Shown: piece by piece, positions 1-64,000 of the stretch
How the letters are laid out: each line of letters starts with the position of its first letter
Position numbering within the stretch: position 1 is the first letter of the stretch
Assembly: GCA_016987375.1 (NCBI GenBank)
Contig: PJRA01000343.1
Location: forward strand, 904,140-968,139
From: Brachionus koreanus
Taxonomy: Eukaryota; Rotifera; Eurotatoria; Ploima; Brachionidae
DNA: 64,000 nt
Reading direction: 5' to 3'
The notes under the pieces: generated by a model
What the model was told of the DNA's origin: nothing
Database searches by the model: none
Seen by the model: the letters and a program-made list of their open reading frames with translations, nothing else
Position numbers and translations under genes: made by a program

Positions 1-39
1 CTTGTTTTCATCATTCAAATAACCTATAATTTGACCCAA

Positions 40-2127
40 ATGGCAAGTTTAAATAATGAACTGGAGCTTTTCAATAGGCAATTGATAAACAACCACATAA
101 TAGATATTCTGTTGGAGTTTTATGATAAAGACATTTTTCTCAATGAGTACAACAAAAGCCTGGATATTCATCACCTTATGATATCGATACTGAAAATTTT
201 CAAAAATTTAGCCGAGCACAAATTTTTGGATAAAAAAACCTGGACCGAATTGGACATGGACAGAATACTGGCCGAATTTAGCAAAAAATGTCGCCTAGAG
301 AGCCAATTTAACAAAGAGCTTAATTTTGTTTGCTCAAATTTAAACGAAGACTTTTCGGCTAAAAAGCTATTGGAAAGCCTTGAAAATTGCCAAGAGCCTG
401 GTAGAATAATGAAAAATTATGACATTTACTGTATGTTTTTGAAATTATTTAAAATGACTCAGACAAAAAGCTTTCAACAATATGAGTTGTTTTTGTCTGA
501 TGAATTTATGCTTTACTTTGAAAAAATGCTCTCCTATGTCTCCGAAAACAGATTCAAATTTGACTTTGAGGATCAAGCTATTGAGCTTAACTATCCGAAA
601 AATTCTCTGAGCTCAAATGAAACTCGAGTGTCAATACTGCACTATCTAACTTCATTGATAAACTCAATTTACTATTTTAAATCAAAGCGTAAAGACTGCC
701 TTACTGTCACAGAAAATAAGTTTTTTTTTATTTACATGAATATGTTGGGCGATAAGGAGTTTATTCAGCGTATGATTCAATGCCCTGTGGACATTTGCTA
801 CAACATTGTTGAATTTGTTTACTTAGTATCTAGAAATTCGCATAATGAAAAGGGCATTTGGTCCGAAATTCAAGCTTATGACACTTTGCAGCGCTTGGCC
901 AAATTTTTACTTAAAACAAACGACAAAATGGACAATAAGGTATTTTTGTGCTATTGGGTTATGTGCTTTATTAGAGGAGAGACTTGGCCTGACAGTGACA
1001 AAATAGTTCGAACTACTATGGACATTTTGTTCCAACAATTGGATCCGGACAACATGAACGAAAATTTTTTGTTCGGACTTAAAATTCCGAAAAAAAATCT
1101 TCTCAATTGTTTACGCCGCTTGGCCCTAAACGGCGAATTCAAAAGAGCAATTTACAAAAAATTTAAAATAATCAAAAGCTATATTTATGATGGAGATGAC
1201 AAAGAAAAATTTTACGCTCTAAGACTCTTAATTCAGCTCTGCTTTGATCCAGATTTGGTCGAACATATTCTTCAAGAGAGGGAATATTGTGATTTTTTGA
1301 AAAATTTCTACGAAATCGAGCTTAGCAAGAACAGCAAACTTTTTCACTCAGCTGAGTCTGTTTTATGGTTGCTCAATTTAATCAAGGACAGCGATGATCC
1401 TAGCTTTGAGCCGGGCTATCGCACAGTGGTCATGATTTCTTTTGATAAATGTGACGAAAATCTGTGCCTGAAACTGAAAAAAAAATTAGAGAGTGTGGAC
1501 TTTTATGTCATCACAAGTCAAAATAGCGTTCGATGCTTTGGTGTGCAAAATTGCCACGTTTTCCTAGCTTTAATTAACGAAAAGTATAGGTTGAATGAAT
1601 ACTGTCAGATAGAAGCCCGCTATGCCGAGCATATTGGCAAACAACTTATAAGACTAAACACGCAGGAAAATTTTGACGAAGACGACGGTTGGATTTCAAG
1701 TGTTTTCAATCAAAAATTTTCTCTCAATCTACTCGGAAGCGATTTGGATAAATCCATAAAAGTGCTGCTGAATCATATGAAATCTTTGAGTTTAATGGAT
1801 GAAAAGCTACAACGCAGCAAGGATTCAAAAGAGTCTGATAAAACAAAATCTTCAGTTAGTAGAAGAGCAAGTGATGTTTTACCCACTTATACCTGGTCTA
1901 GCGATCAAGTTTCTGAATGGTTTGAGAAAAAAACTATAAATAAATCAATTGTTGCTAACTTGGGCAAGATAGATGGTAAAATTTTGGCCGAAATTTACAA
2001 GATCAAGTGTGAAAGTGTTGACTTTTTTTATCAACGATTACTAGCAGAGAACGGAGATAACATAAAATTGAGTGATATTGCTCTATTTAAAAATTGTCTT
2101 GACGAATTATTTGAAAGCTCGAACTAA
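40..2127 (+). CDS. Helical-repeat / TIR / SAM domain protein (possible NADase-type TIR)
   Basis: Single uninterrupted frame ending in TAA at 2125-2127; residue numbers here count from position 31. The first ATG is at 40, but the frame stays open to base 1, so the gene may begin upstream. The first ~450 residues are leucine/lysine-rich and helical, ARM/HEAT-like in feel but not securely assignable. A TIR domain starts near residue 463 (strand VVMISF). It carries the Cys-x-x-Glu box in YCQIEARYA, with Glu ~528 aligning with the catalytic glutamate of NAD-cleaving TIRs such as SARM1, and a later DGW motif typical of invertebrate TIRs. A SAM-like helical domain occupies about residues 619-690 (YTWSSDQVSEWFEKK). 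In SARM1 the order is ARM-SAM-SAM-TIR; here SAM follows TIR. Lophotrochozoans and rotifers carry expanded TIR families. A role in NAD metabolism, cell death or immunity is inferred. AATAAA lies at 2141. Domain calls are by eye. Confidence 0.82.
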   Translation: MASLNNELELFNRQLINNHIIDILLEFYDKDIFLNEYNKSLDIHHLMISILKIFKNLAEHKFLDKKTWTELDMDRILAEFSKKCRLESQFNKELNFVCSNLNEDFSAKKLLESLENCQEPGRIMKNYDIYCMFLKLFKMTQTKSFQQYELFLSDEFMLYFEKMLSYVSENRFKFDFEDQAIELNYPKNSLSSNETRVSILHYLTSLINSIYYFKSKRKDCLTVTENKFFFIYMNMLGDKEFIQRMIQCPVDICYNIVEFVYLVSRNSHNEKGIWSEIQAYDTLQRLAKFLLKTNDKMDNKVFLCYWVMCFIRGETWPDSDKIVRTTMDILFQQLDPDNMNENFLFGLKIPKKNLLNCLRRLALNGEFKRAIYKKFKIIKSYIYDGDDKEKFYALRLLIQLCFDPDLVEHILQEREYCDFLKNFYEIELSKNSKLFHSAESVLWLLNLIKDSDDPSFEPGYRTVVMISFDKCDENLCLKLKKKLESVDFYVITSQNSVRCFGVQNCHVFLALINEKYRLNEYCQIEARYAEHIGKQLIRLNTQENFDEDDGWISSVFNQKFSLNLLGSDLDKSIKVLLNHMKSLSLMDEKLQRSKDSKESDKTKSSVSRRASDVLPTYTWSSDQVSEWFEKKTINKSIVANLGKIDGKILAEIYKIKCESVDFFYQRLLAENGDNIKLSDIALFKNCLDELFESSN

Positions 2128-2364
2128 AAATATTTAAAAAAATAAATTTAAAAAAAAAACTATTTTTAAGTGATTAATAGATGAATGAATGCGACCCATT
2201 AATTCCTCCATGGGACTTTAAATCAATTCAATTTTCTATTGAACTTAAAGCTCAAAGCTTCATTTTTAAATTTTTATCATTTTGTAAATATTAAATTTTT
2301 TGAGCAAAAAATAGAAATAAAAGTATATTTTTTTTCTACTTTAAAGAGGCCATAATAAACATCT

Positions 2365-2690
2365 AATTAACGGAATTGTGAGTTTTGGAACAAAAAAAAA
2401 CAAAAATTTTGAATTAAAATAGCTTTTTTTCTAAGGATCGAAAAATCGCTCTGCAAAATTTATCAACTGATACAAGATTTGTATTGCCCAACTTTAATCT
2501 GTATACAAACTCTGCAACTGTGAAAAACAGTATATGCATTAGAAAGATATTTAAATTAAATTGCTCAGTTTTTACACAGATTAAAGTTGGCCGATACAAA
2601 TCTTGCATCGAATTTTATTAAATTAATTTTTCATTAAATTTTGCAGAATGATTTTTCGACTCTCAGAAAAAAAGTTATTTTAATTTAAGA
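2365..2690. repeat. Imperfect palindromic (foldback/MITE-like) element
   Basis: The left arm, from about 2414 (GCTTTTTTTCTAAGGATCG... CTTTAATCTGT), is the reverse complement, with gaps, of the right arm ending near 2684 (ACAGATTAAAGTTGG ... CAGAAAAAAAGTTA). A loop of about 75 bases separates the arms. The flank at 2374 (AATTGTGAGTTTTGGAACAA) recurs at 18922 and, inverted, at 15247, so this is a dispersed family. It has no coding capacity. The element lies just 3' of the TIR-SAM gene. Confidence 0.6.
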
Positions 2691-5600
2691 TTTTTGTTAT
2701 TTTTCCACAGCTCACAGCGCCTAAATAACTTAGTTAAGTTTCAGAAATTCAAAAATTGTTATCTGAATTTCTAATTTTTTACTTGAAATTCGTTAACTAC
2801 GTCTGAAGCTCTAAATTTCTTTTTTGTGTGAGGCTAAAAAAAAATTGTGTATCCAGGGGTCTAAAATAACTAACCCTTTAAAAAGTTGTGAGTCTTTCAG
2901 ATCCAGGTATTCAATGAATATTTTTCGATATTTTTATATTAATCATATTAATTCCGAAAGAGCATAAAGTTTTCTATATTTTGGTGTATATTTTTATTTT
3001 AAAAAAGGGATGTGGTAATTTTATTTTTTTTAAAAAAGGTAATATAAAAAGCTTTTTTCAATTTAAATCGTATGTAGTCCCAAGAATCACTTACTACGCA
3101 ACTTCGTTTTCCTTTTTTGAATTAATGTTTTATTTTTTTAAAAATAAAGTTTCAAAATCATGTATTTGATTTAAAGTTTGAATTTTGAAATATTTTGATA
3201 ATTTTTTGAATATTTTTACAAAATATTGAAACCAATCACTTTAACAATTATTAATATGCCAATTTTCAAAAATTCACGCCACAATTGAGGATCATAAGTC
3301 GCTTGATCGCTTTATGACAAGTTTTTGTGTTCCCTGCCAGGCTATCTTCACTATCTGAAATCAGCTTTTGATTCTCATTGATCAATGGTTGTGTGTAATT
3401 TTATGCAGTTGAATGTTATCACCTCGCCTGCGTCTCTCTTCAAATGTACTTAATTCTATAGTCTCATTTCTCTCTAGGTAGGGTTTTGATTTAAGTTCAA
3501 ATTAAATATAAAATCAAATATAAAATGATTGAAAAATTTAAAGTTTAATTTAATAAAATTCATTAATTAAATCTCATATTAATTTACACACATTTTTATT
3601 AATTTGATAAAATTTAAACAAAAATTTTTGGAGATGATTTATTTGATTATGGATACCAAATTAAATATATCCCATTTAGATAAAAAGATAAAATTAATTA
3701 AAATTCAGCATGTATTTTAATTTATGGGAAACTTTTTCTGATTACATCTTTTCAATTAATTTTTTTATTGTAAATATCCTAATGAATAAAAGTATAGAAT
3801 GATCGACTGCATGTACCAATCTTTTGACATTTCTTTAAAAAAATTATATAAAAGATTCTTGAACTTTGGTTAAAATAGTTAACTAAAAAGCTAGCTTTTG
3901 GAATGTTTTAAATAGAGATTTTTGCAGACTAAAAACAATTGCGACAGTTTACCAAAATTCAAATAAATTGATTTTTATACAAAAACAGAAATTTTTAAAC
4001 AGATATCTAAATAAACTTACAAAATTTTATTCAAAAAATTTTCAATTATAAATCTAATATTTAACTTCTATTGCTAAATAGCTAATAAATTTATATATAG
4101 CAATAGAAAAATCGAATGCTTGAATTAAATTCACTACTTAATATTTCAAAAGTATTCATGCTAATTCAATATATTTGCTAATGATAAATAGGTTAGCTTA
4201 AAGAACACACTTTTTTTAAATTTATTAATTTTAGATACAAATTTTAAAATGAACAAAAATTTTTCTAACTGATTCATTGAGAATTTGTTTAATTTCTAAA
4301 AAAAAGAACACAACAGCATATTTGTATCATGAAATAAACCATGCATTTTAGTTTCCTGTTTTATTTTAGTCTTTATTATATTTATTTATTGATTATGAAT
4401 TTTTTTTTTTAAATTTAATAAATAAAAGAATCAAACAAAAAAATAAATTAAATTATTTTTATACAAATTTTAATTCAAAATATCTCTTTTATTTAAATGC
4501 TCAACCAAATAAAATCGTTACTTTTAATTTTAAAACTATTTATTCCTTGACATATTAAAAAGTTTTATTAAGATGAATGAAAAAGCTATTGTCAACTGTC
4601 AATGCTTCAAGAGACCAACAAATTCTTCATTTATTTAAATTCAAATCATTTTATTTAATTTTTTCGATTCAATTCGAAGTCAAATCATTCTATTAAATAA
4701 AATAAATTAAATGATTAAAATTAATAAATATAAATTAAAATTTATGATAATTTTTGTCTATATATGTGTTTCATATGCTACTAGGATTTATGAATTACGG
4801 CAGTTAATAAAAAACAGAAAGTTTTTAGGCAGGATGAGTTAGAATTAATTTTTGAATTTTTTTTTCAATTTGTTTTGGTTGAGTACCATGAAATATATGA
4901 CCTAAAAACTATGAGCATTCTTTAATTTTAAGCAAAAAAGAGCTTGAAAGTTCATGAACTGTTAATGTATTTTTTTCTAAAAAACCTCTTGGGCTTTCTT
5001 GTGTTTATTCTAAAAAATATTATAAAATGAAAATTTTGGTACTTTAACGTTATATTGGTAAAAATACCTATCAAGACAATTTATTTAGAAACAATTTATT
5101 TAATTTACTCACAACCAAATTTTGAATACGTGTTAGCTGATTTTTAGTCTTTTTTTGGCATAGATATGGATTTTAAATAAAGCAAAAACCTATATTAAAA
5201 AATAATTTTAGGACTAAATACAAAAATATTAAAAAAGAGGTAATTTTTACTCTTTTTTGGGGTAAAAATTGATATTATTTTTTCTAAGTTTTTTAAAAAT
5301 ACTGTAGTTTTCTAGGGAATTTAATTTTCTTTCAGAATATATGCCCATGTGTAGGGTTAGATAGTGTCGTTTTTGAGAGAAATAGGCTTAAAGGGAGAGT
5401 ACTTTTTGGATCTGCAGATAGTGTGGACGTTTTGCATTTCTTGAACCTTAACTCAATAAATTTGTCTAATAGAAGGTGAAAATGTGCTTAAAGTAATAAA
5501 GGTACAAGTTTGGTTTAAGAAATTTAATAGTGCTTATTGAAGTGTTATTTGGTCTTTCATGGGATGTTGACCAAAATAAGCGATTCTTCAAATATGCATT

Positions 5601-6090
5601 AAAAATTTATTAACTTGTTGTTTTAAAAAAAAAAATTATTAACAATCAAAAGCTTTAAAATTTATTCAAATTAATTTTGTTGTACAGTTAAACCCAAAAA
5701 ATATCTCAAAGGGGTTTTTACATAGATTCAAGCCTTTAATTATGTCAAGTAAAATAATTTGTTTATTCTTCAAAATTTTTTTAATTGTTTTTAAAATTAA
5801 AATTTTCATTTTCTGCCTTTTCATCAAGTGCCTACATTGATTAGACTAGGCATAAAAAATTCCAAAAAAACAATAAATTATTTTTAATTTAGTGTAATTA
5901 AACTCGATTGTCTAGATGAGAATTATGCAATCAATAGCTGAAACAAATCATTAAATCCAATGGAAAAATTTCAAATGAACCATATATTTTTTATTGTTAT
6001 TTTTGTCTAAGAGTTTGTGTAGGTTAAGGAAAGATAAACTAGTAAAATTGAATATTTGGTTCGATTGATTGACAGCAAACATAGCGTTAC

Positions 6091-6162
6091 TTTTCTCAGG
6101 TACACTCTTCTTTTCCCAGAAAAACAAGCTTTACAACTACTTTAAGAGTACACGTGAGAAAA
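6091..6162. repeat. Short inverted repeat
   Basis: TTTTCTCAGGTACACTCTT at 6091-6109 is the near reverse complement of AAGAGTACACGTGAGAAAA at 6144-6162, with about 16 of 19 bases matching across a ~34-base loop. It could be a small foldback element or a transcribed hairpin. Confidence 0.4.
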
Positions 6163-6706
6163 TTATTTTCTCAATGCATTCTTTTTTTTTGAGTTTAAGA
6201 TTTAAATAATTTTTAAGCTATTTAACTTGGATTTTTTTAACAAGTTTCATCATGAATCAAATAAATTATGTAAAATTAAATTAGCTCAACTCTAAATTTT
6301 ACTATTTTCTCTTCAGGATTACACCATTATATCTAATTTTATTTTAATCTTTAAGTATCAATTTATCTGGGTAATGCAAAGATTAGAAAAAAAATTATCT
6401 TTGTTTTAATTTGTTTGAACTACTTAGAATATCGATTTTGTGTACATTCAAAAATTTATTTCAGTATTTTTGTTGATAAAAATTCACAAACTCTTTAGAT
6501 TGAAAATGAATTTATTCAAGTGGAAATTTGATTTGAATATAAATAGCACTAATGAGTGTTAAGTGAGGAAGTTATTAGTTTTTTTACGCAAAATATGCGT
6601 ATTTCAAGTCGTTTATTAAAAAATTTCATAATTATTTTATTTTTCTAACAGATTTTTAGCAAAAATGCTAACAGCCTAGAATAAAAAATTCGAATTTGTC
6701 CTTATA

Positions 6707-6776
6707 AAACGAAAATAAGTGTTTTAATAAAATTAAATTTTTGCTTGTTCAAATAAATTTTATCTTATTTTCGTTT
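6707..6776. repeat. Inverted repeat with perfect 13-bp arms
   Basis: AAACGAAAATAAG near 6707-6719 and CTTATTTTCGTTT at 6764-6776 are exact reverse complements around a ~44-base AT-rich centre that partly pairs as well. The size suits a miniature element or hairpin; function unknown. Confidence 0.4.
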
Positions 6777-9700
6777 AAATTATTCCCTAATCAAATTTAA
6801 AAATAAAATCAAAGTTTTTTTAGGTCTAGATTTTTGAAGGCTTTATCTTTCAAAGAAAAAAAAACAGTCAATATTGACATTTGCTGGTTTTTTTGAATTA
6901 CTTAAACTTATGATATTTTTAAATCGATTAATTGAATCTTTAATGATAAATTAATGGATGTAAGATCCTAGGCAAATAAACACACAATGTTCAGAATATT
7001 TATCTTTTCAGCTAAATCTTCTAATATGAAAGGTATTAAAAATAAGTTTTCGTTTATGATTTATGTTTGTTTCATAATAGACCTTCAATTGTATTCGACA
7101 AATGTATTTGCATTTGATTATTTAGTCTGATGTTTTCAAATTTATTTCAATAAATATTTTAGCAATTCTAAACGATTTATATTTAATAAAAAAAAAACTT
7201 TAAATTCTTGACAATTTTTAATTTAGCCTAAAATTAGACTCAGTTATTTTTTTTTTTTATAAATTTATTGTTGTTCAATTAGAAAAATATTGTTTAAAAG
7301 AAAATTAATTTATCAAAACCAAATCTTTAACTAAAATAAAACATTAGGTTGATTTTTGATTTTGCGTTTTTATCTAATCTTTAAAATGCTATGAAGCTTT
7401 TATCCATATATTGGCAGAAAATTCGATTCCTGGACCAGTTAGCTTTTCAACTTTATCCGAGCTTCTACTTTCTGTATTGTGTCTTATGATATCTTGAAAC
7501 AAAGCAGACTTCCGGTTGACTTAAGTAGAATATTTTCACATGAAATTTCTCCTTAAGCACAAAGAGTTAGCTATTTATCCAAGCTTCCTCTATAAATAAT
7601 TATTTCTTCTTTTCTAATAAGGTACTAATTTCTTTTTCTAGAATCATTTTGAACAATGAATCCAATCTGACACAGAGGTTACTGCATCAACTTAATTGTT
7701 TACACCGCAATTATTATCCAGTTTTTGATGAAGGGGGTTTAAAGTGCAAAGAAATTTATAATCCTCGATCCTCTGCTTGAATGACTAACACACAAACCAA
7801 TCTCCTATATGAACCAGTTTAACTATCTATAAAGGTTCTATCCTAAATCTGGTAATTGACATGTACTAAGCTTTAGGAATTCTTTCTAAATCCGAGTACA
7901 AAGCCCTAAAAGCACCAAAATTTCAAAATTTTCATCTAAAGTTCTTGAATCAGAGTTAAGCATTTTGATTGATAAATTTTACTTAGGAAAAGACTAGGTC
8001 TACTCTTTAGAATCTGAGTGAAAATTTTTTTTTTTTATCAGTAAGTTGGATTTAAAAAAAATGCTCAAAAAATATTTTCATTAGTTTTTTTTACAAATGT
8101 AGCAAAAAAAAATCGTCTTTTGCCTGGATTTGGTATTGAGCACATATGCTCGCAAAAACTGTGATATTTCTTTAGGTTTATTAAATACTGCTGTTCAAAG
8201 AAACGAAGATTCACATTTTCATGTAAATATTTTTAATTAATGTTGTAAGATAATTCAAACGAGCTTCAATTAGGTTCGGATTTCAGCATTCAATTACTGA
8301 TTAGTTCATTAATTCAAAATGATGCATCCCGTTTCAATTAATATTATGTATTATTTCTCTAACATTATTTCAAATCATCAAAAAGTCAAGTCTAACTAAA
8401 AATTTGGCTTACTCAATCATTTAGATTAATCATTATTTTTAAGTAACTGTTTGATATTGCACCAAATTGCATCAGCAAAACAACAAAGAGAAAATTTTGA
8501 CTTTAAAGTAGCTTAAATACAATCCATTATTTCAGTTATTACTTTGTCTATTAAATTAATTTTAAAGCGACAAGAACATTTTCCGAACAGGAAAATATTG
8601 CATGCTAAATAACAAAATAAAGTATTTAATTTATATGATGTTGATTTATTAAAATAAGAAAAATGAAGTTTTATTGTACTATTTTATTATGCTTATGTAG
8701 AATTATTTTTTATTAACTAAAAGCTTTAAAATAATTTAAACAATGCACAAAAAAAATCAAAACAAGAAAGTATGAATGAGATCAGTTCAAAATTCAATTA
8801 CTATTTGAACTAGTGAATTAGTTTTGATCAATAAATTCTAAGTATTTTCCGAATGAGTTTATTATTTTGGCCTAATTAAAGATCATAAGAATTACAAAAT
8901 TAAGCTCTTATGGGTAAGAAAAAGGGCCTAGAATGAAATTATTTGTATTTTTAGTTTAACAAGTAATAGTTTTTTATTATTAATTTTAAAATAAAATAAA
9001 CCAGTAGCGTAGAAAAGGCAAAATTTTGTTTCTCAACAATGTGTTTGCAATTAATATATTAAAAATATTAATCAACAATGAACTATTGCAATAAAATCTA
9101 TTGAAATAAATAGAGTTTTTTAATTACTTTTTTCTTATAGTTTATCACTTCTTTATTTAACAAAAAAAAAGAGATCTAAAGCAAGCATTCTTAGAAACAA
9201 ATAAATTTAAATGTTAGCTTTTTTAGAATAAAATTTTATCAGTAAAAAAAATAAAAAGTTTTGTTATTTTTAAAAGTTCTTATCTTCTTTCATTTGATTC
9301 TTTTATTTTTGGAGAAAAAAAAATATTTAATAGAGAGATACCAAGATAATTTTGATTATAACAGTGAGAGAGTGGAGATATGTAGAGGCTTTAAAAAAAA
9401 GAATCCTCTAAAACGCTTTTTTTAACAAAGTTTATAGCTTATTCAAAGCTAAAATAAATTTTTTAAATATTTATGAAATTAATATACTAGAAAGGAGTTT
9501 TTTTTAAAGTTGAAGTAGTTTGAACGCAAATAAAATCGAATAGAATATATGACTAAATAGAAATTGTTTGTCAAAATATATGAGAATTTCAACTTTGAAA
9601 ATCTAGTCTAATGATAAACTTTTTTTTTATCGTTCTAATTCAGGAGCATTTTTCAAGATATCTTTTTGGCGTCTGTCTTGATTATTGGGTAAAAAATCTC

Positions 9701-10610
9701 CTAATTTTGAGTGTTGAATATTCAAGCAGATGAAAAATATTTCAATTAATTTTCTTCATTTTTTGAGTTTTAAATGAAAAAAATTTAATTTCATTTAGTA
9801 GGTTTAAGGCTATTTTAATTTTTTAAAACAGAAGGCCTAAATTAAATAAAGAAGAGAATTTCACCCTTTATCAAAACAAGAAATAGAATTAGACTAATCC
9901 TTTTAGAATTATTTTTTATTATCTATAAAAATTAAAGAAAGATAAATTAAAAAATTAAGTTTATTTTTGTTTATACTTGTAGTTAGATAATTTTTGTCAG
10001 TTATATAAAAAAAAATTTCGGATATTAATAAAAAATTTAAACGTTTTATTGAATAAGAATTATTGATTTGAGAAATAAATCAAATTGTATTGTAATTATT
10101 GTCTGTTAAATCGTATGTCGTTACAAAATAAAGATTATAAAGTAGTTTCAAAATTTTGTTAATATAAATTTTGTTTTTTTAAATCTGAAGGAGCATTAGT
10201 TCGGTACAGAATAAAAAAAGGAGAGACTGGCTCTCCAATTATGATTATTATGACCATAATTCGATAGCAAAAATTTACTTTTTTTTGGAAACAATATCAT
10301 CATTTTTTTTTATTTATGAAATTATTAGCATTTAATTACCAAAATTTTTTAAAAATAAAAATGAATATCTTAAAATTATTTGATTTATTAAATAAATTTG
10401 TTATTTAAAAATTTCAAGTTAAAATAGTTTAAAAATTAACAAAGTTATTGTAAAAAAATCAATTCATTTTTGTTGTCTTCTTTTAAAAGTTTACCGGTTT
10501 AAAACTGCTTTAGAAACCGGTTCTGAAATTCAAATTTTTTGTTTTCCTGACAGTCATATACACACTGCTTTTTTTTGTTGCTTTTAGAACTCTTTACAGT
10601 TAAGATTATA

Positions 10611-10716
10611 TTTCTGATCATTTTGAATTAAGATTTTAAATCATTTAAAATCTTACCTCAAAATGATCAGAAAGGTTCTTGCCTTAACACAATAGTATTG
10701 TGAAAGGGCAAGAACC
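10611..10716. repeat. Two adjacent long hairpins
   Basis: Hairpin 1 (10611-10673) pairs TTTCTGATCATTTTGA with TCAAAATGATCAGAAA, and its inner ATTAAGATTTTAAAT also pairs with ATTTAAAATCTTA. Hairpin 2 follows immediately (10674-10716), pairing GGTTCTTGCC with GGCAAGAACC around a nested CACAATAGTATTGTG palindrome. Two abutting near-perfect stems are unlikely in random AT-rich DNA, so a mobile-element end or a structured RNA precursor is possible. Confidence 0.55.
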
Positions 10717-11989
10717 TTCCAGTATATCTAACAAAAATTATTTTAATAAGTAGAAAAAAGATTCAATTCTTCTATGAAAAATGATTATACTTTTTCAAGC
10801 GTAAAATAATTAATTTAAATTAGGTTTGTGTTGATTTTAAGGTCTTTTAGAAAATTTAAAGATATAAAAATATTTTTTAAATCTTTCTAATATTTAATAG
10901 AATCAAATTTTTTTTGTTTTTTTATTTGATGAGCAAAATTTTTAAATTTTAGTCACGAAATTCTTTTTTTTCAGATATTACCAGATAAATTTTACTTTTT
11001 AGTTGAAAAAAAAGAGTTAAAAACTTAGTCTAATAAGATTAATAAAAGTAATTTTTTTCTAATTTTTCATACAAAACTATTAAAAAAAGTTCTATCTCAA
11101 AAATTCTCATTTAGAAATAAAGCAAATTGAATATTTACACGCGCAACCAATATTAAATCTTTTATAGAGATTAAAACTCTTTTTCTTAAATTAAACAGAA
11201 AAACTTTCAAGTCACTTAATTAATATTTGTAATTTTTCCATTGTTCAAATTGATATACAGCTGATATAACGTATCCCATTAGTTAAAAGTGAATCAAATC
11301 AAAATTTAACTGATGTAATGAAAGTAATTTACTACTCTTTTGTTGTTTAAATTCTGATTATGGTTTCTTAATTATGATTCTTAGAATTTTAAATTACTAA
11401 ATCAAACAAATCGCTCTGAACACCGCCACGAATTTTGTAATAAAAATTAACAAGGAAAACTTAAAATAACTCTAAGATTGCCTTTTAAAGCATTAAAATA
11501 TAAAGTAAATATTAAATTTTTTATTCATTTAAAATAAATGTTATCTTGCACTAGACATAAACTAATTGTTGTTTTTCTAGAAAAATGCTTTTGAAATTAA
11601 ACTTGGATTTTTGTTCATACTTACTTAAATAAACAAAATTAAATTTTAACTATTTTGTTTTCATTTTAAAAATATGAATCATAAAAAACTCTGAAATCGA
11701 AGAAACTTTGTTTATTTGAAGATATTTTTTAATGAAAAAACAAAAATATAACAAGAAACTTTCTTTTAGAATTAAACAAGGAACTCTTAAGATTTTTTAA
11801 ATTTTCCTGACTAATATTAAATTAGAAAATAAAAATTTTTTTTTTTACTAAAATTTAATTTATGCTTTTTTTTCCAGAATCTGGTTTAAACCAAAATATT
11901 TAATTCCGTTAATTAAATTAAACTAATAAAATGAAACAAATTCCAGTGACATAATCACAATTTTTTTTTTCGAGTTTTAATTATTGAAT

Positions 11990-14900
11990 ATGACAAAAAA
12001 AATTTTTCTAATTTTTATAACATTATTTTTGTGTCCTGATGAATTAAAGAGCAATTATTCCCCTAACAATGTTAAACTAGACATATCATATAGCACAGAG
12101 TTTTATGATTATATGAAAGTCTTGGTCGAGCCTGATAAATCCATTTTATTCTGGTCAAAAAATCAATCCCACATTTTTTTTGAAATACATGTCCGACTTG
12201 ATGGCTGGATTGTTTTTGGTCTCAGTCCAAACGGTTCTTTGAATGGTTCCGATGTAATAATTGCCTGGTTGAATAACAATGGTATAGGATATTTTTCAAG
12301 TAATGCTAAATCTAGAAAGACAAAGTATACTACTTTTTTTTGTTAGATGGTCATATTGCTGATGAAATGAAACTGAATTATGATATAGGCTTTGATTGGA
12401 AATTAATTTATTCAATGCGTAATGATGAAATAACAGTTTTTAAATTAGTTCGTAGAATTAAGTTGTGTAATCAAAATAATAACAAACTCGCATTCAATAA
12501 AAATGGAAATTATATGATTTTTGCTTGGGGAAATTTGGATCAAGAAGTTTATTTTAACAATTCAAATGAGAAATTATTTTTTGATAGTTTTGTTAGCGAA
12601 AATTTTGAAGTAAGTTCTGATTTCTCAATATTTAATTTAATTAAAAATGTCAGTTTATTTATTTTATTAAAAATTATAAATCATTAATGAAAATAAAAAC
12701 TTATGTCAGTTTGATAGTCCATTTTCTTTAATTAATTAAAATGTTTTTCATATTTTCAAAGTGTGAAAGCAATGATTTAAGAATAAAAAAGGAAACTTTT
12801 GGTTCAAAACCAGTCGAAAATTACGAAAATTATGCTGAACTTCAAAAAGATGCTTATCATTTGTATTGGAATATATCAAATGGTTTTCTAATTGCTGAAA
12901 TTCATGTTAAAACAATTGGATGGGTTGGATTTGGTATTAGTCCTGATGGGAAAATGAGAGATTCAGATGTTTTTATCGGATGGGTTAGAGATGGAAAAGT
13001 ATATTATTCGGTAATATATTTGTATTTTCTTTTCTAAACAAGATATATGTTATAGGAACACATGTTTTCCTCAAAAACAAAATCAATTAAATTCATATTC
13101 TTAATCTAAAAGCTAAATTTTAATAAAAATTTATCTTTATCTTTAATAAATAACGTAATCATCCGAATTTAGTCACAAAAGAATCTTTTACATGTTATAA
13201 CAGCGTGTCACTAAAATAGAGTACTCTATTTTAAAGACATGTCATTAAATTCGGAAAATTACGTTATAATAGAATATTATGAGTAAAAAAATTTCTCATC
13301 AAAAAATTGCGTGAATATTAGTTAACGCCGCACTAAAATCTCAAAAAAAAATGATTTAAGTGCCTAAAAAAAATAGCTTTTTTGTTTTTTTTCAAAATAA
13401 AAATTTAAAATTTCGAGATTTAGAGAAGATAGATTTTAAACTTTACTACTTTAAGCCATGAAAATTCTATTTTTTTAAGGCACTAAAACCAAATTTTTGT
13501 CGTTAAAAACATAGATTTGTAATATTTTTTAACTTTTCAAGTAAAATTTTATCCCTAAAATCAGTAAGAATTTCTAGGTTGAATTATAAATAATTGTCTT
13601 TTTTCTACATATTTGGATGAATTAAAATTAAAAACATTCATTGTTGCAACTTTTTTCCATAAAATATTTTTTCTAATAAACAAAAAAAAGACAAAAAATA
13701 GAACATCAATACAATTTAAATTGATTTGTCTTCCTGAAATAAAAAAAGGTTAAGTTTTATTTTAGATAAACAAGCTTTGTTGCAACAAAAAAGTGTGTTG
13801 CACTTTGGTGCAGTATATTTTTGAATGTATTTAACTTTTAATCAAAAAAAGAAAGAATTTTTTTAAATTTGTATTTGAATTTCATAATACAGTTAAAGCT
13901 TTTTAACCCGAAATATCAGGCACCCAAAAAAGGATGGTTCGGATTAATTTTTCCGAATAAACTTTAAAAATTGGAATTAAAAAAAATTAATTACTTGCAG
14001 AGTAGGTCAAAAGTCATAGTCAAGTCTGTACTTCAAGTGTGAATTTTAGATTTAGAAAAAACGTATTTTTTTATTTTAAAAATAGAAAATCAAACAAAAA
14101 TGTCAATTAATAGAAGAGACCATTTAAAAAAAAGAAGTTAAATAAAGTGATCGTATTCTACTCTTTTTTAACATCTAAATTTAAATAAAAATTTTAGATT
14201 AAAGGATAAAATATATATGTTTTTTTTTTAGAAGATGCTGTAAAAATTTATATTTCAGTCAAATATTGAAATATTTTAAATTTTTAATTCGTCTGAATCT
14301 CTTTTAGCTTTAAAACTGTCTATATTATTGAAACTCAGACTTTAACTTTAGCTTAAAATAATTTCAAAGTCAAATTTAAAGTCTGACTTTGACTTCTGAC
14401 CAACTCTGATTACTTGATTGAATTTTAAAAACACTTTTTAAGACTTGAAAACTAATTTAAAATTGATATTGATATAACGTTTTATGAGTCTGATATTTTT
14501 ATCTAATAATTTTTACAGTTAAAAAAGCTTTGATTGTAAATTTTTTTATTTTCAAGTTATTTTTTCAAAAGATTTAGTCAATCTTATAAAATAACGGGTG
14601 TTCAAAAAGTAATGGCCGTTTTTTTTTAAATTAAAAAAAATAATTATGTTCCTCTAATCAAATGACTATAAAATTTTATACGAATGTAACTTAAATTCTA
14701 ATTTAAAAAAATTAATCATCATTTAATTTGAATGTTGTTTATTAATTGAATTAGACCAATGACATTGCCTAAGACCCTTTCATTAAAATGTCTCGGCAAA
14801 ATAATTTTTAGGAAATTAAGTTTTATATATCATCTTATAATAGCTAAATTATTAAAAGTAGAACAAGCTTGTTATTCAAGCTTTTTGAAAAACTTTTTTT

Positions 14901-17900
14901 GTATTTTAATTGAGTATTTAATTACAAAATTGATGAATTTATCTTATTTAATTCAATAGTTATGATCAAATATGCTAAAACACTCGAATTTTTAGCAACA
15001 AAAAAAGTTTACCGTTTTGTTGAATTAAGTAGAATAGAACAGAACAAAAAATTGAATATTTTTATAACTTTTTTCAAAATGATCACTTGACTTTAAAAGT
15101 TCTTTAAATGCAGCATGGTACAACATTCATAGTTGTATAATTGAGAACAATATTCTGGTAAAACTGTGCAAATTTAGCATAATATAAATTAAAACTTTTT
15201 CACTTTTTCTTCTCCCAAATGAAATAAAGTTATTTTATTATTTGCTTTTTGTTCCAAAATTCACAATGCCGATTAATTTAAATATTTATTTAAAAGAAAA
15301 AATTTAATAAAATATTTAAGGATAGATACGTTTATGGTCGTAGATCAATAAATGACATAAACAATGATATTGAGCTGCTGAATGCCTTCGAGTCTAAAGG
15401 CTATACAGTGTTCAAAATAAAACGACCATTGGTTCTATGCGATCCCGATGATCGATCCATTGAGGTAGTTTATTCAAATGAATAGTAATTTGCACTAAAT
15501 TTATTTATTTAGACGGGAACACCTTTTGTAATTTTTCCGTGGCACAATCATGATCCTGTAAACTCATATGAAATTTATTTGAACAATGATAATCAGTCAA
15601 CTCAATTAAATTTTTTCAAAAAAGATGTAAAAATTTATTCTGGTGACAATGAGCATGTTTATACAATCAATTTACACAAAAAAATAATTCCTGTAAATTA
15701 TTTTCAATACTGTCAAGCTTTTCAAATTGCTAAAAATCTAACCAAAAAACATATCTATAAAGTAGTTAAATTGAGTAATTTTAGTTTAATTTAGAAAGCT
15801 AATTTATTTGTTCACAAGTGGTCAATTGAACTACCTCTGATTGATCCTCATTTAATTGCAGCTATAAAGCTTTATGAATGCTCACATGAATATTTATTTA
15901 CTAATGAAGTAAACTGTGATCTAAGCTTGAATTTAGCTTTTTGCAGTGAGTCATCAATAGGCTGGAGTCCAGGCGCAGAGCTAGTTGTCTCCTTTCCGGA
16001 TGACACTGGCTATCCAATTGGCGCAGAAACTGATTATGGTTTTTTCATATTGAATGTTGAATTTATTGACGACGAACAGCCTTTTAGTAATATTTACATA
16101 AATAATTTTTTACTAATTAATTAATTTTTTAATAAATAAGAATTCATTGATAATTTATCTATACATTTTTACTTGACTGATATATTGAGAAAAAATGAAT
16201 TGGGAAGTGTTACTTTGGGTACTGAGTCCGATCCTCTGGGAATATTGATTCCTCCCGGTCTTGACCGCTTTCCTGTCAATACATATTGCTTTAATTCATG
16301 CTTTGAAAATGTGAGATAATTTTAATGAAAATCGCTTTATTTTAAACTTTAATTAGCAGAAATTTGACTACGTTACATTTGTAATGGCTAGGCCGCAAAC
16401 CCGTTTAGCTGGTATTCAAATATTTACCAAAATAATACGAAACAAAACAGATTTTGGTTATTTGCACAAAAGTCTCAATCACAATCACAAGTTACAACAT
16501 TTTTATGAACTAAATCCACGAGTGGTTGTCACTAAAGTAAATACTTAAAATATTACTAATAAAAGTTTAAAAATTAAGTTATAAAAAATTGCAAGTTTAG
16601 GCATTATTCTGCATTCATAAATCGTTTAAATAAACTAAATTTAAATTAAAATTAACCCAGAAAACAAATCCTAATAAAAATCTTAAGCACGACATGTCAA
16701 GTTCTTAATCCAGGACGTTATAGGATCCTAAAAGATTCCAAAAGATTTAAGATTCTTATGCTTTTCTTGAATTTTCTTAACACAAACTTTCTCTAACTTA
16801 TAAGATCTTATAAGATTCAAACCAGTTCTTGATTGACTTTCTTATGAGTTTTAATTAACTGATCCTTTTTAGATCTTAAAAGATCTTATAAGTATGAAAA
16901 ATTTTGTGCTAAGAAAATTTAAGAAAATCATAATAATCTTAAATCTTTTGAAATCTTTCTAGGATCCTTTACCGTCCTGGATTAAGAACTTGACATGTAC
17001 TGCTTAAGATTTTTATTAGGATTTCGTTCCTGGGAAGTTTAACATTGAGTGCTTACTCTAAAAATATGCTTCTGCAATAAATTTTTTACTCAAAAATATT
17101 TTAAAACCTTTTTTCAATGATTTGATCATAAACTTCAATTTGCTCAAATTTAATCAAAATTTGATGCAAAGTTAATTTTTAAAAAAGGGTTTCAAGTATA
17201 TTTACACTAATAACAAGTGTAAATAAGTTAAATTTGATAAATTAAAAAATTGAATTTGAGAAAATTTTTTTAAAATCTACTTTTTGATTTTTTTTTTATT
17301 ATTTGCTAGGATTTTCCCACATATCACAATTAGGTCTGGTATACAATGTATCCCAAGCCTTTCTATAATATTTTAATCAATTAATTTTCTCAAGATATTT
17401 CTAGTATTGAAATTTTTAATATAAGAAATTTGGGTTCAAAAGAATCGTAGTCCCGTAGTATCCATGTGATCTTGTAACCACAGTTAACATTAATCATCTT
17501 CATTATGAAATTAACCGAGTAATGACTAAGTCTATTCAGATGTGAATTTATGTTACTATTTGTTTGGAAATGAATTTGTAAAGCAACAGAATGAATTTGA
17601 AGAAATAAAGATAAATGTTTAGTCAGGCACATTGTCTTACCCGATAAAACTAACAAATATTGTATATTAAATTTTGGCTTCAAATTAGAAGTTTTGAAAA
17701 AAATTCTCGAAAATTTTCCTTTCTAATATTCTTTATCTAAAATCTTGGATTTTGATGTTTAAACGTTTTATTGATCAAGAATGACTTTCTAGTTTTTTCA
17801 TCATAATTGCTGAAAAAACCTTCTTTAATAAGCAAATTATACCTTAATTAAATTTATAGTTTGTAAAAGATATTTTAAAAAATTTTATTTCTATCTTTAA

Positions 17901-18811
17901 CATGTTTTTGGAGCAAAAGAATAATAAATAATAATAATAATTTTAAAATGGGTGAGATGGTGTTAAATGGTGTTAAATGAGTTTACTCTCAATTCTCAAT
18001 CAAAAAGAATTAAGAAAAATTTTGCTTTCCAAAAAATATTGAATATAAATTTTAATTTTAAATCTAATTCTTTTTATTTAATTTAATTTTATTTATTTAA
18101 GAATGACAGTTTAATCACCCAATGTGTTTATTCAACAAAGAATTTAACAAAAATAATTCAAGTAAAAATTAAAAAAATAAAAAATTTGAATAATTTTAAA
18201 ATTAAAAAAAATCAAAGGGTGGATTGGGCCTGAATAAAGAAGTGTGTTTGTATAGTTATTTTTATTATCCGCGTTTAAACAATTTTAAAACATGTAAATC
18301 AATTCCGACATTCAATGACCAGATGCGAGTCTTCAAAAGACTCAGAGAGTTAGTTAAAATATTTTGTTAATATTAAAAATCTAAACCATCTTTTATTTAG
18401 GCAAAATGTTTTAAATTTCACAAATTTTTTTAATAATTCCAAACTAGCTACACTTTATGAAGCGTATGATAGTTTGAATAAAGTTGAAGAATTTAATGAC
18501 AGTCTGCTTCAGAGTTTTTTTTCTATTTATTTATCAAGCAATTTCTTCGCCATATGCGATGTAAGAATTTTCTTTTAAATTTTTTTTTAATTTCTTGATT
18601 TTTATTTTAGGGTTCATTCAACTATGAGTCTCATGAACGTTTGCTGGTGAAAAGTTTTAGCCAAAAAATGGACCAATGTTATTTGAAAATAAATAAACAA
18701 AAGAATATATTGTCTCTATTTACTTCGAAATCAACATATGTAAAGCAAAGTTTTAGTTTTATTTTGTTTTTTCAAAGCGCAATAATTGTTTTAATAAAAA
18801 TATTGCTTTAA
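11990..18811 (+). CDS. DBH/MOXD1-like protein with two DOMON domains; copper ligands absent
   Basis: Twelve exons reconstructed from frame and GT/AG sites: 11990-12299, 12347-12609, 12762-13010, 15321-15464, 15513-15761, 15795-16086, 16141-16310, 16357-16536, 18102-18161, 18218-18348, 18401-18560, 18611-18811. They total 2409 nt and 802 residues, and all phases match. The ATG at 11990 starts a signal peptide (KKIFLIFITLFLCP). Two DOMON domains follow: exons 1-2 (GWIVFGLSPNG) and exons 3-5 (GWVGFGISPDG, YTVFKIKRPLVLCD). The N- and C-terminal halves of a copper type II ascorbate-dependent monooxygenase come next (YCQAFQ, LYEC, WSPGAE, TGYPIG, IPPG, EVCLYSYFYYP). A hydrophobic C-terminus (FFQSAIIVLIKILL) suggests a membrane anchor. 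Family copper ligands are all replaced: the VHH pair by AA (~427-428), the HY His by Glu (~494), HTH by QTR (~573-575), and the EMC Met by Val (~648). Structural cysteines are kept. It is probably a secretory-pathway pseudoenzyme. Introns 3 and 8 carry transposon debris. Confidence 0.82.
13151..13266. repeat. MITE-like foldback element
   Basis: TAACGTAATCATCCGAATTTAG at the left and its near reverse complement TAAATTCGGAAAATTACGTTA at the right bound a 116-bp unit. An inner palindrome, AAAATAGAGTACTCTATTTT, sits at the centre. Terminal TA dinucleotides are compatible with a TA-targeting (Tc1/mariner-type) miniature element. It is inserted in an intron. Confidence 0.6.
14592..14626 (+). mobile_element. 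Mariner-like terminal inverted repeat (single end)
   Basis: The string GGGTGTTCAAAAAGTAATGG followed by CCG and a T tract resembles the outer ends of mariner elements (a GGTnnGTnCAAAAGTAATnGnGG-type consensus known from Hsmar-like families). I find no matching opposite end nearby, so this is probably a truncated or solo end inside intron 3 of the DBH-like gene. Confidence 0.45.
16652..17042. mobile_element. Foldback/MITE element with long inverted arms in a TTAA site
   Basis: Arms of about 105 bp pair: the left starts CCCAGAAAACAAATCC, and the right, read on the minus strand, starts CCCAGGAACGAAATCC. Both continue through CTAATAAAAATCTTAAGCA, CATGTCAAGTTCTTAATCC and CAGGACG. TTAA flanks both sides (16652-16655 and 17039-17042), with four extra bases at the right end. 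TTAA duplication with C-starting ends is the habit of piggyBac-type elements. The surrounding sequence continues an older repeat whose uninterrupted copy lies at about 43003-43190, where a single ATTAACATTG marks the empty site. Confidence 0.72.
17043..17150 (+). repeat. Dispersed repeat, copy 1 (interrupted)
   Basis: AAAAATATGCTTCTGCAATA followed by AATTTTTTACTCAAA and TTTTAAAACC matches the copy at about 43078-43190 almost base for base. The homology resumes left of the foldback insert at 16598-16651 (TCTGCATTCATAAATCGTTT). Its nature is unknown; no coding potential is visible. Confidence 0.6.
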
Positions 18812-18849
18812 AATATAATTTTATGAAAAATATAATTGTTTAATTTTCT

Positions 18850-19205
18850 TCTTTCGATGTCAGAGAAAAAGTTTTGAACAGCAAAAAATTAAAAACCAAT
18901 CTGCAAAATATTAGAAATTTATGGCCATTGTGAATTTTGAACAAAAAAAATATCTAACTTTGGTAGCTTTTTTTCGATTTTAAATTCAGTCGGTAAATTG
19001 TACCATTTGATAAAAATTTGTATTGAATGCAAATTTATTTTCTGCAATTACTCTGCATTTTATCTTTGATAGTTTTTAATAAGTATAGTCCGTTGCACCT
19101 TTACAAAGTTATCAAATAGTTGAATTTGGGTGATAGGGACTTTTTATCAACTGATACAATTAAGAAAGCGAATTTTAGATCTTTAGAAAAAGAGTTTTTT
19201 AGTTT
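18850..19205. repeat. Diverged copy of the 2414-2690 repeat family
   Basis: At 18922 CCATTGTGAATTTTGAACAA matches the flank of the 2365 element. At 19147 TTTTATCAACTGATACAATT and the following GCGAATTTTAGATCTTTAGA read, on the minus strand, like the left arm near 2417-2480 (TTTTTCTAAGGATCG ... TATCAACTGATACA). Similarity is partial, so the boundaries are approximate. Confidence 0.4.
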
Positions 19206-19281
19206 AGTTAACATAAATGTTTGTAGAAATAATCATATCAAATAAAAGATCAAATTTTAATTATTAAACTAGAATTAAAAA

Positions 19282-20043
19282 AATGGCTTTTCTAATCAAA
19301 AATGAAAATTTCTGTTGAAAAGCCATGTTCCCTTGTCAAAATACAACAACAAATATCCTGATTTTGATCTTAAGTAATGAATTTGCAGATCAAATTGTCG
19401 CAACTCAATGTTTTTAGAGATTTATGTATTTTGATCTCAGACCACTTCAAATATTGAAATCAAATCAATTATTCGGTATATTGGTCGGACATTGAATTTT
19501 ATTTTAGATGTTAAATTAATAGCAGAAAGCTGATGTTGCTGAGGTTGTGTGATGATAATTCAACGATTTATACCATATACAGGCATTAGAAAAAAATTTT
19601 CAATGCAATAAAAAAAATATTTATCAAAATTCTATCATCATATAAAATAAAATCAAGTTTGTAATGAACACAAACTTAAATTATGGCTTTTCAAATGAAA
19701 AAAAAAATTCTGTTGAAAAGTCATGTTAAGTGGTCTTGTCAAAATACAACTAAGAATATCCTGTTTTTGATCTTAATTAATAAATTTGCTGATCAAATTG
19801 TTGCAACAGAATATTTTTAGAGATTTATGTGCTTTGATTCCAGACCATTTCAAATATTGAAATCAAGTCAATTACTCGGTATAATGGTTGTACATTGAAT
19901 TTTAAATGTTAAATTAACACTAGAAAGCTGATGTTGTCTGATGAGAATTCATTGAGCTATATCAAAGATACAGGCATTAGAAAAAATTAATCAAAATTCT
20001 ATCATCATATAAAAAAAATCTAGTTTATAATGAACGAAAGCTT
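19282..20043 (+). repeat. Tandem duplication of a ~400-bp unit
   Basis: Unit 1 (19282-19680) and unit 2 (19682-20043) share long blocks in the same order: CTTGTCAAAATACAAC, AATATCCTG, TTTAGAGATTTATGT, CAAATATTGAAATCAA, AGAAAGCTGATGTTG, ACAGGCATTAGAAAAAA and AATTCTATCATCATATAAA. Each unit opens with a short hairpin (ATGGCTTTTC ... GAAAAGCCAT in unit 1). There is no open reading frame, and divergence suggests an old event. It could be a two-copy satellite, a duplicated non-autonomous element or a structured non-coding RNA. Confidence 0.7.
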
Positions 20044-20859
20044 AAAAAAATAAAATCAATATATTAGCTTGGTTAAATAAATATTTGCTTTTTTTTTGTT
20101 TTTCCTAATAAATATTTTCGATGCTGCTAATTTAAATCAAAAAATGTTTCGTTTGGTAACAGACACTTAAATTTTTATTTATGATAAGAAAAAAATACCA
20201 AATAATAAACTAAAGTCGTAAATAGGATAAAATCAATTTTCTTTTTCAAAATAAAAAAAATAAAACACTTAAATTTATAATTTTGTATTCTATAACAGGT
20301 GATCTTCAGATTTAAAATACTAAATAAATTAAAAATACCTTGTCATAGAGTAAGACATATTGTCAATGAGTAAAAACCAGCATGGGAATTTTTTTTGAAT
20401 ATATAGCAATGGTTTTCAATGGCAGAAAATAAAAAAATAAAATTTTGGCTGGAACATACTGGCTTTTCTTTATGTTGAGAAATACTTCTAGATTAAACAA
20501 TGCTTAAGAAATCATTTTTGAATATCAAAAAAACTTCTTGGCTACCTTTGAGTGTTATGTACTTTATGCCATGTGAAACAATGTATTTCAAGTTCTTGTA
20601 TGCAAATTTTCAAAATTCATCTCGAAAAAAAAAAGTTCAATTTTTTAATGTTCATTAAAATGTTCAAAACATTTAAAAAGACAAAATTGCATGAAGTAAA
20701 TAAAAGAAGCACGATAGATGAAAATACTAGGAGCAATACTAGGATTCAATGAAGTCATTGACAATAGATGGAAATAAATAAAAAAACTATAGCGTGCTGA
20801 TATAAAAAGAGAGATATTACAAAATTTGTTGATTTGATTTTTCATTTCTTCCATAAATA

Positions 20860-21178
20860 TGGATACACTTGTTTTCTTATACCAATTTATACTATCCATT
20901 TTATTTAGTTCTTTATATTTCTGGATTAAATCACCTATAATGCGTCTCAATTCAAAGCTAGTTGGACCCAAAGTCGTACAACTTTCTCCATAATTTAAAT
21001 TCCTATTTAATTTAGGTATTCTAGTTAACCATACAGGCATATCATTTTCAAGGTTTGGTCTAATATAGCAAATATAAAGTCTTTTCCATATATCAGTTTC
21101 ACGTGTTTTAAAAGTTTTCTTCAATATACTAAGCTTAAATAGTAAACCATTGTGTGTTACAGGATCGACGAAATTCAA
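20860..21178 (-). pseudogene. Non-LTR retrotransposon reverse transcriptase relic (C-terminal part)
   Basis: The minus-strand translation includes LYICYIRPNLENDMPVW and LRRIIGDLIQKYKELN. These match the post-catalytic region of CR1/L2/jockey-type reverse transcriptases (RLYxxYVRPxLEY...W, RRxRGDLIxTYK). The canonical VQRRATK block between them is lost and the N-terminal catalytic domains are absent. It is a dead, 5'-truncated fragment. Confidence 0.75.
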
Positions 21179-22536
21179 GAATATAATGTCAACTTTTTGT
21201 TTAATTGATATCTTATATGTGCTAAATAGTCGATTGTTTCTAGTTTCTAGATTGATTTAGCTGATAATTTATTAAGAACAAATGTAAACCATCAACACCA
21301 TAACTTTTTTCAGCCATATGACATATAATAAAAATATGACATATGACATATCTTGTGGCAACTTCTTGTTTTCAAATATTTAAAAAAGTTTATTTAAAAT
21401 CCACATTGTTAATTTTTAATTTAAATATTTTTAATTAGATAATGTAAGTCACTAAATTCTTAATGCTTCAAAAATTCCAGCTTTTTCTGATTCCTTTCTC
21501 TATCTGTAGATTTTTTTTTTACTTTTTTTCACTAAGTTTGCTTAGTTCTTAACTGTTTCCAATTTTATATGTAAAATTGAATCTACGAATTTAACAAAAA
21601 ACAAATATAAAAAATTTACTAAAAATTGCCATCTTTTCAAACTATGAAAAAATCTATTTTGAAACAAGTTAATTAAATTTTAATCAAAAAGATTTTAGGG
21701 AAAGTTTTTTTTTCTGTTTTTCATCGAAATAATTGGTATAAGATAGTGTATTTCATATCTTTGCTTTCAAAATTGTCCGAATAGATTTATTTCCAAATAA
21801 ATAATCTGATGTTTTGTCAATATTTTAAACTTCGAATCCATTCAAGTAATTTTGGATGATATAGATGAAATTGTTTAGTTACAGTTATTTTTTTTTGGTT
21901 TTTAAAAATTTAAATTTGGGGAATTTTTTGATTTAAGCAATAATTTTTTATCAACTAAAAATAATTTTTTTATTTTTTTCTGATATCTAACAATACTTGA
22001 GAGAAAAACAAAGCAACAAAAACAACACGTTTTTTAGCTGTTTTTTAATTTTTTTGTGGATATTAATAGAAATATTGAAATAAAAAAAAGATTTACTTAT
22101 GTATTAAATACCTTTTTAACTTATAGTTTATTAGAATTTAATGAATAAATAATTTGTCTCTAGAAAACGTCATTCCAAATTTTTGTTTAAATAAAGCCAA
22201 TAATGTTTATTTGTATGTAAAATTTCAAATAAAAATTCTCAATAATCCAAGCATATCCAGCATTTAAATAAATATCAATGATTGATTTTCATTTTTTGGC
22301 TCATATTTAACTTAATTAATAATTAATTGTTATTAATGACTTAAGACGAAAACTAATAATTAACTTAAAACTAATCTTTAGATTGGAAGGTTAGCTAATA
22401 TTAAAAAAAAATAAAAAGAATTTTCAGAATATGTTATGATCAATTAGTTGAATATAAAATTTCATAAACGTGGAAAAAAAATTTTTGGTTATTATTTCTC
22501 TTCAATTGCAAGCTGCAATTAAAAAATAGATAACAG

Positions 22537-22605
22537 ACTGACTGAAAAGAGCTGCCAAGAGGATCTTTTCCCTCTAAATTATATTTTATAAAATAATAAT
22601 TTTAA
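22537..22605 (+). repeat. Retrotransposon-type 3' tail motif
   Basis: GAGCTGCCAAGAGGATCTTT followed by TCCCTCTAAATTATATTTTA and an ATAATAAT tail. The same block occurs at 51034-51090, and a diverged inverted copy lies at about 37773-37835. The GAGG/CCTC stem plus simple-repeat tail suggests the 3' end of a CR1/L2-like element or a SINE sharing that tail. Confidence 0.5.
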
Positions 22606-23469
22606 GAAAGATATTGCTTTACTTAAGAGAGTACAGAGAAAATTTTTTTTCCATTTATTTATTGTTTTTAATCTAATTTAAAACACTTAAATTTATAAAA
22701 CATATTGATCATGTGTAATATCTTTTATAAAGTATGTAATATAGTTTAAATTATTAAATAATTGTTTAGTTCTAACAATTTATGCATGTCTCGTTCTGAA
22801 AATTGAATCAATAATTATACAATAATTTCGTGTCAAAAAAATAAACTTATGATTAAGATATTATATAAGAATCATGCAAAAGGATTTTTAGCTTTACAGT
22901 TAGTTTAGATTAATTAGAACTAAAGATGTTCAAATATACAGTATTTATAATTGTCACTGTCAAATTTTAAAATATGTCATTTTATAAAATAATTTGTCAA
23001 AATTGTAAAATCTGAAAAAAAAAGAACTTATTTTGCATTTTGACAAATTCATGTTTTCAAGGCTAATCAATAAAAATCCTTTGTCTAATAGACTGATTAA
23101 CACTTCATTTATTTAAATTTTATATAAAACATTAAAAAGTTTTAAAAATAAAATAGATGTTTTGACTAATTAAAAAAAATTAAACATTCAAAAATTTAAA
23201 TCAAATCTTTAATAAAATTGTATTAGTTAAAAAAATTTGCGAAACGATTTTTAGACTTTAAGTAAAATTTAGTTTTTGTTTTTTATTATATAATCTATAA
23301 TGTACATTTTCATTTTTATTAAATAAAAATTTTTTTTATATATTTGGTTTCAACTAGTGTTAAAAAGTAAAAGTTTTTGTTAAAATTAAAATTTGTTAAA
23401 ACAATTCATTTAGAATATAATCCTTAAATAAGGATGTTTTTCATGATCCATGCTTTTCATTTTCTCCTC

Positions 23470-24273
23470 NNNNNNNNNNNNNNNNNNNNNNNNNNNNNNN
23501 NNNNNNNNNNNNNNNNNNNNNNNNNNNNNNNNNNNNNNNNNNNNNNNNNNNNNNNNNNNNNNNNNNNNNNNNNNNNNNNNNNNNNNNNNNNNNNNNNNNN
23601 NNNNNNNNNNNNNNNNNNNNNNNNNNNNNNNNNNNNNNNNNNNNNNNNNNNNNNNNNNNNNNNNNNNNNNNNNNNNNNNNNNNNNNNNNNNNNNNNNNNN
23701 NNNNNNNNNNNNNNNNNNNNNNNNNNNNNNNNNNNNNNNNNNNNNNNNNNNNNNNNNNNNNNNNNNNNNNNNNNNNNNNNNNNNNNNNNNNNNNNNNNNN
23801 NNNNNNNNNNNNNNNNNNNNNNNNNNNNNNNNNNNNNNNNNNNNNNNNNNNNNNNNNNNNNNNNNNNNNNNNNNNNNNNNNNNNNNNNNNNNNNNNNNNN
23901 NNNNNNNNNNNNNNNNNNNNNNNNNNNNNNNNNNNNNNNNNNNNNNNNNNNNNNNNNNNNNNNNNNNNNNNNNNNNNNNNNNNNNNNNNNNNNNNNNNNN
24001 NNNNNNNNNNNNNNNNNNNNNNNNNNNNNNNNNNNNNNNNNNNNNNNNNNNNNNNNNNNNNNNNNNNNNNNNNNNNNNNNNNNNNNNNNNNNNNNNNNNN
24101 NNNNNNNNNNNNNNNNNNNNNNNNNNNNNNNNNNNNNNNNNNNNNNNNNNNNNNNNNNNNNNNNNNNNNNNNNNNNNNNNNNNNNNNNNNNNNNNNNNNN
24201 NNNNNNNNNNNNNNNNNNNNNNNNNNNNNNNNNNNNNNNNNNNNNNNNNNNNNNNNNNNNNNNNNNNNNNNNN
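23470..24273. other. Assembly gap (804 N)
   Basis: A run of undetermined bases. Reading frames that cross it are artefacts. It truncates the 5' part of the WD40 gene whose last exon follows. Confidence 0.99.
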
Positions 24274-24440
24274 GTAATTTAGCTAGTATATCAAATGATG
24301 GAAAAATAAAAGTATGGGATCTGGAAAATCAATTAAATTACACTCTCATGTCCAATATGAATGATATTTCAGCACTTGCCGTTCTAAATAACGGTGATAT
24401 TGTAAGCGTTGCAAAAAACAGTATTAAAGTTTGGACATGA
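24274..24440 (+). CDS. WD40-repeat protein, C-terminal fragment (5' end in gap)
   Basis: From 24276 to the TGA at 24438-24440 the frame encodes about 54 residues with two WD40 signatures: NLASISNDGKIKVWD and, one blade later, NGDIVSVAKNSIKVW. The spacing of about 40 residues and the terminal K-V-W tryptophans fit a beta-propeller closing blade. The upstream gene lies in the gap, so identity, length and integrity cannot be judged; it may be a truncated relic. The 24441-24901 interval that follows holds nothing recognisable. Confidence 0.6.
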
Positions 24441-24901
24441 ATCCGAGATTCAATGATATTAATAAACTATTTAAAATAAAACAAGTTTATAAAATATTAA
24501 AAAATATATTTTTTTTAAGAAAAATGTTCTATGAAATTTGGAATAAAGTAAAAAAAAATCTCATAACTTTTATTCTAAAGTTTTTTACTAGTTCTGTAAA
24601 TGCAAAGTTGCATCAAAAGTAAATTTTTCAAAGCTGGAAAAAATTGCATTAATTTTTTAAAATGCTTAGATCTTTAATTATATAAAATTAAAAAAAAATT
24701 GATATTATTAGAATTGAGAAATTTAGGCAAAGTTTTTGATAATCAATTAAAAATAATCATCGCAAATAGACTTATTTAGAAAGTACTGTAATATTTTTTT
24801 TTCTAAATTGATTAAATTTAATTTATTTATTAGAATATTAGTCAACACTGTGATATTAACTAAAAATAAAAAACAAAATTTGAATTATCAACTAAAATAA
24901 A

Positions 24902-27900
24902 TTAATCGCTAGTTTCAGATTTGACTTGAGAAAAATACATCGGATCTGAAAATATCCATTTTTGAGATTTGCTGTCAGGGTCACAATTCATCGTCATTAT
25001 TACTGAATTTCTTAGTTCACTAATTCCCAAACAAAGACCAGATCCTCGGTTTTTTAAAAATTTTCTATGTTCATCGTAATCCCACACTTGAAGCGCTTCG
25101 GATTCTCGACAAGTACTTAATTTTACTGTGCCACCTTTGACTGTAGATTCCAAACACAAACCCATACCTATTAGATTTTTTTTTATCGAATATTCAATCA
25201 TTTGATTTCCTCCTTTTCCATGACACGATGAAGCTCCGCAGTCTTCGCCACTTTTTCTTTTTAAAACATCCAAACAAAAATTATATTCTTCATTTTTTAT
25301 CTATTAATAAATAAAATTTTAAACAAAATGATTTATAAATTATTTGAATTTTTCATACACTTCCTAGATGATAATAGTACAAAGGTAAATGTGTTTCAGG
25401 ATAAATATTGTCCAAATACCATCTGAAAGATTTACATTGTAATTTTTTTCTTAATTCAACTCGGTTAGTTATGTTTCCAGCTTCAACTGTTAGCAAGTCT
25501 GGCATAACATTGTAGAAATATTTTGAGTATTCATCGGTCCATACCTCAATAACTCGTCGTGTGTTTCGGAAAATTACTTTATTGGTACCACCTGGAAATT
25601 TGTAAGGCGTTTTTTTTCTAAAAACGTGACCAACATGACTACAAGGTAGAATCAACAAAGTTCCGCCACACATCCAAATCTTAAAAATATTGTCTCACTT
25701 TACTTTGCTTAAATGAATTTTTTTTCTAATAAATACTCTGAGAGACAATTCGATGTTTTCAGCACCCCAGATATCCATGCCTTCGTCATAAGCACCAAGT
25801 TCATAGAAAAAATTCCTTTCAATAACAAACAAGCCGCCAGCCATTGTTGGAGTTCTAAAATTCACTAAATTATATAAAAATTGAACTTAAAATTGCAGTG
25901 TCAAGATGAAACAGAATGACTCAATCCTGTCCTGATATATATATCTCACTCAACTCAAAAAGTCGTTTAGAGACTGTTAGTAATTTAAGTTTTTTATTTG
26001 ATTATTTATTTGATTAAAATTTTATTATTTTAAGTGTTGAATTGCATCGAGTGTTTTTAAAACATTTACCATTGGGCTAAATGTGAGTTTTGAGTCAAGC
26101 TTAATGCTTAACTTTTTCTTCACATTTTAAATTTTAAGGTCTAAATTAATTTTTGATTTAGTACATACTTAGAGAGTGCAGTGATGTTATGAAAGAGTGC
26201 AGTGAACCGCTGTCTTTTTGTTTAAATTATCATTCGAGTCTAGTATGATACCAGCTTGTTGGAAAAGAGCTAATGTTACTTCAGTATACAAGAAGAAAGG
26301 TTGTACAACAAATCATGAAAACTACCGTCCAATATCGTTTTTATCGATATTAATAAAAATAATGGAGAAGCTAATAAGAGATGAAATGGTAATGCATTTA
26401 TCGGAACAAAAATTACTTTCTGTTCATCAACATGGTTTTATGCGTGGTAAATCCTGTGTAACCAATTTGTTAGAAACTTTAGATATAATCACTGAGGCCC
26501 TGAATAGAGGATTCAGTGCTGTGGTAGTATTTTTAGATTTCTCGAAGGTGTTTGATCGCGTTTTGCATAAGGTACTAAAGATCAAGTTAAACAGCTATGG
26601 ATTCACCGGAAAGCTTTTGGTGTAGCTCGAAAATTTTCTACAAGATAGGAAACAGAGAGTAATGATAGGTCAGTATAAATCTGATTGGGTTGATGTGCTA
26701 AGTGGGGTTTCACAAGGTTCAGTTCTTGGTCCGTTACTATTGACAAGATGGTTGAGTGGTCGAAACGTTTGAGTATGGAATTTAATGAATCTAAGTGTAA
26801 AGTAATGTATATTGGCAACTCAAAAATTGCTAGGCAAAAAATCTCAATGTTAAGTGCAGATAATTTCAGAGTTGAATTAGCTGAGACTAATGCTGAGCGC
26901 GATCTTGGTGTAATTGTGAACAACAAACTCAAATGAAATGATCAAATTGACATCTGCGTTAAAAAAGCTAACAACATGCTTGGTATGCTCAATTGTTTTT
27001 GCAGCTTTACAAAACATATGTTAGAAGAGGGATATATTTAGACTTGAACAAGTACAAAGAAGAGCAACGAAACTTGTTCCACAAATAAGAAGTTTGAATT
27101 ATGAGTCAAGATTAGCTAACTTGGGATTAGAAACAATAAAAGATTGGCGAGGGCGTGGAGATCTTATTCAATTTTATAAAATCCACAAAAATTACAATCA
27201 TGTCAATTGGTACTAAAATGCGAAACTCATGAGCTCAGTGAAAAATGAAAGACCAAGTGGAGGTGTAAGAGGAGCAAAGCATCGCATATGCTCGAAGCTA
27301 ACAAAATGTGAAACAAGACGAAACTTTTTATCAAATCGAGTAGTGAACAATTGGAATGTGCTGCCAACGTAGCGGGAGTAAAGAAGTAATCCTATCAAAT
27401 GACATAAACGAATTTATCAAAGTGGATTCTGAAACTCCAATTCATTATTATTATATAAAAAATATTGTACCTTAAAGGTAACGATTCGTCATTACTTCTT
27501 CTGAGATCTTCACGCTTAGGCACTGGTACCCAATGAAATACAAATTTTGCATCAAAACCTCCATAGGTTTTTTCCGAGCCGGATGCATAACCAAAATTTT
27601 GATATGATATGACATCTATTATCGGATTTACAACTGCTTTTCTATTACGAAAAAAAAAATTTTAAATGAAAAAATAATTAATTTTTAAATAAAAATTCAA
27701 AAACCTATTTTTTTTAATTTCAAATAGCAAAGGCGGCAGCCATCCATTTGTGCATTCAATATGAGCATCAAGAAACGTGATTGTGTCCCCACTGGCCGCA
27801 TTTGCACCCCTCAATCTAGATCTCATTAAACCCATGCGAACCTGGTTGCGAATTATTTTGACCGGCACAGGCAAAGTTTTAACAAATTCATCAAGTGGTT

Positions 27901-28691
27901 CGTGCAAGTATTCTCTATCCACACTGGCGTCATCAACGAGAATTATTTCTTTCAGATACCGTTTTGGACTTTTGTTGCAAATGCTGGTTAGTCCTCGCAA
28001 TAAAGTCGAGTTTCCTTCATTGTGGTAGACTATAACCACACTAGTATTTGGAAGATCTATCGGATAAGAACGTTTTTTACATCTTAAGAAATATGCATAA
28101 AAAAAAAAGATACTAATTTATTTAAATTAAATAATACGAGTCAGATCGAATGTCTGGAATAGACCGATTCAAAGCGATTAAATCCGAGGCAACAATATCA
28201 AACTCGTTTTCTTTAAATCTTTCCTTAGAGCTTTCTTTTAAATTATCAGGTATGTTGACCCCTTTGCCGTTTTCGCCATGCCAATCGGGTGGGTTTGTCG
28301 ACTCGTTGGAAAACTCTTCAACCATCCACTCAGAATTATCATTGTCTGCTTTTTGTTTTTCCAGCTCAGGGCCTCTGATAAGCAGTTCTTCTAAAGACTT
28401 GGGCTGTATGTCTAGTTTGGGTAAAATTTTATATTCCTTGGTAAATGATTCATTTTCTTCAACACTTTCTTTTGGCAGCAATTTGAAAAGTTTTGAATAC
28501 ATTTCTTGATTTTGAACTAGTTGCATTTCAAGATTGTTGATTCGAAATTGACACTCATCTGTAATTGAAACTTTGGTTCGAATGTTGAATAAAGTATGAT
28601 AAAAACCAGCACCAACTATCAGCCATATAAAAGAGGTTAAAACGATTGCTTTGATGATTGATGTTTGAATGTCATTTTTTTTGGTGATCAT
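24902..28691 (-). CDS. Polypeptide N-acetylgalactosaminyltransferase (GALNT1/13-like)
   Basis: Six exons on the minus strand: 28691-28138, 28082-27705, 27641-27471, 25854-25737, 25679-25359, 25300-24902 (1941 nt, 646 residues, all phases consistent). This is a Golgi type II membrane enzyme that starts mucin-type O-glycosylation by moving GalNAc from UDP-GalNAc to Ser/Thr. A transmembrane anchor lies at about residues 13-34. The stem region runs to ~150. The GT-A catalytic domain has [16 protein letters not shown], the metal-binding DxH in FLDAHIEC (~290-292), TPTMAGGLF, the MDIWGAEN acceptor motif and FPGG. A C-terminal ricin-type lectin domain (~515-646) has [13 protein letters not shown] and a final SQKWIF. 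Usual family length is 550-650. The Gal/GalNAc-T motif is WGAEN where WGGEN is usual. Intron 3 (25855-27470) contains an antisense retrotransposon ending next to the exon 3 donor. Confidence 0.9.
26190..27455 (+). pseudogene. CR1/L2-like non-LTR retrotransposon relic in GALNT intron 3
   Basis: Plus-strand fragments run in family order. First come [42 protein letters not shown] and the motif A region [11 protein letters not shown] (to a stop near 26623). Then, in other frames, come [10 protein letters not shown] and [12 protein letters not shown] (motif B), then [37 protein letters not shown] and finally [16 protein letters not shown]. The catalytic YxDD block between GPLL (~26735) and VEWSKRL (26748) is deleted. 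Stops and shifts abound. It ends near a short ATTATTATTATAT tail. The element is inactive and opposite in strand to its host gene. Confidence 0.85.
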
Positions 28692-30358
28692 TTCAAATCT
28701 TAAAATAAAAGCTCACGTAGTAAATTTGTTAGAAATTCATTTAAATTATGACTAGTTTTTAATTTAAAAATTTTATATATAAATTATGGCATCTTTTGTG
28801 TTCAGATATGCATAGAAATTTAAATTTTTTCATAATTTTTTTTTGCTCATTTGTATTTGTAGAAGACCAAAGTCAAACTTTTTTTTTAACTATGTAGCAA
28901 AGTTAATTATGAAAAATATTTTTTTTACGGTGAATCAATTTTTAGATTTGAATGTTGTTTTTAAATTGTTCCCCTAGCCATTTAATTATTCAAGAAATTT
29001 TAAATTAAGATAAAGTTTTTTTTTCAATTTTAATTTTTGATATTTTAAAATTATTTGAATTAGTGATAGACCTAAAAAAAATAACTAAGTTTAAATTTTT
29101 TTTCTATTACGGCAATTCATATATTAAAAATTCTTATTTCTTATTTTTAATTTTTTAAAATAAAATTATTAAATATTTCTTAACATTCATATAAATATGT
29201 GTTATACTTTTTTTATTTTTAAGATTTTTTTTAGAACAAAGGTAAAAACAATTATAAACAATCCTGATAAAATTAAACAAGTAATAATTTAAACTAAAAT
29301 GTGGTGATTTGTGATCAACAATTTGTGATGTGGATTTGATAAATTCACGAAATTCTAACAACAAATTCAATTTAAAAATAACCAGCGATATTTAAAAAAA
29401 ATTTATTTTGATTTTTTTTTCTAAGTGTAATTGCAGATTAAAAGATTGATTTGAAAAAAAATATTAAACTTTATTGCAAATTTTGTTGATAAAAAAAAAG
29501 CCGCGAGAAAATTTTAGAAGCTAACGAGTGTATTGTTATAAGAGTGGACAAGACCTTTCCCAATTTTTTACAAAATTTAAAATCAGACTGATACTAGCTT
29601 TAAAATTAAAAAATTATTTCAAAAAGTTGAATTTTTGATAAGCTATAAAAAATGTTCTACAATTTGCCTAAAGATGATCTTGTAAGACGATTCATTGTTG
29701 TTGGATACAAAATATGTTCTGTTTATCGTTGGCTTGATAGTATAGAAAAAGATATAATTTTCAAGAGAAAAAAGGAAGTAAAATACCTGCGATAATAGCA
29801 ACGAAACTAAAGGTGGGTAAGCTTTGAACCTATTTCAATAATAAATCGAGTCGTTCTCAAAGAAAACTGTCTAGAAAGTTCAATTGCCACTTTATTTATA
29901 TCGGAAATAAATAAATAAAGATGTTAAAGAAGTATACAAACATCAAAAAGTATAAAAAAAACGAGACCACATTTAAATGCTAACCAGGAATGATATTTTT
30001 TATAGCAGTAAAATTAGCAACACGCCAGAGAGTGTACATTTTTTTAACAATTAAAAAAAAAGTATTTTATAAAAAAAAACGTAAAAAGAAAAAAATTTTG
30101 CTCATTTTGTATTTAAATTTCTGTAATTTTGAATAAGGGCTGAATATAGCCTTATGAATAAAAGCTTTCAAAAAATAAAATAAATAAATAAATCTATTTA
30201 AAAAATTATCAAAATTTGATTTGGTAGTTTTTGTAAATTATTGTATTCTTTAAAATAAAAAATAATTCAAATTTTGATCAAATCACGTGTTATTTTAGTT
30301 ATAAATATATTTTAATTTTAATATCATAATTTAAATTTTGAATAAATCATTTTCAAAA
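28692..30358. other. Intergenic region between divergent GALNT and URI genes
   Basis: About 1.67 kb between two genes transcribed away from each other, so it should hold both promoters. It contains a mariner relic (29630-29990). No obvious TATA/Inr pair can be singled out from the AT-rich background. Confidence 0.6.
29630..29990 (+). pseudogene. Mariner-type transposase N-terminal relic
   Basis: Across frames one reads VGYKICSVYRWLDSIE, then PAIIATKLKVGKL, then YFNNKSSRSQRKLSRKFNCH. This is the helix-turn-helix DNA-binding region of mariner transposases (a first HTH with a YRW-like recognition helix, a basic linker, then a second HTH with SxRxxxRKF). Stops and frameshifts interrupt it. The catalytic D...D half is absent here, though C-terminal pieces of similar elements occur at 43430 and 58998. 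Confidence 0.65.
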
Positions 30359-31736
30359 ATGTCCGCAAATTTTGAAAAATTGGAACATTTTGTTCGACTT
30401 CAGACAGAACAACAAAATGTAAATGTCAATTCATTTATGAATTTTATTTATTATAAACATTTATTTAAAGTACATGCAACTATGTCTTAAAAAAATTAGC
30501 GATTGGCAAAGGTTCAAAGATGACTATTTGAATTTAAAATCACGATTGGATACACTACCCCATGAGCTTAGATACCAAGTCACTGTTCCCTTATCCAAAG
30601 TAGCATTCATGCAAGGAAGATTGGTTAACACAAATGAAATTTTGGTTCTTCTAGGTGACAACTGGTTTGTGGAAAAATCAGCAAAACAGGCTTGCGATGT
30701 TATTGATCGAAGATTGGAAAATATAAACAAATTCCTCGATGATCTTGAAAAAGAAAAAAATAATCTAACTGAACAAATAAACTGGACTAAAAACTTACTC
30801 AAAGTAAAGCATGATTTTGAGCTTTTTTAAGTTGAAAATTAATTTTTCTGCTAGGAAAAAGGAGATTATGTGAATATTGAGGAAAAGTACGAGGAAAATA
30901 AACCCACACAAGTAAAAAGAAGTCTAACTGATGGGCAAAAGAAAGAAATACGCCGCAAACTTCAAGAAAAAGCTTTGAAAACTTCGTTAGAGCTTGAGAA
31001 TGAAAAAAAACAAAGACTAAAAGAATTCCATCAGCCAAAACAACAAGTAGTAGAAGAAAAGGAAGAAGAAATTGAATTCGAAAACAGAAATGAAAATTTT
31101 ATGCAAAAACTTGAGGAAGACATTAAGAATTTAGATTTGGGAGAAAAGTTCGAGGAGGACAATCTTAGAGAATTAATTAAAGAATATGACGAAATAATAG
31201 ACAGAAAAAATAATGCAAAAGTAGAAAATTCTTTGAAAAAACAAGTAAAATGGTCAGATGTTGAACGAAACAAAATAAAGATCGAAGAGATCAAAGATGA
31301 AGATAATGAAGAGGATGAAAATTTTAGCGAGGAAACTGAAACTGACGAGAGTGAATGTCAAAGTGTAGAACCGATTAGAATAGAAATAAAACACACAAAA
31401 GACGAAATAACTGATCAATTAGATAGAAAGCTAAAATTTTCCCGCGACAAAGACAAAATTAATTCTCCAGCTGATATCTTTACTTTATTTAATAAGCCAA
31501 AATCAATTTTAAAAAAGACTGATTCATTTAATTTAGTTGAACAGACTTTCGAGCCCGATTCTGTCAGAAGAGAGACTAAAAATGCTAAAATGGAAAAATT
31601 CGAACCTCAAAAAGCTTTTACTGGAGAAATAATTGAAAAAAATGTTTCCTTAATTGAAAATGAAAAGAGCTGTGAAAGAGGATCCCATAAGCCTGTTTCA
31701 AAATTTAAAGCTTCTAAATTCAGTCAAAATAAATAA
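30359..31736 (+). CDS. URI-type unconventional prefoldin (RPB5 interactor)
   Basis: Three exons: 30359-30418, 30471-30803, 30855-31736 (1275 nt, 424 residues, all phase 0). Residues ~5-145 form a prefoldin alpha-subunit fold: two coiled coils around LPHELRYQVTVPLSKVAFM and GRLVNTNEILVLLGDNWFVE. This beta-hairpin pattern is characteristic of URI. The rest is a charged, Glu/Lys-rich, disordered region (EEKEEEIEFE, EDNEEDENFSEETETDESE). Conserved C-terminal boxes follow: KPKSILKK, AFTGEIIEKNV and PVSKFKASKF. URI scaffolds the R2TP/prefoldin-like complex that assembles RNA polymerases and PIKKs; this role is from family knowledge. The gene is convergent with the membrane-protein gene whose stop lies 170 bp downstream on the other strand. 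Confidence 0.85.
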
Positions 31737-31905
31737 TTGTTCTCATTGCCAAATTTTTATTTTTTAACTCCAAAAGTCACTCTAAATAAATTAGTTAGTT
31801 TTTGTTTTTGTTTTCATAAATTAAAAATCACTTTAATTTAAAAAAAATTTAATAAGTAAATTACTTAACAACATTTATTTATTAAAAAACATAACAAAAT
31901 TTGAC

Positions 31906-32659
31906 TTAAATTGGAAGTTTGGACTTTTTTATCGACTTTTTTTCCTGTATTACGCTTATACGCGACTCTCTATACGGTTTTTTTTCACCATTTAAATTCT
32001 TCAGCACATGATATTTTAAAATGAGTTCATTTTTTTTGAAACATTTTTCAATAAAAGATTTGAGTTTTATCATCATTAAAATATTGTTAGTCAAAATGAA
32101 TATGAGCAAAAATAGAAAAATCAAAGAAGTCAAATCATTAACTTAAAATTTAAATTGATTTTTTTTACTTCTAAAAAAGTCTTACATTCATTGAAATGCT
32201 TGATTAACTGTCTCAAATGCAATAAGCAAGCATTATTCGATATTTTAAGATCAAAATCTTTAAAATCCGGGCTTTTTTTGCTGTTAATAACAACTAGAAT
32301 AGTTTTAGAAATAAAATTAAGTTAAAAGTGAATGGGTTTACTAAAGTGAAGTGAATTACTTAATGTAAACAATAGGAAAGCGATTGCTCCAAAAGCCAAA
32401 ATATAAAATTTAATATTTTCATTTTTGTAAGTTTTTTCAACACTTTTTGGTCATATGAAAAATTATTTTCAACATAAAAAAAAAATGAAAAAATATTTTA
32501 CTATTCGTCTATTTGAGCCAAGTGTTCTTTGCTCAAATTTCTCGAAGATAATTTGAAAGCATTGGACTTGGTGGAAATTCTTTTTGTTATCGGCTCAAAT
32601 TTTGTCTCTTCAAATTCATCATCCTGATCAGAAAATTTATTATTTATTTTACTATTCAT
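31906..32659 (-). CDS. Hypothetical two-helix membrane protein (four exons)
   Basis: Reconstructed minus-strand exons: 32659-32502, 32442-32360, 32293-32186, 32141-31906 (585 nt, 194 residues). Each junction has GT/AG ends and phases that match (2, 1, 1), with introns of 44-66 nt. Exon 1 is acidic/polar (SDQDDEFEETKFEPITKR). Exons 2-3 give a first transmembrane helix (IKFYILAFGAIAFLLFTLIV). A loop with two helical stretches follows (NACLLHLRQLIKHFNE), then a second membrane helix in exon 4 (LTSLIFLFLLIFILT). The tail is very basic (EKKSIKKSKLPI). I do not recognise a family. The strongest evidence is that four consecutive exons splice without a stop in such AT-rich DNA. The last acceptor (TTTTAAG) is the weakest call. 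Confidence 0.55.
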
Positions 32660-35254
32660 TTTTCATCATCAAATTACAAAAATTAAATATTTAATTTTTA
32701 TTTTTTTTAAATTCTGCTGTATCCTTGGCAAATTTTTTTTTTTAATTCTTTTTAATGAATAAAAAAAATACAAACAAAAGGAAATTGACTCATTATTTAG
32801 CAAAATATTTGAATCAATCAATTTTTTTCATATCAAAAATCGAACAACTCATTCAGTTTTGGGTAAATAAATTTTTGGCAATTTTTTTTCTAATTGGTAA
32901 ACAAAATTTTATTTTTTTAATTGCAAAAAGATCGGAAAAAATTGAAATAAAGTTAAAATTTTACCATTAAATTTCTTTTGCATTGCCCACTAGGACTCGT
33001 GCATGTGAATTTTAAAAATTATTTAAATCAAGTTGCTAATTATTATAATTATTAGCAAATAAACAAAATTTGGTTTTTAAAGTTTTAAGATCGTAGGATA
33101 AATAGTTTCTTGACGACATACGTTCATGACTTAGCCGTACTCTGCGTCATGTTCCATTATATGACAAGAATTAAATTATTTATTTAATATTTTATTAAAA
33201 TAAAAGAGCACATATAAAAGGATTTAAGAAGAAAGTTAATTATCATCATAGTTTGGAAAAGTTAGAATTTTTTTTCAAATTAATGAATTTTTAAGTTGAT
33301 AGAAAAATTCGACTAACAAACTAAAAATAAAAATAAATAAAAATATTCATTAAAATTTTTGTATCTGCGGGAGGCTAAAAATGTGACTAATACTTAATTA
33401 GAAAAATGCTAACTTTTTCATTAAAAAACGTTTAAAAAAATGAATTATAAAATCATTTAGATATTAAAATTTATTATTTATTAAATAAATGTTAAATTTT
33501 TATTTTGGAATAGCATCAATTTTTGAAAAAAATATTAATCATATTTTATCTTGATTATTCAGTTTTTTTTTTAAATGTAATTACTGTTTAATTAACCTAT
33601 TTAAGACCTGAGTGAATAAAAAAATTGACCAAAATTATTTTTTGAAAACTGGTTTCAAAAAAAGTGTGTTTTTTTTTATTATTTTTTCAACTAATAAAAC
33701 TTATAAATTGATTTTGAAAACTAGTTTTATGATTTTTGACAAAAATTTATTTTTATTATGAATCTTATTAGAAAAAAAAAAGTAGACAGTGTCATGAACA
33801 GTGTAGTTAAACGCATTGCTTGAACGAGTTCAAGCCTAATTGCTTAAGAAAAGATTTAGCCTCAAGTTATTTTTAAATCTGTAAATAGTCTTCTATAAGG
33901 TGATAATTTAATTTTATGTCTAGTTCGTAATTCAGACTCATTCATTAAATATACAAAATTTGGAAACAAACACCATTTATTTGGGCTTTATTTAATTCAT
34001 TATTTTGAAATCAAGATAAAATTATTGTAAAAACGATATTAATTAGAAATTGGTTAATTAGAAAATTATTTTTGGTCAAAATTTTAAATTAATTTAATCA
34101 GTGATGATGACTATAGTAAAATTCAATGTTTTTTTAAAAAATTGCAACTATAAAAGTTATTTAGAATTTTATTTAAAAAAGAAAGTATTTCCTGTATTAA
34201 GAAAACAAAGAACAAAATATTTTCCAATTATTAGTAATATTGACTAAGTTTAAATAAGAAAATATATTAGCTGAAAATAAAAGGCTTTAAGGTTTAAATC
34301 TTAACGACACTCATTATTTCCTAAGACAATCGCTCAAATAGAAGCACTAAGAAAATTTTAATCTAAATTTGTTTACATAGGCATTTGAATTTCTTAATAC
34401 AATTAACGTAAAAGTCAAACATGATATTCAAATTTTTGTTTAAAATACCTCTTGATCAAAAGTTTGTTTTTTTTTTCGTGTTCAGTTGCTATTTAATAAT
34501 TGGATTTGAAATAAAAACTAGGAAAAATTTAAATATTTTTCTATGGAATTTTTTTTGTTTTTTTATCCTAAATTATTTTGAAGAAAAAAATAAAAAAAAA
34601 TGAATCTGAAAAAGTGACAATCTGTAACCTAGGTTTTGAGTCTCATTTATTTGTACAATTTATTTTTATTTATTAGAATCTGAGCCAATGGTTATTGCTC
34701 AACAGTTGAGTAATGTTTCATTTTTTTTCAAAAATTTACTCACATAAAAACTGTTCAATTAAAAAATAAATTCAAAAGTTTAAATTTAATTTTAATTTGT
34801 TTACTCATTTGAAATTTATCTTACGTTTGAATAATTTTAAAAGTTTTTTTTTTTTTACGTCATTGTTATTATTTTGCGTATTTATTTCATTATTAAGTGA
34901 TATAATCTTGATATATTATTACTGTTGCTTTTTTATTTTTTATAAAATGTTTCCTGTATTATAATTATTAGTAATAAAAATTTAAATTATTTATATGCTT
35001 AATTTAAATAAACGTTGACTTCCGTTCGAAATAGGGGAGTATAGTTCTTTCAAATTTTTGGATTGAAATTACATCCAAGGATTTCTCGACTTGGATTGTG
35101 TAACAATCTGGCTAGAGCCTTGATGCATAGGATTAAATTCAGAGAGACTAAATATTGAAAATAAAATTAATTTGTCTGCTAGTTCGATCGTACAATTCAA
35201 TCACCAATTTTATTAATCAAGTGTTTTAAATTAATAAAAATTTTAATTTAGAAA
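32660..35254. other. Intergenic region upstream of the neuropeptide gene
   Basis: About 2.6 kb of AT-rich sequence with only short random frames. The patch at 35020-35200 is less homopolymeric and lies just before the elevenin-type gene, so it is the likely promoter/5' UTR. Nothing else is supported. Confidence 0.55.
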
Positions 35255-35903
35255 ATGAATAAAAAGGAGAGCTTAGAATTTTATTCAAGTAAAAATTTTA
35301 TGTCAAATTATAAAATTAATCGAAATGGTACAAATCAACAAACTGGCGGTACACAACTAAGTGTTAAAAGAATGTCTAAATTTGGCTCAATGAATTCAGT
35401 GCTAAAGCTGGATAAGATGGTAATTTACCTGTTATTGTTGTTAGTGTCACTGCGTTCTTTAGAAGCTAGATATATTAGTTATAAAAGTTTTGAAACCTTT
35501 TGCCGGTAAGTTTTAAGAAATTAATTATTAAATAATTTGACGATAAATTAATTCAAGAAATTTTCCACTTCATATGGCCTGTATGGGTGCTTTTGCCGGC
35601 GGAGGAAAGAGGTCATTCGACATGGATTCAGTTCCAGTTGAGAATTTTCAGTCAAATGATCAAAACAAAAAGAGTCTAATTGAAAGTATTTTGTCAGACA
35701 TTGACACGTATAAGCGAAATAAAGGTCTAAACAAAAAAGATTCAAAATTTTTCAAAATAAAACCATTTGAATATGAATATGAGTCTAGCCTAATAGATCC
35801 AAGCTCAGATGAATATGAGGACAAACTGAGTCTTAAACAAAAAGTTCATCTTTTAAAATTATTGAACAAGCTATCAGAAAAATATGAAAAGGAAAAAAAA
35901 TAA
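35255..35903 (+). CDS. Elevenin-type neuropeptide precursor
   Basis: Two exons, 35255-35505 and 35558-35903, joined in phase 2 across a 52-nt intron (CG|GTAAGT ... CAAG|A). The frame opens at the ATG at 35255, but the signal peptide MVIYLLLLLVSLRSLEA starts at 35417, which is the more likely functional start (144 residues). After cleavage the peptide region reads RYISYKSFETF then CRNFPLHMACMGAFAGGGKR: two cysteines nine apart, an amidation glycine and a dibasic KR site. The spacing C-R-x-F-x-x-H-x-A-C-x-G-x-x-A matches elevenins (CRRFxFHPACRG-type) of molluscs, annelids and arthropods. The rest is an acidic/basic spacer. The intron splits the peptide between the codons of its first cysteine and the Asn. 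A secreted, disulphide-bonded peptide acting on a GPCR is inferred. Confidence 0.68.
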
Positions 35904-36889
35904 TTATTTTTAGATTTTTTAACACTTTTTTTAAATATATCTCTTCTTGAATCATTTTTTTTTAATTTAAAATAAATCTTGATTTAATCTTTGTATTTAA
36001 TTTATAGATTAATTCAAATCATTTAAAACTCTTTACTATAAATTAAATAATGCACAAATTTTTAAAGTTTGAAATTTTTTGCCTGACTAATTTTTAAAAA
36101 TTATTATCCTTTATCGGTTACTCTTGCTAAAAAGATTTTCACAATTGAATTTTTTTTTCTCGTAAAAAAATTCAACTTGGTTTTTTTTTTGAAATTTATC
36201 ATCAGTTTTTCATGTTTTTATTGTTTCAAGTTCATTTTGAAGCTATGATTTTTTAATAAATGACTTTTTAAATTAATGCAGAGCAAGTGCATGAATTTTG
36301 AACGAATTAAAATAAAAAGGATTAATACTAGAAATTAGTTTAAAAACTAAGAAGCTTTTATGAAAATTTTTAAATAAAAATTCAAAACTTAAAAGTTTAT
36401 ATTAACCCAGTTTATACTGATTTAAATTGAAAAATTAAATTTTAATGAAATAATTTATTGTAAATAATTTATTTTCAAGATTTTCAAATAAGATTTCATT
36501 AAGAAGTTTCATATAAATAAAAATGAAAGTTAATTAACAAAAAAAATTTTTTTTAGTTTTTTAATAATAATGAAACATAGAATTTATTTAGACTACTAAT
36601 ATTTTCATATAACAATTTCAGTAAACTCCTGATTAATTTAGTCAAAATAAAATACTAAAAAGACAATTTTTTTATTTAAACTTTGTTATTTTATAATAAA
36701 AAATAAAAAAAATAAAAATTTACTAAAAAGTTTATTCTAGAAAATTTTTATAAATATTTAGAAATTGAGAAAAGTTCGCCTCCTAGTTCGAAATTGAACA
36801 TAATTAGCATTATTTACACAATTAATTCAGAACTGTTTCAAAAACTTGTCTTTAATTTCTCTAAACTTTTTTACTTTATTTTTCTTTCT

Positions 36890-36955
36890 TTTTAACATCG
36901 CCTTAAAGGCGTTCATTGAAATAATATATAAATAAAATAATAAAATAAATAACTG
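36890..36955 (+). repeat. Non-LTR-type 3' tail with CGCC/GGCG hairpin
   Basis: CATCGCCTTAAAGGCGTTCA folds into a short stem and is followed by an ATAAATAAAATAATAAAATAA tail (two short runs). Hairpin plus simple-repeat tail is the usual 3' terminus of CR1/L2-clade elements. No RT coding sequence directly precedes it. Confidence 0.4.
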
Positions 36956-37014
36956 TCAATTATATTTCACACAAATAAATTATTAATGAGACTGAGACAA
37001 TATTGATTTCGTGG

Positions 37015-37480
37015 AAATATTGTAAGATGGATAAGTGACTTTCTTTCTGATCACACACAAAGATATGTTTTGGGGAATATTAATTCTTCAAGGCTCTGTC
37101 CTGGGTCCTCTATTGTTCATTATTTATATCAACTAGATTCTCGAACAAATTGAAAATGAATAAAAGTAATTGCAATCATTAAAAATTCTATATCCAACTT
37201 GAGATTTCAAGACGATTACTAAAATTTTTTAATTAATAATTAATTTGGTCAAAAAATTGGTCAACAGTACTAGACGCAGAAAATTGCAAGGTCTTACAAT
37301 TGGATAAGACCAACTGTAAATTTGATTTTAAATTTGAAAAGCAACTGGATGAGATACAAACATTAGCTTAAGTCTTTTGTGAAAAGGATCTTGGAATATT
37401 TATAAAACTTTATATGAAATGGGATGTTCAAGTTAGACATAATAGTGCAAAAGCGAATAGGATGCTGGGTTTAATCGCGA
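37015..37480 (+). pseudogene. Reverse transcriptase relic, plus strand
   Basis: Readable pieces in changing frames: NIVRWISDFLSDHTQRY (before motif B), a [16 protein letters not shown] block around 37090-37135 with frameshifts, then NCKVLQLDKTNCKFDF, EKDLGIF and VRHNSAKANRMLGLI (the post-catalytic region). The order fits CR1/L2-type RT with the YxDD segment lost, and there are numerous stops. Confidence 0.65.
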
Positions 37481-39299
37481 TAGTTTGGAACAAATTACCA
37501 CTATTTCAGTTATTTTTTTGTCACAACCGTTTGAAAAAAAAGTCTCTTTTTTTCGCTATCTTTTTTCATTAAGTACATAACTGATTATCATTTCTATGAA
37601 ACTTTGGATTTATTTTTGTGGACAGTCATACTTACCTTTGAAAACAAACAATCAATTAAATAGAAAAATAATAATAAATGATTATCCCTATAGACTAAAC
37701 ATTTTTTAGATTAAATTAATTAAATGATTATAATTTAAAATATTTATTTATTTATTTAAAAAATTATTTAGGAAAGTTTTCAGGGCAGTTCCGAATGGCG
37801 GCGTCTTTTCAGCCCTCATAATTCCAATTTTATTATAGAAAATTATTTAATTTATATGTATATATGTACAATTAGTGGGAAATAAATAATTATATTAAAT
37901 TACATTTTCAGGATAGAATCGAAGGGCGTTTTATGTACCTTAGGTTATTAGTGATTGAGCTTTCAATCATAAAATACAGGATCACCCGGGCTATTAATTC
38001 ATGATTTTTCCTGCTGGAGATAAATTTTTAAAAAAGCTTGGTAGCTCTGTCATCAATCAAATCGATTCTTAGCTCTTTGTGGATTGTTATGATACTAGTC
38101 TTCATCGAAAAATATTTGATGATTCTCAGTATACGATTTTGAATCTTTTGTATTTCAGATTTTATCTACTGAGTACTTGATAGAAGAATTACAAAACAGT
38201 AATCGAATCTTGATCTTATGAGTCACATATATAGAATTCTGTTAAAAATTATGAATTGAATAAAAAAATAATTTTCGTTTTTTATTATCATGGTTTAAAA
38301 TTTATTTTATCGCTCTCATATGATTCCATAAATGACATTGCATCCATCAAACAATTATTCAATTAGTCTTTCGAAATCTGTTTCTAATTTTTTTAACCAA
38401 TTTTATAAAATATCGACAATTAAGATTTAACTTCAGTTAAATAAAGCAAGGAAACTGAAAAGAAGGTATTATGGCGTTCAGACTAGTCCCGCGATTTTCC
38501 AAAAACTAATTTTAAAATTAAAGCATTTATTTGATAAAGAAGGTTACTTATTACTTAGAAATAAACCCAAGTAAACTTAGTTTTAAACAGTCTTTAAAGA
38601 AATTTTAGAGGTTTTTTAGAGATTATTGTACTAAAATATTAATTTTTCTATTAAAAATCATTAAAAGGACTATGATAGTAAAGATGAAAATCATGATCAC
38701 CAAAACTACTAAAACTTAAATTTCAAATTATTTTTAATTTTCTACAATTAAGAGATAATTCAATTGTTTAATTCAAATAAGTTATCATGAACAGCATACT
38801 TGAATCAGAACTACTACCTGTTGTTTGTAAGTTTTTATGACCATAGGATGTCATCATTATGATGATAATAAAACCCAATGAATGATGAGTAGAATATAAA
38901 ATTTTTAGACAATGACTTTTCAATTACTTAAAAATTCAAGACGGATGATTTTTGTAAAGCCTGAATTTAATTAATGTTAAATTTGTTCTGTCTTACATTA
39001 AAATTACTAGTTTAACGCCTCAACGGTTCATTAATATTTTTTCAATCTAAATATTAATAAATATTTTGTGATAATACTATTATTTTTTTAAATTATTTTT
39101 TTTAAATGACTTTTAATGCACAGATCATGATCAAAATATGACTTAATGCCAAAAAAACGTAAATACAAAATATATTCAAATCAAGAATTATATCGATTCA
39201 TGCACTTGGTATTCCTTCTAAAATCTAAAATATTTATTAATTAAGAATTGTTTTTTTATTTTCTGAAATTCAAAAATTCACTTTTTTAGCATCTGACAA

Positions 39300-40280
39300 A
39301 TAATAATAATAATAAGCTACTGCAGACTAACTGCGGAGCAAGGCGATAAGTGCCTTGCTATGGTAGCTGTCTGATTTAACATAAACCTTAATAATGATAA
39401 AATATGTTAATAGAAAAAATTAATTATTTTAGTTTCAAATAAATATCCAGTTTGTTTTTAAATTCATTCTTGGATTTTGCGTTAGCAACTTCAACTGGTA
39501 AAATGTTCCACTCGTTTACCACTCGATTTGTCAAGAAGCTATTTCTGTTTTTGTTTCTTGTCAGTTGTTGGGTCAGTCTTCTTGGATGTCCTCGGATTCC
39601 TCCAGCTGGACCATTGGTTGATAGTGCGTGACTTTTAATGTACGGATTCTGTAGATGAATTTCACTTAGACCGTTCATTATTTTAAATGTCTCTATTAAG
39701 TCTCCACGTTTACGTCTTGTGTTTAGTGTCGTTAGTCTCAATCTTGTAAGTCTTTCTTCATATTTTAAATTTTTTAAGCTAAATACTAATTTTGTAGCTC
39801 TTCTTTGTACTTGTTCTAAGATTTTTGAATCTCTTTTAGTATAAGGGCTCCAGGCTGCTGCTGCATATTCAAGATGTGGTCTAACAAACGAAACGTACAA
39901 TTGTTTGAATGTATTTAATGACCAGCATTTGAAGGCCTGCTTTAATTGACCCAGAACTGCGTTGGCTTTATTAGCCGCTTGTGTCGTTTGGAGAGTTCAT
40001 TTCAAATTATCTGTTAGATAAATTCCAAGATCTTTTTCGACTTTTGTTTGGGGGAATGGGTAAGTTGTTCATTGATAATTCGATTTCATTAATAGATTTA
40101 TTTTTGAAGAACATAAATTTGCATTTGTCTTCGTTAAATTTCAACTGCCAATCGTCCGACCATTTAACAATTCGGTCAATATCTGTTTGCAACTGTTCAA
40201 CATCAAGACGGTTTCTAATGATATTAATCAGTTTGGTGTCATCCGCAAACAGTTTGATTAAGCTTGTTGAGACGATAATC
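39300..40280 (-). mobile_element. 5'-truncated CR1/L2-like retrotransposon (best-preserved copy)
   Basis: On the minus strand the RT resumes at about 40278 with SLIKLFADDTKLIN, keeping the catalytic FADD (~40240), then VKWSDDWQLKFNEDKCKFM. A frameshift near 40000 follows, then [45 protein letters not shown] and RNSFLTNRVVNEWNILPVEV, to the TAA at 39424. The 3' UTR (39300-39423) has a GCAAGGC...GCCTTGC stem and ends in five TTA/TAA repeats at 39301-39315, the classic microsatellite tail of this clade. Everything upstream of motif C is missing. It is the youngest-looking copy here but still defective. Confidence 0.88.
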
Positions 40281-40514
40281 AAATGATAATCAAATAACTT
40301 GAAAAATATAAAATTTTTTATTTGAAAGATATCAAATCTATACAAAATTATTTAACAAAATAAAATAAAATAAAATTTTAAACATTAAATAATTTATTAT
40401 ATTAATAATTTGAGAGAAAAAAAAGTTAAGATGATTAGATATTCGGCGACACATACTAAAAACATTACATCTTTTTACACAGGTGTCTCAACAATGAAAC
40501 ACTGTAGAACAATT

Positions 40515-43500
40515 CTAGACTAATTTATATGAATTAAGCAAAACCGACTCAGTCTGGCTGTTTATTTCACAAAGTGAATCAAAGTCTTTAAATGCATATT
40601 TTTCGTTTGTGAAAATATTTTCTGGATTAACCATATAATTACTATCGGCAAACGGTTTGCTTTTTTCCCTTGAAGTAGTTATCGAGGGGGAATTAATAGC
40701 TGAAGAATCGGTCGAACTAATCGGATAATGAATATAATAATCATTTGTCTTTTTCAAGCATCTCTTATTTTTTTTTATTCTTAATTGTGAACTTTTAAGT
40801 GAATTGTCGTAATCACTTTCTTTGTTCAGAGGAAGTGGAAAACGAATACTCGTAATGTTTGATTGATTCATATTGCAGCCATCTAAATTCCTTCTTTTAG
40901 ATGAATACTTAAAAAAATATTATATAGAGATAAAAAAATAAATTTTTGATACAAAATTTTAAATAAACTGATCTAAGACTTAAAAAATTTTGTCATTAAT
41001 TTTTTAATTTTATTTTACCTTTAATTTTTACAGAAAGAAGAAATAAGTGAATCGAGAAAAGAAATAAATAAGAAAATAAGAAAAAAGGGATCGAGTTTTA
41101 TTTATCATGCGTAAAAAATTATTAATGGAAGAGTTTTTTTGAATATTTTTTGGCAATCAAATTTACTACTAAAACAAATTTTTATAGTTTTGATCTTGGA
41201 TCTTGGTGTTGGTCGTATTGATGACCGTACACAAATAAAATCCAAAAATTTTCAATTATAAAAATTGGATAATTAAAATAATTGAAAAAAAGAAAATAAG
41301 TTAAAGTTTATTATGAAAAAAAATTTTTCCCTCACGGCCGTCAAGACGGTCAACACCAAGATTTAGCGGTCCAGTGGTCGTCACTGATGATACTCAACAC
41401 TATTAAAATTACAGAGAAGAGATTTTGGGTGAGATTGTATATGTTCATGGTGAGACTACACAGTGCAGACTTGTAAGTCAAGTATGAAAAAGGATGTTAA
41501 TGTGTTAGAAGAAGTGAGAAGTATGTCGAATGAAATGAGGCTGGAATGAAATTGACAGAGAAATTGAAAGAAAAGGCTGGAAAGAAAAGTATGAGGGGAT
41601 CTGATTATAATTTTCAAACTAGAAATGATATGGCATTTGTGGAAAACGCTATACATGGATTTTTCTCAAACAAAGTAATTACGCATTGAACAAATTTTCA
41701 GATATTTGGTAAAATCTACTTTTGGCTGTTCTTATAACTTTACCTTTAAAAGTCAAAAGCAAACTTAGAATGTTGCACCATGTTGCATTTACAGAACTTG
41801 CTTTTGACTTTTAAAGTTATAAGAAGTTTTTACAAGCTTATATTTTTAAGACTATCTAATTTTTATTTTTGTATCAAAAATGCTACTTTAAGTATAATTT
41901 AATAATACGAACTATGTTTATTAGCAAAAAAACTAAACTAAACTAGATTGTCATGACTGAATCAAGCAGCATTGAATTTGTTTAACTATTGGCAAATAAT
42001 AGTGATAAATTATTGTTGGATGCCGAAGGTTTCTAACAAATAGAGAATAAAAAGAATTGAAAAATAGGGTTTATGAGCAATTTTGCGCTTTTCGTTATTT
42101 TAAGGCTACGGATTGTGGCTTATTTTCAATTAATGATTAGACAATATATATGTTCTATTCAAATTATAAATTTGAAAGATTAATAAATTTACCTATTCAA
42201 ATTGTAAATTGTCAAATTGGGCATGCAATTTGAATAGATAGAGGAAGTAGTCACTTACCAAAATTACCTGGGAAGTTAGTAACGAAGGAGAATTTTATGA
42301 GATAGTTACGGAATATTCTATGTGCTTGTGATTTGGAAATGTATCATGGTCCATTAAATTCTGATTATAATAAATGTTGAAAAATAAAAATTGACTATTT
42401 TTATTTAATTTTTTGTTTAATTGACTTTTTATTAAAATTTGTTTATTATTAATAAAATAATCATTGATTTTATAAATCATTTATAATAAACTTGTGAATT
42501 GTATACATGGCACACTACAATTTGGCAAAATGAAAATATCTTTGACAATTTACCATTTGAATAGGTAAATTTATAAATCTTGCAAATTTATAATTTGGAT
42601 AGAACATATATAATTTGATATTAGTTAAAACAATTAGATATCAAAAAAAATTTATTTACTTTATTTAGATACAATGAAAAAATAAAAGTCTTTTTTACAT
42701 TTTGTTCTGTTCTACTGTACTAAATTTCACAAAACCTTAACTGACAATGTCTCAAATTATTTAACAGATTTTTTTTTACGAACCTTAAATTAAAAGAAAT
42801 GAAACTTTGTTTTTTCAAAAAGAATTGAACTAGCTTGAATCTTTGTTTAATTGGCATATTGAAGTCTATGATCAAAATTTAATGATCATGCTCAATTATG
42901 ATTTTTTATACAAATTTTTAAGAAGTTTTTTAAATGAAAAATTTAATGCAGAGTAATGTTTTCATGAGTAGCAAAATATGCTAAACCTTATCCAACTATT
43001 TTGCATAATTTTGCATTCAGAAATCGTTTGCAGAAATTTGCACACCTAAAAAATTAAGATTAACATTGAATGTATACTTTAAAAATATGCTTCTGCAATA
43101 AATTTTTTACTCAAAATATTTTAAAACCTTTTTTCAATCATATCTTTTGAGCATGATCATTTTAATTTGATCATAAACTTCAATTTGCCGTTTAATTCTA
43201 GAAAATAGCCTAAAATTTGGTAAAATTTATAAAGAAATCTTTAACTTTTACTAATTTGTTCATATCAAAAAAAAATAATTCAAAGGTCTTTGAGAAATTT
43301 TGGTCAAAATAATTTTCCGTTCAGTCCACCTTTTGTCCGCCGCCAAATTGGCCGCTTTATTTTGGTCGCATTTGGATAATAGTGTTGAAAATATGCTTCT
43401 GTTCGAGCTATAATATCGGGCTTGGCCGCCACCCAACACTATTATTTAGCATATAGCCCAGATTTTTCTCATTCTGATTATCATCTTTTTCGCTGAATGA

Positions 43501-45599
43501 CTTATTCTCGTAGAGAAATGCTTTTAACTAACCAAGACCTAATTGAAAAAGAGTGTGATCAATTTTTTGGCTCCAAAAGCCGTGAATGGTGCAAGAGAGA
43601 AATCGATAAATAGATTAATTGATAAATGACTCAACCCAATAATTAATTTAGAAAAAAAAATAGTTACCATTTGATTAGGCAAAATTTTTTTTGTTTTTGA
43701 ATTAGATTCATTTAAATATGGTACGGGTATGTTAGCTCTATCTTGGCTGTATTGAAAAGCCGAATGGGGTCGATGCAGCGAATCTAACAAACATTGAATA
43801 TTTGTTTGAATATTATCAAAGTCAGTATCACTATTTGACTCGGTTTCATTGATTAAATTTTTAATAAAATTAAACTCGTCTTCTTTTTCACTTTTTTCTC
43901 TTTCTTCCAAACTATCAAGCATAAAGTATTTAAAATCAAAGCTTTTCTTGTCCATATTACGATTGTTCACTTGTGACAAAAGTCCAAATTCATTTTTTTT
44001 TCGATGATTTTTAGTAGATTTAAAATAATATGAGTTTAAATTTTGGCCTTTTTTTTCACTATTGTCACTTGATTTGGCCGATGCATCACTACTACTCTCT
44101 ACTTTGATGGACGATGTTGGTATTTTGGTAGTAGTCTTGGTTGTAATGGTCTTGTAAACGGGCAATTCCATGCATGAACACTTGCAACAGCAACAATGAT
44201 ATTTGGTCTGTTCGACAGACTTTTTTAAAGGTATCATTTTCAGTTTGTACTCATTGCTGTGCCGTTTTGAGCTTGTGCAGCCAAAATCATGCACTGGCAA
44301 TTTTTTTAAACTGTGTCTTTTTCGTTCATCATTTAAATAGGAATCTCTTTTTTTCAAAATTTTGCTAGTTCGCTTGGTCTGGTAGACATCTCGACTGCTA
44401 GACGAAGACAAACTTGAACTAGACTCAATTGTTTTTCTAATCGGCTCTAGATTTACATAAGACATTCTTTTGTCTTTTTCTAAATTTCGACTAAATATTT
44501 TTTTGAATATATTATTATCATCTAGTAAATAATCTGCATTTTGTCTCAATTTATTATCGTCCAAACTATCTGATTCCAAATGAGCCATTTTTGTTTTGTG
44601 CTGAAATCGTGAATTTTTGCGGCTAGTGTCTGCTGAAGACAAATCCGACTCATTCATTGAACTTAAATTGTATTTTTTGTTCAAATTTTTTATTAACGTG
44701 AGTGCTGGTAAATTGGACCGATTGGCCTTGTTGCAACTGTTTGTCTCACTAGGGCTCTCAATAACTGGCATAAAATTGTTGTAGCTAAAGCCATTTGTTT
44801 CTTTCAAAGCTGATCGTTTAACAATATCTTCATCTTCTTCTTCTTCGTCTTCGTATTTTATTTTAAACACAGCATTGGACATGGATATTTCTGTATTGAT
44901 ACCAATTTCGTTTGTCTGAACCAATCTGCTTGATTCATTGTACAATACTTCATTTTTAAATGTGCTAATCTCGTTAATGGTTTTGTCTATTTCTGTTTTA
45001 AGCGCGTCCAATTTGTTAAATTTACTCTTTTCGTAGTGAGAGCCCGAAGAAGATGAGGAATTTTTTTCGTCAAATGCCGAAAACAGCCTCAAATCGTGAC
45101 TGCACGAGTAGCTCAATTGGCTAGTCGATGGCTGCACTATTTGACTAGGAGGTGACAACTGGGCCGAAATTGAATTTCTTGCCTGTTTGAAATTTTCCAT
45201 CAATCTTGTCACTCTTTTTCTACTCGGGTCTATGTTGCCCAGGTGAATTAGCGGCAAAAAAAAATGCGACCAGCTCTCATTAGCCTGGGTTATTATCTCT
45301 TTGAGATGTTTGTTTGTATTCGGATCGGGGCTCGACGAACGCTTTTTATCAAATATATGCAGACAATTGTTTTTTGAGAAGGATTTTTTGGCTGATTTGG
45401 TCTTTGGTCGACCGAGCGATTCGGCCCGGAACGGCGGCTCGATCACAATCGAATCGGTGAGCGGCTCTGCGATTCGTTCTGGATTTGCCGCCCGATCGAG
45501 CAAATCAATTGTCAGGCGTTGCTCGTCTTGGGTTATTTTTAGATTTAATTTTGACTTTTTGGAGCTTTCACCCAAGCTGGATATCGAATTGGGTGGCAT
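40515..45599 (-). CDS. Large Ser/Lys-rich protein of unknown function (two exons)
   Basis: Exon 1, 45599-43668 (644 codons), ends ...PNQM|GTAACT. Exon 2, 40907-40515, starts YSSKRRNLDGCN after TTTTTAAG. Both are phase 0, giving 774 residues. Reading past the donor only produces antisense mariner sequence, which supports the splice. The protein is polar, low-complexity and probably disordered, with runs of Ser, an acidic patch (YEDEEEEDEDIV), a possible short coiled coil (KLDALKTEIDKTINEISTF), a striking cysteine cluster (YHCCCCKCSCMEL) and a Thr-rich stretch (KTITTKTTTKIPTSS). No known domain is recognised. Bases 45300-45530 are markedly GC-richer than the surroundings. An intermediate exon inside the 2.76-kb intron cannot be excluded. 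Confidence 0.65.
41197..41366. repeat. Foldback element (GGTGTTGRCCGTCTTG family)
   Basis: GATCTTGGTGTTGGTCGTAT at 41204 and, inverted, ACGGTCAACACCAAGATTTA near 41350 form arms around a ~110-bp AT-rich centre. A related core, GGTGTTGGCCGTCTTG, occurs at 46726-46741, followed ~130 bp later by CAGTGGCCGCCACT. Here the right arm is followed by CAGTGGTCGTCACT, suggesting the same element family at both places. Confidence 0.5.
41733..41826. repeat. Inverted repeat hairpin
   Basis: AAAAGTCAAAAGCAA on the left and TTGCTTTTGACTTTT on the right are exact reverse complements. CTTATAACTTT and AAAGTTATAAG extend the stem outside a small bulge. The loop holds TGCACCATGTTGCA, itself partly palindromic. 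Confidence 0.55.
42145..42613. repeat. Foldback element with ~85-bp inverted arms
   Basis: The left arm (TATATGTTCTATTCAAATTA ... AAATTTACCTATTCAAAT ... GTAAATTGTCAAA) is the reverse complement, with few mismatches, of the right arm (TTTGACAATTTACCATTTGA ATAGGTAAATTTATAAAT ... TGGATAGAACATATATA, quoted in parts). The ~300-bp centre has no coding capacity. It is a MITE-like non-autonomous element. Confidence 0.65.
43003..43190 (+). repeat. Dispersed repeat, copy 2 (uninterrupted)
   Basis: It matches 16598-16651 plus 17043-17150: TTTTGCATTCAGAAATCGTT, then AAGATTAACATTGAATG, then AAAAATATGCTTCTGCAATA and TTGATCATAAACTTCAATTT. The ATTAACATT here is the unoccupied equivalent of the site that carries the foldback insertion in the DBH-like gene. 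Confidence 0.65.
43430..43615 (+). pseudogene. Mariner-type transposase C-terminal relic
   Basis: The plus strand reads LAYSPDFSHSDYHLFR, then after a stop LLTNQDLIEKECDQFFGSKS and REWCKREIDK. This is the C-terminal catalytic part of mariner transposases (HPAYSPDLAPxDYHLF with the last acidic residue, then the FF...W...GI..L region). Only this end survives. It lies in an intron of the opposite-strand gene. Confidence 0.75.
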
Positions 45600-48500
45600 T
45601 TTGGTCAGCAGCTTCTAAACTAATCTATCACATTAGGCTCTAGATGTCATCTAAACAAATAAAACCTAGGCTAAATTTTTAGATTTAATTATGTGAACTG
45701 AACATAAATCATTTGAAATAGATGATTAATTTATTAAATTACTCTTTGGTGTTGAGATAAAATTTATGATGTCAATGAGTGTTGAGTGCAGTCCAGCGAG
45801 CTGGCTATTTGCGCGACATGCAATCTAGCGATTATCGAGCAAACAAAATCTCTTAGTTGAGATTAAGCTACTTGGAAAGAGAAATCTGTTGATTTTAGCT
45901 TTTTCTCTAATCGATGTGCAAATTTATAAACCTAAATTTGGCTAAAAATTCACCCAATTTTTCTTATCTTCACGCCTGTATCTTCCTATGTTTGTGTTTA
46001 TTTAGAGTCCTATTTTGTGAGAAAACACAATTTCGATGATTGCTTTGACCCCTATCACTCAAAATCAATAAAATAAAATTATTTAATAAATTTTTTTCAG
46101 TTAATTAATTTTTAATTAAAATTAATAAAACAAAATTTAATCATTTTATTTAAAAAAATATTTCTCAAAAAATTTGCATTAAACTTACCACTTAAGAATA
46201 ACTTTTGAACAAGACTGGTCCGAATACTTTTTCGTGAAAATGAAACAGTTATTTTTTGTTAGATGAAAAATTTGCTGTCAAACAAAATTTATTCAAAAAT
46301 ATATGAAAAAAATATTATTTGGCCCGAAGAGCTCTATATTCTTCTCTATCGAATGAAAAATAGCATCTAATTTGCTACGATTTAAAATCTCAAATTAGAC
46401 TGTCAGTTTGATAAAATTAGCTATTTATTTAAATAGAAAAATTGATAAATTAACATTTTTAAAAAACAATGATTTTCGTTCAGAATTTTAGAGCTTAGGC
46501 ATTTTGAAATTTATTTTAAATTAGAATTTATTGGTCTTAAACAAACGCTTTAAAGTAAATAAAATTTTTAAAGTCTTTAAAAAAAAAAGCTGCGAAAATT
46601 AAATAACTAAAATTTAACCTTTAAATTTTTTTTTTAGATTTTTTAGTTAATGATAGAAGGATTATTTTTTTTATTAATTAAACTCTTGTTGACTGTCTTC
46701 AACGCACACTGGACCTCCAAAATATGGTGTTGGCCGTCTTGTTATTTTTTTTTCTCAAAATCTCAACTTGTTTTCTTACGCTCAATTCTTTTATCCATCA
46801 AATTTTTAATTTTAGGTTTTTTTTTTATTCTATTTCTGTATGCTATCATCCAGACAACCCAATACCATTTTTCGGTCAGTGGCCGCCACTAACAGTACCC
46901 TACTATATATGTACTATATTTTTACTATATATAGACTTCGCTATTTTGAAACACTTTTTTTCATTTATTATCTCTAATTAGAGATTTTAGTGAGATATTC
47001 CTTAGTTGATTAGAATTGTCGTACAAATTTTGTTTAATTGTTTTTATCTGGCCAGCACGCTTATTATTATATAATTTTATTTTAAAAGCATTGTAATAAA
47101 AAAATGATGGTTTAAAGTGAAGGCTATTGTCATTCGAGCATTTCCTAGGTTTTCCAAAATTATTTTTAAAAAATTCAAATATTGAATTAAATCTTAGATG
47201 AGCGTGACCGTGATTTATCAATAAATCATCAATTTAGAGCACTTTTCTAGTAGACCATTATCAATTTAACTGACCTATTTAATAATAAATGGCCAAAAAT
47301 TATTAATTACTTGATTTTACTTAATGACTGTCATTTTTGAATCAATAGGACAGAACATTAAACTGATTTTTTTTTTTTGATGAAAATTTTTTTGTAATCA
47401 GTTTTAGTCTCACTTGAAAAGAGTGACAAATAATGAAAAACAAGTTTTTAGACATATTTAAATGCTATTTTGTTTAAAGGTAAATTTTTGTTTTCTAATT
47501 TGATCAGTGTTTGTAATTAAGCGACTACATGGAATGTTATTAATTCCAGAAGAAGGCCCAACAAAAAAATAATTTATTCGATTACAATAATTTAGTACTT
47601 GAAGTTATGCTTGGTTGAACACTCATAGCTTTCCTCCAAAAAAAAGAAAACTAAACAAAAAAGATGATTCTATTTGAATGTTGTTTATTTAATCACGACA
47701 ATTATTGCTAATTTTTTCTTTTATAATTTTTTTTAAATAAAGAAAATCAATTAAAACAAAAGTCTAGTAATCATCTGTTTACCTAATTTGTTCTTTTAAA
47801 TTTTTTTTGCTAGTTAATGGATAATTTTGGAATAGTTTCATCTTTTAAATTTTTTCAATAGAATAAATCTAGATGGTCAATCTCGATTTCAATAAAGTAA
47901 CTAGAAATAAACCAATTATTAATTATCTTTTCATTAATATGCGTATCATTTAACCTCATTTTAGAGATCGATGATCACTTTTAATTTATGGTCGTTACTT
48001 TGGATCTGGTTCCAATATCACATCAAAATATTTAAAACGACCCTTCTTGATTGCTAAAAGTAATTCAAAATTTAATTTTTTACTTATTTTAAATGTACAT
48101 CAAGTGGAGCCGAAGCCACGGACTAATGACATATTAATTTTCTCTCTCTCTCGGTTAAAGAACCCATTATAAATGATATTTTAATTTATAAAAAAAAAAA
48201 CATTCAAGTTTTGACATTAAATTTAACTTTGTCTAATTTAACTTAAGAAAATTGAAGGCTTAATCTCAATAATAATGCATTGCACTTGAACTTGATCAAA
48301 GAACCGATCTAAACAATTGAATTCAAAAGCGTTCTTGTAAATATTTATGGTTTAGATAAAATTTAAAAATTAAATAAAACTTTTGTTTTAATGCTGTTCA
48401 TCTTTTTGTTAATAAATAAAAAAATTTTTTTTTTGATTATCTAAGTTAATTTCAATTGCTCTCATATTTTAAACTTTAATTGATGGGTTAAATAGACTCT

Positions 48501-48717
48501 GGAAGCTTGTTTTTAATTTCAAATTATAGATCTAATTTGTTTGATATATCAGAAAAATAGAATTTAAAAAAAAAAATATTTTGAAAAAACTGAAAAGCTG
48601 GCTTAAATAGCTTTTAATTGTTTGACTACTTCAGATTATCCTAATGGAGATTTTATTGGTGTTATCAGTATCATGTTTCGTAAAGAATAGCAAACACTAA
48701 GTTTTCTTATATTTAAT

Positions 48718-48924
48718 TTATTTTTTACTTAATTTGGGGTTAGCTTGAAATAGAAGTTTGTTCAAACTCAGCATTCTATGTACGACTAAAAAAACAAAGA
48801 CGCTGAACAAAAAAAAAACAAAAACAAAATAGAAAAAATCCGTCGTCTTGAAAAATAATTGTTTCTTAGGGCATTGTTTAATTTGTTTCATTAGGCAAGC
48901 AGAACTATTTTTGTTAAAGCTCAA
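48718..48924 (-). CDS. Possible small single-pass membrane peptide (speculative)
   Basis: A 68-codon minus-strand frame. The polar/basic N-terminus has two cysteines (SACLMKQIKQCPKK), then comes a hydrophobic segment (FFYFVFVFFLFSVFVFLVV) and a basic tail. The layout resembles tail-anchored micropeptides, but the hydrophobic part arises from a T-rich tract that occurs by chance everywhere here. There is no homology, neighbour or splice evidence. Confidence 0.15.
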   Translation of the reverse strand: MSFNKNSSACLMKQIKQCPKKQLFFKTTDFFYFVFVFFLFSVFVFLVVHRMLSLNKLLFQANPKLSKK

Positions 48925-51006
48925 TTTATCATTTGTTAAATACCACTTATTTAGATTTTTTTGTTATTCTTTTTAATTAAATGTAATCTAATTAAACAAG
49001 TTAATTTAATCTCAGTATTTCTAATGAATTTACAAATAGCTTATGGTATGATCGTAAGTTTATCAAAAGCAAATGGTCAAATAAATTTATTTGTCGATTC
49101 TCTCTCTAAATATTAGAATTAAAACTAACAAAAAAAATTTTCCATTATGAAAATAATCTTGACCTGAACTCTAATTGAAAATATCTTGCAATTTCTTTGA
49201 AAAAATTGAAAAAGAGACTTCAAAAACTTAAACAAAATCGAAATTTTTTTGGAACAATTGACTAGAAAGAAATATTTTAAAGTTGAAAAAAAAATGATTA
49301 ATTTAGGAGAATCTCATAATATAGATAAGAAAATGATTGTTGACCCAGTGTTAAATTAGAATGATTAATTTTTGAAAATTTGCACTATTAGCTTAATGAT
49401 CACAATTTATCAATTTTTTTCCCTGCAAAAAAAAGTGTTATTCGCTGACTCAATGTCTTCATTGAAGTTGAAAACAAAAAAGCTTTTAGAAAAAAATTCC
49501 AAAATAGAATAATTGAATATCTAATAAAGCTTATTTTTGTTTAGAATTAAATAACTTGTAAACAATATACAAAATTTAAAAAAACAAAAACCAAAATCTA
49601 TTTTTTGTTTTATGCATTTGTATCAAACTATTTGAATAAACATAAAGAGCGACAGAATTGAAATAATGAAAATATGAAATCTACAAATGTTTAGTTGGTA
49701 AAAACTCAACAAGTTTTGTAAACAAAAACCCATCTTCTTCTATTAAATTATGAAGACAACGAGAAAAATTGTGAAATAACTACTAGAAAATATTTTTTCT
49801 CTGAAAAATTTTTTATTTAGAAAATATTTTTAATAATTAATTGCAATTTATTCAAGTTTTCTTGTTAAATTAAATGAGATTTAATAAAAAAAAATAGAAA
49901 AATACTAAAAATAAAATGACTTTTATTTTTTGGAATAGAAAGAATTTAAATTATGACAAAAACAAGCGATTAAAGATAAAATTAGAAAAAAAAAGTCAAT
50001 TTAAATTCATTTTCTATTTGTTTTGCATGCAATTTTGAATAATTCAAAAAATTTATATTTTACTATTTGAAAGCAAATCCCAGTTTATAATTTGGTTTTT
50101 AAACGTTTTTAAAATACTATACCAAATATTTAGACACTTTTATCTTAGAAGAGAATATATTGGAAAATAAAACTGTTCTTCTATGATCAACTTCAAAAAC
50201 TCTCACTAATATCTTTTCAAATTTTTTTTGTCATTTGATACAAAGAAAAAAAAAGTGACATATCAAAATAACAATGAGGCACTGGCTTTTTAACCAGAAA
50301 ATAAGTAAATCTTAGTTTCAAATTAAAACAAATAACATGCAAATATTATGACTTGATTATTTGTATTTTAACCTAAATATCTAAAAATTATTTTTTATTT
50401 TAAATAATTTAAATTCAAAATAAAACAGATATAAAAAGTTGCATGAAAACTTGGTTTTGTGGTCTACTTTATATTCTTATAACTAATATTTTAGGTTTTT
50501 TTTTTAAATTCAGAAATTTTTGTTTATTAAATTAATATTTTTCTCATTAAATAGATTCTCGCAAGAATTCAAAAAATATGATTTTTTGATTAATGAAAAA
50601 TTGTGTTTATTGATGCCAAATTTGAATTATAAACAATTAGCCTTTTTATAAATTTAAAAAATTAGATGATTTAAATTTATAAAAAACTTATCATGATTAA
50701 AATAAGTTAGGATTTTAAAAATCTAAAACTATCAAGAGACAAAATTAAAAACAGGCTTGTCTAAGAGAAATTTTTACTTATAAAATCTAAATCAAACGTT
50801 TAATTATAGAATAATAAATGATATCAGAAAAATAAACTTTTTAAATAATGAAATCTTAAAAATTAGCAAATATTTATAGAAAATTAAACCAACGAGTAAA
50901 ATTTGAACTTTTTTTCATTTTGTTCCAAAATTCTACTCGACATATATTTTAAAATATGCCAATTATTGTTTTATCTTGTTTGATATTTTTTTGTTTTAGA
51001 TATCTT

Positions 51007-51113
51007 TATTCTATTCTAAAGTGAAAAGAAGGCACTACGCCGTTCGGAGCTGCCAAGAGGAACTATTCCCTCTAAATTATATTTAAAATAAATAAAATAT
51101 ATTCTATTCTAAA
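51007..51113 (+). mobile_element. Short retro-insert with 14-bp target-site duplication
   Basis: TATTCTATTCTAAA occurs at 51007-51020 and again at 51100-51113, exactly bracketing a 79-bp insert (51021-51099). The insert starts GTGAAAAGAAGGCACTACGC, contains GAGCTGCCAAGAGGAACTAT and TCCCTCTAAATTATA, and ends in an A-rich AAATAAATAAAATA-type tail. A long duplication plus an A-rich 3' end is the signature of target-primed reverse transcription. The insert shares its core with 22537-22605. Confidence 0.75.
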
Positions 51114-51754
51114 TGTCTAATGAGAAAAAAGGAAAATGAAAAAAATATTTTTTAAACAAATTTTTTAAGCGTACACAAATTTTAAATAGCATTTGGAAAA
51201 ATTTAATTTAAATTTTTTTTTTAAATTTTTATCAAAATTATAAATACTACCGTGATTCAAAATTATTTGAATTTTTAGAAAAATATTTGAAAAAATTCAA
51301 TTTTTTTTAAAAGGCTAATTCTCTCGAGTAAAAATATTCAACACCAAATTTAACATTAAAAATTATTTTTTCATTCCTATTTTTTTTTCAAATTTTCTTT
51401 TTAATATTTTCCTATAAACTTCTTAGTATACACAAAGTTTTCTTACCATACATATACACATAGCTAAAGATATCAACTAATTGAATAGATAATGTTTGGA
51501 ATAGTTGGCAAAATGAAAATAATTTTACATTTTTAGATTTTCATATTTTTAGATTTTTTGTGCAATATTTAAGAAATTTTTTAATATTATTTTTGTTCAT
51601 CAAATAATTTGATACAGTTCTTATAGTTTTATGAAAAATTGCACAAAAATGTAAAAATTTGAAATTATTTTCATTTTGCGGAATAGCTTACCTCATCTCA
51701 TCATTAATTCTATGTCAATAAACATTAGTGTCGGAGGCCAATCTATAGGACATG

Positions 51755-51782
51755 TGGCTTGGGTAGCTTCAAGGAAGCTTAA
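51755..51782. repeat. Strong hairpin
   Basis: CTTGGGTAGCTTC, a three-base AAG loop, and GAAGCTTAACCCAAA form a stem of about a dozen pairs with one bulge. The flank is unusually GC-rich for this desert (from GTGTCGGAGGCCAATC at about 51729). It is probably part of a retroelement 3' end or a structured RNA; no cloverleaf can be drawn. Confidence 0.4.
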
Positions 51783-54352
51783 CCCAAAGGTTCGCAGTAT
51801 TAACTACTAATACTAGTATACACATAGCTATATACTTTTTTCCCAAAATTTTAAACTGAAATTAATCTTAACTTTATTTACTAGTATGTTTTAATATTTT
51901 TTTGTTTATTAAAATTAAGACCCTGAAAAAGTGCAGGCCTAAAGGTTAAACATTAAAAACTACTCGAAAAGTTAGATCAATTTAAAGTATACTAGTATTG
52001 CTTTAAAAACTAAAACATATCAATCACATGTCGAGTTTTCTGTCGACATTTTAGCATGTTCTCTCTTATTTGTAGTTTAAGAGCAATATTTAATCAAATT
52101 GGGCAAAACTAAAAATGGATATCTTCTCAAAATTGGTTGAAAAATGAAATGAAATATAATTAATAATTATATTAATAGATAAAATAGATTAAGAAGTGCA
52201 AAAATACATGAAACAAGCTAATCCTTTAATATTTTTTCTAATTTAAATGCTCTTAATAAATTTAGTTATCATTTTTTTATCATGAGTGTGATGGACTGAT
52301 TGAATTTTTTTAGTAGCAAAATACAAATTGAAATTTGAATCCTATTTAAAAATAAGAAGCTCTACCGGGCAACATGTTTTTTTTTTTTAAATTTAAAACC
52401 TGTTTTCTAGCTATATCTTAGATTAATTTTTAAATGACACTTAGAAAGTAATTAAATATAGCCAATTTGATACAATAATTCACCCATATCTACATTATTT
52501 TCTAGACAAATTGCGTTAGTTCTAGACATCAAGTTTTTATTTTGTAAAATTAGATCTGGTATATCTAGATGTATAGAAAGATGTTCGATAATAATTAAAC
52601 TGACCTAATTCACATTAGAAATTGATAAAAAAATCAGCATTAACAAAGGCGAAAATGAATAGAGTATGTGAAATTAAAATGGTTTTTGTTTTGGTCACAG
52701 CTTAAGAAAGTTAGAAAAAAAAAATTGCTAAGATTCTAAATTTGATTTTGGTTTTAATAATTTAGTTTAAAAAAAATTTAGACGTTCAAAAAGTTTAGAT
52801 TCTAGTTAAATAAAAAAATTTTTGAATAGCTGAAAAAATTTAATTAATCTATTTTTTTTTAGTTTTTTTTTCTTTAAAATTAGATTTAAGAATCAAAATC
52901 AATTATATTTATAAAAAAAAATTAAAGAGCATTTTTATTTTGGACAGTGATGGTTTTGTTTTTACAAAATTTTATTTTTCATTAAAATTCAATCCAAACT
53001 AATCATAAAATTTAATTTCTAGTTTACCAATGTTCAAAAGTATAAATTTATTTTTTTTGAAAATATTTTAGGCTTCTTCAAACTGTCATATGTCCCAATT
53101 CGAAGCTTTTGATCTCATTTTATCGACACTTATTCTCTTCTAAATTAAATCCAAAATCAAAAATTTTATAATTTAACTCTTGTTGCATAATATTTTGAAA
53201 ACGCTTGACTGACTCGGTCTTTCAAAAATCAAACAAAGCTTTTAATTAATTTAATTAAAAGCTAAATACTTGATTAAAATAGTGCTACCTAATGATCAAC
53301 AATATTGTAGGCAAACGATAATTTTTTTATTACGCCGACAAATTATTTTTATTAAAAATCAATTATTTATGGCCAAAAAAATATAAAAAAAATAGATAAC
53401 TATTTTTTTGAGGCCATAGTAGCATACAAAATTTAAACAAAAATATTTTATACCAAGACAATTAAAATAAATCAAAGTTCTCAATAACCCATCTAGCTTA
53501 ATAAAAAATTCTGAATTTTATAAAATTTAAGCACGAAAAATTAAATCCTACTAAAAAATTTACAAAATATTAGCAAAAATAAACCTAAAAATCAAGATTA
53601 TCATTCTATATATTATTTTTTATATCAAAAAAAATATAAGCAAGAATATAATTATTATTAACAACTTATATGAATAATTTTTTTTTTCGAATTAAAAATT
53701 ATAATATTTAGAGAGAAATTTTCTTTTTGTTATTTATTGTTTTCAAAATTTCCGATTTTTTCTAAAAGTATTTTTTTCAAAAAAAAAGTTTTTTCTTTTT
53801 TATGGCCGATTTAAAATTAAAATTCAAGTCAATAATACCAATATTCTGTTCGTAATTTCAATAATAATTGAACAATTTATTATTTAACTATTTAAAAAAG
53901 TTTATTTTTTTTAATAAAATTCAAGCAAACGAAAAATTTTATCTTAATAGAATTTAAGACAATTCTTTATTCCAAAGATTAATTTAAATATTTTTACTAT
54001 TAATTATTAGGATATTTAATTATGTCGGTCAAGGACATCTAGAAATTTGTGTAGACAAAATTTCGTTTGAGTTTAATTTTCAAGTCCAGCTAAGCTCGCT
54101 TCTGGAAGAGTTTGATTTATCATTTCATGTATATGAGTAGAATTTAATATTTTTTTCGATGCAATAGCAAAAATATAAAGAGCTTACACGCCATTATAAT
54201 AAAAGAGAAAATAAATATTTCAAAAAATATAAATTATTCTTTATATATTTTTTATTTTCCAAAAAAAAATTAATTTATTCCAACAAAATTATTTCTAGAA
54301 AATCAAAAAAAAAAGAAATAAAACATATCTGAATGATCAAAATAGATGAAAA

Positions 54353-57300
54353 ATGAAGCGAAATTTGGAAGCGCCCGAACAAAAACCGGACTGTTCGAAT
54401 CATATTAACGGCGCTCAAATACCGTCATTTTTCAATCAGCTTGTTTCAAATACAAACATTTTTCAAAACGGGTTTGCAGATGTGAGCGCTTTCAATCAAC
54501 ATTTAATAAGTAATCTCACGACCAGTTTGTTTATGGAGCCACACAATGTTTGGTCTAAGCTTATTACAGATCTCGGCTTAGGCTCGTCTTTGACTGACCA
54601 AAATTGTCCTCTCTCGAGTTTGAAGCCGTGGGACGAGAAAAGAAAAAGAAATTCATTTACTATTAGCAATTTGATTAAAAAGTCAGATGATTCACCTCTT
54701 AATCTAAGCAAACATAGGAATGAAACAAATAGTCAAATGTCAAAAGTGTCTGTTGAACCTAAAAAAAAAGAAATTAAAGATAAATATGAGAATATAAACA
54801 TAGAGTTTGATCTAGTTGAAAACAAACTAAGACTTCCTCTCAAATTTGGGTATTATTTTAATATTTTTTTAATTGAAGTAAACTAATAGAGCAATTTAGT
54901 TTCAAAAGAGAAACTCTTGTCAGGGAATTGGCGAGTAATGGTGTTAAAGGAGAAATAATTTATCTTTCACCATGCGGTAGAAAGTTGAGAAATTTTCAAG
55001 AAATTGAAAGAGTTGGAAAATTTAATTCATTTTCAAAATTAAATTTTAAAATAATTTTTTTTAGTATTTGTATAAATTTTACGCTGATCAAAAAGTCAAA
55101 TCATCTAAAATACAGCTAACAAAAGAGAATTTTACTTTTAGTTTGAAGTATATAGTCGGTAATTATCTTTTAATCTCAGATGCTAATAAATGCTTGGATT
55201 CATCTATAAATCACAACAACATCAAGGTAAAATATAAAAATTTGCAAAAATTTCTCAAATTAATATTTTTCCAATTTTGTTTTTATCATTCTTGTTAAAA
55301 TCTCTAATTGAAAATTATTTTTTTTTAAATATTAAAAAATTCAAATTTGTGACTATTAATTTTGGGCAAAATTTTTTTCCAAAAGTATTTTATCCAAAAG
55401 AACTTTTACTAATAGATTAATTGAAAACTGACATAATAAAAATAATTTTACATTTTTAAATTTTCATATTTTTAGATTTTATGTGCAATTTTCCAGAAAA
55501 TTAAAAAAACTCTCTCAAATTATTTGGTAAACAAAAAAATTAAAAAATTCCTTGAAAAATGCACAAAAAATCTTAAAATATAAAAATGTTAAAATGTTAA
55601 ATTTATTTTCATTTTACCTTGAAAACTACAATTTGACCAGAATATCATGATTGTCTTAGATGATACAAAAATAAAACATAATTCAAATATTTTATTTTTA
55701 AACATTAATAATCCAAAATCAAAACTTTAAAGTTTATTCAAGCATATTCATTTAATTTTTTATCAGTACCAAACCTAAATTCCTATGTTTCTAAGATTAA
55801 ATATAAATTTCTTTTTCCCATTGACTCCTTGTTTAGCATAGGATCATTACTTTTATGGAAATGAATGTTAGAGATGGATTGTGAGAAAATTGGATTGTGA
55901 AATGCAATTTAAGTGATAAAATGGCAAAAAAAATTTTTTTCAGAAAATTAAAAAGCATTCAGAATTTAGAAAATTATTTCGTAAAATTAGACGAAATAAT
56001 ATTTATTGGCAAATTATAAATTTTTTTTGGAATCTAGATAAAATTAGTGCTGGATTAAGAAATTTTAGTGAAAAAATAAATAAGCCATTTTTTTTTAAAT
56101 ATTCAAAATAAAATTTCTTCTAATCATTTTTATTTATTTTTTTCGTTTAAGGAAATAAATCATGCTGTACTTAACGAAAAAGAGATTATTACAAAAATTC
56201 AAGAGTTGTATCCAGACTTTAAGCGTAGCTCAAGCGAAAATTTCAATCACAATTATTGTGAAAAAATTGAGGATGAATTTTACAAGAATGGTTTAAATGA
56301 TAAGAAAAATTTTTCTCACAAGTTTAAGCAAAAAGAAAAGTATTTGGTACGGGAAAAAAAAGCTCGTCTACGCTGGTTCAATTACATGATATCAAAGTAC
56401 ACGGACAAAAAAATTCATTCAGAATTTTCCAGCTGCGAAGCCTTCTCAAGAACAAACCATGCTCAAATAGACGATATGCAACAAAACTTTTTATCCAATC
56501 TACCTGAATACGATTCTCTGAACACTTTAATGGGACAAAAAAATTTGTCATGGTTAGCAGATGCGTTTCAGACATTTGAATTTGTGGCCAACTTCGGTGC
56601 CATACTTGCAAAAGATGGGTCAGTAGAGAATCAAATCGATTTAAGCATTCTTATCTCGTTTCCAAATTTTTTTCTATCTCTAAAAAATTTAAAATACAAA
56701 AAAGAAATAAACGAATTGGTTCAAATAATGCTAAAAATACTGCTCGATGACCACGCAGTCCACGAGTCTAATGAAGAATTCGATGATGATCAAACTTTTT
56801 TGATCTCAAACATTCGAAACTTTGAAATGAATGAATCCACATTTAGCGAGATCTTAAGGCTTTATTTTGTCAAGTCCTTGAAAAATTTAAAATCTCATCG
56901 TAATAACTGTAGCTTTGCAATAGACACTACCAGTAATCTTGAACAAAAAATTCAAATATTCGTCCAAGAACTTGAAGCAGAACATTTTGATTCTATTAAT
57001 ATTGAGACAAAGGCCGCCATGCTAGCTCATTTGACTGATGATCTGCTTCAGAATTCGTCATTTTTGCAAAATTCAGCTTTAGACCAAGAATCAAGACAGC
57101 CAAACGTGGTATCAGATCACATAGAACAAACCATAGAAAAACTGAACAAATTAAAACAGGAAAAAATACAGATAAATCACAAAATTCGTCACTCAGCAGA
57201 ATCAGATGAAAAAATGCACAAGAAAAAGCAGCTTGCTCAGGAAGAGATTTCAAGCTTTCAAAAACAGCTTCGTTCTGGACAACTTTTAGGCCAGGACCGG

Positions 57301-60300
57301 TTTAAGCGAATGTATTGGAAACTGAACAGTTTTAAACCAATTTTTATTGAGTCTTTTTTTCAAGGTAATATACAAAATGAAACAGACTTGACCACAGATC
57401 TAAACAGTGTAATAAACGACTTGATTGATCAAGTAGAAACTAATTTAGAAAAAGAAAATGTGATTAGAAAATTTGGTCATTTAATTGAGCTAAATCAAGA
57501 GTCATTTAGTTTTAAAATAAACAGTGATTGTGCCGAATTTTTGTCTCTAAATTTTAATGATATTGAAATTCTTGTTAGAAATATTTTTTGGAATTCTAAA
57601 AGAGAAACTATTCCCAGAGAATATTTAAGCAATGTTAATGAATCAAGTGACAAATGGTGGATTTATGAACAAGATTGTTCCCAAATTTTAACTTCACTGT
57701 CCACTCATGGCTTTCGTGAAAAAATTTTGGCCAAAAATTTACATCAAATTGGAGACATTGGCTCGGATGAGAATTTTTCAGACAAAAAAATTGACTATAA
57801 TCAAGCGAAACAAATTCGCAATGAAAGAGCCAAATTAATGAAACAAATTACAAGTCTGGAGAATAAGGTGTACAATGCTAACCTGCAGCTTCCACAAACT
57901 GATCAAGGCGAATCAAATTGTGATCAAGAAATATCTGATGAAAGTCAACTGATCAAATGTGCCAAGCAGAGATTGCTCAAATTGGAAAAATCAATAGATA
58001 AACGCTATTTAAAATATCCTTTTTCATTCAAAAAAAAATTAAGCAATTATAAACTGAAGGTTACAAATGAAATTGATCAGATACTTTTGGAAAAAGTTGA
58101 ACAAAATATGAATAACAGTAAAATAAACATGTCAATTAAATTAAATCAGGATTTGCGCGCTTATATGAGAAAAACAGATGCAAATAGGAAAGAAGACAAT
58201 GATAAGAGCGTTACCGATGAATTGCTTAGATGGAGACGCTTGGTTAATTGCTCTAAAACATCAAGTCAAATAATGATTTATTTAAATCAATTGAATAAAT
58301 ATATTGAATGGGATAAGTCGATTATGAAAGCCAGCTGTCACATATGCAGCTTTGACGATAATGAAGAAAGTCTCTTACTTTGTGATAATTGTGACTTAGG
58401 CTATCATACATACTGTTTTGTGCCTAAGATAGAACGGTAAATTTTCTTACTATTTAAAAAAAAATACTATAGTTCTACATATTTTTTGCTTTTGTAAATT
58501 AGTATCTTTGGTGTATATAAACACTTTTTGGTTAAATTTTTGGTTTCTTTAATTGATTCTTTTAAATTTTTAAAAACTGATCATAAATTCTTTAAAACAG
58601 AAAAAGAAATTAATTTCTTTAAAACTGATCATAAATTTAGAAAAAAATAAAAAATCGCTTTTTTATTAGAAAAAGACTAATTTGTATTAAAAATGTATTC
58701 AACTCTTCAGAACAATTCATCTTGCACTAATGATTGCACTAAAAAAAGAACATTTATAAGTTTTACTTTAGATTGTTAGAATAAAGTTACGATTTAATTA
58801 AATAAATTTTTTTGTTCCCTTTTATTTTTATATTTTTGCATTTTTTTGTGGTATTTTACTGAAATAAATTAAAAGTGAAGATTATTACTGGATTTGAAAA
58901 AAAAAATTTTCAAACTCTTTATTAAATTTCAAATTAATTATAAATGAAACTTAGCATTAACTTTTTTAAATATTGAAATGAATGAGATCAGACTTCTTTC
59001 CTATCCAGCATATAGTCCAGATCTTTCTCTTTTTGATTTTCATCTTCTTCGCTTAATGACTGAATAGAGGACAGCATTTTACTAACCAAGACCAAATTGA
59101 AAAATAGTGCCGTTAGTATTTTGGCTCCAAAAGGATGAATGGTTCTATTCCCTGATAGATAGCTGAGTATAAGCACAATGATTTAAATCTTGAAGATTAA
59201 ATAGCAATTACTTTTTTTATCAATAAATTAAAAAAGTTAGTTAAGTTTAGTTTATTGAATAAATAAAATGTTAATGACATAGATGAAGCGTTTTTTACAG
59301 TTTTAATTACTTTGAATTACTTTATATATAGTAAGAATGGGCAATTATTTAATGTGTGAATGGGGTGAATTTTTTTTATTGATTTTTCGTCGAAATAAAA
59401 ATTTGTCTTAAAAGCAGCTTAAAAGGTAGAAAAAATATCGAGGATTCCGAAAATAACATTAATTTTTTTTTAGGACCTCATCAATGTGGTCAAATTTATG
59501 TTTTTGTAAAATGTCCGAAAAATTAATAAATTACCTTTTTGCCTAAATCGGTTAATGCACTAAATTAAATCCTCACAAGAAACCAGGATACCAAATGGCT
59601 CAGATAATCATGATATGAAAGCCCTCTGCCTAAGCTATAAATACAAAACAAAAAATAAATTAAAGTATTTTTTATCAAGTTCATTCTGTGTTAACCCAAA
59701 CCTCATTAACCCCTTTTGCTAGAGGGGTAAGTCAGAAAATTCGGTCTAATTCGGTTAATGAATTTGGAGTTTTCAAACAAAACTGAGTGGATAGACAAAA
59801 AATAGGCCATTTTACTATATTTATGAATTTTTTTTAAATAAGAAATAAGAAAAAGATAAAAAAGTTTTAAGCTGAGTCTATTTTGATGGTATTTAGTATT
59901 ATTTTTCATCTGCTCATGTGTGTTTTGATTTCTATTTTGCCTCAAACATCTTGTTGCAAGTTGGACATTTTTTTTCGGTGCTTCTATTCTCATAAGAATC
60001 TTATCTTATGTCAATCCGTTAAGTTCTCCAGTCATTTCTTAGAGTTAGTAAACATTTTTGAACTATACTGTCGTTAAGGATCATTTTTCTTGTTTAAATT
60101 TCTTCACTCATCCAAATAAATTTATCTATTTTTTTATTTTTAAAACAATAATTTTTGAGAAAAAAATTTATAATCATAAAGTTAAACTAAGTAAACCATT
60201 ATTACTTCCAATTGAATGTTGTCCGTACTTTATGACAATTTCAAAAAATTAGACTACAAATAGCATTAAACAAGGTCAATTTTTGAATAAAAACTGTTGT

Positions 60301-61306
60301 TTTATTTTATTAATCTTCTTTTGTTTTCTTTTCTCATTTAAATCAATTAGATCTCTAACTAAATACAAAATAGTCTATTTTGATTGAATTTATACATATT
60401 ATTAAATTTAATCAGAGACTTATTAAATTTTAACCAATTTAAAAAAAAAATTTTTCTAAAAAAATGATTATATTAAGAATCCCTGACGGAGACTGGTATT
60501 GCTTCAATTGTATAAGAAGGTTTTTGGGACACAAACAAATGTGCTACGTATGTGGTCGAGATGGCACAATACTAAAAAATAATGATAAACAAATTTTAAG
60601 CAAATGCGAAAAATGTTCTCGTCTATTTCATAGCAAATGTTTACCAAATGCAAAATTTTTCAAAACAACACTCAAATGGCATTGTACCAACTGTGTTTCA
60701 GTAAGAAATTAGCGTAAAAAATATTATTTTTTTACTAAAAATTAAAAAAAATTTAAGAATAAATCAAAGAATATCAGGATAGATGAATTTAAAGCGCCTG
60801 ATCTTGAAAAAATGCCAAGAAAAAGAGGGCGTAAGCGAAAATGTCCTTTATTGAATGAGAATATCGATATAGATGATTCTAAAAAGGTCAAAAAACAAAA
60901 AGAAAATGAAACTAAAGAAGCCAATAATTCGCTCAAAAAATTAAACTCTTTTAGTGAAAGATTGACTTTAAAGAAAATAAAGCAGCAAAATGAGTCAGAT
61001 TTGTATAAATGTCGAATTTTACTAAATGAATTAGTAAGACACAAATATTCGAATTATTTTATGTTTAGGGTAAATGAAAAAGAATATCCTGATTATTACA
61101 CACTTATCAAGGAACCAATAGATCTGAGCACAATCAAAGAAAAATTTAAAACAAAAATTTATCAAAATAAGGAACAATTTGCTTACGATTGTAGACTTAT
61201 ATTTGATAATTGTGAATGCTATAATGAAGATGATAGTCAAATTGGTCAAGCTGGTCACAAGTTGCGGGCGTTTTTTGAAACAAAATGGCTTAAATTGTTT
61301 GATTGA
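54353..61306 (+). CDS. BAZ2-type chromatin reader (TAM/MBD, DDT, WHIM, PHD, bromodomain)
   Basis: Six exons: 54353-54849, 54900-55011, 55065-55226, 56152-58436, 60478-60700, 60758-61306 (3828 nt, 1275 residues, phases consistent). The TAM/MBD domain (~160-255) spans exons 1-3: LRLPLKFG, KRETLVREL, YLSPCGRKLRNFQEIERYL. The DDT domain is near 390-460 (SWLADAFQTFEFVANFG) and the WHIM motif near 637 (GQDRFKRMYWKL). PHD 1 (~984-1030, CHICSFDDNEESLLLCDNC...GYHTYC...IPDGDWYC) is split by a 2-kb intron. A second Cys-rich PHD-like finger follows (~1038-1090, CYVCGRDG...CEKCSRLFHSKCL...WHCTNC). The bromodomain (~1180-1270) keeps the acetyl-lysine-binding Asn ~1249 in FDNCECYNEDDSQIGQAGH, very close to BAZ2A/B. 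Vertebrate BAZ2A is the NoRC subunit that pairs with the ISWI ATPase SNF2H and silences rDNA. A similar ISWI-partner role is inferred. It is shorter than vertebrate BAZ2 (~1900-2100). Confidence 0.9.
58998..59175 (+). pseudogene. Mariner-type transposase C-terminal relic in BAZ2 intron 5'
   Basis: PAYSPDLSLFDFHLLRLMTE, then a stop, then in shifted frames LTKTKLKN and VLAPKG. This is the same transposase segment as at 43430-43615, and nucleotide similarity to that copy is obvious (CATATAGTCCAGATCTTTCT versus CATATAGCCCAGATTTTTCT). It sits in the 2.04-kb intron (58437-60477) that splits PHD finger 1. No TIRs were found around it, and the rest of the intron holds nothing recognisable. Confidence 0.72.
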
Positions 61307-61669
61307 ATTTTGTAAAGTGATTTTGTATAGATATTTTAAACTGAGTTGGTTATTTTTTTTTAAATTTTTTATTTTAAGCCGAATTAAAAAAAAATTCTTT
61401 ATTGTTTATTTCATACTTAATTGTTTATAGATCAAAGTAATTAAATAGATTTAAAATAAATAATAATTTTTGCTAATTATTTTCAAAATTTACAAATAAA
61501 TAAAGTTAAAGTCAACAATCAATTATTCTGAATTCCAACCAAATTCTTATTTCCTTTTAAAGAATCAACGTCCTTTCGACAAATAAGTCTCGTAATGGTA
61601 ATTTTTGACAAGAATATAAATTTATTAAATAAAAATATATTGAAAAATTTTTTCAATTTAAAAAATTAA

Positions 61670-62060
61670 ATTCAATTAAATGAGATATATTAGCTAAAAA
61701 TTGATTCACATCTAGAGTATTATAGTCATTTATGATTTGATTAACACAATCTTCCAAAATAATGGATCTAAACTTTCTTTTATAAACCCGACCACAACTT
61801 AGTTGAATAAATAATTTTTTTTTGTTAGATTGCTTCAATTTTAAACTATTAATTAATCTCAGTACATGTGAATGAATTCTGATTGAAAATTGGAGTGCAT
61901 TATGACAACCTTTGAGAATGTTGGTGGTTTTAGGTAAACCAGATTTGGTCCAAGAATAAAAATCCCATAGTCCATGTCAAATCTTGATTTTTGACACATC
62001 AAACTCTTCCTTTTCCTCTTGATCCTATGTAATTTTCAAAATATCTATAAAATTTACTTA
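61670..62060 (-). pseudogene. MULE-type transposase C-terminal relic
   Basis: The minus strand, across frames, reads DFYSWTKSGLPKTTNILKGC then HNALQFSIRIHSHV, RLINSLKLKQSNKKKLFIQL and GRVYKRKFRSIILEDCVNQI. The pattern W(D/N)xY...LPRTNNxxEGxHNAxQ is the conserved region after the DDE core in Mutator-like/FLYWCH-associated transposases common in invertebrates. Here the Glu of EGxH is Lys, and stops and a frameshift break the frame. Upstream (62060-62220), IEAFGLLKKAGTYQIK-like fragments may continue it. Confidence 0.55.
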
Positions 62061-63171
62061 ATTTGATAGGTTCCTGCTTTTTTTAGCAAACCAAATGCTT
62101 CAATTACATCATGGTGGCAAAAAGGCAATACATTCAACTAATATAAACGTGCTTGACTGTGCTCATTTGATAAGTCGCAGCAGTTAACAACTAAACCTTC
62201 TTCTTGTATGTGTCTCTAGAGTGATTTTTTGAATTAAAATATGTGACTAACTGGTCACTTTACTCGTCGACTTGAATCGACCTAAAAGAAAATTCTAGTC
62301 GAGTCGACTCGTTTTGAAAAATTCTCAACACTACTTTACATCCTGTTTGTTTATGAAATAAATTGCTTGTTAACAAAATTTATATCACTTTGATATTATT
62401 TTAAAAGAAGTTACTTTTTCAGAATTTTCTAAACCAACAAAACTCTAACATTTATTCAATAGCTATTTTTAGAAAACAAATTTATATGAAATATATTAAT
62501 CGCGAATTTCTACAAGAAAATAAGTCTAAGAGGAGGATCTTAAATCAAAAATATTATAAAATTATTTAATTTCAAAAAAAAAAATTATATTTCTAGAGCC
62601 AAGAGATTTTTAAAATCATCTGTTAGATAGATTAAAATATTTTTTTTAACGCTAGTGGCCCAAATTATAAACATCCGTTTTTTATAACTGATTTTCAGAG
62701 CCTTTCTAAATAGGATAAAGATTAATAAAACATAAATAAGGTGAAAATTAAAAATTAGAACATTAACTTTTTTTGGAAAATTTGAAAAAATAAAAAAAAA
62801 ATGTTTTTTTTAAAAGATTACTAAAACATAAATAAAATATGAATCAAATAAATTTTAGAAATTATTTTTTGAATATTTTTGTTTAATTGTTAAAAAATGA
62901 GGAAAAAAATAGATTGGATATATTTGGCAATCTGACGTGGAACTTGAATTCTATTTCAAGAGATATCCAAAAGCAACCTCATCCAAAAATGAAGGTGTTA
63001 TTTGTATCCATTTTGTCGATGTTAAAAAGACTGTCAGGCTCATCAATAAGTGTACCAAAATTACACAGTTAGTCGTTAAGAGGATAAATATTCACAGAAG
63101 CTTCGAATATTCAATTAGAAAATAAATGTAAATGAGAGAGGAGGAGGATGAATACAAGATTAAAAGTAATG

Positions 63172-63514
63172 TTCAAAAACTCTCTTTATTAACTATTAAA
63201 ACATCTTCTATTTATAGAGATGTGAGGACTCATTTTTCTCGCCGCTATTACCGGTCCTGACCCACCTCGTTAAAGAGGATTGAGCAGTGACTGCCCTCGC
63301 CATCTTCCCTTTTCGCTGTTTCCTCCTTCTAACTGAGGTATGCTTGAGTCCACACCTCGGGCCGAGGAATATTGACTTGCACTGCTGGGGATCGGATTGA
63401 GTACTCTGCTCCACCAACGCTCGGGTCACCTCCAGCCAATAGATCAGTATGATATTCAAAAACTCTTTTTATTAACTATTAAAACATCTTCAACTTATAG
63501 AGATTTGAGGACTC
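63172..63514 (-). mobile_element. GC-rich island between 60-bp direct repeats (probable LTR-retroelement remnant)
   Basis: The repeat TTCAAAAACTCTCTTTATTA... GAGGACTC at 63172-63231 recurs at 63454-63514 with few changes. Between them lie 222 bp with clearly higher GC, including CCTCGGGCCGAGG and CTGGGGATCGGATTGAG. Read on the minus strand, each repeat has a TATA-like box (TCTATAAATAG or TCTATAAG) followed ~20 bases later by AATAAA. That is the promoter/poly(A) layout of an LTR R region. Two copies 282 bp apart could be tandem partial LTRs or a small tandem-repeat retroelement. No coding domain is recognised inside. Confidence 0.45.
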
Positions 63515-64000
63515 GCTAAATTAAAGACTGGTATTTCGATTAAATTTAAGGAAATAATCGAAAACCTAATTATTCGAGACATATCCAAACCATATTCCAT
63601 CTATCAGAAGCTTGTTGATGAACACAGAAATCATCCGACTATATAGCTTAGAATAACTTTATGCTTGGTTAACTTTTTTGATTAAATTTTCAAACTCGAA
63701 TTTTTTTTTTAATAATGTTTTAATAATATTTTTGTTAAAAAATTTATAAATGACTTTATGTTTTATTCACTGCAATTAATAATATTTTTATGTTTTGATT
63801 AACTTTTTCTAAAAAAATAAATAAATTTATGTGGTCATCACCATTTAATCCTTGTAAATTTGTAAATATTTTTTTTCGAACATCATTAATTATAAAATAA
63901 AAAAAAGTTGTTCTTGATTTTCTAATTATCGAGCAATGTGTGTTTTAAAAAAGTGCTATTTTGATGTTTTTTTTTCAATTAAAAAATAAGCGATAATTGA

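Follow-up and report, generated by a model that had tools for sequence, protein, structure and literature searches.

A tandem-DOMON DBH/MOXD homologue without copper ligands in the rotifer Brachionus koreanus: a probable pseudoenzyme kept by selection

Can a protein with the fold of a copper monooxygenase be kept by selection after every residue that holds the metal has been lost? This question is raised by a gene at positions 11990–18811 (+ strand) of the window, the whole stretch of 64,000 nucleotides of Brachionus koreanus DNA analysed here. The initial annotation described a DBH/MOXD1-like product of 802 residues, encoded by 12 exons in an open frame. Splice sites served to rebuild the gene model, which was then corrected against relatives in the same genome. 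The 12-exon frame is borne out, as all 11 introns have GT-AG borders and the 793 codons contain neither a stop nor a frameshift; the length is not, since the product has 793 amino acids once the acceptor of exon 6 is moved. When boundaries are set by eye and the stop is counted, 802 codons are obtained, in agreement with the earlier figure. In that uncorrected model, however, intron 5 is 33 nt long and eight extra residues appear that are absent from the aligned paralogues. With the acceptor at 15818/15819, intron 5 measures 57 nt, exon 6 starts at 15819, and the junction HIYK/WSIELP is colinear with HIYKYEFIFP in paralogue L027 and HIYKWELVFP in paralogue L030. This intron occupies the same alignment column, in the same phase, in four paralogues (L030, L031, L034, and L032). 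Introns 5 to 11, which lie downstream of the second DOMON domain, all have a counterpart in one or more of eight tabled paralogues, placed at the same column in the same phase or a few columns away; the four introns further upstream have no counterpart in these eight. Two of the introns of the window gene are long (2310 and 1565 nt).

Pfam detects two DOMON stretches in the window protein (whole-protein E = 4.6e-40), together with Cu2_monooxygen (1.6e-10) and Cu2_monoox_C (2.6e-21). Both copper-monooxygenase domains, N and C, score above the Pfam curated cut-off, which identifies the protein as a homologue of the DBH/MOXD/PHM family, and the N-terminal DOMON domain, a trait of the DBH/MOXD branch, is present in two copies. 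The DOMON pair was absent from the initial description of the gene. Exon 1 (11990–12299, residues 1–104) encodes a signal-like N-terminus and the start of DOMON-1, the remainder of which lies in exon 2 (12347–12609, residues 104–191), an exon colinear with L027 and L030. DOMON-2 begins in exon 3 (12762–13010, residues 192–274), continues through exon 4 (15321–15464, residues 275–322), and ends in exon 5 (15513–15761, residues 323–405), where the CuH-type domain starts. The latter extends through exon 6 (15819–16086 with its corrected start, residues 406–495). The CuM-type domain starts in exon 7 (16141–16310, residues 495–551) and continues in exon 8 (16360–16536, residues 552–610), which is followed by the short exon 9 (18102–18161, residues 611–630) and exon 10 (18218–18348, residues 631–674). 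The C-terminal region is encoded by exon 11 (18401–18560, residues 674–727) and by exon 12 with the stop codon (18611–18811), whose product has a hydrophobic end as judged by hydropathy.

Human DBH (structure 4zel) aligns with window residues 224–668 (E = 4.2e-28), with 101 of 441 aligned residues identical; alignment positions were converted to DBH numbering by adding 39. The copper ligands of DBH are named as H262, H263, H333, H412, H414, and M487 (PMC4846438). None of the six is kept in the window protein, and the substitutions are those that the initial annotation had claimed. In exon 6, Ala419-Ala420 (15858–15863) stands at His262-His263 and Glu486 (16059–16061) at His333; in exon 8, Gln564-Thr-Arg566 (16396–16404) replaces His412-Thr-His414; in exon 10, Val639 (18242–18244) occupies the position of Met487. 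To turn codons for His and Met into these six takes a minimum of nine base changes under the genetic code. Because all six ligands are gone, the chemistry known from the family, copper- and ascorbate-dependent hydroxylation, is not expected of the window protein. Much of the framework of the fold is preserved. Ten of the 11 DBH cysteines in the alignment are kept, the exception being C212. Every one of the ten aligned DBH disulfide cysteines, among which we take C394 to belong, is present; the aligned stretch does not reach C565, C596, or the intersubunit C528/C530. The available text of PMC4846438 mentions no bridge for C212, but names most of the other disulfide positions. In DOMON-2, all six metal-site aspartates, termed conserved in PMC4846438, are still Asp, and five of them are encoded by exon 4 along with C314.

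Two family searches of the genome returned 12 loci including the window locus, which was matched by the N-domain model only, and all 11 others were compared with it. These paralogues keep the ligand at all 66 of their positions, against none of six in the window protein. Owing to two pairs of close duplicates (L030/L031 and L032/L033), the 11 loci amount to about nine independent genes; further family copies are possible, as six-frame searches can miss genes split into short exons. A tblastn search with the window protein located a DOMON pair in L027, L030, and L031 and a single DOMON in L028, L029, L032, L033, and L034. Of the 12 family loci found in the genome, four carry tandem DOMON domains ahead of the copper domains (in the window at 11990–13010 and 15321–15761), and within the 10-kb stretches compared this arrangement marks a subgroup. 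A tree of DOMON-2 and the core, built from 14 rows (the window protein, part of human DBH, the 11 paralogues, and the predicted protein P0001, with the predicted protein P0002 left out), groups the window protein with L027, L030, and L031 (100/99) and places L024 beside human DBH (86/84).

Two of the paralogue pairs have features of their own. L030 and L031 (G000:C24) lie about 10 kb apart on opposite strands, as inverted copies of one intact monooxygenase gene with tandem DOMON domains. Their proteins are 99% identical in both DOMON regions and 91% identical in the core, which hints at a recent exchange in the 5′ half. L032 (G000:C5) and L033 (G000:C53) are near-identical but located on two contigs, and L033 carries two frameshifts relative to L032; a haplotype copy, a pseudogene, and an assembly error are candidate explanations for L033.

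Among invariant residues, the loss is selective for the ligands. Invariant columns were defined as those identical in the 11 loci with no more than two gaps, counted from window residue 200, which gave 35 columns. The window protein keeps 26 of the 29 non-ligand columns and none of the six ligand columns (p = 5e-5); the same test on the nine DBH/MOXD-type loci gave 37 of 42 against none of six (p = 4e-5). The three non-ligand invariants that were lost are H277, Y387, and N489, the last lying three residues after the H333 position. On the count of 26 of 29 against none of six, a chance loss of the ligands was judged unlikely. Cysteines common to L027, L030, and L031 are likewise retained (12 of 14, including C726 and C750). 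Constraint on the protein is uneven: of all residues common to these three paralogues, the window protein retains 36 of 75 in DOMON-1 and 56 of 92 in DOMON-2, 62 of 100 in the CuM part but 26 of 55 in the CuH part, and 8 of 31 in the C-terminal region.

A codon model was fitted to 714 codons of the window gene, L027, L030, and L031. For the whole gene, omega = 1 on the window branch is rejected (2ΔlnL = 81), this branch spanning time before as well as after the loss of the ligands; by region, 2ΔlnL on the window branch is 46 for the core, 9.4 for DOMON-1, 15 for DOMON-2, and 4.7 for the C-terminal region. When omega on the window branch was left free, for the gene and for each region, synonymous sites were saturated and the length of the window branch lay at its upper bound, so that the fit is usable for rejecting omega = 1 but not for estimates of omega. 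The terminal branch of the window protein is long (1.24, vs 0.26 for L027). The lineage is fast yet constrained, as would be expected if one function had been lost and another kept or gained.

A view of the time after the loss is offered by P0002, a predicted protein of 90 residues represented by one member sequence and two contigs, the longest of 39,096 bases. It shares 74% identity over 80 residues with exon 6 of the window gene and at most 45% with the 11 paralogues, and is for this reason a probable orthologue of that exon from another species. At the three ligand positions that it covers, P0002 has Arg, Ser, and Glu, and so keeps none. The search for an orthologue sharing the ligand losses, which the initial annotation had proposed, yielded this probable orthologue for one exon. 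The Glu found at the H333 position in both proteins suggests a single common loss, while the CuH pair, Arg-Ser in P0002 and Ala-Ala in the window protein, indicates that these two sites are now free rather than themselves held. In both sequences the frame stays open into the adjoining intron, with 58 of 78 exon positions identical but 2 of 11 positions of the intron tail (p = 0.0005). In a neutral simulation with base frequencies taken from the two long introns, 74% identity was reached at 0.12 changes per site; with half of this divergence on the window lineage, a mean of 10.1 stops arose in the gene, and none of 400 runs was free of stops. A search that relies on shared five-residue words and on a predicted protein of matching size gave no candidate for the orthologue's CuM half, which is weak evidence of absence. 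Taken together, the loss of the ligands, the kept core, the P0002 exon, the stop-codon argument, and the omega test point with good confidence to a pseudoenzyme kept by purifying selection on a fast branch. That selection continued after the ligands were lost is indicated by a single exon of the probable orthologue and by the argument from stop codons.

Several other accounts of the locus were weighed against this reading. If the gene had been silenced recently and were decaying without having yet met a stop, its fast branch would be accounted for, as would the former CuH pair not being alike in the window protein and P0002. Such decay is nevertheless improbable, given the 793 intact codons, the selective retention of core residues, and the conservation of the P0002 exon but not its intron, over a divergence for which the simulation expects about ten stops; in preferring selection to decay, the initial annotation is upheld by the P0002 exon, the core residues, and the rejection of omega = 1 alike. 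The Glu486 common to P0002 might instead signal a protein that is still an enzyme, using another metal or another chemistry at a site remodelled with Glu, Gln, and Arg. We consider this very improbable, because the six positions leave no metal-ligand set and the replacement of the CuH pair by different residues in the two species is unlike a conserved new site. A wrong splice model that conceals ligand-bearing exons is scarcely credible. The two long introns could hold alternative exons, but every ligand site falls within an exon colinear with the paralogues. A six-frame scan of positions 9000–22000 with four motif patterns yielded four matches, of which the two on the + strand both lie outside the gene, and tblastn with five paralogues (E up to 5) gave matches outside the exons of the window gene only at E = 3.1 or worse; the alternative splicing that could have restored the VHH, HTH, and EMC motifs, flagged at the outset as a check, was found by neither route.

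A further rival concerns the role and lies within the pseudoenzyme reading itself: the protein could be a dead regulatory subunit that modulates the active paralogues (L027, L030/L031) by pairing with them, or one that competes for their substrate. Its closest kin in the same genome do keep all ligands and have the same two-DOMON layout, and human DBH is described as dimerising via its C-terminal domain (PMC4846438). However, the C-terminal region of the window protein is the most diverged, at 17% identity to L027 and to L030 over 93 codons against 32–47% in the other three regions, and no cysteine between residues 656 and 726 matches C528/C530 of DBH, although L027 is also without one there. 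A dead subunit is on balance unlikely.

For the pseudoenzyme kept by selection, we propose that a MOXD/DBH-type copper monooxygenase gene with tandem DOMON domains was duplicated and that one copy was then stripped of both copper sites and of the chemistry known from the family, after which selection would have retained this copy for the folded body of its protein. A signal peptide and a C-terminal anchor had been predicted for the product, and by hydropathy both ends are indeed hydrophobic. The N-terminus is signal-like and resembles that of L030, while the best 19-residue Kyte-Doolittle mean at the C-terminus is 2.42, vs 0.92–1.25 in the three nearest paralogues. The 14 N-glycosylation motifs, a number that an Asn-rich sequence may in part owe to chance, would suit an extracellular or luminal location. 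The protein may enter the secretory route and most likely works by binding, either secreted or held at the membrane by its hydrophobic C-terminus; a small molecule, sugar, or protein partner could be bound by the two DOMON domains, by the empty cleft that separates the former copper domains, or by both. In other proteins, DOMON domains bind haem or sugars. The structure paper on DBH terms this domain of largely unknown function and proposes room for a small molecule (PMC4846438). A tethered binding protein is a plausible, if tentative, role, and the sequence favours none of the receptor, carrier, and adhesion roles suggested initially over the others. It is rather doubtful whether the gene represents a conserved non-enzymatic DBH/MOXD lineage, that is, a tandem-DOMON, membrane-tethered receptor or carrier whose former copper cleft is a putative binding site, possibly with a Glu486-Arg566 latch. 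As a guess, these two residues could meet across the closed cleft; the copper sites of DBH are reported to be about 14 Å apart in the open form and 4–5 Å apart in the closed form (PMC4846438).

The neighbourhood of the gene looks ordinary. Six of eight ORFs scanned have Pfam matches (glycosyl transferase 2, ricin-type lectin, prefoldin, WSD/PHD, bromodomain, and reverse transcriptase) and two have none. The reverse-transcriptase fragment (RVT_1) lies at 26206–26625 (+). By eye, 39424–40351 (−) resembles a retroelement remnant, but its ORF at 39424–39996 has no Pfam match.

Among the matches listed in a literature search of titles and abstract openings, with most subscription journals outside its scope, no intact DBH/MOXD/PHM homologue was described as being without copper ligands. 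MOXD2 is reported to have been lost from birds, apes, and whales through disrupting mutations and deletions (PMC4830563), which is a different case from an intact protein without ligands. The window gene is a clean natural separation of fold and catalysis in the DBH/MOXD family: a copper-free member kept by selection, if confirmed as such, would mean that the protein body has a task other than hydroxylation, and the genome's own intact paralogues provide matched controls for finding that role. These controls, L027, L030, and L031, have the same two DOMON domains and an identical domain order, but differ from the window protein in keeping all six ligands, in their shorter branches, and in having no hydrophobic tail. 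A protein search with window residues 200–790 gave P0001 as its sole match, which likewise has a DOMON domain and both copper domains. Unlike the window protein, to which it is 27% identical, P0001 has a single DOMON and keeps three of the six ligands, the others being replaced (H262 by Asn, H412 by Gln, and M487 by Leu). It seems to be a separate, partial loss, and ligands have apparently been lost more than once in the family. With human DBH, the window protein has the DOMON, CuH, and CuM domains in common; it differs in the disappearance of the six ligands, in an extra N-terminal DOMON, and in its hydrophobic C-terminal end.
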